DNA of 64,000 bases from Anaerohalosphaera lusitana (GTDB taxonomy: Bacteria > Planctomycetota > Phycisphaerae > Sedimentisphaerales > Anaerohalosphaeraceae), in the NCBI RefSeq assembly GCF_002007645.1, contig NZ_CP019791.1, forward strand, positions 744,001-808,000. Reading direction: 5' to 3'. The translations under genes and the position numbers were made by a program. Numbering within the stretch: the stretch's first letter is position 1; each line of letters begins with the position of its first letter. The notes below the pieces were generated by a model. It saw only the letters and a program-made list of their open reading frames with translations, had not been told where the DNA came from and did no database searches. This document shows positions 1 to 64,000 of this stretch, piece by piece.

Positions 1-120
1 ATTTTTACCGAAACTGCAAATGATGCCGGTTTGCGTACGGTGATAAGTAATTGTGATCATGAAGATCTTACGGCTCGCCATGGAGCTGGTAAGCAAATAA
101 CTATACGGCAGTTTCATTGA
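1..120 (+). CDS. 3' end of an unidentified gene (partial)
   Basis: The first base opens an uninterrupted reading frame of 39 codons that ends in TGA. The visible tail includes ARHGAGKQITIRQFH. It is too short to assign. It is 27 bases upstream of the signalling gene that follows and on the same strand, so it may be the preceding member of that operon, perhaps a sensor or ATP-binding protein, but that is a guess from context only. Confidence 0.45.
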   Translation: MFTETANDAGLRTVISNCDHEDLTARHGAGKQITIRQFH

Positions 121-147
121 GAACAGCTTTTTTGACAGGTGTTGCAA

Positions 148-996
148 ATGGGTGAACCAAATTTAAGTGGTTTAAAGAATGGGGTATTCCCGCGGGTCAG
201 CAGCGTTGACCGCAGTGAGATCATAGGTGATCTGTGGGAGTTTTATGTGGATTCGACTACTTCGCTGCTGACCGATCTGGAAGCTGCTGCGATATCTCTG
301 GAGTCAGAGGGCAGTGTCGAAGAAGACGCTGCGGACATACGCCGGATACTGCATTCGGTAAAAGGTGATTCGGGTGTGAGCGGTCTTAATGACGTTTACT
401 CTCTCTGCCATGAAGTTGAAGGTCTTTTTGATGAAATGGCTGATGAGCCCAGGGCTGCTGCGGATATGATACTGCGTGTGAAGGACTGGATCTCAAACGT
501 GATCGAATTCATTGCCAGTGGCGAGTTCGAGGAGCCCGAGTTTGAGCAATCACAAGCCGAGTCGGAACCGGGAAAGCTTCGTGCGCTGGTTGTTGATGAT
601 GATCCGCTTTGCCGTAAGCGGGTCGAGATGATCATTTCGCCGTATTTTCATTGCGATTTCGCTGTGACGGGTCTGGAGGGGCTGCAGAAGTTTGAGCGCT
701 CCCTTGGATCTGGTAACAGATATGACCTGGTTACCCTTGATATCAACATGCCCGAACTTGACGGGCATCATACACTTCAGGCTATCCGTTCCCTTGAGAG
801 CAAAAACGGTATCGAAGGGCTGGACGGGGTCAAGATCATCATGAGTACGAGCTGTGATGAGTCGGAACACGTCTTCTCGGCTTTTCGGCAGGGTTGTGAG
901 GCATATGTAATAAAACGAGAAATGGGCGAGAAACTTCCCGAGCAGATGGTCAAGCTAGGTCTTTTGAAAGTTACACCTACCTATTCAATTCGATAA
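148..996 (+). CDS. Hpt domain - response regulator receiver hybrid protein
   Basis: Phosphorelay protein combining a histidine phosphotransfer domain and a CheY-like receiver. In the N-terminal half the motif LHSVKGDSG (His about residue 69) matches the Hpt phosphorylation site. The C-terminal half has the receiver acidic pocket VVDDD (about 150), phospho-acceptor Asp in LDINMP (about 198), the Ser/Thr switch in IIMSTS and the conserved Lys in YVIKRE (about 256). No DNA-binding or enzymatic output domain follows, so it probably relays phosphate inside a chemotaxis-like or sigma-regulatory pathway. I prefer ATG 148, which has an ACAGGT ribosome site; an in-frame GTG lies at 139. The stop overlaps the next frame (TAATG), and the CheY, CheX-like and RsbU-like genes follow closely, indicating one operon. 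Confidence 0.85.
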   Translation: MGEPNLSGLKNGVFPRVSSVDRSEIIGDLWEFYVDSTTSLLTDLEAAAISLESEGSVEEDAADIRRILHSVKGDSGVSGLNDVYSLCHEVEGLFDEMADEPRAAADMILRVKDWISNVIEFIASGEFEEPEFEQSQAESEPGKLRALVVDDDPLCRKRVEMIISPYFHCDFAVTGLEGLQKFERSLGSGNRYDLVTLDINMPELDGHHTLQAIRSLESKNGIEGLDGVKIIMSTSCDESEHVFSAFRQGCEAYVIKREMGEKLPEQMVKLGLLKVTPTYSIR

Positions 997-1019
997 TGGA
1001 TCAGATGAAGGATTCTGAT

Positions 1020-1412
1020 ATGAGTAACAATATTCTGATAGTTGACGATTCAGTGCTGATGCGAGCCGCTCTTAAACGAACCATCGATATGGTTGATTTG
1101 GAGATTGGCTCGGTGTTTGAGGCTGGTGATGGTGAAGAGGCCCTGGCGGTGATCGAGAAAGAGCGTGTCGATCTGATACTCTCTGACCTGAACATGCCGA
1201 ATATTGGCGGTGTAGAGCTTGTTGAGAAGCTCAAGCACGACGAACGTTATGCCCAAATACCGATCGTGGTCATCTCGACTGAGTCGAGTGAGGTTCGCGT
1301 TGAAGATCTGATGGAGCAGGGTGTCAGCGATTTTCTGCATAAACCGTTCAGGCCCAACGAATTTCGCGATGTGCTTATCAAGAATCTGGGGGTGTGTCAT
1401 GGCAACAGCTAA
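1020..1412 (+). CDS. CheY-like single-domain response regulator
   Basis: A stand-alone receiver domain of 130 residues, the usual CheY size. All key residues are present: Asp9/Asp10 in LIVDDS, phospho-acceptor Asp56 in SDLNMP, Thr87 in VISTES and Lys108 in HKPF. An upstream in-frame ATG at 996 overlaps the previous stop, but ATG 1020 has a GAAGGA ribosome site at ideal distance and begins directly at the domain, so I use it. The 3' end overlaps the start of the CheX-like phosphatase gene by 14 bases, so a regulator and its probable phosphatase are translationally coupled. Its output target is not visible here; no CheA, CheW or flagellar genes are in the window. Confidence 0.9.
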   Translation: MSNNILIVDDSVLMRAALKRTIDMVDLEIGSVFEAGDGEEALAVIEKERVDLILSDLNMPNIGGVELVEKLKHDERYAQIPIVVISTESSEVRVEDLMEQGVSDFLHKPFRPNEFRDVLIKNLGVCHGNS

Positions 1413-1845
1413 TTGCAGCAATGTCATAAGAGAGTCGCTGGTTCAGGCGTTGGAGACGATGGCATTCATGACGGCGGAAGAGTCAATGGATGTGCCGACT
1501 GAAGAAAATGCAATCGTCACGGCAGTGGATTTTGAAGGACCCGTCAGCGGGAGGATATTTCTGTGGGCAGGGATGGAGTTCGCGCGGGAGTTCGGCCAGA
1601 ATCTCAGCGGCGGATTTGAGATCGCCGACGAGCATTGTGTGGACGGACTTAGCGAACTGCTCAATGTTACTTGCGGGCTGGTTTTGCCTATGGTAGCGAG
1701 TTCGCCGACAGATACGTTCGACATGAGAGTTCCGAGAAGGGTTGCAGAAGGCAATGAGGACTGGGAAATATTTGTGAGCGGGGATGAAGTAATTCGACTG
1801 AATGTAGAGGGACATCCCGTGGCGGTCAAGATGGTGCTGCGGTAG
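1399..1845 (+). CDS. CheX/CheC-like chemotaxis phosphatase
   Basis: A 148-residue protein resembling the CheX family, which dephosphorylates CheY-P. The stretch GLSELLNVTCGLVLP (from residue 83) contains the family's Glu and Asn three residues apart (Glu86, Asn89), the residues that insert into the CheY active site in known family members. The neighbouring CheY gene, which overlaps it, supports this. The longer open frame upstream belongs to the CheY gene; ATG 1399 follows a GGGGGTG ribosome site. Overall similarity is judged by eye, so the family call is moderately sure; substrate specificity for the adjacent CheY is inferred from gene order. Confidence 0.7.
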   Translation: MATANCSNVIRESLVQALETMAFMTAEESMDVPTEENAIVTAVDFEGPVSGRIFLWAGMEFAREFGQNLSGGFEIADEHCVDGLSELLNVTCGLVLPMVASSPTDTFDMRVPRRVAEGNEDWEIFVSGDEVIRLNVEGHPVAVKMVLR

Positions 1846-1885
1846 ATTTGAGAAAAGAAGGACAGATAAATCATAGAGGCTTGTG

Positions 1886-3079
1886 ATGTCAGAGACGGAT
1901 TTGCTTAAGGCTTTGGGAATACAGACGGCAACAAGTGATGTTGTATTTTGCGGAGTGGCTGACCCGGGTAAGGAGCTCGGTGAATTGCTTGATTCAGGCG
2001 GCTTGAGCTGGGGGTGTGCCAGTGTTGATAAGATAGTTGACTACCTGGAGGGCGACAGTCGGCCGGGGACGATCGTACTGGATACGCGGGGTATGAACGT
2101 TGCTCAGCGAGAGAAAGTCGGACTTGTGATCAAAAGTCTCGAGAGCAGAGGCGTGGCGACGATATTCGTTAATGACGCCATCGGATTTTCACTGGACGAA
2201 TTCGAGCTGGCGACGAAGGTCAGGGATTTTGATGCTGCGGAACTGATCGGGCGCATCGAAAGTAATGTGGCGTATGCAAAGGCGATGAAGGGCATGCTTG
2301 CCAGGAATCGCAAGGCGGTTGTAGATGAGACGGCGGAGGATCGAGCCCAGCAGTTGCGGATGGCGGGTCAGGTTCAGAGGGATTTTCTGCCTTCGCGTTT
2401 GCCGCATGCCGAGCATATCAGGTGGGCGACTTTGTTTGAGCCTGCCGATTGTGTGAGCGGTGATATTTATGACGTGCAGAGGCTCGATGAGCAGCATATT
2501 GGATTTTACCTGGCGGATGCGGTAGGGCATTCGATGCCGGCGGCGCTGCTTACGATGTTTCTGAAACAAGCCATAGTGATGCGTGAGACGAAGGGCAACG
2601 ATTACAGGATCTTCGGCCCGCTTGAGGTGATGCAGCATTTGAACAAGAGGATGACGGAGCAGCAGTTGAGCGGATGTCTGTTTGCAACCTGCTGTTATGG
2701 TCTGCTGAATATGCGTACGCTGCAGATGAGTTACTGCAGGGCGGGGCATCCGTATCCGATACTGAAACGTCCGGGTTGTGAGCCCGTGATGTTCGAGGGC
2801 AAGGGAGGCCTGCTGGGTGTGTTTGAGGGGGGAGAATTCAGCCAGGAGCTTGTGCAGCTCGCGAAGGGGGATAAGCTGTTCATGTATTCGGATGGGGCTG
2901 AGCCCTTGATTGGAGAGGTGGACGAGAAGGGGCAGATGGAAATGAGCAGCGAGTTCAAGGATATTCTGAAGCTGGGGGTGGAGGACCTGGTAGGGGAGTT
3001 CGACAAGCTGAGGATGCGAGAGCTTAAGAGTGGTTACGAGAAGGATGATGTGACGGTAGTCGCGCTGGAAATCCGATAA
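1886..3079 (+). CDS. SpoIIE/RsbU-type PP2C serine phosphatase with N-terminal regulatory domain
   Basis: 397 residues. The N-terminal 130 or so residues look like a divergent receiver-type domain without clear phospho-acceptor motifs. The C-terminal half is a PPM/SpoIIE phosphatase: QVQRDFLPSRLP is the usual linker entering the domain, SGDIYD supplies a metal-binding Asp, ADAVGHSMPAALLT is the conserved metal-binding and catalytic loop, YSDGAEP and KDDVTVVALE are the last two metal motifs. Such enzymes usually dephosphorylate anti-anti-sigma proteins. Together with the Hpt, CheY and CheX-like genes it completes a partner-switching or chemotaxis-like module. ATG 1886 is preferred over GTG 1883. 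A stem-loop terminator follows at once, so this is the last gene of the operon. Confidence 0.85.
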   Translation: MSETDLLKALGIQTATSDVVFCGVADPGKELGELLDSGGLSWGCASVDKIVDYLEGDSRPGTIVLDTRGMNVAQREKVGLVIKSLESRGVATIFVNDAIGFSLDEFELATKVRDFDAAELIGRIESNVAYAKAMKGMLARNRKAVVDETAEDRAQQLRMAGQVQRDFLPSRLPHAEHIRWATLFEPADCVSGDIYDVQRLDEQHIGFYLADAVGHSMPAALLTMFLKQAIVMRETKGNDYRIFGPLEVMQHLNKRMTEQQLSGCLFATCCYGLLNMRTLQMSYCRAGHPYPILKRPGCEPVMFEGKGGLLGVFEGGEFSQELVQLAKGDKLFMYSDGAEPLIGEVDEKGQMEMSSEFKDILKLGVEDLVGEFDKLRMRELKSGYEKDDVTVVALEIR

Positions 3080-3099
3080 GAGACTGAGCATAAAAAGCA

Positions 3100-3134
3100 A
3101 AAGGCCCGGTCTGAGTCGCAGACGCGGGCCTTTG
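3100..3134. terminator. Bidirectional stem-loop terminator
   Basis: AAAGGCCCG pairs with CGGGCCTTT across a 15-base loop. It lies between two convergent genes, the phosphatase operon and the secreted FG-GAP protein, and can serve both. The same 9-bp stem recurs downstream of accC. Confidence 0.75.
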
Positions 3135-3157
3135 TCGTAACTGTGCTTGTGCAGTAT

Positions 3158-5410
3158 TTAATTTGCGGTGAGCCAGTTTTCGGCCAGTATGCTAAGGTCA
3201 CTCAGGTTTACCTGGTAGTCAAAGTTGAGGTCTCCGACAGGATAATCATTCTGCCATGCCAGGCGGGGCAGGTCCCTCGCGGTGAACTTCCAGATAGGCG
3301 TTGCGAAATCGTATCCGTTCGAGACGAATGTCGAAAGCGTAGCCATCTCGATGCTTGTAAGGCCTGTTCCTTCGCCGCTGATTTCCTGTCCAGAGGATTC
3401 GGTGTCCCAGAAGCAGCCGGAGACGGTGTTGGGTTGTTCGAGAACAGAGTAGCCGACAAGTCCGCCGACGTAGCTGCTGCCCGATACCGCACCGGTGGAG
3501 AAGCAATTTTCGATAGTGCTGTTTGTTGCTGAACCGATAAGTCCGCCGACTATGTTGGCCCCAGCCACTTCGCCAACTGCATAGCTGTTCGCTGCGGAAG
3601 CGTTATGAGAACCGACAAGGCCGCCTGTTGTGCTTGCGTTGTAGATGTCCACGTCGGTCATGCATTGATCTATGAACGCATCGCCTGCAGTGTAGCCAAC
3701 CAGCCCGCCGACTCGATTGCCGCCTGTGATCATGCCGGTTGCAGAACACTGTTCAACGGTCCCGCCGTACATCAGAGCTACGAGCATGCCGACATGATAG
3801 GATGAGGTGCTGACAGTAAGCGAGCAGTTCTCGATGTGCAGATCGGTTATCAAACTGCCCGAAGCAAGGTACGGGAACAATGCCACATTGCTTGTCTCGC
3901 CGAAGTCAGCGACGAATCCGCTGATGGAATGGTCTCCGCCGTTGAAGGTTCCGGTGAAGGGCAGATTCGCAGGGTCGCTTGGTGCGATATAACGGCCGAT
4001 GCCCGTGACGTACTCGGGCGTGTAGCCGGACAGATCGATGTCGCGAAGCAGTATGAACGATTTGTTCCAGTCGTAATCGCGTTCCATCAGGGTGAGCAGG
4101 TCGTATGCGTCGAATATTACGAACGGATTTTCGACAGTGCCGGAACCGCCGCTGTAGTTGTTGTCGCACGCATCACCCATGCCGTCGCCGTCTCGGTCCG
4201 CCTGTGAGGGGTTGGGCGTATCGATGCAATTGTCGGTCCTGTCGGGGACGCCGTCGGAATCAGCATCGGCTTCGAACCCGAAGTAGCCGTAACTGTATTT
4301 GTAGTTTGGATGACTTTGAGCGAATATTTCGCAGTCGTCATCGCCGTCAATATCGCCGCCGAACGCAAGTGCATAGCCTAGGTGGTAACCGCCGCTTTCG
4401 TAATTGTCAAGGCTGTTCGAGGGTACTGAATCGTTTCCGTAAAAGATGAAAATACGACCATAATTATAATCGCTGATGGCGATATCATCGTAGCCGTCGT
4501 AGTTATAATCGCCGCCACCGGCAACACGCATTCCAAAGTAGCTATTACCCTGGAATGTCTGAACCGGTCCTGTCACGCCTGAGCTGCTTCCATAGAAGAG
4601 ATAGGCGTAACCGTAGCCGGCACCTATTATGACATCATCATAGCCGTCACTGTTCATGTCGCCTGCGGTCGATACGGATCTGCCGAAGTTGTTGCCTATA
4701 AAATGCGTCCAGGGGGTTGAACTTGTTCCGGTGTTGCTGCCATAATAGACGAACGCCCTGTTACCAAGTGATCCGATCACGATGTCATCATAGCCGTCTG
4801 CGTTGACGTCTCCTGCGCATGCGGTCTGCAGGCCGAAATAGTTTATGCCTTGGTATAATCTTTCGTCCGCGTTTTGATTTGATGCGTTTGCAACGGGCCC
4901 GCTTTCAGAACCATAGAAAACATATACAAGTTGGTTTGTGAAATGACTTATGAGTACATCGTCGTAGCCATCGTTGTTGATGTCGCCTGCGCCGCTCACA
5001 TACTGCCCGCCGACGCCGGTTGCCTGCCAGTAATTTGATGTGCTTATGCCGTCCGCCGAGCCGTAATAGATGTACGCTCTGCTTATGCTTCGTGCACCGA
5101 TGATGACGTCGTCATAGCCGTCACCGTTTACATCGCCTGCGCTCGAGACAGTGTAGCCGAATTGGCCTCCTGCTGGGCTCTGGATCTGTGTAGTTGTAGA
5201 CAGCGGTGTCTGGCCTCCGTAAAACACCATAGCGGAGGACTGCTGGTAATTGCCTATGATGATGTCATCATAGCCGTCAGCGTTTACGTCGCCGGCACTG
5301 CGAATCGAGCCTGCATCAGTGGCTGGTAAACCGCTGAACGTCCAATCATAGGCTTGGCATGTTGAAGCCATGAGCAGTACTGCAAATAATAATGTCCCTT
5401 GTACCTTCAT
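3158..5410 (-). CDS. Secreted FG-GAP repeat / GLUG / dockerin-like protein
   Basis: A 750-residue exported protein. MKVQGTLLFAVLLMASTCQA is a signal peptide, and ATG 5410 has an AGGAGGG ribosome site, so the longer upstream frame is not used. Residues about 20-370 hold repeated integrin-alpha-type FG-GAP blades with the calcium-binding core GDVNADGYDDIIIG, predicted to form a beta-propeller. A thrombospondin type 3-like segment (DADSDGVPDRTDNC) follows. Next comes a region of GLUG-type repeats such as GGLVGYTAG, typical of bacterial adhesins. The C-terminus (GDLNFDYQVNLSDLSILAENW) resembles one half of a dockerin repeat, a common end in Phycisphaerae secreted proteins. The role is probably surface adhesion or carbohydrate contact; no enzyme domain is seen. 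It is monocistronic, with its own promoter and a terminator. Confidence 0.85.
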   Translation of the reverse strand: MKVQGTLLFAVLLMASTCQAYDWTFSGLPATDAGSIRSAGDVNADGYDDIIIGNYQQSSAMVFYGGQTPLSTTTQIQSPAGGQFGYTVSSAGDVNGDGYDDVIIGARSISRAYIYYGSADGISTSNYWQATGVGGQYVSGAGDINNDGYDDVLISHFTNQLVYVFYGSESGPVANASNQNADERLYQGINYFGLQTACAGDVNADGYDDIVIGSLGNRAFVYYGSNTGTSSTPWTHFIGNNFGRSVSTAGDMNSDGYDDVIIGAGYGYAYLFYGSSSGVTGPVQTFQGNSYFGMRVAGGGDYNYDGYDDIAISDYNYGRIFIFYGNDSVPSNSLDNYESGGYHLGYALAFGGDIDGDDDCEIFAQSHPNYKYSYGYFGFEADADSDGVPDRTDNCIDTPNPSQADRDGDGMGDACDNNYSGGSGTVENPFVIFDAYDLLTLMERDYDWNKSFILLRDIDLSGYTPEYVTGIGRYIAPSDPANLPFTGTFNGGDHSISGFVADFGETSNVALFPYLASGSLITDLHIENCSLTVSTSSYHVGMLVALMYGGTVEQCSATGMITGGNRVGGLVGYTAGDAFIDQCMTDVDIYNASTTGGLVGSHNASAANSYAVGEVAGANIVGGLIGSATNSTIENCFSTGAVSGSSYVGGLVGYSVLEQPNTVSGCFWDTESSGQEISGEGTGLTSIEMATLSTFVSNGYDFATPIWKFTARDLPRLAWQNDYPVGDLNFDYQVNLSDLSILAENWLTAN

Positions 5411-5444
5411 AAATAACCCTCCTAAAGAGTAAAAAAGATAAACC

Positions 5445-5474
5445 AGTATACCAACGATTGCCGTATGTCTGCAA
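5445..5474 (-). promoter_or_regulatory. Promoter of the FG-GAP protein gene
   Basis: On the minus strand TTGCAG is separated by 18 bp from TATACT, which is preceded by TGG (extended -10). It is about 35 bases upstream of the chosen start codon. Confidence 0.6.
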
Positions 5475-5618
5475 TAGCAAGCTGTATTAAGGGCGGTCGA
5501 TATCTGTTTGGGGGTTCGGAGCAAAGCGGGAAAACTTGTGTGTGGTTTTTTCGGTAAGGTGCGATAATAACGGCTGTCTTGATGATCGGATAGGTTTTTG
5601 CGTGGTTTGCAACGCAAT

Positions 5619-5657
5619 CAAAAGGCCCGCGTTCGATCGCTCAAACACGGGCCTTTG
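5619..5657 (-). terminator. Terminator of accB-accC
   Basis: AAAGGCCCG (5621-5629) pairs with CGGGCCTTT (5648-5656), extended inward by GTT/AAC. On the minus strand it is followed by TTTTGATTG, giving a U-tract after the stem. Confidence 0.7.
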
Positions 5658-5705
5658 AATTATTGGATACGTCGCCCTTTCGGGTGATATTTTTTACGGC
5701 AATCC

Positions 5706-7049
5706 TTACAATTGCATGTGCTTTTCGATGAAGCTTGTGTCGAAGTCGTTTTTGGAAAACAATCTGTGGTTGATGATCTCGCGACAAAGCGGGATGGTCG
5801 TCTTTATAGGATCGACTACAAATTCATCGAGGGCACGAGTCATGGTTGAGATAGTCTCGGCGCGTGTGTTCTGATGTACGATCAACTTACAGACCATCGA
5901 ATCGTAGTATGGTGAGATCATCATGCCCTGGTGCAGATACGTGTCGTTTCGAACGCCCGGGCCTCCCGGCGGAATGAACGTTTCGATCCTGCCTGGTGAT
6001 GGGGCGAAGTTTCGGTCGGGGTCCTCTGCGTTGATACGGCACTCGATGGCAGAGCCTTGCAGCTTGATGTCTTTCTGGCGGATGTCGAGTGTCTGGCCGG
6101 AGGCGACCTTAAGCTGCCACTTGATCAGGTCCTGGTTGGTGACCATCTCGGTGACAGGGTGCTCAACCTGAATACGGGTGTTGACTTCGATGAAGTAGAA
6201 GTTCTTATCCTTGTCCAGCAGGAACTCGACTGTAGCTGCGCCTGCGTACTCGGTCTGTTTGACGACTTTGATAGCGGCCTTGCAGAGATCCTCGCGGAGC
6301 TTGTCATCGAGAACGGGGCAGGGCGCTTCTTCGATCAGCTTCTGATGGCGCCGCTGAACGGTGCAGTCCCTTTCGAAGAAATGCAGAGCGTTGCCGGCCT
6401 TATCTGCGACGACCTGAACCTCGACATGGCGAGGCTGAACGATAAATTTTTCGATGAAGATCTTACCGTTGCTGAAGGACGCTTCGGCTTCGGCTTTTGC
6501 GGACTGAAAAGCTGTACGCATGGAGATGTCGTTATGTACGACACGCATGCCTCGACCGCCGCCGCCTGCCGCCGCCTTGAGGATGATCGGGTAGCCGATC
6601 TTGTTGGCGAGCTTGATGGCTTCGTTTTCGTCTTTGATCTCGCCTTCTGATCCGGGTACGGTTTTGACGTGTGCCTTCTTTGCGATCTCGCGGGCGGCGA
6701 CCTTGTCACCGAGCATCCGCATGGATTCGGCAGACGGGCCTATGAAACCGATCCCGCAATCTTCGCATACTTCGGCGAAGTGGTCGTTTTCGGCGAGGAA
6801 ACCGTAGCCTGGGTGGATCGCTTCGACGTCCGTGATTTCGGCGGCGCTGATGATGCGCGGGATGTTGAGATAGCTTTCCAGTGCGTTGGCCGGGCCAACG
6901 CAGACTGCTTCGTCGGCGAGTTTTAAGTAAGGAGCGTCTTTGTCAGCTTCGGAATATACCGCGACTGACTGGACACCGAGCTCCTTGCACGCCCGAATGA
7001 TCCGGAGTGCTATTTCGCCCCTGTTTGCAATGAGTATTCTTGAAAACAT
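5706..7049 (-). CDS. accC: Acetyl-CoA carboxylase biotin carboxylase subunit
   Basis: ATP-dependent carboxylation of the biotin on AccB, the first half-reaction of malonyl-CoA synthesis for fatty acids; cytoplasmic. The 447-residue length is that of stand-alone bacterial AccC. The N-terminus MFSRILIANRGEIALRII is diagnostic, the ATP-grasp glycine loop AAAGGGGRGMR is present, and FIEVNTRIQVEHPVTE carries the metal- and bicarbonate-binding Glu, Asn and Arg. It lies 57 bases downstream of accB in the usual accB-accC order; accA and accD are not in the window. No anomalies are seen. Confidence 0.97.
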   Translation of the reverse strand: MFSRILIANRGEIALRIIRACKELGVQSVAVYSEADKDAPYLKLADEAVCVGPANALESYLNIPRIISAAEITDVEAIHPGYGFLAENDHFAEVCEDCGIGFIGPSAESMRMLGDKVAAREIAKKAHVKTVPGSEGEIKDENEAIKLANKIGYPIILKAAAGGGGRGMRVVHNDISMRTAFQSAKAEAEASFSNGKIFIEKFIVQPRHVEVQVVADKAGNALHFFERDCTVQRRHQKLIEEAPCPVLDDKLREDLCKAAIKVVKQTEYAGAATVEFLLDKDKNFYFIEVNTRIQVEHPVTEMVTNQDLIKWQLKVASGQTLDIRQKDIKLQGSAIECRINAEDPDRNFAPSPGRIETFIPPGGPGVRNDTYLHQGMMISPYYDSMVCKLIVHQNTRAETISTMTRALDEFVVDPIKTTIPLCREIINHRLFSKNDFDTSFIEKHMQL

Positions 7050-7106
7050 AGATCACACCTGTTTAGTGTATTTTTTTGATATAGTCCGTGGAACTGCAAC
7101 GGCCTC

Positions 7107-7601
7107 TTAGTCGGGTTTGACCTTGAAGAGCGGCTGGCCGTATTCGACAGCTTCTCCTGCTTTGCGGAGTACTTCCACGATGGTGCCTGTCGTCTCGGCC
7201 TTGATCTCGTTCATAACTTTCATGGCTTCGACGATGCAGACGACTGTGTCAGGATCGACCTTGGAGCCCACCTTGACGTAAGGATCCGAGTCGGGGCTCG
7301 GGGCCGTGTAGAAAGTGCCGACCATGGGAGCAATAATCTCGTCGAGTCCTTCGTCCTGGGCCGGTGCGGCTTCTGCCTGTGCAGGTGCTGGTGCAGCGGC
7401 CTGGGGAGCGGGTGCCTGCGGCGCGGCTGGTGCGGCGGGCATTGGTACCTGGTTGACGACCGGCTGGGTCGGCTGGGGTCTTTTCAGCAGTATTTTGTTT
7501 TCGCCGTCGACGATCTCTATCTCAACGAGGTCATTTTCCTTCATCATCTCGACGAGCTCACGTACTTTTTTGACATCCGTTTCTTTTTTCTTATCTGCCA
7601 T
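7107..7601 (-). CDS. accB: Biotin carboxyl carrier protein of acetyl-CoA carboxylase
   Basis: Carries the biotin carboxylated by AccC and used by the AccAD transferase. In 164 residues the order is an N-terminal helical region, a flexible Pro/Ala/Gln linker (about residues 43-82), and a C-terminal biotinyl domain with EAMKVMNE, in which Lys128 is the biotinylation site. The 'thumb' sequence typical of AccB ([16 protein letters not shown]) is present. It is the first gene of the accB-accC operon with a good promoter upstream at 7647-7674. Confidence 0.97.
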
Positions 7602-7936
7602 GAGGAGATACCCTTAATGAACAGTAATATATAGATTCGTCTGGCAAGTATAGTGCTGAAGGACATATTTGCAAGGTTTTTCATGGTTCAGGTCGGTTAA
7701 AAGGTCAATGACGGCCATTTTATGGATGAATAGGTCGGGATAGGTGTGTTTTTCCGGCTCTATTTGGCAAAATTGCTTGTAATAACCCGATTTTGCTGTT
7801 AATTTGCACAATACTGCTGGGGCAATGCCCCAGTATTTTCGCGGGGGCCGCGGGGCTGGAGGATTTTTTCTATTTCGCAGACTGTTCCACTGCGATATTG
7901 GTATATAATGTAACTGCTGTTAAATTGGATGGATGT
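7602..7936. other. Divergent intergenic region between accB and the methyltransferase gene
   Basis: Besides the accB promoter this stretch holds a perfect 7-bp hairpin with an AAT loop (7817-7833, CTGGGGC/GCCCCAG) and a TATAAT at 7904-7909 that could be the -10 box of the downstream gene, although no good -35 is seen. A small open frame on the minus strand (7614-7811) has no ribosome site and is probably not a gene. I do not recognise a riboswitch. Confidence 0.4.
7647..7674 (-). promoter_or_regulatory. Promoter of accB-accC
   Basis: On the minus strand TTGCAA, 16 bp spacer, TATACT. It is about 45 bases before the accB start codon. Confidence 0.65.
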
Positions 7937-9805
7937 ATGCTAAAAGAAGAACTGCAAAACATTTTACAGCAAAGAGTTATGATAGGCGATGGTGCAATGG
8001 GTACCATGCTTTATCAGCGGGGGGTTTTTGTAAACACATGTTTCGATGAGCTGAATCTGACCAAACGTGAGCTTATCAAGAGCGTGCATGCCGAGTATAT
8101 CGAGGCTGGTTGTGATTTTGTCGAGACCAACACGTTCGGTGCGAATGCCTACAAGCTGGGCAAATTCGGCCTGGTCGACAGTGTTGAAGCTATAAACAAG
8201 GCAGGCGTTGAGATCGCGAAGGAAATTGCCCAAGAGCACGAAGTGCTCGTTGCAGGTTCGATCGGTCCGCTGGGCAGGGAAATAGTAGATTTTGGCCCAG
8301 ATTCGGTCGATGAGATCCGCGGTATTTTCGCGCAGCAGGCGAAGGCGCTGGCTGATGCTGGTGCCGATTTTCTCATGCTGGAGACGTTTTCAAATCCGGA
8401 TGAGCTGGCGGTTGCTGTTGAGGCTGCGGCAAGTGTTTGCGATCTTGCGATCGTCGCGCAGATCGCGGTCAGTGAGCTTAACAAGACTGTGTACGGCAAG
8501 GCGATCGATGAGGCCGTCGGGCAGATAGCTGAGATGGATGCGGTCACGGCGGTCGGGCTCAACTGTGCGGTAGGCCCAGTGGGGATGCTTGCCGGTCTTC
8601 AGGCTATCCGCGAAGTGACAGACAAGCCGATCAGCATCGTACCCAACGCGGGTATGCCCAAGGAAATAGACGGCCGGACGATGTACATGTCTACGCCGGA
8701 ATATATGTCCGAGTACGCCAAGCGTTTCTTTGAGAACGGTGCGCGGATAATCGGCGGATGTTGCGGTACTACGCCGGCACATATTCGCGAAATCGCCAAG
8801 GCGGTAAAAGCCGTCGACAAGGCGATGGTCACCGAGCCTGAAAGGCGGGTGGAGGTACACAAGAAGGCCGAAGCTGTCGGGCAGGAGCCCGTGCCGCTGA
8901 TGCACCGTTCAAAGCTCGGGGCGAAACTTGCGCGGGGGCAGCAGATCACATGTGTCGAGCTGACGCCGCCTCGCGGTGTTGACGTGAGCAAGATGCTCGA
9001 AAAGGTCGAGCTTTGCGAGCGGTACGGTATCGATGCGATAAACATACCGGACGGGCCTCGGGCCAGTTCCAGGCTTTCTCCCCTGGTGGCTGCGGCGAAG
9101 ATACAGGAGCATGCCGACATCGAGGCGATACTGCACGTTTGCTGCCGGGACCGGAACGTGATCGGGATGCAGTCGGATATGCTTGGGGCGCATCTGTTGG
9201 GTGTTCGCAATCTGCTGCTGGTGACAGGTGACCCGCCCAAGCTGGGCGAATATCCGAATGCGACGGCAGTCTTCGATCTGGATGCGATCGCACTCACTTC
9301 GGTCGTGCACAATCTCAATCGCGGGCTCGACGTTGCGGGCAATGAGCTCAAGGGCACGCTGAGCATGACGGTGGGCGTCGGTGCGAATCCGGTAGCGAGT
9401 GAGATGAAACGCGAGATCGATCGGTTCAAGGCAAAGGTTGACGCCGGCGCTGAGTACGCGATCACTCAGCCGGTGTTTGATACGGAGATGCTGTTCGCGT
9501 TCATGGAAGCCGTGAAGGATCACAAGATACCGATCATCGCGGGTATCTGGCCGTTCACGAGCTACAAGAACGCCGAATTCATGGCGAACGAGGTGCCGGG
9601 CGTTGTTGTGCCTGACGCACTGCTGGAGCGGATGAGCAAGGCGAAAACACGTGAAGAAGGCAAGCGGCTCGGCGTTGAGATCGCACGCGAGATGATCGAA
9701 GCGATGGGTCACTGCGTCGACGGTTTTGCCGTAAGTGCGCCGTTCGGTAATGTCAAGGTCGCGCTGGCGGCGTTGGGCAAGATCGGGATCGACGAGATTT
9801 CGTAA
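7937..9805 (+). CDS. Bifunctional homocysteine S-methyltransferase / 5,10-methylenetetrahydrofolate reductase
   Basis: Two enzymes in one 622-residue chain, the architecture of Bacillus YitJ. The N-terminal half (about residues 1-290) is a homocysteine methyltransferase barrel, with MIGDGAMGTMLYQRG at its start and zinc cysteines in GLNCAVGP and IGGCCGTTP. The C-terminal half is a MetF-type reductase: VELTPPRGVDVSKM at the entry, LVTGDPPK near the flavin, and AITQPVFDTEMLF. Together they would make and transfer methyl groups for methionine synthesis or one-carbon metabolism. The open frame extends 48 codons upstream, but ATG 7937 has a GGATGG ribosome site and matches the family start. It lacks the cobalamin-binding and activation domains of MetH, so it is either B12-independent or works with separate modules. 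Confidence 0.9.
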   Translation: MLKEELQNILQQRVMIGDGAMGTMLYQRGVFVNTCFDELNLTKRELIKSVHAEYIEAGCDFVETNTFGANAYKLGKFGLVDSVEAINKAGVEIAKEIAQEHEVLVAGSIGPLGREIVDFGPDSVDEIRGIFAQQAKALADAGADFLMLETFSNPDELAVAVEAAASVCDLAIVAQIAVSELNKTVYGKAIDEAVGQIAEMDAVTAVGLNCAVGPVGMLAGLQAIREVTDKPISIVPNAGMPKEIDGRTMYMSTPEYMSEYAKRFFENGARIIGGCCGTTPAHIREIAKAVKAVDKAMVTEPERRVEVHKKAEAVGQEPVPLMHRSKLGAKLARGQQITCVELTPPRGVDVSKMLEKVELCERYGIDAINIPDGPRASSRLSPLVAAAKIQEHADIEAILHVCCRDRNVIGMQSDMLGAHLLGVRNLLLVTGDPPKLGEYPNATAVFDLDAIALTSVVHNLNRGLDVAGNELKGTLSMTVGVGANPVASEMKREIDRFKAKVDAGAEYAITQPVFDTEMLFAFMEAVKDHKIPIIAGIWPFTSYKNAEFMANEVPGVVVPDALLERMSKAKTREEGKRLGVEIAREMIEAMGHCVDGFAVSAPFGNVKVALAALGKIGIDEIS

Positions 9806-9814
9806 TGATTTTAA

Positions 9815-9861
9815 CCGCGTCCAGCTTCCGGTTTTATGTGCCGGAGCTGGAACGCGGATTT
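9815..9861. terminator. Stem-loop terminator between convergent genes
   Basis: Two 17-base arms, CCGCGTCCAGCTTCCGG (9815-9831) and CCGGAGCTGGAACGCGG (9841-9857), pair almost throughout over a 9-base loop, followed by ATTTTA. It separates the methyltransferase gene (+) from the octahaem cytochrome gene (-). Confidence 0.75.
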
Positions 9862-9883
9862 TACTGCTGCAGGGGGAGGCGTA

Positions 9884-11257
9884 CTAATCTTCTCGCATGA
9901 AGGCCGGCTTCTCGGTGCTGCCTGTGGCGCCGGGGACCTCGTGCACCTTTGCGGGTTCGCCTGTTTTCATCAGATGGTCGTACTGACGTTCTATTTCCAT
10001 GTATCGCTGTTTTAGTTCGTAGAAGCCGTGCCACCATGCGTAGTCCGGCGCCATCATCGCCGCACCGAAGCGAGCCCGTCGCCCCTCGTGGTGCCAGAAT
10101 TCGTACATGTCGAATTCCAGTTCCTGGTCCAGCGGCTTTTCGTCGTCCAGCAGCTTCTTTGCGTAGAGCTGGTCTATCATCTTCTTGGCCGGTTTGTAAT
10201 AGACCTCGTTGTAGTTTTCGATTGCTTTGTCATAGCGGTCGAAATGGCCGTCCGTCCAGGTCTGCGAATGGCAGGCCAGGCAGACATTTTTCATTTTCTC
10301 TCGTTCGGTTTTCCAGTTCGTTTTGGAAGGGAAGGGCTTGAATTCGCTCGGTCGGATGGTGAGCGGGGCCTGCGATTCCCATGCGAGACGTTCGGTTACA
10401 TCGTGCGTTGTGGCCACGCCGTTGACGCCTGACATGTGACATGTCGAACAGGTCGGTGCGCGGTAGTCCACGCCCGGCGTCCATGTGCCCGGCGCAGAGT
10501 CCCAGTTCCATTCGTCGCCCTGGGCGTGATAGATCGCGCCGTGTTTGGATTCTTCATATATCTCGATCTGCGGGTGGTCGGGGCCGAGATGACACTGGCC
10601 GCATGCTTCGGGTTTGCGGGATTCTGAGACAGAGAATAGATGCCGGGTGTGACAGCTCGAACAGCTTCCCTTGCTGCCGTCGGGATTAACCCTTCCTACG
10701 CCGACGTTTGGCCAGGTTTCGGGATCGAACGTGCCGTCCTTTTGCATCTTGACGACGCTGCCGTGGCAGTGCTCGCAGCCGGTGGATCGTTCGATCGAGT
10801 TGTTCATGCCGGCGTTGAGCCACGGGTCGAACTTCCAGATGATCTCGAGCGTATTGGCGTGCTTGCTCTTGCTGTACTCAGCCGCTTCGGCAGGGTGGCA
10901 TCGCGAGCAGTCTTTCGGGCTGACGATGGGGCTGATGGCGGTTTTGTCGTGTTCGAAATGGCTCTGGCTGATGTCTTCGTCGGCAGCGCCGGCCTGGTGG
11001 CAGTCGAGGCAGGTGATGTTTGCGTGTGCGTGTCGGCTCTCGGCCCAGTCGGCGACTATGCCTCGGCTCTCGTCTGCATGACAGGTGATGCACTCGCGGG
11101 CGTCTTCGGATACGTCCCGCTCTATGCGGAATGACTTGAGCTTCGGGTCCGGCGGTGCGTAGGTCTTTTCTTCTTCATCATCGGCGGCAAAACCGACGAC
11201 TGCGGCGACAGCAACGATGGAGCAGCATGCGATTGCGATGTATTTTGTTGAGAGCAT
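9884..11257 (-). CDS. Octahaem c-type cytochrome, hydroxylamine oxidoreductase (HAO)-like
   Basis: A 457-residue periplasmic protein: the N-terminus (about 24 residues) is a signal peptide. Eight CXXCH motifs are read in order: CITCH, CLDCH, CSRCH, CEHCH, CSSCH, CGQCH, CSTCH, CLACH. The count, the size and the C-terminal helical region with WHHEGRRARFGAAMM and YAWWHGFYEL fit the HAO/octahaem nitrite-reductase family. In anaerobes such proteins, paired with a NapC-type partner, are thought to work reductively on nitrite or hydroxylamine. The gene follows the NapC-type gene by 17 bases, so electrons probably flow quinol pool to tetrahaem protein to this protein. Whether the tyrosine cross-link of oxidising HAO is present cannot be told by eye, so the reaction direction is unknown. 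Confidence 0.85.
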   Translation of the reverse strand: MLSTKYIAIACCSIVAVAAVVGFAADDEEEKTYAPPDPKLKSFRIERDVSEDARECITCHADESRGIVADWAESRHAHANITCLDCHQAGAADEDISQSHFEHDKTAISPIVSPKDCSRCHPAEAAEYSKSKHANTLEIIWKFDPWLNAGMNNSIERSTGCEHCHGSVVKMQKDGTFDPETWPNVGVGRVNPDGSKGSCSSCHTRHLFSVSESRKPEACGQCHLGPDHPQIEIYEESKHGAIYHAQGDEWNWDSAPGTWTPGVDYRAPTCSTCHMSGVNGVATTHDVTERLAWESQAPLTIRPSEFKPFPSKTNWKTEREKMKNVCLACHSQTWTDGHFDRYDKAIENYNEVYYKPAKKMIDQLYAKKLLDDEKPLDQELEFDMYEFWHHEGRRARFGAAMMAPDYAWWHGFYELKQRYMEIERQYDHLMKTGEPAKVHEVPGATGSTEKPAFMRED

Positions 11258-11274
11258 AACGGTTCCCTTTCAGA

Positions 11275-11832
11275 TTATGGTGAGAACAGTTTCCGTTTTC
11301 GTTCGTGGCCGACGCTTTCATGGCAGGCGACGCAGCGGTTTTCAGGATCGTCGGGGTTGTTGATCGCGGTCTTGTGGGCCTTGAGAGCGGCCGAGCTGGA
11401 TGGTCTGGTCAGCAGGTCGTCGTGGCAGTAGGTGCATCGGCTGTCGGGCATGTGTTCGAGGACCTTCCGGCGGATCTCCTCGCGGTCGTATTCCGGGCCG
11501 AAGTAGTGCATGTAGAAATCCTTGGCGCCCGCGTAGGCCTTTGCGGTCATGTGCGTGAAGTATTTTTCTTTGGGCGGCAGGTGGCACTCGATGCAGTCCA
11601 CCTCGATGCCCAACTCGTTCGTGCCGTGGGTGGAAAGCTCCCACGTGCGGTAGCTGACCTTCATTTCGTGACAGCGTGTACCGCAGTATTCGGAAGCGGA
11701 GGTCGGTTTGGCGGCAGCGTTTATGCCGATAAAGGCAAGCAGAGCGAACGCCAGCCCCGCCAAAAACGCCGGTCCGTATCGCCGAAAGGTCCTCCATGCA
11801 AAGGCGTAGATTCTTTTCACCAGTCGCAGCAT
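11275..11832 (-). CDS. NapC/NirT/NrfH-type membrane-anchored tetrahaem cytochrome c
   Basis: Quinol dehydrogenase of 185 residues that would feed electrons to the octahaem protein encoded just downstream. A basic N-terminus is followed by one membrane helix (about residues 20-41, GPAFLAGLAFALLAFIG). Four haem sites follow: CGTRCH, CIECH, CTYCH and CVACH. The first has three residues between the cysteines instead of two (TGC GGT ACA CGC TGT CAC on the coding strand), and is followed by EM as in the CHEM motif of the family. No convincing ribosome site precedes the ATG, so the start is less sure than the rest. The two-gene arrangement resembles HaoCA of epsilonproteobacteria. Confidence 0.85.
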   Translation of the reverse strand: MLRLVKRIYAFAWRTFRRYGPAFLAGLAFALLAFIGINAAAKPTSASEYCGTRCHEMKVSYRTWELSTHGTNELGIEVDCIECHLPPKEKYFTHMTAKAYAGAKDFYMHYFGPEYDREEIRRKVLEHMPDSRCTYCHDDLLTRPSSSAALKAHKTAINNPDDPENRCVACHESVGHERKRKLFSP

Positions 11833-11916
11833 GACTATACCATACCGGATGCGTGGAGATTGGGAAAGGTTAAATCCGGTTTAAAAACCGAAGTTTTGAC
11901 GGGTTCGGCGCGGTTA

Positions 11917-11950
11917 AAAGGCCCCTCGTCCTAATGGGCGAAGGGGCTTG
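11917..11950 (-). terminator. Terminator of the leucine-rich-repeat protein gene
   Basis: A stem built from AGGCCCCTCGTCC and GGGCGAAGGGGCTT; on the minus strand it is followed by TTTTAACC. Nearly the same sequence serves as terminator of lysA at 13541-13576. Confidence 0.7.
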
Positions 11951-11975
11951 AGGTTTAGTGTGAGAAGGCGGACGT

Positions 11976-13418
11976 TTACCTGGCCGAGCATTTGCGTCTT
12001 ATCAGGGCGAGGGAACCGAGGGTGAGCAAGGCGACAGTGGCTGGTTCAGGGGTGATGAGTTCATGACCTTCGACAGCGTCCCATGCGAGCAGATCCGCCT
12101 GTACATCCACCGACCATGTATCCCATGGGCCGGTGACATCGAGCCAGTTGAGCGAATCGAGATTAACAGCCAGATCCGCTACTTCACGGCCACTCAGGTT
12201 AGAGGTATTTGCAAAACTCACTGCTTCGAGTGAGTCCATTCCGTACATGGCAGACAAGTTCAGGACTGACGAAAAATCTGTTTTGTTAAAGTTCATAAGG
12301 TTGATTGCATCTAAACGGTCCAGTCCTGAAAACCAGCTATACGTATCGCTGCCAATCATAAGAGCATTAAAACCTTGTTGACCGATGATTATTTCTGAGA
12401 GTATCACCGTATCGATCGGATTTAAATCTATGCTGAATCGTTCCAGGGATGAAAGATTGGCCTTTCGCAGATTTAGCGTTTCAATGTTGTTCCTATCCAA
12501 GTTGAGTTCCTTGAGATATCGTGAATTGGAAAATGCCTCATCCGCGATTCGGTTGATTTGATTGCCGGCCAGATTCAGTGTCTGCAGGCTGCGGGGTGCG
12601 GCAAAAGTAGTTCTGCCAATTTCGCTGAGTTGATTATTGGCTAGCTCAAGTGTATGCAAGTGGTCAAGGTTTTGGAAACCAGTGCCGTCAATGCTGGTTA
12701 TGTCGTTGTTGGTCAAGTAAAGTCTGGCAAGAATATCGAGCCCGCTGAAGGCTCCTGGCTCGATACTGGAAATATTATTATTGCGAAAATCCAGATCCTG
12801 CAGGCTGCTAAGGTCTTGCAAATAATCAGATTCGATACGGTTTAGCTGATTGAAACCAAGATAAAGGCTTATGAGGTGGCTTGGTCCTGCAAATGCATCT
12901 GCAGAAATGCTGCTTATATTATTGTGGCCGAGTGAAAGAGAACGCAGATTCGTTAGTGGCTGGAAATTTCGAGCGCCTATATTAGTTATTTGGTTTTCAC
13001 TAAGCTTGAGTGTTTGCAGGTTACTTAGACCGATAAACTGGCTGGATCTTACTTCCGTGAGGGGGTTGCTGCTGAGCGTGAGAGATCGCAGATTATGCAA
13101 GTCCTGAAAAGACCCATCCTCAATGCTGGAAATCTGATTCGAGCCAAGGTGCAGCTCTTCGAGATTGCTCAGTCCATAGAAATCACCCGCATAAAGGCTG
13201 CTTAGGTAATTTCTATGAAGCATGAGTTCCTGCAGGTGGGGGAAATTGTTTGCTAACCCTTCCAGCGAAGTGATCGATTTTCTGTATGCATCTATTTGCG
13301 TTTCATTGCCAGAGAGGTTTTCCTCCTGTGCCCATTCGTTAAAAGTTTTGCCGTAAACCTGACAAGTGCAGATGGTTAACATGAGAGTGCAAACGTATGT
13401 CAGCAATTTCGCGTTCAT
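11976..13418 (-). CDS. Secreted leucine-rich repeat protein with PEP-CTERM anchor
   Basis: 480 residues with a signal peptide (about 1-23) and about a dozen 24-residue leucine-rich repeats of the type LxxLxLxxNxIxxIxxxxFxxL across residues 60-330, a protein-binding solenoid. A further non-repetitive segment leads to the C-terminal ITPEPATVALLTLGSLALI plus RRKCSAR, a typical PEP-CTERM signal (PEP, hydrophobic helix, basic end) used by exosortase/archaeosortase systems for envelope sorting. No exosortase gene is in the window. The gene stands alone with its own promoter, a GAGGGG ribosome site and a terminator. Ligand and role are unknown. Confidence 0.88.
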   Translation of the reverse strand: MNAKLLTYVCTLMLTICTCQVYGKTFNEWAQEENLSGNETQIDAYRKSITSLEGLANNFPHLQELMLHRNYLSSLYAGDFYGLSNLEELHLGSNQISSIEDGSFQDLHNLRSLTLSSNPLTEVRSSQFIGLSNLQTLKLSENQITNIGARNFQPLTNLRSLSLGHNNISSISADAFAGPSHLISLYLGFNQLNRIESDYLQDLSSLQDLDFRNNNISSIEPGAFSGLDILARLYLTNNDITSIDGTGFQNLDHLHTLELANNQLSEIGRTTFAAPRSLQTLNLAGNQINRIADEAFSNSRYLKELNLDRNNIETLNLRKANLSSLERFSIDLNPIDTVILSEIIIGQQGFNALMIGSDTYSWFSGLDRLDAINLMNFNKTDFSSVLNLSAMYGMDSLEAVSFANTSNLSGREVADLAVNLDSLNWLDVTGPWDTWSVDVQADLLAWDAVEGHELITPEPATVALLTLGSLALIRRKCSAR

Positions 13419-13458
13419 GATTCCCCTCTTCCAATTAACTATTGTGGTTTGCGTCTAT

Positions 13459-13486
13459 AGTATACTGGCTTTAGATGGAAACTCAA
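13459..13486 (-). promoter_or_regulatory. Promoter of the leucine-rich-repeat protein gene
   Basis: On the minus strand TTGAGT, 16 bp spacer, TATACT; about 40 bases upstream of the start codon. Confidence 0.6.
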
Positions 13487-13540
13487 GTAAAAATTCGTAT
13501 TCTGGATAAATAAATATACAGCCATTGATTTGATAATAGA

Positions 13541-13576
13541 AAAAGGCCCCTCGTCCTGGTGGGCGAAGGGCCTTTT
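13541..13576 (-). terminator. Terminator of lysA
   Basis: AAAAGGCCC at the left arm pairs with GGGCCTTTT at the right arm, with further pairing in the interior (TCGTCC / GGGCGA). On the minus strand T-rich sequence follows. It shares about 27 of 29 positions with the hairpin at 11917-11950. Confidence 0.75.
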
Positions 13577-13628
13577 GTATGGTCTCAGTCTTTATCAGAC
13601 CGTCTGGTCGGTATTTTTTAGTTTACTA

Positions 13629-14909
13629 TTATACCTTTTCCAGTGCTATCAGGTCGCTGTAGGTCTGGCGTTTTCTGATCGTTGTGAAGGTGTCGCCGTC
13701 TACGAGCACTTCGGGCAGCATCGGGCGCGAGTTGTAGTTGCTTGACATGGTGTAGCCGTATGCGCCTGCGGTGAAGACGGAGATCAGGTCGCCCCGCTGG
13801 ACGGGTGCGAGTGATCTGCCCTGTGCGAGGAAGTCGGAGCCCTCGCAGATCGGGCCGACGATGTCGACGATTTCGCTGCCGTCGATGTTCATATCCTTCT
13901 GACGCTTGCCGGGCATGAATTTGTCCTCGACGACTGCGGGCCAGATAAAGTGGAACGAGCCGTACAGCGGCGGACGGATCAGGTCGTTCATGCCGGCGTC
14001 TACGATGACGAACTTTTTCTTGCCGCCCTTTTTCAGGTACAACACCTTCGTGAGCATGATGGCTGAGTTTGCCGCAACGGATGCACCTGGTTCGAGGATC
14101 AGCTTGAGGTTCTTGCCCTTGAGCATCGGGACGATCGCCGCTGCGTAATTCGCTGCTGCGGGTGCGGTGTTCGTTTCGTAGTCCGCTCCGTATCCGCCGC
14201 CAAGGTCGATGGCTTCAATGGTGTGGCCGTCGGCACGCAGATCGTCGATGAGCTTGAGGGTTTTCTCGAGTGCCTCAACGTACGGTTCAACTGTTTTGCC
14301 TGCCGAGCCGAGGTGGACGTGGATCGCACAGAGATCGACCTGACCGTTCTTGCCGTACTCTTCGAAGACGCGGCGGGCACGTTCGATGTCCACGCCGAAC
14401 TTGCTTTCCTTTTTGCCGGTGGTGGTGTAGGTGTGCGTCTTGGGGTCGACGTCGGGGTTGACACGCAGTGCGGCCTTTGGATTCTTGTCGTGTTCCCTTG
14501 CGAGCTTGATCAGGTTTTCGAGTTCCATTTCGGACTCGATATTGAAATAGCCGATCGGGGCGTTCATCGCATCGACGATCTCCTGGTCGGTTTTGCCCAC
14601 GCCCGCGTAGACGATCTTTGTCGTGTCTGCGCCTGCCTGCTGTGCGCGGAAGAGCTCGCCGCCGGAGACGATATCGAAACCGCTGCCTGCCTGTGCGAGG
14701 AACTTGAGAATGTTAATGTTGCTGCAGGCCTTGATCGAATAGCAGATCGTGGTATCGAGCTCGGAATACGCCTCCTGAACCTTTTTCAGGTGGTCCAGGA
14801 AAGTGGCCTTGCTGTAGATATAGGCTGGCGTGCCTACAGCTTCGGCGATCTTTGATACGTCTACGCCCTCGGCGTAAAGTCTGCCGTCCTTATAACGGAA
14901 ATGATCCAT
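13629..14909 (-). CDS. lysA: Diaminopimelate decarboxylase
   Basis: Last step of lysine synthesis: decarboxylation of meso-diaminopimelate with pyridoxal phosphate; cytoplasmic. 426 residues, the usual length. The PLP lysine is in CYSIKACSN (about residue 59), the phosphate-binding glycines are in IDLGGGYGADY, the substrate arginine lies in LRVNPDVDP, and the C-terminal active-site cysteine motif is GPICEGSDFLA. An AGGAG ribosome site precedes the ATG. It has its own promoter and terminator, so it is monocistronic. The leader of about 95 bases is too short for a lysine riboswitch, but alternating short inverted repeats lie just upstream of the promoter. Confidence 0.96.
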   Translation of the reverse strand: MDHFRYKDGRLYAEGVDVSKIAEAVGTPAYIYSKATFLDHLKKVQEAYSELDTTICYSIKACSNINILKFLAQAGSGFDIVSGGELFRAQQAGADTTKIVYAGVGKTDQEIVDAMNAPIGYFNIESEMELENLIKLAREHDKNPKAALRVNPDVDPKTHTYTTTGKKESKFGVDIERARRVFEEYGKNGQVDLCAIHVHLGSAGKTVEPYVEALEKTLKLIDDLRADGHTIEAIDLGGGYGADYETNTAPAAANYAAAIVPMLKGKNLKLILEPGASVAANSAIMLTKVLYLKKGGKKKFVIVDAGMNDLIRPPLYGSFHFIWPAVVEDKFMPGKRQKDMNIDGSEIVDIVGPICEGSDFLAQGRSLAPVQRGDLISVFTAGAYGYTMSSNYNSRPMLPEVLVDGDTFTTIRKRQTYSDLIALEKV

Positions 14910-15011
14910 TTGTAACTCCTAATGTTTTCGTGTTCACGTTGTAATTTTCCCGGTTTCGTCAAACGCAAAGCCGCGGTCGCGGCGCGGACGTCGGCCGGAT
15001 AATAGACGGGT

Positions 15012-15039
15012 AGTATAACATGCCGTCGCGAAAATGCAA
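15012..15039 (-). promoter_or_regulatory. Promoter of lysA
   Basis: On the minus strand TTGCAT, 16 bp spacer, TATACT with an upstream TGT (extended -10). The start codon is about 100 bases downstream. Confidence 0.65.
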
Positions 15040-15048
15040 GTTAAGATG

Positions 15049-15076
15049 CTGATAGCGAATATCAGTTGTGCTGATA
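15049..15076. repeat. Three alternating half-sites upstream of the lysA promoter
   Basis: CTGATA (15049-15054), TATCAG (15060-15065) and CTGATA (15071-15076) alternate in orientation with 5-base spacers, a period of 11 bp, which puts them on one face of the helix. They start 10 bp upstream of the lysA -35 box. This looks like an operator or activator array, but it also lies just past the end of the upstream lipoprotein gene, where it could fold as RNA hairpins without a U-tract. Confidence 0.4.
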
Positions 15077-15084
15077 CCGCGCAG

Positions 15085-16308
15085 CTAGATCGCGTTTTTT
15101 ATCTGTTCGAGCGAGACGCCGAGTATCGCGCGGGCGATGGGGTCGAGATCATTTTCCGGGCCTGTGATGTGGAACGTCCGGTGGGTGTGTGAAAGAGACT
15201 CGTTCGGCGCAAGTGCGGCCGCTGGGCTCGAGGTCTCGAGCTCGTAAAATGGTCCAAACGGCTCGGCGCCTGGTTCGGCCGGTCCGTCGTTGTATGCGTT
15301 TACCGCATCGCCCCCGTATGGTTGTTCCTGGATTTCCCACATGGAGTTGACATAATCGGTCGCGCCGGCGGGTTTGGTGTACTGTACTATTGTGAGTACT
15401 TTGCGATCGGGATCATAGCTTCCTACTACGGGCTTTGCGCGCATCGGGTTAAGGCCGATCTTGGAGCGGTACTGTCCATCTGCAAGGAAGAATACGGTGC
15501 CGTCCTTAATGGTGAGGCGGTCATTGGGTACTTTGCCGAAATAGGCATCGTTAACGATGGGGCCGAGTTTGTCTTTGCTGCCTGGATGGAAGGGTGCGAC
15601 GACGGTTGTTTTCGGCCCGTGCTTGAACATGCCGAGTATCCAGATGGAAAGCAGGCCGTCCTTTTTCGTCCACTCGGTCGAACTCTGGTTTGTTAGCATG
15701 TTGCTGGACTGGAACGCCACGACATCGAGTGAGTCGGGAATCGCAATGCCGAGAAAATCCGTAACCAGGGGCCGTTCGATGAGGCTGATCTGACGAAAGA
15801 CTCCGAATTCAAAACTGGTTCCGGAGTAGTTGGTCAGTTCGGCGCTTTCAATAAACGTTACGCTGTTATCCTTTCGCACGGCCACTTCATATTTTTCAGT
15901 ATCAATAAAAGCGGGCGTCTGCCAGTGTTCGAGGTCGAAGGGGTCGCCCGGCTCGAAGAAGATTGAGTACTGGCCGCCCTCGGGCCCGAGCCAGAAGCGA
16001 TCCTCACCTCCGTAGGGATTGATGTGCGGCTTGGTCTCGCCCGATGCGATAAGGTCGTATTTCAAGAAGCCGTAACTTGCTCCGTTGTCTCCGCCTGCCG
16101 TGCTTGTCATGACGCGGCCCTGATATGCCGGGACGATCGCGATCTTTGCCTGGCCCGTGGAGTCGCTGAGGACGACCGTTTCGGTGTGGTCCTTAAGGAA
16201 TGCCACGTCTTCGCCGAAAGTTCGTTCGTTTGAGGTTTGCGAATTACTGCAGCCGGTCAAAAGTGCAACGACTACCAGTACCGGAACAACGATCAGGTTC
16301 AGCTTCAT
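15085..16308 (-). CDS. DUF6786-like lipoprotein
   Basis: 407 residues. The N-terminus has a lipoprotein signal with lipobox LLTGC (Cys at about residue 20), so it is probably anchored in the outer membrane facing the periplasm. Conserved-looking segments such as AYQGRVMTSTAGG, HINPYGGEDRFWLGPEGGQ and PVVGSYD match my memory of the DUF6786 family, found in Planctomycetes and Bacteroidetes, with a fold likely related to galactose mutarotase. ATG 16308 has a GGAGG ribosome site; the frame continues 9 codons upstream. It begins 36 bases after hypB and could be transcribed with the hyp operon, although no functional link to hydrogenase is known. Function is unknown. Confidence 0.75.
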   Translation of the reverse strand: MKLNLIVVPVLVVVALLTGCSNSQTSNERTFGEDVAFLKDHTETVVLSDSTGQAKIAIVPAYQGRVMTSTAGGDNGASYGFLKYDLIASGETKPHINPYGGEDRFWLGPEGGQYSIFFEPGDPFDLEHWQTPAFIDTEKYEVAVRKDNSVTFIESAELTNYSGTSFEFGVFRQISLIERPLVTDFLGIAIPDSLDVVAFQSSNMLTNQSSTEWTKKDGLLSIWILGMFKHGPKTTVVAPFHPGSKDKLGPIVNDAYFGKVPNDRLTIKDGTVFFLADGQYRSKIGLNPMRAKPVVGSYDPDRKVLTIVQYTKPAGATDYVNSMWEIQEQPYGGDAVNAYNDGPAEPGAEPFGPFYELETSSPAAALAPNESLSHTHRTFHITGPENDLDPIARAILGVSLEQIKNAI

Positions 16309-16344
16309 AATGGCCTCCGAAAAATGAATTGTCAAAGTCTTATG

Positions 16345-16992
16345 CTACGCCTTGCGGACCTCTTGCAGCCATTCGTACCAGGCCTGCATGCCCTCGCCCG
16401 TTCGCGCGGAGATGTGGAAGATGGCTGCGCCTGGGTTGACTGTCTTTATGTCTTTTTCGACGCGTTCGGTGTCAAAGTCTATGTGTTCCACGAGGTCGAT
16501 CTTGTTGATAAGGACTGCGTCGGCGGTTGCGAAGGAGTTGGGATACTTGATCGGCTTGTCGTCGCCCTCGGGTACGGAGAGGATTATGACGCGGGCCTTT
16601 TCGCCGAGCTCGAAAGAGGTGGGACACACGAGGTTGCCCACGTTCTCGATGAATACGAGATCCAGCTCGCCTGCCTTGATCTCGGCCAGGGCGTTGCTGA
16701 CCTGCTGGGCGGAGAGGTGGCACGCGCCCTGCGTTTCGACCTGTACCGCGGCTGCGCCTGTCTGGCGGATCTTCTGCGCGTCCGTGTCGGTCTTGATGTC
16801 GCCTTCGATGACGCCGATGGTCAGCTCACTGTTGAGGTCAGTGATCGTCCGTGACAGCGTGGTCGTTTTGCCCGAGCCCGGCGAGGAAATGACATTTACA
16901 CACGTTACGCCGTTCTCTTCGAAGAATTTCTGATTGAGCTGGGCCCACTGTTCGTTTTTGTCGAGGATTCTTTTGTTGAGATTTATTTTCAT
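16345..16992 (-). CDS. hypB: Hydrogenase nickel incorporation GTPase HypB
   Basis: GTP-dependent delivery of nickel to [NiFe] hydrogenase, with HypA. 215 residues, the short form without a His-rich N-terminal nickel store. The P-loop SSPGSGKTT (Gly39-Thr43), the metal-site Cys-His in GACHLSAQQ and the second site NLVCPTSFELGE are all present, as is NKIDLVEH for guanine recognition. It is sixth in the hypF-C-D-E-A-B series, 28 bases after hypA. Confidence 0.96.
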   Translation of the reverse strand: MKINLNKRILDKNEQWAQLNQKFFEENGVTCVNVISSPGSGKTTTLSRTITDLNSELTIGVIEGDIKTDTDAQKIRQTGAAAVQVETQGACHLSAQQVSNALAEIKAGELDLVFIENVGNLVCPTSFELGEKARVIILSVPEGDDKPIKYPNSFATADAVLINKIDLVEHIDFDTERVEKDIKTVNPGAAIFHISARTGEGMQAWYEWLQEVRKA

Positions 16993-17020
16993 TGTATGTG
17001 CCCGGTTATGTTTTTATAAG

Positions 17021-17377
17021 TCAGTCGGAATTTTCATCGTCGGCAAGTTCGATCTCTTCAAGCAGCAGGGGTGCGTCCTCGGAAAAGTCGAACTCGACAC
17101 TTTCGCATTCGGGGCAGAGCGGCGAGTACATGTCGAAGTCGAACGTTGTACCGCATTTTTTGCAGGATGCCTTTAGCGGGATGTGCTTAACTTCGAGCTT
17201 CATGCCTTCGCATACACTGTCCTGTGCGATCGTTTCGAAGGCGAATGTCAGCACCTCGTCGTTGAGCGCGTTGAACTGTCCGCACGATACAACCGCGCGG
17301 ACAGGCTTTTTGTTGTGCTGTTTGGCCTGTTCGACGATGGAATCGAAGATGCTTTTTGCGACGGCGGTTTCGTGCAT
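17021..17377 (-). CDS. hypA: Hydrogenase/urease nickel metallochaperone HypA
   Basis: 118 residues. The N-terminal MHE motif (His2 binds nickel) and the structural zinc site, Cys72/Cys75 in SCKKC and Cys88/Cys91 in CPEC, are intact. It hands nickel to HypB and the hydrogenase large subunit. The start codon overlaps the hypE stop (TGATG), so the two are translationally coupled. A C-terminal acidic tail (ADDENSD) is slightly longer than usual. Confidence 0.96.
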   Translation of the reverse strand: MHETAVAKSIFDSIVEQAKQHNKKPVRAVVSCGQFNALNDEVLTFAFETIAQDSVCEGMKLEVKHIPLKASCKKCGTTFDFDMYSPLCPECESVEFDFSEDAPLLLEEIELADDENSD

Positions 17378-18399
17378 CAGCAGATCCTCGGGAGTTCTCG
17401 GCCGTAGGGCATCTGAACGATCCTTCTGCCGCCGATGGTGGTGAGCAATTCTACGATGGGGTCGTCGTCGCGGTCCGCGATCGAGCCGATTATCGCGGCG
17501 TCTTTACCCAGCGGATGCTGCTGCATTGCATTCACAACCTTGTCGGCGGAAGCTTCGCTTGCGATGACGACGACCTTGCCTTCGTTGGCGATGTTGAGCA
17601 GGTCGAAGCCTAGCATGTCCGCTGCAGCGCGAACAGACGAATCGATCGGCAGGGCGGTTTCGATAAGTTCTATATTGCAGCCCGCGGACTGTGCGACCTC
17701 GTTTGTGGTCGCCGCTACACCACCTCGCGTGGGGTCGCGCATGAATTTCACGTCCGCGCCGGTTTCGAGTATCGTTCGGGTCAGATCAGCCAGCGGTGCG
17801 CAGTCGCTTTTGAGCCGACTCTTGAATTTTATGCCTTCGCGCTGCGACATGATGGTCATGCCGTGATCGCCGATGTTGCCGTTGATGATGATCCTGTCGC
17901 CGGGCAGTATGCGGTCGAAGGACAGATTTGTCTGTTTGTATTTGGTGCCTATCCCTGCTGTATTGATGAAAATGCCGTCGGCCGCGCCCTTTTCGACAAC
18001 CTTCGTGTCGCCCGTTACGATGGGCACATCCGCCTGGCGTGCTGTCTGCGATGCACTTGCGAGGATCTTTTCGAGCGTGTCGAATTCGAAGCCTTCTTCG
18101 ATGATCAGCGACAGGCTCAGTGCTACGGGCTTCGCTCCCGCGACCGCCAGATCGTTAACCGTTCCGCAGATCGCGAGCTTGCCTATGTCGCCGCCGTTGA
18201 AAAACAACGGTTTAACCACGAAGCTGTCCGTGGTGAAAAGGACCTCGGATGCGTCCAGCTTTATGTCCGCCGAATCGGCCAATTGTGCGAGTTCGGGGTT
18301 CTGAAATTTGGGCAGTATGGCATTTTCGATCAGACTGGTTGTAAGTCTTCCGCCTCCGCCGTGTGCGAGCAGGATCTTTTCGGTGTGTTCGATACTCAT
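17377..18399 (-). CDS. hypE: Carbamoyl-dehydratase HypE
   Basis: Takes a carbamoyl group from HypF on its C-terminal cysteine and dehydrates it with ATP to thiocyanate, the source of the CN ligands of the [NiFe] site. 340 residues, with PurM-like ATP-binding features (LAHGGGGRLT at the N-terminus, MRDPTRGGVA in the middle) and the essential terminal PRIC. It directly abuts hypD (TAA then ATG) and overlaps hypA. Confidence 0.96.
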   Translation of the reverse strand: MSIEHTEKILLAHGGGGRLTTSLIENAILPKFQNPELAQLADSADIKLDASEVLFTTDSFVVKPLFFNGGDIGKLAICGTVNDLAVAGAKPVALSLSLIIEEGFEFDTLEKILASASQTARQADVPIVTGDTKVVEKGAADGIFINTAGIGTKYKQTNLSFDRILPGDRIIINGNIGDHGMTIMSQREGIKFKSRLKSDCAPLADLTRTILETGADVKFMRDPTRGGVAATTNEVAQSAGCNIELIETALPIDSSVRAAADMLGFDLLNIANEGKVVVIASEASADKVVNAMQQHPLGKDAAIIGSIADRDDDPIVELLTTIGGRRIVQMPYGRELPRIC

Positions 18400-19488
18400 T
18401 TAGGCTTGCTTTCTCCTTCTACGTCTTCTTCTGCCGTACTTGTACCATGCCGAGCACGCTCCTTCGCTGGAGACCATGCAGGGGCCGATGGGTGTATCCG
18501 GTGTGCAGGTGTTCTCGAACTTGGGGCACTGAGGCGGGTCGATCAGGCCGCACAGTACTTCCCCGCATTTACATCCGTTGAGTTCTTCGGTTGGCACCTG
18601 GTCGATGCCGAAACGCTTGAACGCGTCGAATTGTGCATACTCTTCTTTTAGTCGCAATGTGCCGCCCGGTATGTTGCCCAGTCCGCGCCAGGGACCGTCG
18701 AATGCTTCGAAGTACTGGTCGATTATTTTCTGAGCGGTGGGGTTGCCCTCGGGTTTGACAGCGGCATGATAAATGGATTCGACTTTGATGTCGTCCTTGT
18801 AGATCTGACGGCATATCTCGCCGATGCCTTCGATTACCTGCATCGGTTCGAAACCTGCGACGACGCACGGGACGTCGAAATCGTCCAAGACCGTCTTGTA
18901 AGCATCGGAGCCGATGATCACGCTGACATGGCCGGGGCAGAGGAAGGCGTCGATCTTGTTGTTCTTGTCGGTGAGCAGTGCCTTCATTGCAGGGATGACG
19001 AGTTTGTGGCCGCTGAGGACGGTGAAGTTTTCGAGGTTCTCGTCGGCCGCCTGCCCAACTGCAACAGCGGTCGCCGGGGTTGTCGTCTCGAATCCGACCG
19101 CGACGAAGACAACTGTCTTGTCTTTGTTCTCTCTTGCGAGATTCAAGGCTTCGTCGCTGCTCATGACAACCTTGACGTTGGACCGGTTGAGCTGTTCGAG
19201 CGATCCGCTCTTGCCCGGCACACGGATCATATCGCCGTAGGTGGCGAGGATCACGTCATCGCGTTTGGCAAGCTCGACGGTGACATCGATGTAGCCCTGG
19301 TCAGTCACGCAGACGGGGCAGCCCGGTCCTGAGAGAAGTTTTAGCGATTTGGGAAGTGTCGGTCTGATGCCGTTTCGAAAGATCGAGACGGTGTGTGTTC
19401 CGCAGACTTCCATTATATTGAGCTGCCTGCCGAGCTTGCGACAGGCGCAGTCCATTAGGTTCTGGGCTTTAAGGATTCTTCGCAGCAT
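18400..19488 (-). CDS. hypD: Hydrogenase maturation iron-sulfur protein HypD
   Basis: Scaffold, with HypC, for assembling Fe(CN)2CO. 362 residues. Catalytic and cluster motifs are present: MEVCGTHT, GPGCPVC, GFETTTPATA, and the C-terminal cysteine cluster (GEVLCGLIDPPQC, CTPDTPIGPC, SEGACSAW). An unusual tail of seven consecutive arginines then KQA follows the conserved end; its codons contain AAGGAG, which could act as the ribosome site of hypE 13 bases on. Six bases separate it from hypC. Confidence 0.95.
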   Translation of the reverse strand: MLRRILKAQNLMDCACRKLGRQLNIMEVCGTHTVSIFRNGIRPTLPKSLKLLSGPGCPVCVTDQGYIDVTVELAKRDDVILATYGDMIRVPGKSGSLEQLNRSNVKVVMSSDEALNLARENKDKTVVFVAVGFETTTPATAVAVGQAADENLENFTVLSGHKLVIPAMKALLTDKNNKIDAFLCPGHVSVIIGSDAYKTVLDDFDVPCVVAGFEPMQVIEGIGEICRQIYKDDIKVESIYHAAVKPEGNPTAQKIIDQYFEAFDGPWRGLGNIPGGTLRLKEEYAQFDAFKRFGIDQVPTEELNGCKCGEVLCGLIDPPQCPKFENTCTPDTPIGPCMVSSEGACSAWYKYGRRRRRRRKQA

Positions 19489-19494
19489 AGAAAA

Positions 19495-19737
19495 TCAACC
19501 TGAAACTCTATTTGAATTGTCGTCGAATTCTTCGATCTCTTTGAAGAGATCCCATGTCTCGCGGGCTTCCTTTTCGTCAAGAGTCGAGATAGCGAAGCCG
19601 GCGTGAACGAGAACGAAATCGCCTACTTTCAGATCGGGGATGAGGGTTGTTCTGACGTTCCATTTGTTTCCCATCGCGTCTGCGACGGCTTTGTCGTCTT
19701 CGAGTTCGATGATTCGAGCAGGTACAGCTAAACACAT
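19495..19737 (-). CDS. hypC: Hydrogenase maturation chaperone HypC
   Basis: 80 residues, usual size. It begins MCLAVPARI; Cys2, after Met removal, binds the iron precursor and the hydrogenase large subunit. It carries the FVLVHAGFAI motif of the OB-fold. It lies 18 bases after hypF and 6 before hypD. Only one HypC/HybG-type protein is seen here. Confidence 0.95.
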   Translation of the reverse strand: MCLAVPARIIELEDDKAVADAMGNKWNVRTTLIPDLKVGDFVLVHAGFAISTLDEKEARETWDLFKEIEEFDDNSNRVSG

Positions 19738-19755
19738 AAACTAATTCCTATAAGA

Positions 19756-22074
19756 TCATTGTTCCTGCAAAGCGGCTGCGATGGCTGCCTGGCCCAGGGC
19801 TATGCCTCCATCGTTCGCCGGGATGCGCTTCTTAAATAATACAGAAAAACCGTTATCTTTCAACAAGGTAATCGTTCTGTTTGCAAGATAACGATTACAA
19901 AATACCCCGCCGCTCAACGCTGCTGTATTTATATCTGTTTCTTCCCGGGCCTTTAGTGCCATTTCGAGCCAGGCCTGAGCAAGGAAGTTGTGGAACCTGG
20001 CAGCAATCTCAGGGCATTCTACCATTTTGGCACTGTCCGATGCAATCTCTTCAATGGTTTTACGCAGATCGATCTGGAAGGTTCCGTTCGGGGCCTGCTT
20101 CAGGCTGAAATCATAGTATTTCTGATTATGTGTGTCGATCGCAGCTTCCAGTGCCATCGGCAGTTGTGCCTCAAATCGGTTGTAGCTGCCAAGACCCGCC
20201 AGGGCCGCGACAGCGTCGAAGAGTCGGCCGGTACTGGAGGTAGGTACTGTGTTTAACGAGGAATCTATCTGTGTCAGGATGGTCGAGATCTTTTCTTCGT
20301 CCGGCTCGATGCGCGTCAGGATGTCATTATACTTTTCTGGGATATGGTCGATCGGATCGATCAGACTAAGCAGGCCGAGTATTGGGCGGATCGGTTCTTT
20401 TGACGCTGCATCGCCGCCCGGCAGGGGAAAGTATTCGAGATGGCCGAACCTTTTGAAGCCGGTCAGCGAGGCGATCAGGCATTCACCGCCCCAGATCGCA
20501 TTGTCGGTTCCCAGGCCCGTGCCGTCAGCGACTATGCCTATTACTTCGCCTGGATGGCCGAATTCCGCGAGGACCGAGGCGATATGTGCCCAGTGGTGCT
20601 GGACGGGTATGCATTGCACGTCTAGCATTGACAGAGCGTATTGGGTGGAGAAATAGCCTGGGTGCAGGTCGTGGGCGATTATTTCCGGCTTCACGTCGTA
20701 AAGCTGCTGGAGATGTTTGACGCTTTTGCGGTAGTGTTTGTAGACGAGTGCGTCCTTGAGGTCGCCCACGTGTTCACTGAGGATGAGCTGCGAGCCTTTT
20801 GCGAAACAGAATGTGTTTTTCATGTCCGCCCCGGCAGCGAATATGTCCTTTTCAAGAGATGTGGGGGCTGGGAAGGGTGCAGGCGCATAGCCTCGCGAGC
20901 AGCGGAGCATTGCGGGGTTGGGGCCGATGAGATGAACGACTGAGTCATCGACCTGGCGGTAGATATCGCGGTTGTGCATTAGAAAAGCGTCAGCGATCCC
21001 GCCCAGTTTTGACAGCGCCACCTTGTTTTCGCAGATCAGCGGCTCGTCTGAGATGTTCGCGCTGGTTATCACGAGTACCTCGATGCCTGGCTGGGCGAAA
21101 AGCATGTGGTGCAGCGGCGTATAGGGCAGCATGAAGCCTAGTGTGTTGGTGCCGGTCGCGATGGATGGTGCGATGTCGGTGTCCACCTTTCGCGGCAGCA
21201 GAACGATCGGGCTCTCGGGAGAATTTAGCAATTGCTGAGCTTCGGCAGCGATCTCTGCGTATTTTTGTATGGTTTCCAGATCCGCTGCCATCATTGCGAA
21301 GGGTTTGGCTTCGCGCTGTTTTCGCCGGCGGAGCATTTTTACCGCCTGCTCGTTTGTCGCATCGCAGGCTAGATGAAAGCCACCTAAGCCCTTTATTGCC
21401 AGTATCTTACCTTCGCGAAGCATAGCCGCTGTCCGCTCGATGGTCCCTTCTGTGCCCTCGGTAAGGACGTTGTTTTCAGCATCAGTCAGCCAGATGTGCG
21501 GCCCGCAGGCTGGGCAGGCGACCGGCTGGGCGTGGAACCGGCGGTCGGTGGGATCCTCATACTGTTTTCGGCAGGCCGGGCACATCTCGAACTGGTTCAT
21601 GGTGGTGTTGGGTCGATCGTATGGGATGCTCTTTATTATGCTGTAACGGGGGCCGCAATTGGTGCAGTTAATGAACGGATAGTGGTATCTGAAGTCGTCC
21701 CGATCCTCGAGTTCACGGAGGCAGTCTGCGCAGGTCGCGCTGTCGACGGTTACCTGCGACGTCGGTGTGCCCGCAGAGTCGCTTTTCAGTATTGTAAAGG
21801 TGGTTTCGTCAGGTTTCAGGCTGAGTTTTTCCAGCTTGAGGTTCGCTATACTCATCAGCGGGGGCAGCTTGGCAGGGTCCTGCAGGTCTGCCAGAAACAG
21901 TTTTACCGCTGTGCCTGGGCCCTGGATTTCTATCCGCACTCCCGTGGTGTCGTTCAGTACCGTACCGGTGAGGTCGTACTTTGTCGCGAGACGGTAAATG
22001 AAAGGCCTGCAGCCAACGCCCTGAATACGGCCAGTCAGTTTCACCGCTGCTCTTTTTATGTCGTTCCCGGTCAT
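19756..22074 (-). CDS. hypF: Carbamoyltransferase HypF
   Basis: Makes carbamoyl-adenylate from carbamoyl phosphate and passes it to HypE, starting CN ligand synthesis. 772 residues with domains in the usual order: acylphosphatase (GRIQGVGCRPFIYRLA, with Cys where Phe is usual but the Arg kept), two zinc fingers (CADC-CTNC, CPAC-CPAC, about residues 110-185), YrdC-like nucleotide-binding domain, and Kae1-like domain with QHHWAHIASVLAE. GGAG precedes the ATG. First gene of the hyp operon; a TATAAT lies 30 bases upstream on the minus strand. No hydrogenase structural gene is in the window. Confidence 0.96.
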   Translation of the reverse strand: MTGNDIKRAAVKLTGRIQGVGCRPFIYRLATKYDLTGTVLNDTTGVRIEIQGPGTAVKLFLADLQDPAKLPPLMSIANLKLEKLSLKPDETTFTILKSDSAGTPTSQVTVDSATCADCLRELEDRDDFRYHYPFINCTNCGPRYSIIKSIPYDRPNTTMNQFEMCPACRKQYEDPTDRRFHAQPVACPACGPHIWLTDAENNVLTEGTEGTIERTAAMLREGKILAIKGLGGFHLACDATNEQAVKMLRRRKQREAKPFAMMAADLETIQKYAEIAAEAQQLLNSPESPIVLLPRKVDTDIAPSIATGTNTLGFMLPYTPLHHMLFAQPGIEVLVITSANISDEPLICENKVALSKLGGIADAFLMHNRDIYRQVDDSVVHLIGPNPAMLRCSRGYAPAPFPAPTSLEKDIFAAGADMKNTFCFAKGSQLILSEHVGDLKDALVYKHYRKSVKHLQQLYDVKPEIIAHDLHPGYFSTQYALSMLDVQCIPVQHHWAHIASVLAEFGHPGEVIGIVADGTGLGTDNAIWGGECLIASLTGFKRFGHLEYFPLPGGDAASKEPIRPILGLLSLIDPIDHIPEKYNDILTRIEPDEEKISTILTQIDSSLNTVPTSSTGRLFDAVAALAGLGSYNRFEAQLPMALEAAIDTHNQKYYDFSLKQAPNGTFQIDLRKTIEEIASDSAKMVECPEIAARFHNFLAQAWLEMALKAREETDINTAALSGGVFCNRYLANRTITLLKDNGFSVLFKKRIPANDGGIALGQAAIAAALQEQ

Positions 22075-22103
22075 GATGTCTCCATTCCATTCTGCGCCGG
22101 GTT

Positions 22104-22109
22104 ATTATA
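22104..22109 (-). promoter_or_regulatory. Possible -10 box of the hyp operon
   Basis: A perfect TATAAT on the minus strand, about 30 bases before the hypF start codon. No good -35 sequence is found at 16-18 bp, so the promoter may need an activator or another sigma factor. Confidence 0.35.
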
Positions 22110-22277
22110 CGGCCTGAGTTTCGCCTACATAGTAAAAAAGTGGCAGGAGGGCGGATAAAAAAAGTATGGCTTTGAGATTTTTGTGTAATTTCGTCCGATA
22201 ATAGTTGTGCAATCAGGTATGCAATTGCATTTATGTGCTAAAAGCGGCACTTGTCTTAATAAATGCTTAATAATTTC

Positions 22278-22306
22278 TTGAATAAAACTGTTTTGTCTGT
22301 TATTCT
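22278..22306 (+). promoter_or_regulatory. Promoter of the small two-ORF unit
   Basis: TTGAAT, 17 bp spacer, TATTCT with upstream TGT (extended -10). The predicted start of transcription is about 18 bases before the first small ORF. The -10 TATTCT is the same as in the predicted aminopeptidase promoter at 58338. Confidence 0.6.
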
Positions 22307-22330
22307 TTACAGTGAAGTCGGGAGACGAAA

Positions 22331-22402
22331 ATGGTTGTACCAAGAGAAAATGCAGGACAGGGCGACGTGGTCGAGTTGGGCCGCGGGCCGCCGAGAAGTT
22401 AA
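22331..22402 (+). CDS. Very small ORF, 23 codons, possible leader peptide
   Basis: ATG with a GGGAG ribosome site 7 bases upstream encodes MVVPRENAGQGDVVELGRG followed by PPRS and TAA. No signal peptide or membrane helix. It resembles nothing I recognise. It sits first in a short unit with a promoter at 22278-22306, a second small ORF starting 44 bases downstream and a terminator at 22628-22648. It could be a leader peptide, a true small protein, or chance inside a small RNA. Confidence 0.4.
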   Translation: MVVPRENAGQGDVVELGRGPPRS

Positions 22403-22446
22403 ACGGATTACGAGTTTTTGTTATCTGTTTTTGAATGGGGGTAAAA

Positions 22447-22593
22447 ATGCCAGTATTACCAGATCCACGCTTAAGTTCTGTTTTGAAACCGGTTTATGAA
22501 TACGCAAACAAGTCACCGCCGGTACTTGAACGGTGGCCAACATTTTACCCCACGATTGCGGGACTGCAACAAAGCGACGAGCTGAAAAATTGA
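22447..22593 (+). CDS. Small ORF, 48 residues, unknown function
   Basis: ATG preceded by GGGGGT at 5-6 bases, followed by 48 codons and TGA. The product is soluble-looking, proline-rich and with four aromatic residues in the middle (YEYANKSPPVLERWPTFYP). No signal peptide, membrane segment or metal motif. It is too short to be found by length-limited gene callers. Its ribosome site, the upstream promoter and the downstream terminator argue that it is expressed. I do not recognise the family. Confidence 0.5.
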   Translation: MPVLPDPRLSSVLKPVYEYANKSPPVLERWPTFYPTIAGLQQSDELKN

Positions 22594-22627
22594 TACTACT
22601 GGCGTGAGTCAGTCATAATTGTAAGGT

Positions 22628-22648
22628 GAGGCCGAAAGGTCTTTTTTT
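22628..22648 (+). terminator. Terminator of the small two-ORF unit
   Basis: AGGCC-GAAA-GGTCT stem with one G-U pair and a stable GNRA-type loop, then seven T residues. Confidence 0.6.
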
Positions 22649-22857
22649 ATGCGCTGATATCTGCCGCGATCATACGCAAATCCACCCGGGCAATTATATT
22701 TCATCCGAATTCGGCACATTTGGCCGCTGTTGGAACTGCGGGCCGTAAGATATTCCATATTGACGGTTTTTTTTGACAATCGGACCTGATAGTCTCCGTC
22801 TTAGATTGCAGAGATGAATTGACATTTGCCGATGTAAAAGCTATAAGGTTAAATGTC

Positions 22858-24768
22858 GTGACTATGGGTAAAACTTCCAATTCTATTGTGGGTAGATTCT
22901 CCGGGCATTTTGGGCAAGGCACTGCACTGGCGGTTGCGCTTGTTCTGTGCACAGCACTGTCCGGGTGCGGGGACTTTTTTGCCGAAAAACCGACCGAGCT
23001 CGAGTCCAGGAACATACTCAGGGAGCTCAGCGAGGTACGGCAGATACCTGATGTGGACAACCCGGTTCCGGATGAATACAAAAAGCCCCCGGAGATCATT
23101 GAAAGTGTGGTCAGCGAGGACGAAACAGACGCAAAGCTGTTCTATTTCACCAAGTACCACACGCCGGACAAGCTCCAGAAGATGATCGACAACCAGTTCC
23201 TCAAAAGCTTCCGCAACAGCAAGGGTAAGGAATATCCTCTTCCGGATTATCAGGTGACTTCCAACGAAGCGACCAATCAACTGGTCGTGCGCTGCCCCAC
23301 ACGCGCAGACGCTGAGCAGGTTCTGGAATTTTTGAAGGAAACCGACGTCCCGCCGATCCAGGTCAAGATCGACTGCCTGATATCCGAGGTCTACGCGGAC
23401 AATACGATGGACTGGGAGACCAGTTTGCAGGTTCAAAATCTTCTGGGTGAGGGTATTGCACTCAATGGAGAGGGGATAGACACCAATAATGACGGCATTG
23501 GAGATCGAGCCTCGGTTGCGTTTCCCGGTGCCGCGTTGCGAGACAATGCAAGATCGTTGTTTGGTCTCAAGGCGGGGATCGAGCGGCAGGTCGACGAGCC
23601 CGGACACGTTTTCCGGGCATTGGTGGACATGCTGGCTTCCCGCGGCTACCTGAAAATCTTGATGAATCCTGAGCTGGAAGTCGTAAACGGACAGACGGCA
23701 ACTATAATCGCGAGTGAACAGGTGCCGCTGGACCAGATTGCCAGGGTGAATCCCAACAGCGATATCATCACAAAGCGAACCGAATATATTGATGTAGTTG
23801 ATACGCTGGAAATAACTCCGCAGGTCTTTGCCGACGGTTCTATAGGGATCAGAACCCGAGCAATTATCGGATCCAAGGCTACGCCCGAGGGCGTCAAGCA
23901 GATACCGATCGTTACAAAGCGTGAGGTTCGTGTTGAGGAAAACCGCATCCGGCAGGGTGAGAGCCTTGTTATCGGCGGTATAAAGAAAACAGAAAAACGC
24001 TCGGTCGTCAGGGGTGTTCCGTTCCTGAAGGACATTCCGATCATTGGTGTGCTTTTTTCCAGTAAGGACTTCGAAGAACGGGGCAAAGAGGTTCTGTTCA
24101 TTTTGACGCCTACAATTTCCTCTGGCGGGGTACCTAATGAGGAAATAGTGAAGATGCTTCGCAAAGAGCATGAGAGTGTCAAGAAAGACAGCCTTGTTCA
24201 GACGATAACCGACCCGTTCGGCAGCAAGAAATATACGACGATGGTTGAGGAAGAGGCCAGCGAATCGCAAGTCGCCAAGGTCAAGGCGGAGATGGAGCGA
24301 AGTCAGGCACAGCGGCGTGCCCAGTGGCTTGCCCGGGAACTGAAGCGGATCAATGAGCAGCTCCAGATTGAACGCCGCCGGGCCAGAGAGGCTGAGCAAA
24401 GAGTCAAAGCCGCTCGCCAGGCCTATGAAGAGGTCGAAGCAGCTTCGGTTCAGCAACTCCAGCAGGAACAGGAAAAGGGCGTTAAACTGCAGAAAGAGGC
24501 GACCGAGCTGCAGAAGCAAATGGAACAGGCACGACAGCAGGCGGCCAAGGCTCAGGAAAAAGTGAAATCCACTTCGGAAAAAATGTCGCAGCTCGAGCAG
24601 GAGCTGGCCGAAGTTAGGGAGCAGGATTCTGATAAGGATCAGGGCGCACCCGAAAAACAGGCCGACCCGTCAGATAGTTCCGATAAGAGCAATACAGACG
24701 AAAAAGCCAAAGCCGAGGACGGCGGAAGCGAAAAGACAGATCCAGGTAAACAGGCAAAGAAGGAATAG
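22858..24768 (+). CDS. Secretin-domain lipoprotein with C-terminal coiled coil (copy 1)
   Basis: About 636 residues. The N-terminus is a lipoprotein signal ending in LSGCGDFF. After an N-domain-like region (residues about 100-180, VTSNEATNQLVVRCPTRADA) comes a secretin beta-domain with QVPLDQIARV, IRQGESLVIGGIKKTEKRS, VPFLKDIPIIGVLFSS and VLFILTPTI, as in GspD/PilQ. After it, where secretins normally end, a roughly 130-residue coiled coil rich in Glu, Arg and Gln and a charged Lys/Asp/Ser tail follow. GTG 22858 fits the AAGG ribosome site best; ATG 22864 is the alternative. A close paralogue starts 12 bases after its stop. No secretion ATPase, inner-membrane or prepilin genes are near, so the channel it forms, if any, is unknown. 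Confidence 0.8.
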   Translation: MTMGKTSNSIVGRFSGHFGQGTALAVALVLCTALSGCGDFFAEKPTELESRNILRELSEVRQIPDVDNPVPDEYKKPPEIIESVVSEDETDAKLFYFTKYHTPDKLQKMIDNQFLKSFRNSKGKEYPLPDYQVTSNEATNQLVVRCPTRADAEQVLEFLKETDVPPIQVKIDCLISEVYADNTMDWETSLQVQNLLGEGIALNGEGIDTNNDGIGDRASVAFPGAALRDNARSLFGLKAGIERQVDEPGHVFRALVDMLASRGYLKILMNPELEVVNGQTATIIASEQVPLDQIARVNPNSDIITKRTEYIDVVDTLEITPQVFADGSIGIRTRAIIGSKATPEGVKQIPIVTKREVRVEENRIRQGESLVIGGIKKTEKRSVVRGVPFLKDIPIIGVLFSSKDFEERGKEVLFILTPTISSGGVPNEEIVKMLRKEHESVKKDSLVQTITDPFGSKKYTTMVEEEASESQVAKVKAEMERSQAQRRAQWLARELKRINEQLQIERRRAREAEQRVKAARQAYEEVEAASVQQLQQEQEKGVKLQKEATELQKQMEQARQQAAKAQEKVKSTSEKMSQLEQELAEVREQDSDKDQGAPEKQADPSDSSDKSNTDEKAKAEDGGSEKTDPGKQAKKE

Positions 24769-24780
24769 TTTGATCAAGTG

Positions 24781-26700
24781 ATGAATTTGTCAAAACATTA
24801 CAATTCACAATATGCGACCTCAAGCCTTGTCCGTGCAGCTTGTCTGGCTTTAGTGTCTTTTATGGGGCTGATGCTGACGGGTTGCGGTGATTTCTTTGCT
24901 GAAAAGCCCACGGAAATGGAGTCCGAGAACATTCTTGAAATACTAAGCGAGATCAAGCCTAAGCCTGATATCGAGTATCCCGTTCCTGAAGCTTACAAGA
25001 AACCTCCTCGGATCATCGAAGGCAAAGCGGGGGAAGAGACAGATGCGAAAGTCTTCTATTTCTGCAAATATCAGAGCCCGCAAAGTCTGTCTAAAATGAT
25101 AGACAATCAGTTCATGAAGCAGTTCCGCAACAGCAAGGGCAAGACCTATCCGGTGCCGGACTACCGCGTCACCTCGAACCCAGCGACAAATCAGCTCGTG
25201 GTTCGCTGTCCGACGCGAAAGCATGCCGAGCAGCTTCTTACGTTCCTGAAGAAAACCGATGTTCCGCCCATCCAGGTCAAGATCGACTGCATGGTCAGCG
25301 AGGTCTATGCGGACCATACGATGGACTGGGAAACGACGCTGCAGATAGAAAACCTTTTCGGCGAAGGAATTGCACTGGGCGGAAAAGTAGTCGACGGCGA
25401 ATTGCAGCCGGCTTTTCCCGGTGCTGCCTTGCGTGACGTAGCGAGATCCTCTTTTGGTCTCAAAGCGGGCTTTGAAAGACAGATAAATCAGCCAGGACAC
25501 AGATTCAGGGCGCTGGTTGACCTTCTTGCCTCACGCGGCTACCTCAAGATACTGATGAATCCGCAACTTGAGGTTGTCAATGGTGAAACGGCCCGGATAG
25601 AGACATCTGAGCATGTACCTTTGGATGAAATATCTTACGTCTCACCTGGCACCGATGCAATAACCAAGTCGACGCGTTACGTAGATATTATCGATTCGCT
25701 GGAGATCACTCCGCATGTCTTTGCGGACGGCTATATCGGATTGAAAACGCGGGTACTGCTCGGTTCGAAGTCGACTCCCGAGGGTGTTAAACAGGTACCT
25801 ATCGTCACAAAACGTGAGATTCGTGTAGAAGAGAACCGGATACGTCAGGGCGAGAGCCTTGTGATAGGCGGCATACGCAAGACCGAAAAGCGTTCGGTGG
25901 TCCGCGGTGTGCCCTTCCTTAAAGACATCCCGATTTTGGGCATTCTGTTCAGCAGTAAGGATTTTGAGGAACGCGGCAAAGAAGTTCTCTTTATTATTAC
26001 GCCTACAATTTCTACCGGCGGCAGGCCGAACGACGAAGTTATAGCCGAGATCCGCAAGAAGCACGAGATGGTCCAGCCCGACACGCTGATCGAGTCACTG
26101 AAGGACCCGTTCGGTAATAAGGGGTATACAGAGCTGGTCGAGGGTGAAGCCGCTGAAAACGAGGTCGGCAGGGTCAAGGCCGAGGTCGAAAGAGGCCACG
26201 CACAGCGCAAATCCGAATGGCTCAAGCGGGAACTCAGGCAGGCCAATGAGCAGTTAGAGGCTGAGCGAAAGCGATTCGAAGAGGCTGCCACAGAGGCAGA
26301 AAAGGCACGGCAGGAGCTTGAAAAAGCAAAAGCAGAGGCCGAGGCCAAGCTCCAGGCGGAGCAGAAAAAGACCGAACAGAGCCAGTCAAAGACCAGCGAG
26401 CTGCAAAAGCAGATAGAGGCTGCCCGGACCAAAGCCACCGAAGCCGAAAAGAGATCGCAGTCTGTAAGGCAGGAATACGAAGCCGCGGCCATGCGACTGG
26501 AGAAGATAAGATCCGAGCTGGAAGCTGCTCAAAATGGCGGTGACTCAGCGGATGCCGGCAAAAAGCAGGACCGCAAAGCAGAACCAGGCGAGGACAAGAA
26601 CGAGCAGGAGACTGATAAACAGGCATCAACCCAAAAGGCTGGTCCTCCAGAAAAGGATGACAGCGGCAAGGTTGATCAGCAGCAAAAGAGCGATGGCTGA
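24781..26700 (+). CDS. Secretin-domain lipoprotein with C-terminal coiled coil (copy 2)
   Basis: About 639 residues and plainly a tandem duplicate of the preceding gene: the segments after the lipobox (CGDFFAEKPTEMESENIL), the N-domain (SKMIDNQFMKQFRNSKGK) and the secretin domain (VPFLKDIPILGILFSS, LFIITPTIS) are nearly the same, while the coiled-coil tail has diverged (Ala/Glu/Lys repeats about residues 470-600, then a charged disordered end). The loop after LFGEGIAL is shorter than in copy 1. ATG 24781 follows a GTG that is also possible; no strong ribosome site is seen, so it may be coupled to copy 1. The pair may form mixed rings, which is inference. Confidence 0.8.
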   Translation: MNLSKHYNSQYATSSLVRAACLALVSFMGLMLTGCGDFFAEKPTEMESENILEILSEIKPKPDIEYPVPEAYKKPPRIIEGKAGEETDAKVFYFCKYQSPQSLSKMIDNQFMKQFRNSKGKTYPVPDYRVTSNPATNQLVVRCPTRKHAEQLLTFLKKTDVPPIQVKIDCMVSEVYADHTMDWETTLQIENLFGEGIALGGKVVDGELQPAFPGAALRDVARSSFGLKAGFERQINQPGHRFRALVDLLASRGYLKILMNPQLEVVNGETARIETSEHVPLDEISYVSPGTDAITKSTRYVDIIDSLEITPHVFADGYIGLKTRVLLGSKSTPEGVKQVPIVTKREIRVEENRIRQGESLVIGGIRKTEKRSVVRGVPFLKDIPILGILFSSKDFEERGKEVLFIITPTISTGGRPNDEVIAEIRKKHEMVQPDTLIESLKDPFGNKGYTELVEGEAAENEVGRVKAEVERGHAQRKSEWLKRELRQANEQLEAERKRFEEAATEAEKARQELEKAKAEAEAKLQAEQKKTEQSQSKTSELQKQIEAARTKATEAEKRSQSVRQEYEAAAMRLEKIRSELEAAQNGGDSADAGKKQDRKAEPGEDKNEQETDKQASTQKAGPPEKDDSGKVDQQQKSDG

Positions 26701-26754
26701 TCGCTTCGGAGCCGGCCGACAAAACAAGTGCCTGGTTACTGAGCAGCCGTCCGG

Positions 26755-27417
26755 TTAGAACATCGGATCCAGCTCGTGAGGCAGTGATTCGAGCGGGCAG
26801 CCCGCACATTTCGCCTTGGGCTTGCAGTGATTTTTGCCCACCTGAACCAGCAGGGCGTGATACTCATTAAACAGCTCGACATCGGCGGGCAGGCACGACT
26901 CGAAAAAATCCTTCACCTGCTCATAATCGGCATACGGGTCGATAAACTGATGCCTCAGCATAATTCGGCAGGTATACGCGTCGACGACGAATGTGGGCTT
27001 TTTGACCGCGTAGAGTATGATCGAATCGGCGGTTTCCCTGCCAATCCCGTTGACTGACAGCAATTCTTCCCGAAGTGTGTCGATACTTTTATTGTTCAAC
27101 TGCTCGATCTGTCCGTCGTGTTCGGTTATCAGCCAGTGGTTGAAGTTCTTGAGCCTCTTGGCCTTCACGTTGTAATAGCCTGCGGGCCGGATCAGCGTCG
27201 CAAGCTGTTCAGCGGGCATTTCGTCTATGGTGAAAGGATCAAGCGAATTGGCGTTTTTCAGGTTCTCCAGTGCTGATTCGACATTTCGCCAGTTAGTGTT
27301 TTGGGTGAGGATCGCACCGACCGCGACTTCGTATTCGCTATCGCCGGGCCACCATTTCTGCGGGCCGTAGCGGTCGTGCATGAGGTTGAAAACCTCCATC
27401 AGTTTTTCGTAATTCAT
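26755..27417 (-). CDS. Endonuclease III-related HhH-GPD DNA glycosylase
   Basis: Base excision repair glycosylase of 220 residues. The helix-hairpin-helix SVNGIGRETADSI and catalytic Asp146 in FVVDAYTC are present. The lysine that gives endonuclease III its lyase activity (in GRKTA) is Glu128 here, as in the MagIII/HP0602-type branch (COG2231), so it is probably a monofunctional glycosylase, perhaps for alkylated purines. The C-terminal iron-sulfur motif has only three cysteines (HCKPKAKCAGCP); the expected fourth is replaced by proline. GGAG precedes the ATG. It converges on the secretin gene and diverges from the CAAX protease gene. Confidence 0.85.
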   Translation of the reverse strand: MNYEKLMEVFNLMHDRYGPQKWWPGDSEYEVAVGAILTQNTNWRNVESALENLKNANSLDPFTIDEMPAEQLATLIRPAGYYNVKAKRLKNFNHWLITEHDGQIEQLNNKSIDTLREELLSVNGIGRETADSIILYAVKKPTFVVDAYTCRIMLRHQFIDPYADYEQVKDFFESCLPADVELFNEYHALLVQVGKNHCKPKAKCAGCPLESLPHELDPMF

Positions 27418-27498
27418 TGAGAAATCTCCGGATCTGCGCCGCTATGTGTGCCGATTTTACTTTACAAGCGGGCGTCAAATACTTATTTGTTAGGTCAT

Positions 27499-28380
27499 AT
27501 GGCTAACGGCAAGGATAATAACAAAGCTGTTTCGGGTCAACTCCTTGAGTTCGTTCCCGACTCATATCTGGACCGAACCAGCCGTCCTGTGTATGCACTG
27601 GTATATCTGCTGGGGTTCATAGTGTTCTATGAATTCGGCACGATAATGATGAACCCGGCGATCCTGGACAAGACGCTGAGCCAGTGGCACGTTCGGGTCG
27701 TGTCGTTCGTTTGGATACAGAATATACTGGAGTATCTGGGGTTTTCGCACCGCATGACGTGGATAGCGGCCCCGGCAGCGGTGATAATAATACTGCTCGT
27801 GCTGCAGATAACGTCCAAAAGCAGTTGGTACGTCAATCTTTTCGATTTTATCCCCATGACGCTGGAATGTATCGTACTTGCGGTGCCGCTTCTGGTGCTC
27901 AGTCTGCTGGTCAACGCATATCCCATAGGCCAGGCGGCAGGTGGTTTCCTGGCTGAGATAAGTGCCCAGGCGGGTGAAGGGGGCTTTCTCCTTAGCCCGC
28001 TGATGAGCCAGATAATTACCGGCATCGGTGCGGGAATATATGAAGAGCTGATCTTTCGCTTGATACTGATCAGCATCATCATGATAGTTCTGCAGGATTT
28101 TATAGGACTGGGCAAGGGCAGTTCGCTGTTTATCGCGATCGTTGTCTCAGCGTTTCTGTTCAGTATCCATCACCACTTCTTCTTTGTCGACGGTGAATTC
28201 ACGACCAGCAAACACGACCCGTTTACGGTCGCCACGTTTACTTTCAGATTTCTGGCCGGCATCTATTTTGCGGCTGTGTTCGCATTTCGCGGGTTTGCGA
28301 TCGTTGCTTCTTCGCATGCGTTCTATGATATCATTGCTGCGCTGCTCAATACTTTTGCATTCAATCCGCCCAACAGTTAA
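27499..28380 (+). CDS. CPBP (CAAX) family intramembrane metalloprotease
   Basis: Integral membrane protein of about 293 residues with roughly six to eight hydrophobic helices. The family motifs are present: EELIFRL (the EExxxR metal motif), FSIHHHFFF with the second metal-binding His, and SSHAFYDI with the third. Bacterial members process or resist small peptides or act as regulated intramembrane proteases; the substrate cannot be predicted. An in-frame GTG at 27448 would add 17 residues; ATG 27499 is preferred because the added segment looks unlike a protein start. Confidence 0.8.
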   Translation: MANGKDNNKAVSGQLLEFVPDSYLDRTSRPVYALVYLLGFIVFYEFGTIMMNPAILDKTLSQWHVRVVSFVWIQNILEYLGFSHRMTWIAAPAAVIIILLVLQITSKSSWYVNLFDFIPMTLECIVLAVPLLVLSLLVNAYPIGQAAGGFLAEISAQAGEGGFLLSPLMSQIITGIGAGIYEELIFRLILISIIMIVLQDFIGLGKGSSLFIAIVVSAFLFSIHHHFFFVDGEFTTSKHDPFTVATFTFRFLAGIYFAAVFAFRGFAIVASSHAFYDIIAALLNTFAFNPPNS

Positions 28381-28484
28381 AAAGACGCCGTTGGTTGGAT
28401 GGTGCTGAATTTTTTTTTCAAGCCGTTAATCTTTGACAGTTCCTGACTTGTGAGATATTCGTCCTATAAGCGACCCAAAGGCGG

Positions 28485-28500
28485 TTATCAGTACTGATAA
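28485..28500. promoter_or_regulatory. 16-bp perfect palindrome next to a promoter (candidate operator)
   Basis: TTATCAGTACTGATAA is a perfect inverted repeat ending 5 bp upstream of a TTGAAT -35 box. The TATCAG half-site is also found in the array upstream of lysA. Confidence 0.45.
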
Positions 28501-28505
28501 TAGGC

Positions 28506-28535
28506 TTGAATTCACCTCGGCCTTTTTTGTATAAT
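28506..28535 (+). promoter_or_regulatory. Promoter of the DUF2617-like gene
   Basis: TTGAAT, 18 bp spacer, TATAAT; about 58 bases of leader to the chosen ATG. Confidence 0.65.
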
Positions 28536-28599
28536 CCATAACATACAAAAGGTCGTGCGAGTCGCACTGCCAGGTTCGATAACAGGGGTGATTTTTCTT

Positions 28600-29148
28600 A
28601 TGGACAATCCGAAGACCAAACTTGAGATAAGCGAGCTTTCGTTTTCACTGTATCAGCGGTCTCTGCATCCGGAGCTTTTCAATATCTATTCTAAGCGCCA
28701 GATCAGGACCGAGAACTACGACGCCCAGATCTGGGCGACTGGTTGTTCGCACGTAGTTTCAGCTTATCACAAGGGTATGTGTCTTTCGGAGCTTATCAGC
28801 ATGCCCGGCCAGCCGCTTCCCAAGAGGGGCCTGGTTGAGAGGTTCCAGTTCCGCGGCCAGAAGAATCATCGCTGCAGGCTCAGCAAGGGCGTCAGCTACA
28901 TGACCGATTTCCAGGTCGAGAAAATGAGCCCGAATCTTTACAGGCAGAGCCATATCGATCTGGAAAGATTCGCAAAAAACCGCGGCATCTTCGTGAAGTT
29001 CCCGGAAATGAGCAGTTCAGGGCTCGAGCCGTTCAGCTACATAGATTTTGAGGCCCGCAAAACGGAACTGCATATTCACGCGTTCCACGCATACCCGGAT
29101 CAGGTAACGATCATAAAAACACAATCGCTTGTTGGATTTTACGACTGA
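28600..29148 (+). CDS. DUF2617-like protein
   Basis: 182 residues, soluble, no signal peptide. The N-terminal segment SFSLYQRSLHPELFNIYS and ATGCSHVVSAYHKG are what I remember of DUF2617, a family seen in Planctomycetes and Actinobacteria without known function. The C-terminal part has several His residues (ELHIHAFHAYP). ATG 28600 is used; the frame runs 15 codons further upstream but those overlap the leader. Monocistronic, with a promoter, a candidate operator and a terminator. Confidence 0.6.
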   Translation: MDNPKTKLEISELSFSLYQRSLHPELFNIYSKRQIRTENYDAQIWATGCSHVVSAYHKGMCLSELISMPGQPLPKRGLVERFQFRGQKNHRCRLSKGVSYMTDFQVEKMSPNLYRQSHIDLERFAKNRGIFVKFPEMSSSGLEPFSYIDFEARKTELHIHAFHAYPDQVTIIKTQSLVGFYD

Positions 29149-29181
29149 TATTGCGGTAAAAAAGTCTAATCCAGAAAAAAT

Positions 29182-29213
29182 AAGGGTGCGGCCGAATGCG
29201 TCGCGCCTTTTTC
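29182..29213. terminator. Bidirectional stem-loop terminator
   Basis: AAGGGTGCG pairs with CGCGCCTTT (two G-U pairs) over an 11-base loop. T residues follow on the plus strand and TATTTTTTC on the minus strand. It lies between the DUF2617-like gene and the convergent dockerin-like gene. Confidence 0.65.
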
Positions 29214-29257
29214 TATGCGCGTTTTAGCAAAGTCACCTGTTTTCAATCCCTTGATCT

Positions 29258-30208
29258 TCACGGAGCGGTGGTCTTTGGCTTTTCGCCTGAAAGCCAGTTG
29301 TCCTGTATGATCTGCAAATCGTTGGGATCTACGACGTCGTCGCCGTCAATATCTCCTTCGAGGTCGGCGATGATGCTTCCATCGTCTGTCATCTCCCAGG
29401 GGCAGTCATTGGGGTCGGGCAGATTATTGGGGTCCGTACAGTCGCACAGCCACTGGTCGGCTACGATCGCGTAGTCCTGCAGATCGACATAGCAGTCAAA
29501 ATTGAGGTCGCCCTCGAATGGCGCCTGACAGAGCTGCAGCGCATCCACGGCCAGATAGCTTCTGTACCACTTGTCCTGTATGTCTGTGACGGAGATTTCG
29601 AGTTCGTAGCTGCCGGCCGTCTCTTCTGTGAAAATATGACTGAATCTCTGCCAGCCCTGCATCGAGCCGTAGGTGCCAACGTCGACTGTAGTATCGTAGT
29701 CTTCAGCTTCGGGCAGTTCGCTTACGTCCAGGCCTGCAAGAAGCACGCCTGTGCTGTAATTTGGGTCCCCCTCCTTTTTGAGGATTATATGAGCCTGGTC
29801 GGAATAGGGCTCAAAATCGAACGTGCCGAAAAAGAACCAGCCCTGGAGTGTCTGACCGGGCAGGGCCTCTATTTGCTGAGAGACTTTCGCCTGGCTTACG
29901 TCGGGTTCAACGTCGCCTGTGGACAAAAGCAGGAATTTTTCGCCATCCAAGGGCTGGAGGCCGACCTCAAAGTACTTATCGGGCCAGTTGATCGCAGACT
30001 CGTTCCTCTGGTTAGGATTTGGGATGAATTCTTCGACTACCGCTGCGTAGTTTTCATGCTCCCAGGATAGGGGAGGGTAGAAGTCGGGTACAGAGTTGGG
30101 TTCGGCCGTTAGTTCGAAACTGCCGTTTTCCAGACCCGCAATCGTCGCGGATGCACACACCAACCACACCAGAATAATGAACAGGCTCGCACGCCTAGTG
30201 CAAATCAT
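29258..30208 (-). CDS. Secreted protein with C-terminal dockerin-like modules
   Basis: 316 residues. The signal peptide is basic then hydrophobic (ICTRRASLFIILVWLVC). The middle, residues about 25-215, starts LENGSFELT and looks like a jelly-roll domain of the kind found in planctomycete secreted proteins (carbohydrate-binding-like). The C-terminus carries two dockerin-like calcium loops, GDLNFDCYVDLQDYAIVADQW and GDIDGDDVVDPNDLQIIQDNW, separated by a Cys/Pro/Asp-rich linker. ATG 30208 is chosen because the promoter at 30248-30276 would start transcription downstream of the other in-frame ATG (30247). Ligand unknown. Confidence 0.75.
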   Translation of the reverse strand: MICTRRASLFIILVWLVCASATIAGLENGSFELTAEPNSVPDFYPPLSWEHENYAAVVEEFIPNPNQRNESAINWPDKYFEVGLQPLDGEKFLLLSTGDVEPDVSQAKVSQQIEALPGQTLQGWFFFGTFDFEPYSDQAHIILKKEGDPNYSTGVLLAGLDVSELPEAEDYDTTVDVGTYGSMQGWQRFSHIFTEETAGSYELEISVTDIQDKWYRSYLAVDALQLCQAPFEGDLNFDCYVDLQDYAIVADQWLCDCTDPNNLPDPNDCPWEMTDDGSIIADLEGDIDGDDVVDPNDLQIIQDNWLSGEKPKTTAP

Positions 30209-30247
30209 TAAATACCAATCTGCCCCAATCAGAAACCATTTTCCCAT

Positions 30248-30276
30248 ATGATATATCTAATTGTCCTAAAAGTCAA
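30248..30276 (-). promoter_or_regulatory. Promoter of the dockerin-like protein gene
   Basis: On the minus strand TTGACT, 17 bp spacer, TATCAT. Confidence 0.65.
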
Positions 30277-30581
30277 GGTGGTCGTTTAGATCATGATATC
30301 AAGTGCATCGGAATCGCTGTTCTTGAGTGTTTTATGCATTCTTTTGCGTGTGGTTTTTGCAGTCAGGGCAAGGTTTTTAGTATTCGAATATGGGACGTGG
30401 AAGTATTGGCGAAAAATTCTGCAAACAAAATTTTGTCGCCGGAGTACTTAATTACGGCCCGGCAAAACAGGGTTAATCCTAAGTAGGAATCTTTCTTGTT
30501 TGAGGCAGACGATCTGTTTCCGCAGGAAGCCTTGGGATCTGTTGTTTATTTTTTCCTATTTATTCCTGGAAAGGGGCAAAA
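30277..30581. other. Intergenic region with an orphan hairpin
   Basis: No ORF with a ribosome site. The main structure is an 11-bp stem with one bulged G: GGCGAAAAATT (30408-30418) pairs with AATTTTGTCGCC (30429-30440) over a 10-base loop. Both flanking genes are transcribed away from it, so it is not their terminator. A short inverted repeat TCCTA-AG-TAGGA lies at 30477-30488. No clear promoter for the downstream small gene is seen. Confidence 0.4.
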
Positions 30582-30839
30582 ATGGAAAAGCACGTATTTG
30601 ACATGAAGCTTAGAGAATTGGTTGCGGAAATGGGCAGTTTTGCCAAAAAGCAGGGAAAATGCTCTGAAATTCTTGCTCGAAACACACACAGATCCAAGAA
30701 TCTAGCGGGATCAAAAGAGTCGGTTCAGGATTCCCTTCATAATCTGACAATCGGGGTTAAGTATTTGCTGTTTGATCTTGAAGCGACCAAAAGGGAAAAT
30801 GAGTACCTGAAAAAAATAATCGAAAATTCCGAGTCATAA
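30582..30839 (+). CDS. Small hypothetical protein, 85 residues
   Basis: Soluble, basic and mainly helical; the last 35 residues (YLLFDLEATKRENEYLKKII) look like a short coiled coil. The ribosome site AAAGGGG is well placed and a strong terminator follows the stop, so it is very probably real. No family recognised. It stands between the dockerin-like gene and clpC with its own terminator. Confidence 0.65.
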   Translation: MEKHVFDMKLRELVAEMGSFAKKQGKCSEILARNTHRSKNLAGSKESVQDSLHNLTIGVKYLLFDLEATKRENEYLKKIIENSES

Positions 30840-30864
30840 AACTTCCAGCGTTTTTGTCAATTCA

Positions 30865-30893
30865 GCGGGGCCTTTCCGGGCCTCGCTTTTTTT
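30865..30893 (+). terminator. Terminator of the 85-residue protein gene
   Basis: GCGGGGCC pairs with GGCCTCGC (one G-U) over a 6-base loop, followed by seven T residues. Confidence 0.8.
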
Positions 30894-31155
30894 GTGCGCA
30901 ATCCTAATTTAACTGACATCTGCCAAAGTTCAGTAATCATTATGACGATAGAACTTGTATGAAATTGATTGCCCACGCAGTCAGGCAAAAGGCGGACGAA
31001 CAAAATCGGAGTTAGAGCATATTATTATTGGCCAGTTCGGATAAGAAAGTCAAAGCTGGCGATGTCACAGTTGACAGTGTGCCGAACGCGGTTAGAATTC
31101 AAAGTTAGAGCACAAAGCGATATTACACAACAGATCATAAATTACGAGGAACAAG
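30894..31155. other. Upstream region of clpC
   Basis: Contains the clpC promoter near its end. I looked for a CIRCE element (TTAGCACTC-N9-GAGTGCTAA) or a CtsR-like direct repeat and did not see either. An open frame at 30969 has no ribosome site and is ignored. Confidence 0.4.
31071..31098 (+). promoter_or_regulatory. Promoter of clpC
   Basis: TTGACA, 16 bp spacer, TAGAAT; about 57 bases before the ATG. It is a near-consensus housekeeping promoter. Confidence 0.7.
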
Positions 31156-33669
31156 ATGTTTGAACGCTTTACAGACCGTGCCAGGAAGGTGATGGCGTTA
31201 GCTAATCAGGAGGCTCAGCGGTTCAATCACGAATATATCGGAACCGAGCACATTCTTCTTGGTCTGGTAAAAGAAGGCAGCGGCGTCGGTGCCAACGTCC
31301 TTAAGAATCTTGACGTTGACATCAAGAAGCTGCGTCTGGAAATAGAAAAGCTCGTAAAGAGCGGACCGGATATGGTTACGATGGGCAAACTGCCTCAGAC
31401 TCCCCGTGCCAAGAAGGTGATCGAGTACGCGATCGAAGAGGCCCGCGCACTGAACCATAATTACGTGGGAACCGAGCACATACTGCTTGGTTTGCTGCGT
31501 GAAACAGAGGGCATCGCTGCACAGGTACTAATGAACCTCGGTCTCAAGCTCGAGAACGTCCGGCAGGAAGTCTTGAACCTGCTCGGAGCCGGTGTCGATA
31601 CGAGCTATCAGAATATGGGAATGAAAATGGGCCAGAAAGGCGCACAGAAACAGAAAAGCAAGACGCCCGCGCTTGACAGTTTCGGCAGGGACCTGTCGGA
31701 GCTTGCTGCCGAGGGCGAGCTCGATCCGGTTATCGGCAGGCAGAACGAGATCGAGAGACTCGTTCAGATCCTCTGCCGGCGAACGAAGAATAACCCGGTA
31801 CTGCTCGGCGAAGCCGGCGTAGGTAAGACCGCGATCGTTGAAGGTCTTGCTCAGCGCGTCGTCAGCAAGGAAGTGCCGGAGATATTGAAAGAAAAACGCC
31901 TCGTGGTTCTCGACCTCGCGATGATGGTTGCCGGTACGAAGTATCGCGGCCAGTTCGAGGAAAGGATCAAGGCTGTTATCAACGAGGTCCGCAGGGCGGG
32001 CAACGTGATACTGTTTATCGATGAGCTGCACACGCTGGTCGGTGCAGGCGGTGCCGAGGGAGCTATCGATGCTTCCAACGTACTAAAGCCCGCTCTGGCT
32101 CGCGGCGAGGTTCAGTGCATCGGTGCGACGACGTTCGATGAGTACCGCAAGCACATCGAAAAAGATGCCGCCCTCGAGCGAAGATTCCAGACGATCGCGG
32201 TAGAACCGCCCAACAAGGAAGAAGCGGTCGAGATCCTCAAGGGTCTGCGTGATCGCTACCAGGAGCACCACAAGGTCAAGTTCAGCGATGAGGCTCTGCA
32301 GCAGGCTGTCGAGCTTTCTACGAGATATATCACGGGCAGATGTCTGCCTGACAAAGCGATCGATGTTATCGACGAGGCAGGCGCACGTGTCAGGCTCAAG
32401 AACATGACCCCGCCGCCGGACCTTGCAGATATCGAGGCAAAGATCGAGGAACTGCAGGAAGAAAAGGATCTCGCTGTCCGCAACGCTGATTACGAACGTG
32501 CGGCTTCTCTGCGCGATGAGGCTCAAAAGGCCGCCGAAGAGAAAGAACGCATACAGCGCGAATGGGCACAAAAGAATGAAGAAGAGGCCGGCGAAGTGGA
32601 CACAGAGGTTATCGCTGAAGTCGTCAGCAAGATGACCGGCGTCCCCCTGACCCGTATCGAAAAGCAGGAAGCACAGCGTCTGCTCGAACTCGAAAAAGAG
32701 CTGCATAAGACAGTCGTATCTCAGGACGAAGCGATCAAGACGGTTTCCAAGGCCATCCGTAGGGCGCGTAGCGGCCTGAAGGATCCGAACCGTCCGGTGG
32801 GCAGCTTCCTGTTTATCGGCCCCAGCGGTGTCGGTAAGACGCTGCTCGCGCGAGCGCTGGCTGAGTTCATGTTCGGCGATCCGGATGCAATGATCCAGAT
32901 CGACATGAGTGAATACATGGAGAAGCACAACGTCAGCCGACTGGTCGGTGCCCCTCCCGGATACGTCGGTTACGAAGAAGGCGGCCAGCTCACCGAACGC
33001 ATCCGCAGACGGCCATACGCGGTACTGCTGCTCGACGAGATCGAAAAGGCGCATACCGACGTTTACAACATGCTGCTGCAGATCATGGAAGAAGGCCGAC
33101 TCACCGACAGCTTCGGCAGACAGGTCGACTTCCGCAACGTCATCCTGATCATGACAAGTAATATCGGTGCGGACCTGATCAAGAACCAGTCCGGTTTTGG
33201 TTTCGGCAAGCGTACCGAGGAAGCGAACTTCGAAAAAATGAAGCAGCTTCTCGACAAAGAGATCGAAAAGTTCTTCAGGCCCGAGTTCATCAACAGGCTC
33301 GACGCCAGGATCGTGTTCCAGGGTCTTACAAGGGACGACCTTGTCACCATCGTGGACTACGAGCTGAACAAGGTTCTGCGTCGTCTCATCGAGCACGGCC
33401 TGCACCTCGACCTTGACGATGCTGCTAAGGACTTCCTGATCGACAAGGGCTATAACCCCGAATTCGGTGCACGTCCACTGCGTCGAGCGATCGAGCGGTA
33501 CATCGAGGATCCGCTCAGCGAAGCGATGCTCCGCGGCGAGTTCAAGGGCAAGAGCCTGATCAAGATCAGCGTTCAGGACGAGGACAACCTCAAGTTCGAG
33601 GGACTGTCCGATCCTGACATCGCAACCAATGAAGACGTAGTGGTTCACTCGCAGGGCGAAGAAGAATAG
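31156..33669 (+). CDS. clpC: ATP-dependent Clp protease ATP-binding subunit ClpC
   Basis: AAA+ unfoldase that feeds substrates to ClpP. 837 residues, typical. Two N-terminal Clp repeats (residues 1-145, each with [11 protein letters not shown] or [11 protein letters not shown]), first ATPase module with Walker A GEAGVGKT (218-225), a UVR-type middle segment ([15 protein letters not shown], around 440) that separates ClpC from ClpA, second Walker A GPSGVGKT, and the C-terminal D2-small domain. GAGGAAC precedes the ATG. clpP, mcsA and mcsB are not nearby. It is monocistronic with its own promoter and terminator. Confidence 0.97.
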
Positions 33670-33690
33670 TCCCGCTGATCACACAAATAC

Positions 33691-33724
33691 AAAGGGCGGT
33701 CGTTCTCGAACGATCGCCCTTTTT
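33691..33724. terminator. Bidirectional terminator after clpC
   Basis: AAAGGGCGGTCGTTC pairs with GAACGATCGCCCTTT (one mismatch or G-U) and is followed by T residues. It separates clpC from the convergent RNase HI-PurN gene. Confidence 0.8.
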
Positions 33725-33754
33725 CAATGCTTGTAAATTGTGATGGGTGAAGGA

Positions 33755-34861
33755 TTAGAACAGGTTCGCCTGGCCCCTCGGTTTCCGGCTGGCGGAGGCT
33801 TCTTCGATGAACACCTTGCCGTCACGTATGCTCAGACGATCTTCGCTGAACAGCCGGATCGCTTCGGGGTATGCGATGCATTCTTCCGCGAACACCCGTG
33901 ACGCGAGCTTCTCCGGTGTGTCATCAGGCTTCGCAGGGCAGCACCGCTGAATGACGATCGGCCCTTCGTCGTATTCGTTCGTGCAGAAGTGCACCGTACA
34001 CCCGCTCACCTTGCACCCGCGATCCAGCACTGCCTGATGAACGTGGTTGCCCCACATCCCCTTGCCGCCGAAGCTCGGCAGCAGCGAAGGATGAATATTC
34101 ATCACCCGGCTGTCATACTTATCTGGTATCTTCCACAGGCACAGCCAGCCAGCCTGGACGATCAGATCGACTCGATTCTCGTCCATTATCTCGACCAGCC
34201 GATCGCTGAATGCGTCCAGATCGGGCAAATCTTTCTTGCGTACGATCTCCAGCTTATGGCCGAGCTTCCTGGTCAGCTCGACGCCTTTGATCTTTGCACG
34301 CGAGCAAACCGCCACAGCAATCTCGGCATTGAGCTTGCCAGCTTTTATCTGCTTATCAATATTTTCCATCGTCCGACCGCCCCCGCTGATCAGCACCCCC
34401 AGGCGGAGCTTTTTGCCTTTGGGCTCAGCGGGCACATCGCCTTCGATCTCCACGTCAGCCCTTGCGTCCATCGCTTGATTCGCAAGTGCATCGGCTTCTT
34501 TGTTGTTCTCGCGATAGACGTGCGAAACTTCCCAGCTCGCAAAACTGTCCAGCAGCTCGACGCACTGCTTGTAGATGCTCTTGAGGTTCGGGCTCTTTAC
34601 CTTGTAAATGCCGTTGAGCTGCTTGGTCATAAGCTCGCTGTCGGTGAAGACCTGCACGTTCTCGAAATTCATTTCGCTTGCCGTGCGAAGTGCTTCGAGC
34701 ATGCCGGTGTATTCGGCAACATTATTCGTGGTCTTGCCCAGGTAGACACCTCGGCCGAGGATCAGATTGCCCTCACTGTCATAAAGTGCATAACCGCTGC
34801 CGCCCGGGCCCGGATTGCCCCGGCTCCCGCCGTCGGTGTATATGGTGATCTGGTTAGACAA
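33755..34861 (-). CDS. RNase HI - phosphoribosylglycinamide formyltransferase (PurN) fusion
   Basis: A single chain joining two unrelated enzymes. Numbering from the upstream ATG 34885, residues 13-140 are RNase HI: YTDGGSRGNPGPGG with Asp18, Glu58 in NNVAEYTG, Asp82 in FTDSEL, Asp132 in NNKEADALANQ. After a linker (about 141-158) residues 159-370 are a PurN-type formyltransferase: LGVLISGGGRT, Asn253 and His255 in MNIHPSLLPSF, Asp296 in EYDEGPIV, matching the catalytic Asn-His-Asp of PurN, with about five extra residues (GGKGMWG) between. The best ribosome site (GGGGAG, 8 bases) points to TTG 34861; ATG 34885 has none. The zinc-ribbon gene lies 79 bases upstream on the same strand, a neighbourhood also seen for RNase HI in mycobacteria. 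Both active sites look intact. Confidence 0.88.
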   Translation of the reverse strand: MSNQITIYTDGGSRGNPGPGGSGYALYDSEGNLILGRGVYLGKTTNNVAEYTGMLEALRTASEMNFENVQVFTDSELMTKQLNGIYKVKSPNLKSIYKQCVELLDSFASWEVSHVYRENNKEADALANQAMDARADVEIEGDVPAEPKGKKLRLGVLISGGGRTMENIDKQIKAGKLNAEIAVAVCSRAKIKGVELTRKLGHKLEIVRKKDLPDLDAFSDRLVEIMDENRVDLIVQAGWLCLWKIPDKYDSRVMNIHPSLLPSFGGKGMWGNHVHQAVLDRGCKVSGCTVHFCTNEYDEGPIVIQRCCPAKPDDTPEKLASRVFAEECIAYPEAIRLFSEDRLSIRDGKVFIEEASASRKPRGQANLF

Positions 34862-34940
34862 TTGGAAATCTCCCCGGTTTAGCATCCCTGCAAACTATTG
34901 ACTGCAGCAGGGGCTGGATCTGTCTACGGAAATAATCTTA

Positions 34941-35666
34941 TCAGGAATGATACACGAGGATACGGGTGCAGTTCGAACACCGGATGATCTCATCTTTGGT
35001 CATCAACTGATTGACCACCTCCGCCGGGATCCGCATATAACAGCCGCTGCAGTTGAATGAAGTGCTTTTGTCGCCCTGATCTTCTACTTCCGCGATCGCT
35101 TCGCCGTCATAAGTTTCCGCCACGCGCTTGAATATCTCCAGAGCGTTCGGCGCGATGTCCTTAGCGGCTTCGTCCCACTCCTTCTGGATCTCTTCGATCT
35201 GCTCTTCGTACTTGGAAGCCTCCGCCTCAGACTCCTTCCGCATGTTATCGACGACTTCCTTCTGCTCCTCGATCTGCTGCTGTATTTCCTCGCACGCCGC
35301 TTTGTCCGTGTCGATATTTCCCATCAGCTCCAGAACCTGCGCCTCGATCTTGGAATTGTCAGCCTTGGAAGTGTTCAGTTCGGTTAGGATAGACGCGTAC
35401 TCTTTGTTGGTCTTTGCGGTGTTGAGGGCCGCGCGGTACTTGGCGATATGGTCATCGCGGTGCTTCATCTCGAGCTCCAGCCTGTCGGCCTGGACCTGGG
35501 TCATTTTGATCTCTTCCTTTTTGGCAGCCAGTTCGCTCTTAAGCGCCCTGAGCTTGTTTTCCTGGAAGATGACGCGTCTTCTGCACCTGGTCAATTTGGA
35601 TTTTACGGCGCGAAGGCGATTTTCCACACTCTGCAGTGCCATCAACCCTTGAAGTACTGGTCCCAT
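34941..35666 (-). CDS. C4-type zinc-ribbon coiled-coil protein (PF02591/DUF164 family)
   Basis: 241 residues: a long antiparallel coiled coil (about residues 10-170) and a C-terminal zinc ribbon with CSGC and CSNC. This is the architecture of the broadly conserved DUF164/zf-RING_7 proteins, such as Mycobacterium Rv2229c and Helicobacter HP0958, with suggested roles in nucleic acid or RNA handling. AAGGAG precedes the ATG. It is followed by the RNase HI fusion gene, which repeats the mycobacterial association of this family with RNase HI. Confidence 0.85.
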   Translation of the reverse strand: MGPVLQGLMALQSVENRLRAVKSKLTRCRRRVIFQENKLRALKSELAAKKEEIKMTQVQADRLELEMKHRDDHIAKYRAALNTAKTNKEYASILTELNTSKADNSKIEAQVLELMGNIDTDKAACEEIQQQIEEQKEVVDNMRKESEAEASKYEEQIEEIQKEWDEAAKDIAPNALEIFKRVAETYDGEAIAEVEDQGDKSTSFNCSGCYMRIPAEVVNQLMTKDEIIRCSNCTRILVYHS

Positions 35667-35796
35667 TAAAGCTCCTTTATTTACTTTTTACACCCGACTA
35701 AATTATCAGTTTCCTATTATGTTTAAAAGGAGGCGTTCTTCAACAAAAATCCTTTTGTTTTTCGTTACCGTCCCATCCAGCAGCGCAGGGAATAGT

Positions 35797-35824
35797 TTGA
35801 AATCTGAGTTTATGCCACTATAAT
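35797..35824 (+). promoter_or_regulatory. Promoter of the OPT transporter gene
   Basis: TTGAAA, 16 bp spacer, TATAAT; about 81 bases of leader before the GTG start. Confidence 0.65.
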
Positions 35825-35911
35825 CGCATGCCATGATGTTGCTTTCCGGCCCACTTGGGTCTCATCGGAGAGTGTGTGAGTTGATCGAACCAATTTCGGA
35901 AGGGAATTAAG

Positions 35912-37840
35912 GTGGACAATAACAAGGGCTTAGCGGAACTTACGATCAAAGCAATTGTTCTCGGTGTGCTTCTTTCAGTCGTTCTCGCCTCGGCGAACGC
36001 ATACCTGGGACTGTTCGCGGGTATGACCGTTTCGGCGTCGATCCCCGCAGCGGTGATGTCGATGGGCATACTTCGTCTGTTCAAAAAGAGCAACATACTG
36101 GAAAACAACATCGTCCAGACAGCGGCCTCAGCAGGCGAATCCCTGGTTGCAGGTGTCATTTTCACCCTGCCAGCCCTAATTATTATGGGCTTCTGGGAGG
36201 ATTTCAGTTTTATATGGGTAACGATAATTGCAGGGTTCGGCGGCATTTTGGGTGTGCTTTTCACCATCCCATTGCGTCGCTCACTGATCGTCGAGGCTGA
36301 TCTAAAGTTTCCGGAAGGTATCGCTACTGCTGAAGTACTCGAGACCGGTCAGAAGGGCCACGGCATCAAGCACCTTGTTCAGACTGCCTGTGCCGGAGGC
36401 ATCTTTAAGCTGGGAGCCGATTTTTTAGGGCTCTGGGGTGCCAAGTTCGAAGTGGCAAGAAGGATCGGCGGTTCTGTGGCCTATTTAAGTTCGAGTTTGA
36501 GTCCAGCCCTGTTTTCGGTGGGCTTTATTGTCGGTCTAAATATTGCGATTCTTATTTTCCTTGGCGGTGCGGCAAACTGGTTCATCGCAATACCTGCTTA
36601 TCTCGGCTTTGTGGACTGGCCCGTCCACGCCGATGGAACGGCTATGAACGCGGCGAAAGCAGCTAATGCTATATGGGAGACTAAGACCCGTTATCTGGGC
36701 GTTGGTGCAATGGTAGTCGGTGGTCTCTGGGCAGTGATCCAAATGCGCAATACTCTGGTAACCGGTATCATGAGCGGTCTGAAAGCATATAGAAGTGACG
36801 GCGGCAAAACCCAGGAAATGGACCGCCAGGAAAAAGACATGCCAATGAAAATAGTACTGATGATGATCATGTGCTCGATAGTACCGCTGTTTCTCGTTTA
36901 TCAGGTTTTCGTTGACGATGTCTCGGTTTCGCTGCCGATGGCGCTCGTAATGATTGGATGCGGATTTGTATTTTCTGCTGTGGCGGGTTATATGGCTGGC
37001 CTGGTAGGCTCGTCAAGTAATCCTATCTCGGGTGTGACGATCGCTACTGTACTGATCTCATCTTTGCTGTTGCTTTTACTTATGGGCAAATCCGCTGAGA
37101 AGGGCCCGCCTGCGGCCGTTATCATCGGTGCAGTTGTTGCATGTGCGGCTGCGATCGCGGGTGACAATATGCAGGACCTCAAGGCGGGTCGAATTGTCGG
37201 TGCAACACCCTGGAAGCAGCAGGTTATGCAGATGGTAGGCGTTGTGTCTTCGGCGCTTGTGATCGCTCCGGTACTTATACTGCTGCAGAATGCATATGGT
37301 TTTGCCGGTCAGCCCGATCTGCCGGCCGGCGTAGAAGGATTAGCTGCTCCTCAGGCAAACGTAATGGCCTCAGTTGCCAAGGGCGTTTTCGAGGGCGGTC
37401 TTCCGTGGAATTTCCTGTTCGCGGGAATGGTGATCGCCGTTGGGATCATTCTTTGTGATCTGTATCTGGCTAAGCTCAAGAGTGATTTCCGCATGCCTGT
37501 TCTGGCAGTGGCGATTGGTTTTTATCTGCCTTTGTATTTATCTGTACCTATTTTGCTTGGCGGGATCGTAAGCAAGGCAGTCAAAACCTGGCATCGCAAA
37601 AGAAAGAGCACTAAAGAACAGGTTGGTATCTCTGCCAGGAACGGACTGCTCATGGCTTCGGGTCTGATAACAGGCGAAGCACTTATGGGTATATTTTTGG
37701 CGATCCCGATCGTGATGCTCAAGGGCAAAAAGGATCTGCCGTTTGTTGACTACTTGTGGAGCCCTGTTACTGGAACCGTTCTGCTGCTCGGAATAGCATT
37801 CTGGGTTTATAAGGTTGCCACCGCCAAAGCTGCGAAGTAA
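35912..37840 (+). CDS. OPT family oligopeptide transporter
   Basis: Inner-membrane transporter of 642 residues with some 14-16 hydrophobic segments. The N-terminus (ASANAYLGLFAGMTVSASIPAAV) is the hallmark of the OPT family, and GSSSNPISGVTIAT is a conserved internal motif. Bacterial members take up oligopeptides or metal-peptide chelates by proton symport. GTG start with AAGGGA 7 bases upstream. The M20 peptidase gene begins 9 bases after its stop, suggesting that imported peptides may be cleaved by the partner, which is inference. Confidence 0.92.
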   Translation: MDNNKGLAELTIKAIVLGVLLSVVLASANAYLGLFAGMTVSASIPAAVMSMGILRLFKKSNILENNIVQTAASAGESLVAGVIFTLPALIIMGFWEDFSFIWVTIIAGFGGILGVLFTIPLRRSLIVEADLKFPEGIATAEVLETGQKGHGIKHLVQTACAGGIFKLGADFLGLWGAKFEVARRIGGSVAYLSSSLSPALFSVGFIVGLNIAILIFLGGAANWFIAIPAYLGFVDWPVHADGTAMNAAKAANAIWETKTRYLGVGAMVVGGLWAVIQMRNTLVTGIMSGLKAYRSDGGKTQEMDRQEKDMPMKIVLMMIMCSIVPLFLVYQVFVDDVSVSLPMALVMIGCGFVFSAVAGYMAGLVGSSSNPISGVTIATVLISSLLLLLLMGKSAEKGPPAAVIIGAVVACAAAIAGDNMQDLKAGRIVGATPWKQQVMQMVGVVSSALVIAPVLILLQNAYGFAGQPDLPAGVEGLAAPQANVMASVAKGVFEGGLPWNFLFAGMVIAVGIILCDLYLAKLKSDFRMPVLAVAIGFYLPLYLSVPILLGGIVSKAVKTWHRKRKSTKEQVGISARNGLLMASGLITGEALMGIFLAIPIVMLKGKKDLPFVDYLWSPVTGTVLLLGIAFWVYKVATAKAAK

Positions 37841-37849
37841 GGTGTAATC

Positions 37850-38965
37850 GTGAAAACATTGCTCAAACAACTTGTCATGGCCAGATCCACCGCCGATATA
37901 GGCGAACTCAGGGCCGCGAAGGTGCTGCGGGACTATCTAGAGCCGTTAGGGATCGACTGCGACGTCGACTGCTGGGACACCTGCCGGGCGAACTTTACCG
38001 CTCATCTCGGTTCCAACGGAGATCGGCCCGGCCTTCTGTTCGCCGGACATCTGGACGTGGTCCCGCCAGGCGATGCTGTCTGGTCGCACCCGCCGTTCGA
38101 GCCGGCGGAGGTCGAAGGCAAGATGTATGGACGCGGAACCGCGGACATGAAATCCGGACTGGCGGCAGTGGCGGCGGCGATCGCTGAGATCAAAAATGAA
38201 GACACTGAGCTGGCAGGCGACGTCATCTTCACCGCGACTGCTGACGAAGAGACCGGCAGTTACGGCATCAAGCGTTTCATCGAAAAGCGCACTCCGCATC
38301 TGTCACGCTTGCAGGGCATAGTCGTGCCCGAACCGACCGGCCTGGAAATCGTCACCGGTCATCGCGGCATACTCTGGCTGGAATTTCGCACCCACGGCAA
38401 AACCGCCCACGGCTCGATGCCCGAGCTGGGCGTCAATGCGATCACGCGAATGCTGCCGCTGCTCAACAAGCTCAACGGCTATGAACTGCCCGCCGATGAG
38501 GACCCGATGCTCGGCAGGTCCACGCTGAGCATCAACGAAATACACGGCGGCAAGGCGACCAACGTCGTGCCCGACGCATGTTCGCTCAAGATCGATATTC
38601 GCACTTTGCCCCAGCAAAGCCAGGAAGGACTCATCGAACATTTCCAGCAGATGGTCCGCAAGATCGGTGTCGAGCACGCGGACTTCGATGCGGATATCGA
38701 GGTGATCAAGTCTGTCGAGGCGCTGCTTACCGACAGCAACTGTGAATTCGTCAAGAGTTTAAGAAGGGCGACCGAAGGCAAGAAGCCCGGCATCGTCAGT
38801 TATACCACGGACGGACCGTGGCTTGCCGAGCTCGGTGTGCCGGTGGTGATATTCGGGCCGGGCGAACCCAGTGCATGTCATAAACCGGACGAATACGTCG
38901 AACTCGATCAGCTCGAACGGGCGAAGGATCATTATAAGGATCTGATACTGGAGTGTCTGGCGTAG
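37850..38965 (+). CDS. M20 family metallopeptidase (ArgE/DapE/ACY1 type)
   Basis: 371-residue zinc hydrolase of small peptides or N-acyl amino acids; cytoplasmic. The zinc and catalytic motifs are AGHLDVVPPGD, GRGTADMKSG and ADEETGSYG; the dimerisation domain begins near GHRGILWLEFRTHGKTAHGSMP, and a late His motif is GEPSACHKPDEYV. Its substrate is uncertain: DapE, ArgE or a dipeptidase are all possible, and the upstream OPT transporter favours peptides. GTG start with AAGGTG before it. The last 170 bases overlap the convergent DMT transporter gene on the opposite strand. Confidence 0.88.
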   Translation: MKTLLKQLVMARSTADIGELRAAKVLRDYLEPLGIDCDVDCWDTCRANFTAHLGSNGDRPGLLFAGHLDVVPPGDAVWSHPPFEPAEVEGKMYGRGTADMKSGLAAVAAAIAEIKNEDTELAGDVIFTATADEETGSYGIKRFIEKRTPHLSRLQGIVVPEPTGLEIVTGHRGILWLEFRTHGKTAHGSMPELGVNAITRMLPLLNKLNGYELPADEDPMLGRSTLSINEIHGGKATNVVPDACSLKIDIRTLPQQSQEGLIEHFQQMVRKIGVEHADFDADIEVIKSVEALLTDSNCEFVKSLRRATEGKKPGIVSYTTDGPWLAELGVPVVIFGPGEPSACHKPDEYVELDQLERAKDHYKDLILECLA

Positions 38966-39860
38966 AAGCTGGTGCTGGTTCGGCAGGCGGCTCCGCGTTT
39001 TGCTGTTTCGGCTGGAACGTCATCAGCACTATCGCCGCGATTGCGACCAGTATGCCGATCAGCGTAGACCTGCAGATCTTTTCGCGGAAGATAAGGATTG
39101 CCGCGACCGCGGACAGACTTATCACGCCCGCGTGATTGACGGGAAACACCACGATGCCGGGCAGTGACAGAAGTGCGAGCATCAAAAACAGACTGCTCAG
39201 CCCGTTGGGGATGCCCAGCGTCAGACCCAGGCCGATATCGCTCAAGCGGAACTCTTCCTTTTTCGCCAGTGCATACGTCCACGCGAACACAGCCGCCACC
39301 GCAAAGAGAATCGTTATAAACCCTTCCATCTGAAAGTCGCCGAAATTCTCTTTGAAGATCTTGAAGCTGACCGCGTTTATTCCCATGCACACGAACAGCA
39401 GCGTCAGTATCGTGCCCTCCCGCAGAGTCACATACTTGCTCGCCGATCCGTTTGAGGGTCTTGCCTGGCTGAAAAAATACATCGCCACCGCAGCCAGCGT
39501 TATACCCGCGATCTGAATAGCTGTCGGTATCTCCCGGTAAAAGAATATGCTCGTTACCATCGGCAGGATGATAGCGAGACGGCTGACCGCGACGGTCAAT
39601 GCCGCACCCACCGATGCTATCGAGGAGATCATCAGCGTAAAAGCGACGAAATAGGAAACGCCCGTAATCGCTGCAAGGCTGGTTGCCGAAAGTGACAGAG
39701 GCTCGAAACCCTTTATCTGCCAGAGTACGAAATTGATCAGGCTGGCGACGATGTAGTTGGATGCGATAAGTATTGTCCTGCTGCCGCGGCGCTGCGCCTG
39801 CAGCTTGAGGATCATAGCAACAGCGACCGAGCTGAGTATCTTCAGAAGGAGGGATATCAT
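38796..39860 (-). CDS. DMT/EamA family transporter with long C-terminal tail
   Basis: 354 residues with ten predicted membrane helices in two EamA repeats (SRLAIILPMVTSIFFYREIP and GVISLSAVAAILIFREKI each mark a repeat). The membrane part ends near LVAIAAIVLMTF; then comes an unusual hydrophilic tail of about 75 residues, first Pro/Ala/Glu-rich, later Arg-rich. The last 56 residues are antisense to the conserved C-terminus of the M20 peptidase, so the tail probably arose by loss of an earlier stop codon. It starts 12 bases after the Minf_1886-like gene. Substrate unknown. Confidence 0.82.
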   Translation of the reverse strand: MISLLLKILSSVAVAMILKLQAQRRGSRTILIASNYIVASLINFVLWQIKGFEPLSLSATSLAAITGVSYFVAFTLMISSIASVGAALTVAVSRLAIILPMVTSIFFYREIPTAIQIAGITLAAVAMYFFSQARPSNGSASKYVTLREGTILTLLFVCMGINAVSFKIFKENFGDFQMEGFITILFAVAAVFAWTYALAKKEEFRLSDIGLGLTLGIPNGLSSLFLMLALLSLPGIVVFPVNHAGVISLSAVAAILIFREKICRSTLIGILVAIAAIVLMTFQPKQQNAEPPAEPAPASTPDTPVSDPYNDPSPVRADRVRRIRPVYDMHWVRPARISPPAHRARQATVRPWYN

Positions 39861-39872
39861 GGCTTGAGCCCG

Positions 39873-40253
39873 CTATTGAGGTTCAAACCGGAACTCTTTT
39901 TCGAAGACCCGCTCAAAATCGAACACATCGTCAAAATCCTCGATGCGGTCCTCTTCCTGCGCACTCATCCAGTTATGACCGATCATCAGATACACGATCT
40001 CGCCGAAATCCCTGGTCGTATGCAGCCCCCACTGATTCAGCACCAGCTTGGCGAGCCTGCCCCATCTCTGCTGAGCGAGGTCACCCAGACCCCACGCCAG
40101 CTCCTGACCCGTAATATGCCGCGACTCGGTTTCGGGCAACTGGTCCTTCTTCAAATTAGCGACGGTCTGGCCGAGACCCTCATATATGAACTCCAGGGCC
40201 TTGGGATCGTACCTGCCGTCTTCTCTTGCGATTTGCTGAATGGTTTTTTTCAT
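39873..40253 (-). CDS. Minf_1886 family protein
   Basis: 126 residues, soluble. ITGQELAWGLGDLAQQRWG, VLNQWGLHTTRDFGEIVYLMI and the start KKTIQQIAREDGRYDPKALEF match the family TIGR04138, named after Methylacidiphilum Minf_1886 and found in Planctomycetes and Verrucomicrobia. Function unknown. I use ATG 40253; ATG 40283 with a weak AGGT site is possible. Between metG and the DMT gene in the long minus-strand operon. Confidence 0.8.
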   Translation of the reverse strand: MKKTIQQIAREDGRYDPKALEFIYEGLGQTVANLKKDQLPETESRHITGQELAWGLGDLAQQRWGRLAKLVLNQWGLHTTRDFGEIVYLMIGHNWMSAQEEDRIEDFDDVFDFERVFEKEFRFEPQ

Positions 40254-40317
40254 GGCGTTTACAAAGAAAACCGGCACAGGCATGGTGACCTGAGCCGGTG
40301 TGCAAACAAATATATTT

Positions 40318-42330
40318 CTAGTGGACCCGCTGGCCCGGTTCTGCTCCGTCGTCGATCCCGAGCATGAACACGTCTTTTCCGCCCGGACCCGCTGCCAGTA
40401 TCATTCCCTCCGATACGCCGAAACGCATCTTACGCGGTTTCAGGTTTGCCACACAGATAACCTTACGACCCACAAGCTGTTCCGGCTCATACGCCTTGGC
40501 GATGCCCGCGAATACGTTCTTCTTCACGCCGCCGATATCGAGCTTGAGCTGCAGCAGCTTGTTGGCACCTTCGACGTGCGAAGCCTCTTCGACTTTCGCA
40601 ACCCGCAGGTCGACCTTCATCACATCTTCGATGGTGCATTCAGCCTCGATCGGTTCGTCGAGTTGCGGTTCTTCTTCGGTGGTCTCTTCCTGTGCGAATT
40701 CTTCCTTGCTTTCTTCTACCATTGCTTCAACCTTTTCCTTTTCTATTCTCTCTACAAGTCGTTTGAATTTGTTGATCGTTTTGTTTTCGAGCACGTTCTC
40801 AACGTCCGCGAGCTTCAGGTCCTCCACGTCCAAAAAGTCCTCGATCTTCGCCGCATAGCTCGGAAGCACGGGCTTGAGATACGTCGTCAAAATGCGTACC
40901 GCATTCAGTATCGCGGTCAGATTCGTCCGCGTCTGCTCCGGATCGGTCTTGATCGTCACCCACGGCTGTTTGTTCTCGACGAAGCGGTTCGCTTCATCCG
41001 CCAGTGCTGCGATACGCCTGACAGCGGCAGCATAATTCAGCGAATCGTAACTTCCCACGATCTCCTGCTTCGCCGCGATCAGTTTGTCGATCAGTTCCCT
41101 GCCTTCGCCGTCCAGCTCACCGAGCCTGCCGTCGAGCTTCTTGGTAAGCATCGGCCCCGAACGACTCGCCAGGTTCGCCATCTTCCCGACGAGTTCCGAA
41201 TTGACCCTCGCGATGAAGTCGTCAAAGTTCAGGTCCATATCCTCCACGCCGCCGGTGAGCTTGGTTGCGTAATAATAACGCAAATACTCAGGATCGAGGT
41301 GGTTCAGATACGTCTCCGCCTTGATGAACGTGCCCTTGCTCTTGCTCATCTTCTGGCCGTTGACCGTCAAAAAGCCGTGAATGAACAGCTTGTCAGGCGT
41401 CCTCATCTTGCCCGCCATCAGCAACGCCGGCCAGAACAACGCGTGAAAATACGTGATGTCCTTGCCGATAAAGTGATACAGCTCATACTCGCCGCTGTTC
41501 CACATCTTGTCAAAATCCAGTCCGTGCTTGTCGCAGTAATTCTTGCACGATGCCATATACCCGATCGGCGCATCCAGCCAGACATAGAAAAATTTGTTGT
41601 CCTCGCCCGGTATCTTAAAACCGAAGTAGGGCCCATCACGCGAAATGTCCCAATCACGCAGCCCCGTCTTGAACCACTCATCGAGCTTGTTCATCACGGA
41701 CTGCTGCACATATCCGCCCTTGATCAGTTCCGTCAACGGCTCCTTGAACTCAGCAAGCTTGAAGAAATAATGCGCACTCTTCTTACGTACCGGCTCCGCT
41801 CCGCAGTTCGCACATTTCGGCTCGATCAGCTCCGTAGGCTGATGCGTTCCGCCGCACTCGTCGCACGAATCGCCGTACTGATCCTCGGCCTTGCACCGTG
41901 GACACGTACCGCGAATATAACGATCCGGCAGCCACATATCGCACTTCTCACAATAGGCCTGCTCGATGTCACGCCTGGTTATCGCTCCAGCCTCGACCGC
42001 GCGGTTATACAGCATCTCACTGAATACGCGGTTCTCATCGGAATGCGTCGAATAGTAGTTGTCGAACTCTATGCCGAAACCTTCAAAGTCCCGAACATGC
42101 TCGTCATGCACCCGCTCGATCAACTGCTCAGGCGTAATGCCCTCGCTGCGAGCCCGGATCATGATCGGCGTGCCGTGCGTATCGTCCGCACAGAAATAGT
42201 GACATTCGTTGCCGTTGAGTTTCTGAAAGCGAACCCATATATCCGTCTGCAGATACTCGACCAGATGGCCGATATGGATCGCTCCGTTTGCATACGGAAG
42301 TGCCGAAGTTACAACAATTTTACGTGACAT
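40318..42330 (-). CDS. metG: Methionyl-tRNA synthetase
   Basis: 670 residues. HIGH motif in GAIHIGHLVEY, KMSKS in QKMSKSKGTF. The connective-peptide insert has four paired-cysteine knuckles (CEKC, CPRC, CDEC, CANC), the two-zinc class. The C-terminal 110 residues form the EMAP/Trbp111-like tRNA-binding domain (MKVDLRVAKVEEASHVEGA), joined by a Glu-rich linker (about 540-570). It lies 29 bases after ricT in the same transcriptional direction. Confidence 0.97.
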   Translation of the reverse strand: MSRKIVVTSALPYANGAIHIGHLVEYLQTDIWVRFQKLNGNECHYFCADDTHGTPIMIRARSEGITPEQLIERVHDEHVRDFEGFGIEFDNYYSTHSDENRVFSEMLYNRAVEAGAITRRDIEQAYCEKCDMWLPDRYIRGTCPRCKAEDQYGDSCDECGGTHQPTELIEPKCANCGAEPVRKKSAHYFFKLAEFKEPLTELIKGGYVQQSVMNKLDEWFKTGLRDWDISRDGPYFGFKIPGEDNKFFYVWLDAPIGYMASCKNYCDKHGLDFDKMWNSGEYELYHFIGKDITYFHALFWPALLMAGKMRTPDKLFIHGFLTVNGQKMSKSKGTFIKAETYLNHLDPEYLRYYYATKLTGGVEDMDLNFDDFIARVNSELVGKMANLASRSGPMLTKKLDGRLGELDGEGRELIDKLIAAKQEIVGSYDSLNYAAAVRRIAALADEANRFVENKQPWVTIKTDPEQTRTNLTAILNAVRILTTYLKPVLPSYAAKIEDFLDVEDLKLADVENVLENKTINKFKRLVERIEKEKVEAMVEESKEEFAQEETTEEEPQLDEPIEAECTIEDVMKVDLRVAKVEEASHVEGANKLLQLKLDIGGVKKNVFAGIAKAYEPEQLVGRKVICVANLKPRKMRFGVSEGMILAAGPGGKDVFMLGIDDGAEPGQRVH

Positions 42331-42359
42331 TGAATTTTCCTGCTAGATTTGTTGTCGAT

Positions 42360-43505
42360 TTATACGCTGTCTTTAGCCTGCGAGTTATCAGGTCGGTCGC
42401 CGGAGCTGTTGCTCTGCGAACTCTCATTGCGGTCAGTATTCCTGTTATCCTTCCTCTTCCGCCTTCTGCGACGCTTGCTCTTCGGTTTCTGCTGCTGCTT
42501 CTCCGAACGCGTATCACGCGCCTCAGTCTCTTTACCCTTGTCGCCGGCCTGCTTCTGATCTCTGCCCTCATCCTGTTTACCGTCCTTGGCCTGGCCCTTG
42601 TCCCTGCTTCCGGGCTTGCCGACTATCTCTATCTCGTCAACCGGCACAGCCTCGCGATTCGAATTCGGATACTGCACGACAACCAACTGCGTCAGAATGC
42701 TCGTGTCGACAACCCTGCCCTCGCCGGCCTCGGTCTTCACGATCGTACCGCGTTTGGGCAAACGTTTCTTGAGATCCTTATACGTGTCGTGCTCATACCG
42801 CAGGCAGCATTTGAGCCTCCCGCAATGCCCCGATATCTTCGACGGGTCCAGCGTCGCCTTCTGCAGCTTCGCCATCCGCATATTGACCGGCGCAAGAATC
42901 TTCAAGAACCTCCGACAGCAGCATTCCTGACCGCACGTTTCATAATCGCTGATCAGCCTCGCCTCGTCACGTGCGCCGATCTGCCGCAGCTCGATCCGTG
43001 TCTGGTATTCGCGTGCAAGCCTCTTGACCAGCTCACGGAAATCGATCCGCGTGTCACTCGTAAAATAAAGCACGATCCGCTCACCGCCGAGCAAGTGTTC
43101 CGCATCGACGAGCTTCATCGGCAGCCCCATCTCTTTGGCGAACTCCTGGCAGGTCTTCAGCTCTTTCTGCGCGGACGAATCCAGGTGGCGAGCTTCCATT
43201 ATGTCTTCCTGCGTGGCGTAGCGAACGAAGGTCCCGCCCCGCGTCATCGGATAATCCTTGGAAGCACCTTCATAATACTGATTTACTTCTTCCTTGGAGC
43301 ATCTGAACTGTCCGTGCTTATGGCAGTGCGGATTAATGATGCTCCCAAGCTCAAGCCCGCGGTGGGTCTTGATCACTACCTGATCACGCTGATTGCTTAT
43401 GTTCGTCTCGCCATGCTCGAACCAGCCCACATAGCCCATCTTGCCGAAGCGAACCAGCATGCTCTTTTTGTGCTTCTGGCCCTTTTGTTTTTCGTTACTG
43501 CTCAT
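42360..43505 (-). CDS. ricT: PSP1-domain protein RicT-like
   Basis: 381 residues. The PSP1 domain (about residues 20-250) has the cysteine-rich motifs CGQECCCRRFLK and SGHCGRLKCCLRYE seen in RicT/YaaT, where cysteines help hold Fe-S clusters and the protein modulates RNase Y and development in Bacillus. The C-terminal 90 residues are highly charged and end in a KSKRRRRRKRK segment, suggesting nucleic acid contact; that tail is unlike Bacillus RicT. Placed between holB and metG, as in Bacillus. The gene symbol is by family and synteny. Confidence 0.85.
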   Translation of the reverse strand: MSSNEKQKGQKHKKSMLVRFGKMGYVGWFEHGETNISNQRDQVVIKTHRGLELGSIINPHCHKHGQFRCSKEEVNQYYEGASKDYPMTRGGTFVRYATQEDIMEARHLDSSAQKELKTCQEFAKEMGLPMKLVDAEHLLGGERIVLYFTSDTRIDFRELVKRLAREYQTRIELRQIGARDEARLISDYETCGQECCCRRFLKILAPVNMRMAKLQKATLDPSKISGHCGRLKCCLRYEHDTYKDLKKRLPKRGTIVKTEAGEGRVVDTSILTQLVVVQYPNSNREAVPVDEIEIVGKPGSRDKGQAKDGKQDEGRDQKQAGDKGKETEARDTRSEKQQQKPKSKRRRRRKRKDNRNTDRNESSQSNSSGDRPDNSQAKDSV

Positions 43506-43595
43506 TATGTAAAGTTACCCCTTAATGGCGTAAACCTGAAGTTTATATGAAAAGCTGCCGAATTTCCGGTTATTGCCTGTCAAAATACTTAAACA

Positions 43596-44714
43596 CTACA
43601 TTCTACCACAACCGGCATAGTTCAGCAACAAATCCTCGAAGATCAATCTTTCATTGACGTTCTTTTCGACCCAGATCATGTTTTCACACGCCTTTTCGAT
43701 ATTCTTTGCAGCTTGATCAGGGTCAATCCTCGACGCCATGGTCTTTACTTCCTGCATCTGGTCACTGTTCACCAGATTGTCCTCCAGACCGGCCTGCATT
43801 CGCATAACATCCTTGAAAAATGCGATCATCATCCTGATAAGACCCTTCTGAGCCCTTCGATTCAGGTCCGTCTTACTCGTATTTTCGTCTACATCCGCCC
43901 AGGCCGCACTGATGCTCTTGGAGCTGTTTGAAAGCCATTCCGCGAAATCGAGCGATCTGGATAACTGATGTCTTGCCAGACCCTTCACCAAAATCTGCTT
44001 TATCTTGTAGCAACTGTCGTTTTTCAGCTCCAGCGCGGCCCATTCCATCGCATTCCCGATGCTGCCGTCGCTGAACCTTGCCCAGAAAGTCGCCTCCGTC
44101 TGCTCAACTCCATTCGCAGCCAGTCGCTCGACGATCTTCTGCTCATCTATATCGCCAAAACGCAGGACCTGGCACCGCGACAGCGTCGTCGGCAGCAGTT
44201 TTTCCAGCCTGCTGCACAGCAGAATGATGCTGCAGTGTCCCGGCGGCTCTTCGAGCACCTTCAGCAGGGCGTTTTGACTCTCGGCATTAAGCTTTTCGCT
44301 TTCGCTAAGCACATAAACCGTCGACTCGCTGACCTTCGGCTTAGCAGCCACTTTTTCGATCAGAAACTCGCGTATCACATCGATAGGCATCTGCACGGGC
44401 GTCTTTTTATTCTTGCCCTTCTCCGTGAACCGCACCAGCTCCTTGTAAACATGGTGAAAATCGGGATGCCCGTCACCCTCGAACAGCTTGCACGACTCGC
44501 ATACCCCGCAACTGTCATAAAACTTACCGTCCTCTGTTTGCCCGCTGACCGGCTCCTGGCACAACAGCACCTTCGCCCATTCCCGCGCGGTCTTGTATCT
44601 GCCCACGCCGTCCGGCCCGGCAAATATATATCCGTGCGCCAGCCTGCCTGCCGCGTATGCATTCTGCAGCGTCGAGATTGGCTTGTCCTGACAGAATATA
44701 TCCTTTAGACTCAC
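43596..44714 (-). CDS. holB: DNA polymerase III delta-prime subunit
   Basis: Clamp-loader subunit of 372 residues. AAA+ fold with FAGPDGVGRYKTA at the P-loop, where Arg stands for the usual Lys (delta-prime subunits often do not bind ATP productively), the zinc module CGVCESCKLFEGDGHPD, and ALLKVLEEPP. The first 4 bases overlap the tmk end. It belongs to the dnaE-tmk-holB cluster. Confidence 0.93.
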   Translation of the reverse strand: MSLKDIFCQDKPISTLQNAYAAGRLAHGYIFAGPDGVGRYKTAREWAKVLLCQEPVSGQTEDGKFYDSCGVCESCKLFEGDGHPDFHHVYKELVRFTEKGKNKKTPVQMPIDVIREFLIEKVAAKPKVSESTVYVLSESEKLNAESQNALLKVLEEPPGHCSIILLCSRLEKLLPTTLSRCQVLRFGDIDEQKIVERLAANGVEQTEATFWARFSDGSIGNAMEWAALELKNDSCYKIKQILVKGLARHQLSRSLDFAEWLSNSSKSISAAWADVDENTSKTDLNRRAQKGLIRMMIAFFKDVMRMQAGLEDNLVNSDQMQEVKTMASRIDPDQAAKNIEKACENMIWVEKNVNERLIFEDLLLNYAGCGRM

Positions 44715-45376
44715 TTCGCTCCTCCCAGATGCTTTTCAACCGCGATGACAACGTCCGCCTGCACCTGCTCAACCGTTCTCGATGCGTCCGCAACCTCGAC
44801 CGTATCGCTCATCTTCGCCAGTTCAAGAAAGCCCTCACGAACCTTCATATGATAAGCCTGCCCTTTCTGCTCCATCCTGTCAAGCTCACGATTCATCCTC
44901 CCCGCCGCGGTCTCCAGATCCACGTCCAGCACCACCGTCACGTCAGGCCAGACCCGCTCCAGGCAGTCCTCGCCCAGCTTGATCACTTTCTTCACGCCGA
45001 ATCCGCCCGCCCAGCCCTGGTACGCGCACGTGCTAGATATCCAGCGGTCCATGACCACGCACTTGCCTTCCCGCAATGCAGGTCCGATCTTCTCCTTCCA
45101 TAGCTGCGCTCGCGCCGCCATATACAGCAGCACCTCGACATTGTCCGCCATGCCCGCATGATCGACATCCAGCAGTATCTCGCGGATCTTCTCACCTATG
45201 ACCGTCGTACCCGGATCGCGAAACCCCACCACTTCGCTGCCGTTGCTTCGAATATGCTCAGCCAGAAGCTCGGCCTGAGTACTCTTTCCGCAGCCGTCCG
45301 GCCCGTCCAGCACAATAAATTTTCCGTCAAATCTGTTCGTCACTTCTACATCTTTCAAATGCCCGCAAAGGCACAC
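44711..45376 (-). CDS. tmk: Thymidylate kinase
   Basis: dTMP to dTDP. 221 residues; P-loop VLDGPDGCGKST, MDRWISSTCAYQG for the DRX motif, and the LID region around RMNRELDRMEQKG. GTG 45376 overlaps the stop of the upstream gene (TAGTG); GTG 45343, just before the domain start, is equally possible and would give 210 residues. It overlaps holB by 4 bases. Confidence 0.94.
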   Translation of the reverse strand: MCLCGHLKDVEVTNRFDGKFIVLDGPDGCGKSTQAELLAEHIRSNGSEVVGFRDPGTTVIGEKIREILLDVDHAGMADNVEVLLYMAARAQLWKEKIGPALREGKCVVMDRWISSTCAYQGWAGGFGVKKVIKLGEDCLERVWPDVTVVLDVDLETAAGRMNRELDRMEQKGQAYHMKVREGFLELAKMSDTVEVADASRTVEQVQADVVIAVEKHLGGAK

Positions 45377-46146
45377 TATTCATTTCCCGGATCCTCACGC
45401 TCGGGCGGCGAGGGCATCCGTTCTGTGATATATTTCATCGCGGGCAGATACGGCACAAAGAACAAAAGGCCGGCTGCAACGCCGATCACCGCAAGCGGAA
45501 TATATCGAATCGGACCCGTGTCCTTCATCAAGGGCCATGCCTGCATCAATCCATTGGCAACTGCTTGACACACCACATAAATCACTATAGGGCCGACCAT
45601 GCTTTTGACCGGGAACTTTTTCGAAAGGCTGAACGCTTTCAATGCCTCGTTCGTTCCGGTGGTAATGAAAATCGGCGGTATCAGCAGCACGGGCCTGGCG
45701 ACTATAATGCTCGTGAAAAACGCACTTATCTGCTGCACCCAGACCGAAGGTGCTTCGTCCGGCGGCAGTTGCAGGATCATCCGGTGGATTACCACGTAGA
45801 AAGCAAATATTATGACCGAGCTGACAAGGCCGATTATAATATTGAATCGCAGCATCCGCCAGAAGAACCGCCTGCCGATGATAAGCAGCTTCGCCGGATC
45901 CTGCTGATACGTACCCTCTCTGTACGCCGTCTCGAGAAAGCCCATGGTTATCATTACATAGAACACTGCAAAAAACGTTACACCAGCAACCATGGCGAAC
46001 AGGGACCATTCCGAAACCTCAGGCTCCTGACCCGCAGCATCGTTCAGTCCCAGCAGCATGCTCGGGATAAAAATGCCCGAACCAAGGATCGCTATCAGCA
46101 GAACTTCCTGCCATCGTTTTTTCAAAATCGTCAATACAGGGGGCAA
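45376..46146 (-). CDS. Multi-pass membrane protein of unknown function
   Basis: 256 residues with about five or six membrane helices (for example LLIAILGSGIFIPSMLLGL and YVVCQAVANGLMQAW) and a charged, Pro-rich cytoplasmic end. No family recognised. It is translationally coupled to tmk and begins 29 bases after dnaE. Its place inside a replication operon is conserved order worth testing, but gives no function. Confidence 0.75.
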   Translation of the reverse strand: MPPVLTILKKRWQEVLLIAILGSGIFIPSMLLGLNDAAGQEPEVSEWSLFAMVAGVTFFAVFYVMITMGFLETAYREGTYQQDPAKLLIIGRRFFWRMLRFNIIIGLVSSVIIFAFYVVIHRMILQLPPDEAPSVWVQQISAFFTSIIVARPVLLIPPIFITTGTNEALKAFSLSKKFPVKSMVGPIVIYVVCQAVANGLMQAWPLMKDTGPIRYIPLAVIGVAAGLLFFVPYLPAMKYITERMPSPPEREDPGNE

Positions 46147-46174
46147 ATCAGAACCTCTGGTCTTAGTATCAAAG

Positions 46175-49100
46175 TTACGCGCGTCTCAGTTCGAATTTCT
46201 CCGCGCCCACAAGGCCTTCCAGCCGATTGCAGAATTCCACGTCCGGCTTGACCGCCAGCTTCTTGCTTGCGACCATCGCCACCTTATAGCCGTTGTCCGT
46301 CGTCAGGCTCACATACACCGGGCTCTTGCCTCGATAGTTCTCCAGCAGCATCCGCAGCGCCGAAATTTTCTCTTCGGTGATCTCCGCCCGGTCAATGTCG
46401 ATCCATACCTTCGCTGCGATCTTCTCGCAAGCTTCCTCGACCGGTATCAGCTCATCACATAGAACGTTCGGATTCTCGCGTGAAGTATCCACCGTACCCT
46501 TCACGAACAGCACCTTGTCCACCTCAGCCAGGTGCCCGATCCTTTCATACGTCTTGGGAAACAGCACGACCTCACAGGTCCCATGCAAATCCTCCAGCAC
46601 GAAGACCGCCATCTTCGCCCCCGCATTCCGTCCGTTCTTGGTGACGATGTTGCGAATGGATTTTACCATGCCGCCGACGACCACCTCACTGCCTTCTTTT
46701 CGCTGCTTCAGGCCGGCAGTGTTAGTATTCGAATACGCCCGCAGCTCCTGCGCGTGTTTACTGAGCGGATTGCTCGTAACGTAAAAGCCCAGCACATCCT
46801 TTTCATATTTGAGCATCTGCATTTCGGGCCACGGCGGCACGTTTGGCAGATGTTCGTCCTTGCGGTCCTCCTCACCATTACCTGCGAATCCACCCGCGCC
46901 GAAGAAGTTCATCTGGCCGCTCTGCACATCCGCCTGCATCTGTGCACCTGCCTGCATTGCATGTTCCAGGCCCGCGATCATCTGCGCACGCGAACCGCTG
47001 AGCTGATCGAAAGCGCCCGCCTTGATCAGCGAGTCGATGACCTGCTTGTTCACTGCGCGAAGATCGACGTTCTCACAGAAATGATACAAACTCTTGAACT
47101 TGCCCACCCGCTCGCGTGTCTCGATCATCTGTTCCACAGCTTTGAGACCCACGCCCTTCACAGCACCAAGACCAAAACGGATGTTACCTTTTTTCTCGCC
47201 CGATTCGTCCTCGTTATAGACGACGGTGAAATCGGAAAAACTTTCGTTAATGTCTGGCGGCAGCACGCTTATGCCCATCGACTTGCATTCGTCGATGTAG
47301 TCAACGATCTTGTCCGTATTGCCCTGTTCGTACGTCAGCAGCGCCGCCATGAACTCGACGGGATAGTAAGTCTTCAGGTACGCCGTCTGATATGCCACGA
47401 ACGAATACCGCGTCGCGTGACTCTTGTTAAAGCCGTACCCCGCGAATTTCTCGATCAGATCGAATATCTCATTGGCCTGCTCTTCGGTCAGTCCCTTCGA
47501 CACACAGCCCTTGACGAACTGCTCTTTCGCCTGGGCGATTACCTTGAGCTTCTTTTTACCGATGGCCTTAATCAGCGTATACGCCGCACGCAGCTTGATA
47601 TCACCCAGCCGGTTGCAGATACGCATCACCTGTTCCTGGTACACCATGATGCCGAACGTCTCTTCGAGCACCTCACGCATGATCGGGTGCGGCACTTCCC
47701 AGTCCGCTCCGTGCTTGCGTTTGATATAATCCGGTATCAGCGCCATCGGACCGGGCCGATACAGCGCGTTCGCCGCGATAAGGTCCTCCAGCCGGTCCGG
47801 CTTGAGCTTCATCAGCAGATCCTGCATGCCGCCCGATTCAAACTGGAACACGCCCTTCGTCTTACCGCTTCCGAACACCTCGTTGAACACCCGCTGATCC
47901 GTGATGTCCACCTTCTCCGGATCGATCTCCACGCCGTGCGCATCCTTTACAAGCTGCACCGCCCGCTCGATGATACTCAGCGTCCGTAGCCCTAAAAAGT
48001 CCATCTTCAACAGGCCCGCCTTCTCGACCCACGGACCTTCATACTGCGTGATCATTTCATCCGAATCGCCCGTCTTGTACAAAGGCAAAAAGTTCGCCAA
48101 AGGCTCATCCGCGATCACGACACCGCACGCGTGAACCGACGCATGACGCGTCAGCCCTTCCAGCTTTCGCCCAATGTCAAACACCTTACGCGTCTGCGGA
48201 TCGGTGTTGTAACCCTCCTTCAGTTCCGGCTCCGCCTCCAGCGCCTTGTCCAGCGTCATCTTCAGATCGTTCGGTATCAGTTTCGCCAGCCGATCCGCCT
48301 CTCCCAGCGGAACATCCAGCACCCTGCAGACGTCCCGAACTACAGCCTTGGCCTTCATTGTCCCGAACGTCGTTATCTGCGCGATATCACCATACTTGTC
48401 CCGAACATATTCCAGTACTTTCTGCCGGCCGTCCTGACAGATATCGATATCAATATCAGGCATCTCATTTCGTTCCGGGTCCATGAATCGCTCGAACAGC
48501 AGATCGTACTTCAGCGGATCGACGTCGCATATCCCCATGCAGTAACCCACCGCCGTTCCGACCGCACTACCCCTCGCACCGACCGGAATATGATTCTCGC
48601 GTGCGTAGTTGCAGAAGTCCCAGTTAATAAGGAAATAGCTCGCAAAGCCCTTGCCCGCGATAACGTCTATCTCGCGTTCCAGCCGATCCTCGATCTCGGA
48701 CGTGATTTCGCCGTATTTCTCTTTTGCACCGTCGTAAACCAGCTTGCGGAACATCTCTTCCGGCGTGCTGCCGTCCTTGGGCGTATACACCGGTGCGTGC
48801 TGACTGTCCAGGTCGATCTCCACGTTGCACCTCTCAGCGATCGCCAGGGTATTGTCACAAGCCTCCGGAGTCTTCGCGAATTGCTCCCGCATCTCCTCCG
48901 GGCTCTTGAGATACAGGCTCTTCGGATAGATCATCCGGTTCTCGTCGGTCACCCGCTTGCCCGTACTGATGCACGTCAGCGCATCGTGCGCCTCGTGGTC
49001 CTCCGCGTTGAGAAAGTGCACGTCATTAGTCGCCACCACACCCACGCCAGCCTTTTTTGCGACTTCGACCATTTCACCACGAATGTCCGGCAGGTCCGTC

Positions 49101-49648
49101 CCCGTGTGGTCCTGTATTTCCACGAAAAAATTGTTCTCGCCGAAGATGTCTCGATAACTCTTGGCCATCTCGACCGCACGCTCCAGATCGCCTTTTTCTA
49201 CCGCCCGCGCAACTTCACCCGCGATACACGCACTGGTGCAGATGATACCATCGCTGTGCTCCGCCAGTATCTCCTTGTCAACACGGGGCTTATAATAAAA
49301 ACCCTCGGTGTAGCTCAGCGTGCTGAGCTTTAGCAGATTGTGATAACCTGTAGTATTCTCCGCCAGCAGTATAAGATGGTATGCAGTCTCGCCGAACTGG
49401 TCCTTTTCCCGCGATTTCCGCGAATCACCCGCCAGATATGCCTCGATGCCGATGATCGGCTTGATGCCCGCTGCCTGTGCTTTGAGGTAAAAATCGATCG
49501 CTCCGTACATGTTCCCGTGGTCGGTGATCGCCACCGAGTCCATGCCCAGCTCCTTGCACCTGGCGAACAGCTTGTCCGGCGCAACCGCACCGTCAAGCAG
49601 CGAATACTGTGTATGTAAATGGAGATGTGTAAATCCCGTATTGGCCAT
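46175..49648 (-). CDS. dnaE: DNA polymerase III alpha subunit
   Basis: Replicative polymerase, 1157 residues, normal length for DnaE1. N-terminal PHP domain (THLHLHTQYSLLDGA, ITDHGNMYG), polymerase active-site Asp pair in MPDIDIDI, finger motifs with GRPGP-like ALYRPGPMALIPDYI, helix-hairpin-helix (GLGAVKGVGLKAV) and C-terminal OB domain (VVVGGMVKSIRNIVTKNG). AGGA precedes the ATG. First gene of the replication/translation operon, with a near-consensus promoter at 49689-49717. Confidence 0.97.
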   Translation of the reverse strand: MANTGFTHLHLHTQYSLLDGAVAPDKLFARCKELGMDSVAITDHGNMYGAIDFYLKAQAAGIKPIIGIEAYLAGDSRKSREKDQFGETAYHLILLAENTTGYHNLLKLSTLSYTEGFYYKPRVDKEILAEHSDGIICTSACIAGEVARAVEKGDLERAVEMAKSYRDIFGENNFFVEIQDHTGTDLPDIRGEMVEVAKKAGVGVVATNDVHFLNAEDHEAHDALTCISTGKRVTDENRMIYPKSLYLKSPEEMREQFAKTPEACDNTLAIAERCNVEIDLDSQHAPVYTPKDGSTPEEMFRKLVYDGAKEKYGEITSEIEDRLEREIDVIAGKGFASYFLINWDFCNYARENHIPVGARGSAVGTAVGYCMGICDVDPLKYDLLFERFMDPERNEMPDIDIDICQDGRQKVLEYVRDKYGDIAQITTFGTMKAKAVVRDVCRVLDVPLGEADRLAKLIPNDLKMTLDKALEAEPELKEGYNTDPQTRKVFDIGRKLEGLTRHASVHACGVVIADEPLANFLPLYKTGDSDEMITQYEGPWVEKAGLLKMDFLGLRTLSIIERAVQLVKDAHGVEIDPEKVDITDQRVFNEVFGSGKTKGVFQFESGGMQDLLMKLKPDRLEDLIAANALYRPGPMALIPDYIKRKHGADWEVPHPIMREVLEETFGIMVYQEQVMRICNRLGDIKLRAAYTLIKAIGKKKLKVIAQAKEQFVKGCVSKGLTEEQANEIFDLIEKFAGYGFNKSHATRYSFVAYQTAYLKTYYPVEFMAALLTYEQGNTDKIVDYIDECKSMGISVLPPDINESFSDFTVVYNEDESGEKKGNIRFGLGAVKGVGLKAVEQMIETRERVGKFKSLYHFCENVDLRAVNKQVIDSLIKAGAFDQLSGSRAQMIAGLEHAMQAGAQMQADVQSGQMNFFGAGGFAGNGEEDRKDEHLPNVPPWPEMQMLKYEKDVLGFYVTSNPLSKHAQELRAYSNTNTAGLKQRKEGSEVVVGGMVKSIRNIVTKNGRNAGAKMAVFVLEDLHGTCEVVLFPKTYERIGHLAEVDKVLFVKGTVDTSRENPNVLCDELIPVEEACEKIAAKVWIDIDRAEITEEKISALRMLLENYRGKSPVYVSLTTDNGYKVAMVASKKLAVKPDVEFCNRLEGLVGAEKFELRRA

Positions 49649-49688
49649 ATCATTTCCTGAGAGAATTGGGGTTTCAGCTTACGCAAAA

Positions 49689-49717
49689 ATGATAGGGCTT
49701 TGCATGCTGCATGTCAA
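49689..49717 (-). promoter_or_regulatory. Promoter of dnaE operon
   Basis: On the minus strand TTGACA, 17 bp spacer, TATCAT; about 41 bases before the dnaE ATG. Confidence 0.75.
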
Positions 49718-49815
49718 CGAATCAAAAGCAAAGTTGAGCATTTGCATAGGTGTGAAATTCTGGTATTCACCGGCCATTTACCGGATAAATGAATGCGGGT
49801 ATTTTGGCGCAAAGA

Positions 49816-49848
49816 AAAAGGGCTGACGACCTGAGCCGCCGGCCCTTG
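49816..49848 (-). terminator. Terminator of the coiled-coil periplasmic protein gene
   Basis: AAGGGC (49818-49823) and GCCCTT (49842-49847) with extra pairing inside; on the minus strand followed by TTTTTCTTT. Confidence 0.65.
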
Positions 49849-49870
49849 TATGTCACTTATCAAGACCTTG

Positions 49871-50434
49871 CTAATCCTGTGATGGAGCCTTCATGGAACC
49901 CATTCTTCTGCCTTTTTGCTTGTTTTCACCATCACTTTGTTCATTTTCTTGCCGGTTTCTCCCTCTTTCGGGGCGTTCTCTCCGACCCTCGAGGCGCTGT
50001 TCCATGCTCTTTTTAAACTGTTCGAGCCTGTTTTTGTAGACCTCTATCTCGCCCTCGAACTTACGGTTCATCTTGCCGATAAGCCTGTCAACCTGGTCCG
50101 CTGTCTTGGTTGCGTCCTCTTCTTTGGCCAGTTCCTTAATGGCTTCCAGCTCTTTAATGAAGTTTTCGTGTTCAGTTGTGCGTTCTTTTAGCTCTTTTTC
50201 GAGCTGTTTCAGACGCTGTTCATAGAACATTTTGCGTGCATCACGCGGGCTTCTCCGCTGACGCCTGGCAGGACGGTCTGGCCTCTGAACTTCCTGTTTC
50301 TGGCCTTCCTCGGCCTTTACCTTGGCTTTTTCTTCTTTGCTGTCCTGTTTTCCATCGTCAGCGGCCAGGGCGATCCCTGATCCAAGAATGATAGCGACAG
50401 ATAGCAGTGCTGCTGTGATTGACTTTTTGATCAT
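49871..50434 (-). CDS. Periplasmic coiled-coil protein, unknown function
   Basis: 187 residues. Signal peptide cut after GSGIALA. The mature protein is very charged: a basic Arg/Pro/Gln segment (RPDRPARRQRRSPRDARKM), a helical coiled coil (about residues 70-145, RLKQLEKELKERTTEHENFI), and a Arg/Glu/Asn-rich end. ATG 50434 has a GGAG site 6 bases upstream. No family recognised; Spy/CpxP-like periplasmic chaperones have similar composition, but I see no LTxxQ motif. Confidence 0.7.
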   Translation of the reverse strand: MIKKSITAALLSVAIILGSGIALAADDGKQDSKEEKAKVKAEEGQKQEVQRPDRPARRQRRSPRDARKMFYEQRLKQLEKELKERTTEHENFIKELEAIKELAKEEDATKTADQVDRLIGKMNRKFEGEIEVYKNRLEQFKKSMEQRLEGRRERPERGRNRQENEQSDGENKQKGRRMGSMKAPSQD

Positions 50435-50748
50435 GATAATCTCCATTATTCCAGTTTTTCTAAAATATAGACAGCTTTATGTCTTTATCGGCTAACTGCT
50501 GGTCTACTTTGACAAAACTTGTTCTAATCCTACACAAAAGACGAGTTGAAGTTGGAAATTATTTCATCGATTGCAAAAACTTTTGCCTGACCCTTGTTTT
50601 GCGATGGTTTACGCGTGATTTTTACTCAAATTGATGGATTCCTTCAAAAGTTACCTGAAATTAACTTGATTTTGTCCGTTCAACTACGTAATATAGGTTC
50701 GTTAAATCGGTTGAAAGTGATGATGATCTTTTGGAAGAGGGTGTATTC
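50435..50748. other. Divergent intergenic region
   Basis: AT-rich stretch between the coiled-coil protein gene (-) and the PEP-CTERM protein gene (+). It holds the promoter of the latter at 50666-50694. No ORF with a ribosome site or further structure is seen. Confidence 0.4.
50666..50694 (+). promoter_or_regulatory. Promoter of the PEP-CTERM protein gene
   Basis: TTGATT, 17 bp spacer, TAATAT; about 55 bases before the ATG. Confidence 0.5.
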
Positions 50749-51363
50749 ATGTTAAGAACCCGTTTTTCAGTATTAATGACGGTTTTGGTTTGCTGCATTT
50801 CTATCCCGGCGTTTTCCGCATTCGTATCAATAGATCCCGATGCTTACGGTGATGGCGTGGATGTTTCGGATATATATTCGGATGCAACTCTATCATCTGT
50901 TGGGGGCTACCCAGGGCTGGACGGCCGTGTTTATGCCGTCGAGGACGGTTTCGCAAGCACCGGCACGATGGTCTTCGGTAACAATCTCGGCTTCGGCAGC
51001 CAGTGGTCCGCCGACAACAATCTCGGTTTCGCACTTCGTGTGGATTTCCACCAGAACGCGAACAGCGTTGCGATCGACCTCATCGGAGACGATGCATCCG
51101 ATTCCGCGATCGTTCAGGCCTACAACGCTCAGGGTCAGCTCATCGCCGAAGAAAGAGCCTATTTCATAGGCGCCGGGCAGGTTGTCCGGGCTCAACTCGA
51201 TCGGCCCGAGTACGACATCGCATACATCACCGCCGGCGGCCTTACCATCAACGGCCAGGCGGAGACGATCCATCTGGACAACATCGAGGCTAACGTCATC
51301 CCTGAGCCCGCAAGCCTGCTTCTGCTCGGTCTGGGCGCTGCCGTCCTCCGCAGGAGGAAGTAA
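50749..51363 (+). CDS. PEP-CTERM-anchored secreted protein
   Basis: 204 residues: signal peptide (VLMTVLVCCISIPAFSA), a beta-rich domain of about 150 residues with Gly/Asp-rich strands, and IPEPASLLLLGLGAAVL plus RRRK, a classic PEP-CTERM sorting signal. ATG 50749 with GGAAGAGGG upstream; the frame continues 6 codons before it. The beta domain resembles short PEP-CTERM proteins of Planctomycetes; no catalytic motif seen. Confidence 0.82.
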   Translation: MLRTRFSVLMTVLVCCISIPAFSAFVSIDPDAYGDGVDVSDIYSDATLSSVGGYPGLDGRVYAVEDGFASTGTMVFGNNLGFGSQWSADNNLGFALRVDFHQNANSVAIDLIGDDASDSAIVQAYNAQGQLIAEERAYFIGAGQVVRAQLDRPEYDIAYITAGGLTINGQAETIHLDNIEANVIPEPASLLLLGLGAAVLRRRK

Positions 51364-51452
51364 ACATTCTGGGAATCGCCCGTAACGGTCGAGGAACCGG
51401 TGCAGCCGGACCGCTATAGGTGCAATTTTGCCCTATATTTAGCAAAAATTAC

Positions 51453-51500
51453 GTTACATTTCCCATTAACCAGCGTCTCATAAATGGGAAGCAATGTTAC
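51453..51500. repeat. Imperfect inverted repeat upstream of the 1105-residue protein gene
   Basis: GTTACATTTCCCATT (51453-51467) and AATGGGAAGCAATGTTAC (51483-51500) pair over about 14 bp with a small bulge and a 15-base loop. No U-tract follows, so an attenuator, operator or leader structure is possible. Confidence 0.35.
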
Positions 51501-51534
51501 ATAATAAACCGCATTTTCAGATTTCGGAGTTGAG

Positions 51535-54500
51535 ATGAAGTTTGTGATACCACTTCTAACGGTCCTCTTGTGCATATCCGCCGCCCAAACCGCAGAAATC
51601 CACGTCCCAGCCGACCACCCAACCATCCAAACAGCCGTAGACGCCGCAACAGACGGCGATACAGTAATCGTTACGCCAGGCGTATATAAGGAAAACATAA
51701 ACTTCAAAGGCAAAGCGATAGAGGTGAGAAGTCAGCAGCCCGCCAACTGGGATATCGTCAAATCAACCGTAATAGACGGAAGTGAGGGCAACAGCAGTTG
51801 TGTGGTTTTTGAAACTGCCGAGGGGGCTGAAAGTATCCTATCTGGTTTCACATTGACTGGCGGGGCTGGTACGAATGTGGAGGTTTTCAGAAACGATACG
51901 TGTGGCGGTGGTGTTCTGTGTCTCAATGCTTCCCCAACGATCGAGCGATGCAATATTACGAAAAATGGCCCAGCCGACCGCGGCGGTGGAGTTGCATTGG
52001 TCGGTGCGTGTGAGGCTGAACTTAGGTCCTGTTTTATAACCAACAATGTTGTCAGTACCAGAGGCCCCGGAATTTTTGTCAAGTCAAGCACACCAGAGAC
52101 TTCCGTTAACAGAATTCTGAATTGTACAATAGCAGACAATTTTTTTGAGTACGAGCGGTGTTCTTATAACTTATATCAGGCAAGGATAGTCAATAGCAAC
52201 TCTATTATATCTGGCAGTATCATATACGGTGGCAATGATATTGAGAACGGCGAAATGCGAAGTGTATGGATAAATTCTATTTCACAAATTACATATTCGT
52301 GTTTCGATTCGCTCTTCACTCATGAAACGGGAACTCATGACCCTTATGAATTGCCGCATGATTCTACAAATATTGAAGCTGTCCCGCATTTTGTAAAACG
52401 TTCTCTCAAACCTTTTTCTTCGGAGGTTGGTGATTATCATATTACGAACCTTTCGCCGTGCATGAATGCAGGCAATCCCGAATATACAGCCGAAAGCAGA
52501 TTGGATATCGATGGTCAGCAGCGAGTTACTTTTGGGGTCGTTGATATAGGTGCTGATGAAGTAATACCATTTATTTCAGTCGATAATCCGCAAGTGGCTT
52601 CTGTATGGGCCGCGGGCAGTACGCGCAAGGTGAGATGGCAAGCGTTCGAATATGATGGTCCGGTCGACATCATGTACAGTATCGACGGTGGGCAGAGCTG
52701 GATGACCATTGCTTCTGCGCAGGAGAATACCGGCGAATATCAATGGACGTTGCCTGATGTCATTCTGTCCAATCAGTGCGTGGTCGGCGTGTTTGCAGCG
52801 GGTGAGGATCCTGTCGGAATCGAGTACAAATACGGCGGGCCTTTTACCGCTCAGCCGATCAGCCCTGATCCCGCGACGGATTCGGCCTGGCCGTCGCTTG
52901 GAGGCGGCAGCGACCGTTCGGGCAGCAGTTTAGCTGTCGGGCCTGAGGTCGGTTGCGTCAAGTGGAAGCTGGAAACGGAAGGTGCCTTTCAGCGCAGCGT
53001 CGCGGTTGGCTCGGACGGAAATGTCCACGCGGCCTGCGGCTGGGAAGATGAATACGAAACGAATGACTGGGAAGAGCAAGTACTGATACGCGAACAGGGC
53101 GGCAAGGTTTACACTGTCGACCCCGAGGGCACTGTGCTGTGGGCGTTCGAAACAGAAAGTCCCGTTACGAGTTCACCGTCGGTCGGGCCGGACGGAACGG
53201 TCTATTTCGGCGACCGTGACGGTACGCTTTATGCGGTCGACAAAAACGGCATGGTCCGCTGGACACAGAACGTGGACGGACCGATGATCGCAAGTCCGGC
53301 TGTAGCTGCTGACGGCAGGGTATTCGCGGCCTGCACCGACGGAACTGTTCGTGCGTTCGAATGGAACGGCAGCGATCTGTGGAAATTCGAGCTGCCCATG
53401 CTCGGCCAGATCAGCGACGAAATACTTGCCTCGCCCGCGATAGATGACGAGCGACTATACTTCTCGAGCGTATATAATCCTTATGTCTACGCCCTGAACC
53501 TCGACACCGGCGAGATCGAATGGACGACAGAAATACCCGAGGCAGAGGGCTTCTTCGTTTCGCCGGTCGTCACTCCCGACGGCAACGTCCTGATAAACGC
53601 CCTGGATGACAAAACACTTTACGCACTTGCATGCGATACGGGCGAAGTAGCATGGTCGGTCGATCTGTATGATTTAGCTGAGTCCTCAAACTTAGTGACA
53701 CCTGTAGCTCATTGGCCTTTCGAAGACGGCACAACGGACGTTATAGAAGGTTACACAAGTTATCTCGAGGGTGATCTTGTCAATACCAAACCTGCTGTTG
53801 GTGAGGGTTGTATATCACTGAGGGAGCATGATGAGCTTAACATTAACAGCTATCCCGGTGTGATTGGTTCACAGGCTCGTACAGTTTCTGTTTGGGTAAA
53901 AGCAGGGCGGGGTGATATCTTCGATTATGGCCGCAGGGAACAAGGAAAACGGTGGAGGCTGTTCTTTGAGGGCGACGAACTCGCTCTTGGCATAGGCGGC
54001 GCCGCGATCTATGTGGATTCTAATCTGTCATCACGAAGCTGGCACCGAGTTACGACTGTTCTTGCCGATACCGAAAATCCCACCGTTCGCGACATAAGTA
54101 TATACATTGACGGAGTGAAACGCGAACCCAGATTCAGCAACCCTGACACTTTAGTGAACACCGCTGATTATAGAATTTATGTTGGCAATAATCTGCCAGG
54201 GCAAATTGACGATCTCCGCTTTTATGATTTTGCGATGGATCAGGACCTGATCAGGAAAACCTACCTGGCACAAAAAGCAAGCGGTCGGATGTACTCTGAG
54301 CCTGCTGTTGCCGCTGATGGTACTGTATATTTGTCAATGGACTCGCCGACATTGTGTGCTCTCAATGCAGATGGAAGTCTAAAATGGAGCTCGCATTTGG
54401 GTCAGGTCGGCGGCTACAGTCTTGCTGTCGGCAATGACGGCTTGGTCTATGCAGCGGGTGATGACGGTAGCGTGTATGTTGTCAGTCCTGATGGTGAAGA

Positions 54501-54852
54501 ACTCGCCCGCTTCGATGGGCAGGGCAGGCTCAGCTATCCGGCGGTCGGTGAAGGCATGCTTTATGCCGGCGATGAGGCCGGTGCGGTATGGGCGATAGGT
54601 GCTGACGGCTGTTCCGAAGCAATGCAGCTCCATCGCCCGGTGAATATCGCTGCTGACGGTGCGGTGAATCTTTCCGACCTGGCGGTTCTGGCATCGGACT
54701 GGCTCAACACATTCTGTCTGGACAGCTACCATTCCGACTGTACCTGCGGCGGGATCGAAGTTGAGTACTTCCAGGGCGACGTCAACCGCGATCTGTCCGT
54801 TGACAATGCCGACCTGATGGAACTGATCGAAAACTGGCTAGCGACCGAATAG
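51535..54852 (+). CDS. Large secreted beta-helix / PQQ-propeller / LamG / dockerin-like protein
   Basis: 1105 residues. Signal peptide (VIPLLTVLLCISAAQTAE), then a parallel beta-helix with the usual opening ADHPTIQTAVDAATDGDTV (residues about 25-350). A short Ig-like module (about 355-430, TRKVRWQAFEYDGPVDIMY) follows. From about 450 a PQQ-like beta-propeller runs (SSPSVGPDGTVYFGDRDG, LYAVDKNG). It is interrupted at about 720-905 by a LamG/concanavalin-like domain (VAHWPFEDGTTDVIEG, WHRVTTVLAD, GQIDDLRFYDFAMD), then resumes (SEPAVAADGTVYLSMDS). The end has two dockerin-like loops (AVNLSDLAVLASDWL, GDVNRDLSVDNADL). GGAG precedes the ATG. Two pseudopilin-like genes follow at once in the same operon. 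Role is probably binding or display at the cell surface. Confidence 0.85.
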   Translation: MKFVIPLLTVLLCISAAQTAEIHVPADHPTIQTAVDAATDGDTVIVTPGVYKENINFKGKAIEVRSQQPANWDIVKSTVIDGSEGNSSCVVFETAEGAESILSGFTLTGGAGTNVEVFRNDTCGGGVLCLNASPTIERCNITKNGPADRGGGVALVGACEAELRSCFITNNVVSTRGPGIFVKSSTPETSVNRILNCTIADNFFEYERCSYNLYQARIVNSNSIISGSIIYGGNDIENGEMRSVWINSISQITYSCFDSLFTHETGTHDPYELPHDSTNIEAVPHFVKRSLKPFSSEVGDYHITNLSPCMNAGNPEYTAESRLDIDGQQRVTFGVVDIGADEVIPFISVDNPQVASVWAAGSTRKVRWQAFEYDGPVDIMYSIDGGQSWMTIASAQENTGEYQWTLPDVILSNQCVVGVFAAGEDPVGIEYKYGGPFTAQPISPDPATDSAWPSLGGGSDRSGSSLAVGPEVGCVKWKLETEGAFQRSVAVGSDGNVHAACGWEDEYETNDWEEQVLIREQGGKVYTVDPEGTVLWAFETESPVTSSPSVGPDGTVYFGDRDGTLYAVDKNGMVRWTQNVDGPMIASPAVAADGRVFAACTDGTVRAFEWNGSDLWKFELPMLGQISDEILASPAIDDERLYFSSVYNPYVYALNLDTGEIEWTTEIPEAEGFFVSPVVTPDGNVLINALDDKTLYALACDTGEVAWSVDLYDLAESSNLVTPVAHWPFEDGTTDVIEGYTSYLEGDLVNTKPAVGEGCISLREHDELNINSYPGVIGSQARTVSVWVKAGRGDIFDYGRREQGKRWRLFFEGDELALGIGGAAIYVDSNLSSRSWHRVTTVLADTENPTVRDISIYIDGVKREPRFSNPDTLVNTADYRIYVGNNLPGQIDDLRFYDFAMDQDLIRKTYLAQKASGRMYSEPAVAADGTVYLSMDSPTLCALNADGSLKWSSHLGQVGGYSLAVGNDGLVYAAGDDGSVYVVSPDGEELARFDGQGRLSYPAVGEGMLYAGDEAGAVWAIGADGCSEAMQLHRPVNIAADGAVNLSDLAVLASDWLNTFCLDSYHSDCTCGGIEVEYFQGDVNRDLSVDNADLMELIENWLATE

Positions 54853-54865
54853 TGAGGAGTGATCC

Positions 54866-55612
54866 ATGTTTAAAATAAAACCTTCCAGAACAGATATGAT
54901 CGTCACGCTGCTTTGCTGTGCGGTGCTGCTCGCCGCAATGGGCGCGATGGGCCGTGGAAGCAAGCATGCTAAGACCATTGTATGCCAGTCGAACCTTCGC
55001 AAGCTCGGCCAGATCGCAACGCTGTATGCCCAGGAAAATGACGGCGAAGGTTTTAATTCATGGTATGGTCGAGTGGATGATTATACGGCGAAAGCCGAAA
55101 GCATAATGCATTGTAGCGAAACGAAGGAGTTGGTAGTAGACCGAACCAACATGTACACTATGGGCCACTCGCGAAAACCATGGGTCTGGACCTGGAGTTT
55201 GAGTTCTTACGTTACGGGGACATATGGCTATAATGGCTGGCTGTATACTCGCAGTTCCTATTCATCAAATGAAGAAAAATACTTCAAGAATACCTGCAGT
55301 GTTGAGAAGCCTTCCCTGACGCCAATGTTCGCAGATGCGAAGTGGGTTTCTTCCACGCCGTTCGTAGATGACTGCATATACCCTCAGACTGATCTTTCCG
55401 GGTACCCCAACCAATTTTATAGTACAAAGATATCATACTTCATGATGGACCGTCATTATGGAGCTACGAACATAGTCTTTTCTGATGGACACGCCGAATC
55501 AGTGGCACTGGAAGAAATGTGGTCTCTCTACTGGCACAAGCAATGGAAACCAAAACACAATGTGAAACGAACAGATGGGACCCCCATTTACCGCGCCAAT
55601 AGCTGCAAATGA
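54866..55612 (+). CDS. Pseudopilin-like protein without a prepilin cleavage motif (copy 1)
   Basis: 248 residues. The N-terminal hydrophobic helix followed by CQSNLRKLGQIATLYAQEN and the C-terminal FSDGHAESVALEEMW are marks of the large planctomycete type II pseudopilin-like family (DUF1559-related; H-x-DG at the end). But the helix is MIVTLLCCAVLLAAMGAMG, lacking the GFTLIE prepilin peptidase site, so it is probably a plain membrane-anchored protein. It starts 13 bases after the large surface-protein gene and is followed by a paralogue. Confidence 0.75.
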   Translation: MFKIKPSRTDMIVTLLCCAVLLAAMGAMGRGSKHAKTIVCQSNLRKLGQIATLYAQENDGEGFNSWYGRVDDYTAKAESIMHCSETKELVVDRTNMYTMGHSRKPWVWTWSLSSYVTGTYGYNGWLYTRSSYSSNEEKYFKNTCSVEKPSLTPMFADAKWVSSTPFVDDCIYPQTDLSGYPNQFYSTKISYFMMDRHYGATNIVFSDGHAESVALEEMWSLYWHKQWKPKHNVKRTDGTPIYRANSCK

Positions 55613-55623
55613 ATGGAGACTTT

Positions 55624-56379
55624 ATGAGACTTGGAAAAAACGATTGCCTGATGATCCTGCTTTGCTGTGTATTCATGTTCATGGCAATGGGCGCGATGGG
55701 CCGCGGCAGCAAGCGCGCAAAGACGCTCATATGCCAGTCGAACCTTCGCAAGCTCGGCCAAATTGCAACGTTGTATGCCCAGGAAAATGACGGCAAAGGG
55801 TTTTCTTTAGAATATGCTAACATGTGGTGCCAGCGGCTGGATGAATATACAAATGCAGTCGACAGCATTCTGTTGTGCCCTGAAACTGTTAGTCGCGACT
55901 ACGATGAGTACGGTTCATACCGTTACGGTGATTCACGCACGCCATGGATGTGGAACTATAATCGTGAGGAGCAGCGCATTGGGACATACGCTTTTAATGG
56001 CTGGCTCTATATAAGAGAATCTTACTATGGGTCTGAAGAAAAGAATTTCAAAGATTTCAATGAGATTCAAAAACCCTCTAGAACGCCTGTATTTGCTGAT
56101 GGCAACTGGGTTGATACATGGCCTGACGAGAGCGATGAAATAACGGCTGAATGTGATCTCACTGGGGAGGCAACCGGCCACCATGAAAACGGGATGATGG
56201 TAAGGGTTACCATGGACCGCCACTACGGCGTTACGAATGTGGTCTTCGCTGACGGTCATGCCGAGGCCGTGCCGCTGAGCAAGCTCTGGTCGCTCAACTG
56301 GCACAAGGGCTGGCAGCCTAAGTATAATGTGAAGCGTGAGGACGGCTCGCCCATATACAAAGCGAACTCCTGCGAGTAG
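55624..56379 (+). CDS. Pseudopilin-like protein without a prepilin cleavage motif (copy 2)
   Basis: 251 residues and a tandem duplicate of the preceding gene (shared AMGAMGRGSK, CQSNLRKLGQIATLYAQEND, MDRHYG-TN-VF-DGHAE and the end YNVKREDGSPIYKANSC). The N-terminus also lacks a GFTLIE site. GGAG precedes ATG 55624; an earlier ATG (55609) overlaps the stop of copy 1. The middle part has diverged most, which may reflect ligand differences. Confidence 0.75.
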   Translation: MRLGKNDCLMILLCCVFMFMAMGAMGRGSKRAKTLICQSNLRKLGQIATLYAQENDGKGFSLEYANMWCQRLDEYTNAVDSILLCPETVSRDYDEYGSYRYGDSRTPWMWNYNREEQRIGTYAFNGWLYIRESYYGSEEKNFKDFNEIQKPSRTPVFADGNWVDTWPDESDEITAECDLTGEATGHHENGMMVRVTMDRHYGVTNVVFADGHAEAVPLSKLWSLNWHKGWQPKYNVKREDGSPIYKANSCE

Positions 56380-56433
56380 AGTCACAGGAGTTCGGTTACA
56401 ATTCTGTATAATTTTGCTGCGTCCTCGGCCGGG

Positions 56434-58230
56434 CTAATCGCTCGTGTCCAGTATGCTCATGAAGGCTTCCTGCGGTATCTGCACCGAGCCGATGCTCTTC
56501 ATGCGTTTCTTACCTTCCTTCTGCTTCTTGAGCACCTTCATCTTTCGCGATACGTCACCGCCGTACAGCTTGCTTGTCACGTCCTTACGGTAGGCCTTTA
56601 TCGTTTCGCGGGCGATTATCTTTCCGCCGATCGCGGCCTGCAGCGGTATCTCGAACTGATGCTTTGGTATCGCCTTGCGCAACTTCTGCAGCAGCTTTCG
56701 GCCGCGTACTTCCGCATTGCTTCGGTGCAGGATGACCGATAGAGCGTCGACGGCCTTCTTGTTGACCAGTATGTCGACCTTTGCGAGATTGCTCTTTTCG
56801 AAGCCGATCAGCTCATAATCCATCGTCGCATAGCCGTGACTGATACCCTTGAGCAGGTCGTAGAAATCGTAAACGATCTCCGCCAGCGGCGCCTTATACT
56901 CCAGCAGCACCCGCGTCTTGCTCAGATAATCCGTCTTGATAAGCTGACAGCGTTTGCCCTCCGCCAGCGTCATGATCCCGCCGATAGTATCGCTTGACGT
57001 GATGATCTCCAGCCGCACGTAAGGCTCCTTGAGCGCCTCGATATGGCTCGGGTCGGGCAGCATGCTCGGTGAATCGATCCTGATCGTCTCACCGTCCTTA
57101 GTAATGACTTCGTAACTCACCGTTGGCGCGGTCTGCACCACGTCGATATCGTATTCGCGTTCGAGCCGTTCCTGCACGATCTCCATGTGCAGCAGACCGA
57201 GAAAACCGCATCTAAAGCCAAACCCCAGTGCGGGCGAACTTTGCGGCGTAAAGGTGAAGCTGGAATCGTTGGTCGCCAGTTTCTCGAACGCCCCGCGCAG
57301 TTTCGGATAATCGGTATTGTTACCCGGGTAGAAGTCCGAGAAAACCATCTGCGCAGGCGGCTGATAGCCGGGCAGCGGTTTTTCGGCCGGGTTCGCGTCG
57401 TCGGTTATCGTATCGCCGATGGTCACGTCCGCCAGTTCCTTGATGTTGGCGATCACGTAGCCCACCTCGCCCGAGCCGAGCTCGTCGACCGCGGTCATCT
57501 GCGGAGCGAACTTGCCTATCTCGCTGATCACGTAGGTGCGACCAGTTCCCATCAGGCGTATCTTCTGGCGGGTCCTGAGCTTGCCGCCCACGACTTTGAC
57601 GTAGCAGATCACGCCGCGATAATCGTTGAAATTCGCATCGAATATCAGTGCCGAGCTGGGTTCGTCGCTGTGATCCTCGGGCGGCGGCAGAAGCTGAATG
57701 ACCGCTCGCAGCAGCTCACCCACTCCTTCACCGGACTTGGCACTGATCGGAAAGCATTCACCCTTGCTCAGACCAATGGCGTGTTCGACCTCTTCGATCA
57801 CCACCTGCGGCTGGGCCGCGGGCAGGTCGATCTTGTTGATCACGCCGATTATCTCTGCCCCGGTTTCGACCGCAAGATAAGTGTTGGCAACGGTTTGCGC
57901 CTCGACACCCTGGCTGGCGTCCACGACGAGCAGGGCACCTTCGCAGGCAGCCAGTGCACGCGAAACCTCGTAATGAAAATCCACGTGGCCCGGCGTGTCG
58001 ATCAGGTTCAGCATGTACTCCTTGCCGTCCAGCTCGTATTTCATCGTCACCGCCGACGCCTTGATCGTTATGCCGCGCTCACGTTCCAGGTCCATGCTGT
58101 CGAGCATCTGTTCCTGCCTGTCGCGGTCCGTGATCGAGCCGGTAAGCTCGAGCATGCGGTCCGCGAGCGTACTCTTGCCGTGGTCGATGTGTGCAACTAT
58201 CGAAAAATTACGTATATGTTCTGTACCCAT
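56434..58230 (-). CDS. lepA: Elongation factor 4
   Basis: GTPase that back-translocates or rescues stalled ribosomes. 598 residues. G1 AHIDHGKSTL, G2/G3 around RGITIK and DTPGHVDF, G4 NKIDLP, and the LepA-specific C-terminal domain ending in VSRKMKVLKKQKEGKKRMK. A TTGTAT-17-TATAAT promoter lies upstream. Divergent from the M29 aminopeptidase gene. Confidence 0.97.
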   Translation of the reverse strand: MGTEHIRNFSIVAHIDHGKSTLADRMLELTGSITDRDRQEQMLDSMDLERERGITIKASAVTMKYELDGKEYMLNLIDTPGHVDFHYEVSRALAACEGALLVVDASQGVEAQTVANTYLAVETGAEIIGVINKIDLPAAQPQVVIEEVEHAIGLSKGECFPISAKSGEGVGELLRAVIQLLPPPEDHSDEPSSALIFDANFNDYRGVICYVKVVGGKLRTRQKIRLMGTGRTYVISEIGKFAPQMTAVDELGSGEVGYVIANIKELADVTIGDTITDDANPAEKPLPGYQPPAQMVFSDFYPGNNTDYPKLRGAFEKLATNDSSFTFTPQSSPALGFGFRCGFLGLLHMEIVQERLEREYDIDVVQTAPTVSYEVITKDGETIRIDSPSMLPDPSHIEALKEPYVRLEIITSSDTIGGIMTLAEGKRCQLIKTDYLSKTRVLLEYKAPLAEIVYDFYDLLKGISHGYATMDYELIGFEKSNLAKVDILVNKKAVDALSVILHRSNAEVRGRKLLQKLRKAIPKHQFEIPLQAAIGGKIIARETIKAYRKDVTSKLYGGDVSRKMKVLKKQKEGKKRMKSIGSVQIPQEAFMSILDTSD

Positions 58231-58269
58231 GCAAATCCAGCTAGAAAATCGGTATCATAAAAACCGGGA

Positions 58270-58298
58270 ATTATACCATCACTCGCCCGCAAATACAA
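58270..58298 (-). promoter_or_regulatory. Promoter of lepA
   Basis: On the minus strand TTGTAT, 17 bp spacer, TATAAT; leader of about 33 bases. Confidence 0.7.
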
Positions 58299-58314
58299 CG
58301 TGCAGCTTTATTTG

Positions 58315-58343
58315 TTGAAAAATATCGCTAAAACGCATATTCT
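58315..58343 (+). promoter_or_regulatory. Promoter of the M29 aminopeptidase gene
   Basis: TTGAAA, 17 bp spacer, TATTCT; leader of about 54 bases. It lies 17 bp from the divergent lepA promoter. Confidence 0.65.
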
Positions 58344-58403
58344 GCAGGCACTAATGTTTACACCACAAATGGGCAAATGTTCTTAACAAGGAGCCGCAAT
58401 TCG

Positions 58404-59498
58404 ATGGATATCAACGCGAAATATGCAGACTTACTGGTCAATTATTCCCTTAAGGTTAAAAAAGGCGACAAGTTTCTCATCCGGGCCTCGTACCTGGCAG
58501 AGGACCTTGTCAAAGAGATATATCGGGCCGCACTTCAGGCCGGTGCACATCCGGAATTGCAGATAAGTCTGGACGGAACTGACCGGATTCTCTACGAAAA
58601 CGCTTCCGATGAGCAGTTGGAATATGTTTCACCGACCAATAAGATCGTATTTGAGTCTTACGATGCGCTGCTCAACATACTCTCGCCGTTCAACATGAAG
58701 ACGCTGCAGAGTATCGACGCAGAAAAGAAGCAGAAAGTCAGTCTGGCTCGCAGTGATCTGATGAAGACCTTCTTCAAAAGGGCGGCAGCAGGCGAGTTCA
58801 ACTGGTCGCTCTGTGTGCATCCCACCAACGCCGCCGCGCAGGAATCGGGCATGAGCTTGGACGAGTATGCGGAGTTCGTCTACTCTGCATGCTATCTCAA
58901 CGAGGACGATCCGGTTGCAAAATGGAAGCAGGTCAACGAACAGCAGCAGGTCATATGCGATCGTCTCAACAAGGCCACAAAGATCAAATATGCCGGCCCG
59001 GACATCGACATATCCTTCGTCACCGAGGGCAGGACATGGATCAACTCCTCCGGCAACAAGAACATGCCCGACGGTGAAGTCTTCACCGCACCCGTTGAGG
59101 ATTCGGTCAACGGCAAGATACGTTTTTCGTATCCCGGCTTCTACATGGGTCAGGAGATCGAGGACATCAGGCTCGAAGTCAAGGACGGCGAGGTCGTCGA
59201 CTGGTCCGCAGCCAAGGGCAAGGATCTGCTGGACAAAATTTTCGAGATACCCGGCTCACGCAGGTTCGGTGAGGTCGCCATCGGCACCAATCACGGCATA
59301 AAGAAATTCACCAAGAACATGCTTTTCGACGAGAAGATCGGCGGAACAGTGCACATGGCGATAGGCGCGACCATCCCCGAGTCCGGCGGCAAGAACGAAT
59401 CCGCGATCCACTGGGACATGCTCGCCGACATGACCAACGGCGGACATATCTACGCCGACGACGAACTGGTCTACGAGAACGGCCATTTCAAAATTTAA
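58404..59498 (+). CDS. M29 family aminopeptidase
   Basis: 364-residue metal-dependent aminopeptidase of the thermophilic aminopeptidase T/AmpS family; cytoplasmic. Metal-site motifs in order: GEVFTAP, FGEVAIGTN, GGTVHMAIG, AIHWDML. AAGGAG is 10 bases before ATG 58404; the open frame extends 9 codons upstream but lacks a ribosome site. It is followed by two sulfatase genes, with 33 bases to the first, but they probably do different work. Confidence 0.92.
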   Translation: MDINAKYADLLVNYSLKVKKGDKFLIRASYLAEDLVKEIYRAALQAGAHPELQISLDGTDRILYENASDEQLEYVSPTNKIVFESYDALLNILSPFNMKTLQSIDAEKKQKVSLARSDLMKTFFKRAAAGEFNWSLCVHPTNAAAQESGMSLDEYAEFVYSACYLNEDDPVAKWKQVNEQQQVICDRLNKATKIKYAGPDIDISFVTEGRTWINSSGNKNMPDGEVFTAPVEDSVNGKIRFSYPGFYMGQEIEDIRLEVKDGEVVDWSAAKGKDLLDKIFEIPGSRRFGEVAIGTNHGIKKFTKNMLFDEKIGGTVHMAIGATIPESGGKNESAIHWDMLADMTNGGHIYADDELVYENGHFKI

Positions 59499-59531
59499 TC
59501 AAATGGGTTAATGGTAGGTATGAGGTTTAAT

Positions 59532-61004
59532 ATGTTAAACCGCAGAAGTTTTCTCAAGCTCGCTGGAGTATCTCTGGCATCCGCCGCAGTACCGTCTTTG
59601 GCAAAGGCGGCTGAGGCGGGCAAGCCCGGGAGTTCGCCGAACATAGTTCTAATATACATGGACGACATGGGATATGCCGACCCGGTCTGCTATGGTGGTA
59701 AGGGATACAGCACTCCCAACATCGACCGCCTTGCCAAACAGGGAATGCTGTTCACCGATTTTCACGTCCCCCAACCGGTGTGTTCCGCCAGCCGTGCGTC
59801 CCTGCTCACCGGCTGCTACTCAAACAGGGTGTCCATAGAAGGCGCATTGTTCCCTGATTCAAAAAAGGGCCTCAACCCCGAAGAGGAAACAATCGCCGAG
59901 ATACTCAAGAAACGCAACTACAAAACAGGAATGGCTGGCAAGTGGCACCTTGGACATCACCGCGAGTTCCTGCCGCTGCAGCATGGTTTCGACGAGTACC
60001 TTGGACTGCCGTATTCGAACGATATGTGGCCGGTTGACTTTAACGGAAATCCGGCGAAATCCGGCTGGAAGAAAGATTGTCCGCCGCTCCCACTGATCGA
60101 AGATAATGAACAGGTCGATACAATAGACACGCTCGAGGATCAGGATACGTTGACCACGCGATATACTGAGAGGGCCGTGAAATTTATCAACGAGAACAAA
60201 CGCCGGCCTTTCTTCTTCTATCTTGCACATACGATGACACATGTTCCGCTTGGCGTTTCTGAAAAGTTCAAGGGCAAAAGCGAACAGGGCATGTACGGCG
60301 ATGTGATGATGGAGATCGATTGGTCCGTAGGCCAGGTCATGAAGGCTCTCGAGAACAACGGCCTGGAAGAAGACACGCTCGTGATCTTCACGAGTGACAA
60401 CGGTCCCTGGCTCAACTTCGGCAACCATGCCGGCTCCGCGGAACCGTTGAGAGAGGGCAAACAGACCACTTGGGAAGGCGGATGTCGCGTTTCCTGCATT
60501 ATGCGCTGGCCCGGCCAAATACCGGCCGACAGCGAATGCGACAAACTTGCATCCACGCTGGATATACTTCCGACAATCGCGGAAATTACCGGCGCACCAC
60601 TTCCGGAAAAGAAGATTGATGGCGTTAGCATTTTGTCGTTACTGAAAGGCGACGAAAATGCCAATCCCCGCAAACATCTCTGCTACTTCTACCAGCGGCG
60701 TCTTTGCGCCGTAAGAGAGGGTAACTGGAAACTTGTCTTTCCGCATACATACCAATCCTACGAAGGGGTAGAGCCAGGCATGGATGGTCATTGGGGACCT
60801 CGCGTTAAGCGCAAGGCAGAGCTGGCACTTTACGATCTGAAGAATGACATCGAAGAAACTGAGGATGTCAAGGACGAACACCCCGAAGTAGTTAAACATT
60901 TGCAAAAGTTTGCCACCAAAGCACGTGCCGAGCTTGGCGACCGACTTAAAAATGTCGAAGGTTCAGAGGTTCGTCCCCCCGGACTGCACAAGCAGAGCAA
61001 ATAA
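59532..61004 (+). CDS. Sulfatase with Tat signal (formylglycine type)
   Basis: 490 residues. N-terminal RRSFLKLAGVSLASAAV is a Tat signal, so it is exported folded. YMDDMGYADP gives metal-binding Asp44/Asp45; Cys84 in CSASRASLLTG is the residue oxidised to formylglycine; GKWHLGHH and TSDNGPW complete the type I sulfatase signature. Likely acts on sulfated polysaccharides, as in marine Planctomycetes. ATG 59532 with GAGG upstream. The second sulfatase gene starts 36 bases downstream. The Cys-type site needs a maturase (anSME or FGE) that is not in the window. Confidence 0.93.
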   Translation: MLNRRSFLKLAGVSLASAAVPSLAKAAEAGKPGSSPNIVLIYMDDMGYADPVCYGGKGYSTPNIDRLAKQGMLFTDFHVPQPVCSASRASLLTGCYSNRVSIEGALFPDSKKGLNPEEETIAEILKKRNYKTGMAGKWHLGHHREFLPLQHGFDEYLGLPYSNDMWPVDFNGNPAKSGWKKDCPPLPLIEDNEQVDTIDTLEDQDTLTTRYTERAVKFINENKRRPFFFYLAHTMTHVPLGVSEKFKGKSEQGMYGDVMMEIDWSVGQVMKALENNGLEEDTLVIFTSDNGPWLNFGNHAGSAEPLREGKQTTWEGGCRVSCIMRWPGQIPADSECDKLASTLDILPTIAEITGAPLPEKKIDGVSILSLLKGDENANPRKHLCYFYQRRLCAVREGNWKLVFPHTYQSYEGVEPGMDGHWGPRVKRKAELALYDLKNDIEETEDVKDEHPEVVKHLQKFATKARAELGDRLKNVEGSEVRPPGLHKQSK

Positions 61005-61040
61005 ATAGAGAATAATAATTATAAATTGCCGGAGAGCAAA

Positions 61041-62528
61041 ATGAAACCCATTACCAGAAGGAACTTTCTCAAAGTTGCAGGTATCTCAGCAGCAGCGGTC
61101 AGTCTGCCGGGCTGTGCGGGTCAGTTCATGACTCAAAAGCCAAAGCGCAAACCCAACATCGTCTTTATAATGACTGACGATCATGCATCACATGCGTTGA
61201 GCTGTTACGGCAGCAAAATCAACAAGACGCCCAATCTCGACCGTATCGCCGAAGAGGGCATGCGGTTCGACAACTGTTTCTGCACCAACAGCATCTGCGC
61301 ACCGAGCAGAGCGGTCATCCTAACCGGCAAGTACAGTCACATTAACGGCAAAATAGACAATACCCCTGTTCCGTTCGACGGTTCACAGCAGACTTTCCCA
61401 AAACTCCTCCGCAAGGCGGGCTATCAGACCGCGATGATCGGCAAGTGGCACCTGCGTTCCGAGCCCACCGGCTTCGATTACTGGAACGTACTGCCGGGCC
61501 AGGGCGCATACCACAATCCCGTGATGATCGAGATGGGCGAGCGGAAAAAGTACGACGGCTATGTTACTGACATCATCACGGACAAGGCGATCGATTGGAT
61601 CGAACAGCGGAACAACGACCAGCCGTTCTGCCTTCTCTATCAGCACAAGGCCCCGCATCGCAACTGGCAGCCGGACGAAAAACATGCGGACATGTACAAG
61701 GATCGCAAGATACCGCTGCCCGAGACATTCAACGATGATTACGCAACCCGCTCCGACGCTGCTCGAGAACAGGAGATGACGATCGAAAAGCATCTTCGTG
61801 TTCCGTACGACACCAAGGTGAAACCGCCCGAGGAACTTTCGGGACAGGAACTGAAAGAGTGGAAATACCAGCGGTACATGGAGGACTATCTGGCATGCGT
61901 TGCTTCTGTCGATGACAATGTCGGACGCTTCCTGGACTACCTGGAAGAAAAGGGCCTGGCCGAAGATACTGTGATCGTTTACACCTCCGACCAGGGCTTC
62001 TATCTCGGCGATCACGGATGGTTCGATAAGCGGTTCATGTACGAAGAATCGCTAAGAATGCCGTTCCTCGTCAAGTATCCCGGCCTGATAAAACCGGGCA
62101 GCGTTAATAAGGACATCGTGGTGAACATCGACTTCGCTCCTACGTTCGTCGACATGGCCGAGGCCCGGATCCCCAACGACATGCAGGGCCGCTCGCTTAT
62201 GCCCCTGCTTGCAGGTGATACGCCGGACGACTGGCGTACCGCTATGTACTATCACTATTACGAGTACCCCGCTGTGCACCAGGTGAAGAGACATTACGGT
62301 ATACGCACAAAGAGGTACAAGCTCATTCATTTCTACAACGACATAGATGCCTGGGAGCTGTACGATCTCAAGAAGGACCCCAACGAGCTTAACAACATTT
62401 ACGGCAATCCGCAATATTCCGACCTTGTGACAAAACTCAAGAGCAGACTCGAGGATCTGCGGGAAAAATACGGCGACAGTGATGAGCTGACCCGCGAGGT
62501 CATAAACAGGCGTGCTAAGAAAGGCTGA
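61041..62528 (+). CDS. Sulfatase lipoprotein (formylglycine type)
   Basis: 495 residues, not a close duplicate of its neighbour. Tat-like RRNFLKVAG is followed by a lipobox LPGC (Cys25), so it is probably a Tat-exported lipoprotein. FIMTDDHAS gives the metal-site Asp pair; Cys86 in [11 protein letters not shown] is the formylglycine site; IGKWHL and [13 protein letters not shown] continue the signature. The loop and end ([21 protein letters not shown]) resemble iduronate-2-sulfatase/heparan-type sulfatases, though substrate cannot be told. GGAG precedes the ATG. It ends with a strong terminator. Confidence 0.92.
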
Positions 62529-62552
62529 GTCATTTAGCCGAGGGAATTTGAA

Positions 62553-62584
62553 GGCCGGCGGCACGGATCGCCGGTCTTTTTTTT
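62553..62584 (+). terminator. Terminator after the sulfatase pair
   Basis: GGCCGGCG pairs with CGCCGGTC (one G-U) over an 8-base loop, followed by eight T residues. Confidence 0.85.
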
Positions 62585-62639
62585 ATTTGCGTTTTATTTA
62601 CCTTCCTTCCTCACCGCGGATTTAATAGAATCACCCTCT

Positions 62640-64000
62640 ATGCGACTCAACGGCTTTACAAAAAAATCGCCATATCAGGCAAAGGCTCTCGACCTAAGCG
62701 ACGAAAAGCTAGGTCGGACGATCCTCTCTCTGGCCTTGCCCGCGGTCATGGAAAACCTGATGTTTACGCTGGTCTTCATGGCAGACACTATGATCGTGGG
62801 CTGGCTGCGCGACCCCAACGCGCTTGCCGCTACTCTGCTGGGCAGTCGCATCATGTTCTTCACACGTGCCCCGTTCTACGGCATCTCGATCGCGGCAACC
62901 TCGCTCGTTTCACGGCACTGGGGCGCCAGCGATTTCGCCACCGCCCGCAGACATGCCGCCCACGCTATGGTTGTCGCATTCGTGCTGGCCGGTCTCGCTA
63001 CCGCGATACTTTTTCCGATCGCGTCCTTAGCGATGGACGCACTCGGAGCCGACAGCGACGTACTGCCCCTCGCAGCCACGTACGCAAGGATCGTCATACT
63101 CTCGATCTTCCTCGGTCAACCCATGATAGTCGCAAACGGCATCATCCGTGCAGCCGGTGATACCAAAACGCCCATGGCCAACACCATGATCATGAACTTC
63201 ACCAACGTCGGCCTTAGCCTGGCGCTCGCCTTCGGCATCGGTCCGTTTCCTGCACTCGGCCTTGTCGGTGTTGCGTACGGTACACTTATCTCGCGAAGTC
63301 TGGGCGGGCTGCTTTCGATTATCGCCGTGCTAAATCCGATGGGCGCCGTCAACATGCCGTTCAGTTGGATGTTCAGGCCCCGGCTCGGTTATTACAAAAG
63401 CCTCCTGTCGCTCGCCTGGCCCGCGATCGCCGAACGCTCGTCGTATTCGGTCGCCGACCTTTTCTTTACGCGCATTGTCGCCGGCATCGGCACTACCGCA
63501 CTCGCTGCTCACCAGATCGCGGTACACATCGAATCGCTCGCATTCATGCCCTGCGTCGGCATCAGCTACGCCTCCGCGACAATCGTCGGCCAGGCCATCG
63601 GCGCCCAGCGGCACAGCTTTGCCGAACGCGCGGTCAAACGGATTATCCTCTGGGCAGGTCTGGCTATGGTAGGACTCGGCGTGATCTTTGTTCTGTTCGG
63701 CCCGCTCTGCGTTAGCGTTTTCGGTGCGACCCCGGAGATACTCGAACAGGCAGGGCTTGCACTGCAGATTTCCGCGCTCGAGCTGCCTTTCCTCGCTGCC
63801 GCTCTGATACTCGGCGTTTCGCTGCGCTCCGCAGGAGACACCACCTCACCGCTCTACATCACGATCATATCGCTGATACTCTTCCGCGTCGGCGGGGCGT
63901 ATCTGCTCGGCATTCATTTCGAGATGGGGATCGCAGGTATCTGGCTCGCCACCGCGATGGACTGGATCGGCAGAACCTCCGGCATGTGGTACTTCTTCAG
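62640..64000 (+). CDS. MATE family multidrug/cation antiporter (partial, 3' end beyond window)
   Basis: An open frame from ATG 62640 to the window end, 453 codons so far, with no stop. Twelve-helix MATE pattern: KLGRTILSLALPAVMENLMF at the start, ADTMIVGWL in helix 1-2, AAGDTKTPM at the middle (with its counterpart SAGDTTSPLY in the second half), LAAHQIAVHIE and GQAIGAQR. Probably Na+- or H+-coupled export of cationic compounds. No ribosome site is obvious before the ATG. It follows a terminator and so has its own unit. Confidence 0.9.
   Translation, partial: MRLNGFTKKSPYQAKALDLSDEKLGRTILSLALPAVMENLMFTLVFMADTMIVGWLRDPNALAATLLGSRIMFFTRAPFYGISIAATSLVSRHWGASDFATARRHAAHAMVVAFVLAGLATAILFPIASLAMDALGADSDVLPLAATYARIVILSIFLGQPMIVANGIIRAAGDTKTPMANTMIMNFTNVGLSLALAFGIGPFPALGLVGVAYGTLISRSLGGLLSIIAVLNPMGAVNMPFSWMFRPRLGYYKSLLSLAWPAIAERSSYSVADLFFTRIVAGIGTTALAAHQIAVHIESLAFMPCVGISYASATIVGQAIGAQRHSFAERAVKRIILWAGLAMVGLGVIFVLFGPLCVSVFGATPEILEQAGLALQISALELPFLAAALILGVSLRSAGDTTSPLYITIISLILFRVGGAYLLGIHFEMGIAGIWLATAMDWIGRTSGMWYFF

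Follow-up and report, generated by a model that had tools for sequence, protein, structure and literature searches.

Fusion of RNase HI to a metabolic enzyme has a precedent in the actinobacterial RNase HI-CobC proteins (Rv2228c, MSMEG_4305, SCO2299; PRK07238). In Mycobacterium, removal of CobC hardly alters growth or hybrids, the domains are separable and the linker is variable, and the authors favour drift (PMC7466739). The gene described here was analysed within a 64,000-nucleotide stretch of the Anaerohalosphaera lusitana chromosome (NZ_CP019791.1, positions 744,001 to 808,000; the window). It resembles RNase HI-CobC in its N-terminal RVT_3-type RNase HI (39% identity to 3hst), its C-terminal metabolic enzyme, its variable linker and an adjoining DUF164 gene, which lies next to RNase HI in Actinomycetota also. 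It differs in that the partner is PurN and not the CobC phosphatase, and in its separate origin in Planctomycetota. PRK07238 matches the fusion over the RNase H part only (130 against a 326-bit cut-off), and the C-terminus is Formyl_trans_N, with no CobC. The parallel drawn in the preliminary description, an RNase HI fusion beside a DUF164 gene, holds on the basis of gene order in Actinomycetota and the published work (PMC7466739).

The two halves also have described counterparts, which were compared using an AlphaFold2 model built on a 15-row alignment of the window and related loci, without the actinobacterial RNase HI rows. The model has two confident domains (pTM 0.62), the relative orientation of which is not to be trusted, and between them pLDDT is lowest, under 50, at residues 152-155. 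The RNase H domain shares the DEDD set and fold of RNase HI of the archaeal, LC11 and Halobacterium kind (PF13456), its closest solved structures being 4e19 (Halobacterium RNase H1; Foldseek TMt 0.93), LC11 3u3g and the Rv2228c N-domain 3hst; it differs from them in its PurN tail, whereas those proteins stand alone or have an N-terminal extension. As in PurN proteins of TIGR00639, the C-terminal domain is full-length, has the Asn-His-Asp set and folds on the GAR transformylases 3auf (TMt 0.90), 2ywr and 4zyv (Foldseek), but it is joined at its N-terminus to RNase HI. Judged from PDB names, GAR formyltransferase also lies within a fusion in eukaryotic trifunctional GART and other multidomain purine enzymes, but the partners in GART are steps of one pathway and RNase HI and PurN are not. 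No description of an RNase H-PurN fusion was found in the open-access literature; the architecture may be on record in domain databases. A metabolic enzyme attached to RNase HI is not new in itself; what is new is PurN as the partner, with the history set out below. The features of the locus, in window coordinates, are:

33755..34885, minus strand: RNase HI-PurN fusion gene, one open frame of 376 codons (376 aa), kept across the order
34466..34855, minus strand: RNase HI domain (RVT_3 type), residues 11-140 (Pfam)
34409..34465, minus strand: interdomain linker, residues 141-159, of a length that varies among relatives
33815..34408, minus strand: PurN domain, residues 160-357 (Pfam, NCBIfam, fold)
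34941..35666, minus strand: DUF164 protein gene (Zn_ribbon_9 and CT398-like coiled coil; Pfam), 55 bases upstream and co-directional

The Pfam and NCBIfam domains along these 376 codons bear out the earlier claim that RNase HI and PurN share one uninterrupted frame, and nearly the whole profile is covered in each of the two domains. RVT_3 matches residues 17-138 (1e-23) and RNase_H residues 11-139 (1.4e-14), followed by Formyl_trans_N at residues 161-343 (1.7e-33; all Pfam). The TIGR00639 PurN match spans residues 161-352 and profile positions 2-190 of 192, with 142.3 bits against a cut-off of 150.1; several fused relatives score above this cut-off. The RNase H residues D18, E58, D82 and D132 are at the positions first reported. 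The PurN Asn-His-Asp residues are likewise present, in N-I-H-P and D-x-G-P motifs, but the numbers originally given for them (253, 255 and 296) are ten too low, the true ones being N263, H265 and D306.

The DUF164 zinc-ribbon gene said to lie beside the fusion was confirmed by Pfam, and the two genes probably share an operon. Of the 97 distinct fusions, 95 have DUF164 immediately upstream in the same direction; the two exceptions are L028, with no DUF164 match within the 1.5 kb examined, and L084, at a contig end. On the other side of the gene, GGGCGGTCGTTCTCGAACGATCGCCCTTTTT at 33690-33730 of the window lies between clpC (31156-33669, plus strand) and the fusion gene (minus strand), and judged by eye it resembles a shared two-way terminator. 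An Rfam scan of 29000-40000 gave no match.

The protein is probably bifunctional, consisting of two independent enzymes fixed by a merger of neighbouring genes. INDEPENDENCE of the domains, with two independent enzymes in one chain, is the preferred reading because of the selection on both halves, the variable linker, the presence of the GGKGMWG loop in unfused PurN and the mycobacterial parallel; both activities, and the independence of the domains, are predictions. The N-terminal RNase HI would degrade RNA in RNA-DNA hybrids, a task for which the cell has no other RNase HI, and the C-terminal PurN would formylate glycinamide ribonucleotide with 10-formyl-tetrahydrofolate as the only such enzyme found. 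The joint gene would have arisen once, in the lineage that had already diverged from family f2, where purN may have landed behind an old DUF164-RNase HI pair and the frames were joined. A need for both halves would lead to selection on each that keeps the joint gene, and no traffic between the active sites would be required.

The joining is real and old. Elsewhere in the class, as in Actinomycetota, DUF164 precedes an RNase HI that lacks PurN, from which it follows that DUF164-RNase HI is the older gene pair; in Glaciihabitans (Actinomycetota) the order is Nif3-DUF164-RNase HI. In family f2, sister to all other families, the RNase HI behind DUF164 ends in a cupin domain and purN is on another contig. 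At six f2 loci (L058, L061, L062, L065, L067, L072) a cupin of about 100 aa replaces PurN (profile match to 3rns, E 6.9e-14). The PurN-only tree of the order had too little resolution to show where the fusion belongs, and a DUF164+PurN tree was used in its stead, in which the fused clade is separated from f2 with 100/100 support. Unfused members of family f3 fall in two places around the fused ones in this tree, which implies that f3 shed the RNase H half on two occasions; a single loss combined with a re-fusion would also explain the tree, though less simply.

In the three genomes without fused RNase HI, purN comes directly after DUF164. All three carry canonical RnhA (about 150 bits), which otherwise occurs in about 23 of some 146 genomes (Fisher p 0.005, ignoring kinship; about 0.03 if counted as two independent losses). 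Both lineages losing the fused RNase HI, in two loss events, have canonical RnhA, which points to the fused domain as the working RNase HI of the cell, dispensable only where another exists. Chance joining of adjacent genes is the most likely origin of the fusion, each half keeping its ordinary role. It lasts through most of the order and splits only by half-loss, so the joined state could be worth something; a fusion present as two separate genes was never seen among the loci examined.

Such a benefit is the substance of the foremost alternative, that the fusion is functional, with the C-terminal partner giving RNase HI dimerisation or a grip on the hybrid, or coupling hybrid removal to purine supply. 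On this view RNase HI would generally require some module at its C-terminus, and PurN, cupin, CobC and Cys-rich domains would be interchangeable ways of supplying it. The fusion is indeed very stable within the order, and DUF164-linked RNase HI bears varied C-termini elsewhere: the cupin in f2, Cys-rich tails in families f18, f22 and f13, and CobC in Actinomycetales (PMC7466739). However, several class members (L060, L063, L071, L080) have at the same locus an RNase HI of about 150-160 aa with no C-terminal partner, the linker varies widely in length and make-up, the PurN of f3 works without RNase H, and in vivo removal of CobC had almost no effect (PMC7466739), which together make this explanation unlikely. 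It is similarly doubtful that the C-terminal slot of DUF164-linked RNase HI is a dock for exchangeable modules that tune or oligomerise RNase H; if true, such docking would tie hybrid removal to metabolic state. A functional link between hybrid removal and purine synthesis is not supported, because PurN persisted through both losses of the RNase H half, RNase HI in f2 is joined to a cupin rather than to PurN, and the linkers vary and in one case contain an inserted palindrome. At other loci of class families outside f2, the same or like the present one (L059, L074, L078, L082), Cys-rich C-terminal additions of 80-150 aa have no Pfam match.

Among relatives the linker ranges from 16 to 61 aa and its composition is also variable. 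The linker of L076 (1890-2060) has a palindromic insert, a perfect inverted repeat of 23 bases that does not break the frame, and this insert reads partly as HGQDARATHGRDGRAAETPHG. The linker as a fixed interface was ruled out by the 16-61 aa range together with the inserted palindrome. The proposal that the GGKGMWG loop (residues 273-279, in the PurN domain) serves contact between the domains was not borne out, as unfused PurN of Planctomycetota and Bacteroidota share it; the unfused PurN of Riemerella columbina carries GGKGMWGNHVHQAV, a letter-for-letter match.

The possibility that the PurN or the RNase H half is an inactive passenger, for which the TIGR00639 score slightly under the cut-off could speak, is very improbable. 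The DEDD set is invariant in about 95 fusion sequences, as are N263, H265 and D306 in the fusions covering those positions. Across 12 pairs the RNase H half has a median dN/dS of 0.12 and the PurN half one of 0.08, and purifying selection acts on both. The genome, a single contig of 4.25 Mb that is 99.96% complete, also argues against a passenger, having no other PurN, PurT (over the cut-off) or RNase HI. It has three Formyl_trans_N matches, of which one, the fusion, is PurN; from gene context, the second is Fmt, beside def, and the third a sugar-type formyltransferase among glycosyltransferase and polysaccharide genes. A second purN that could make this copy non-enzymatic was looked for and none was found, so that objection fails and the fusion is the sole purN. 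No PurT reached the cut-off, and PurH is present; that no other candidate accompanies PurH supports the predicted GAR formyltransferase activity of the fusion. Apart from the fused domain the genome has no RVT_3 or PF00075 match, and no canonical RNase HI was found elsewhere in it. A divergent RNase HII-like gene is located at C1:4163130-4164092 (L173:1131-2093); its 320-aa protein starts VGIDEAGYGPILGPLVVS, has a weak, two-part PF01351 match and was found in 16 of 17 genomes tested.

An assembly or frameshift artefact that joined two genes, or chance, can be dismissed, as both domains are in one frame with no stop between them in all 107 loci that have both, from dozens of genera and independent assemblies including single-contig genomes. 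Counted by distinct loci, the one frame is kept in 97 of 97. A hand count puts the fusion in about 128 of the 161 species-representative genomes in the order: about 122 have full-length matches, and in six others both domains share a frame but the linker is longer or more diverged. Several more are cut by contig ends. Outside the order, no full-length fusion was present among the matches listed from 397 class and 392 phylum genomes, which are nearly all PurN-only and begin near residue 150-160. A named genome collection contained one full fusion, in the planctomycete MAG from MohnsGC08, and plasmid sequences gave no full-length match. The fusion marks one order.

This is a second, independent merger of DUF164-linked RNase HI with an unrelated metabolic enzyme, in this case the only PurN of the cell. 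One fusion, two half-losses and other partners elsewhere form natural replicates in which chance can be weighed against usefulness. For annotation, purN and RNase HI (rnhA) of the order lie in one gene, and a Rosetta-stone inference from the fusion to a link between the pathways would probably mislead. Two assemblies each have two full-length fusion genes, G437 (C19 and C50) and G404 (C346 and C428), representing either duplication or mixed bins.
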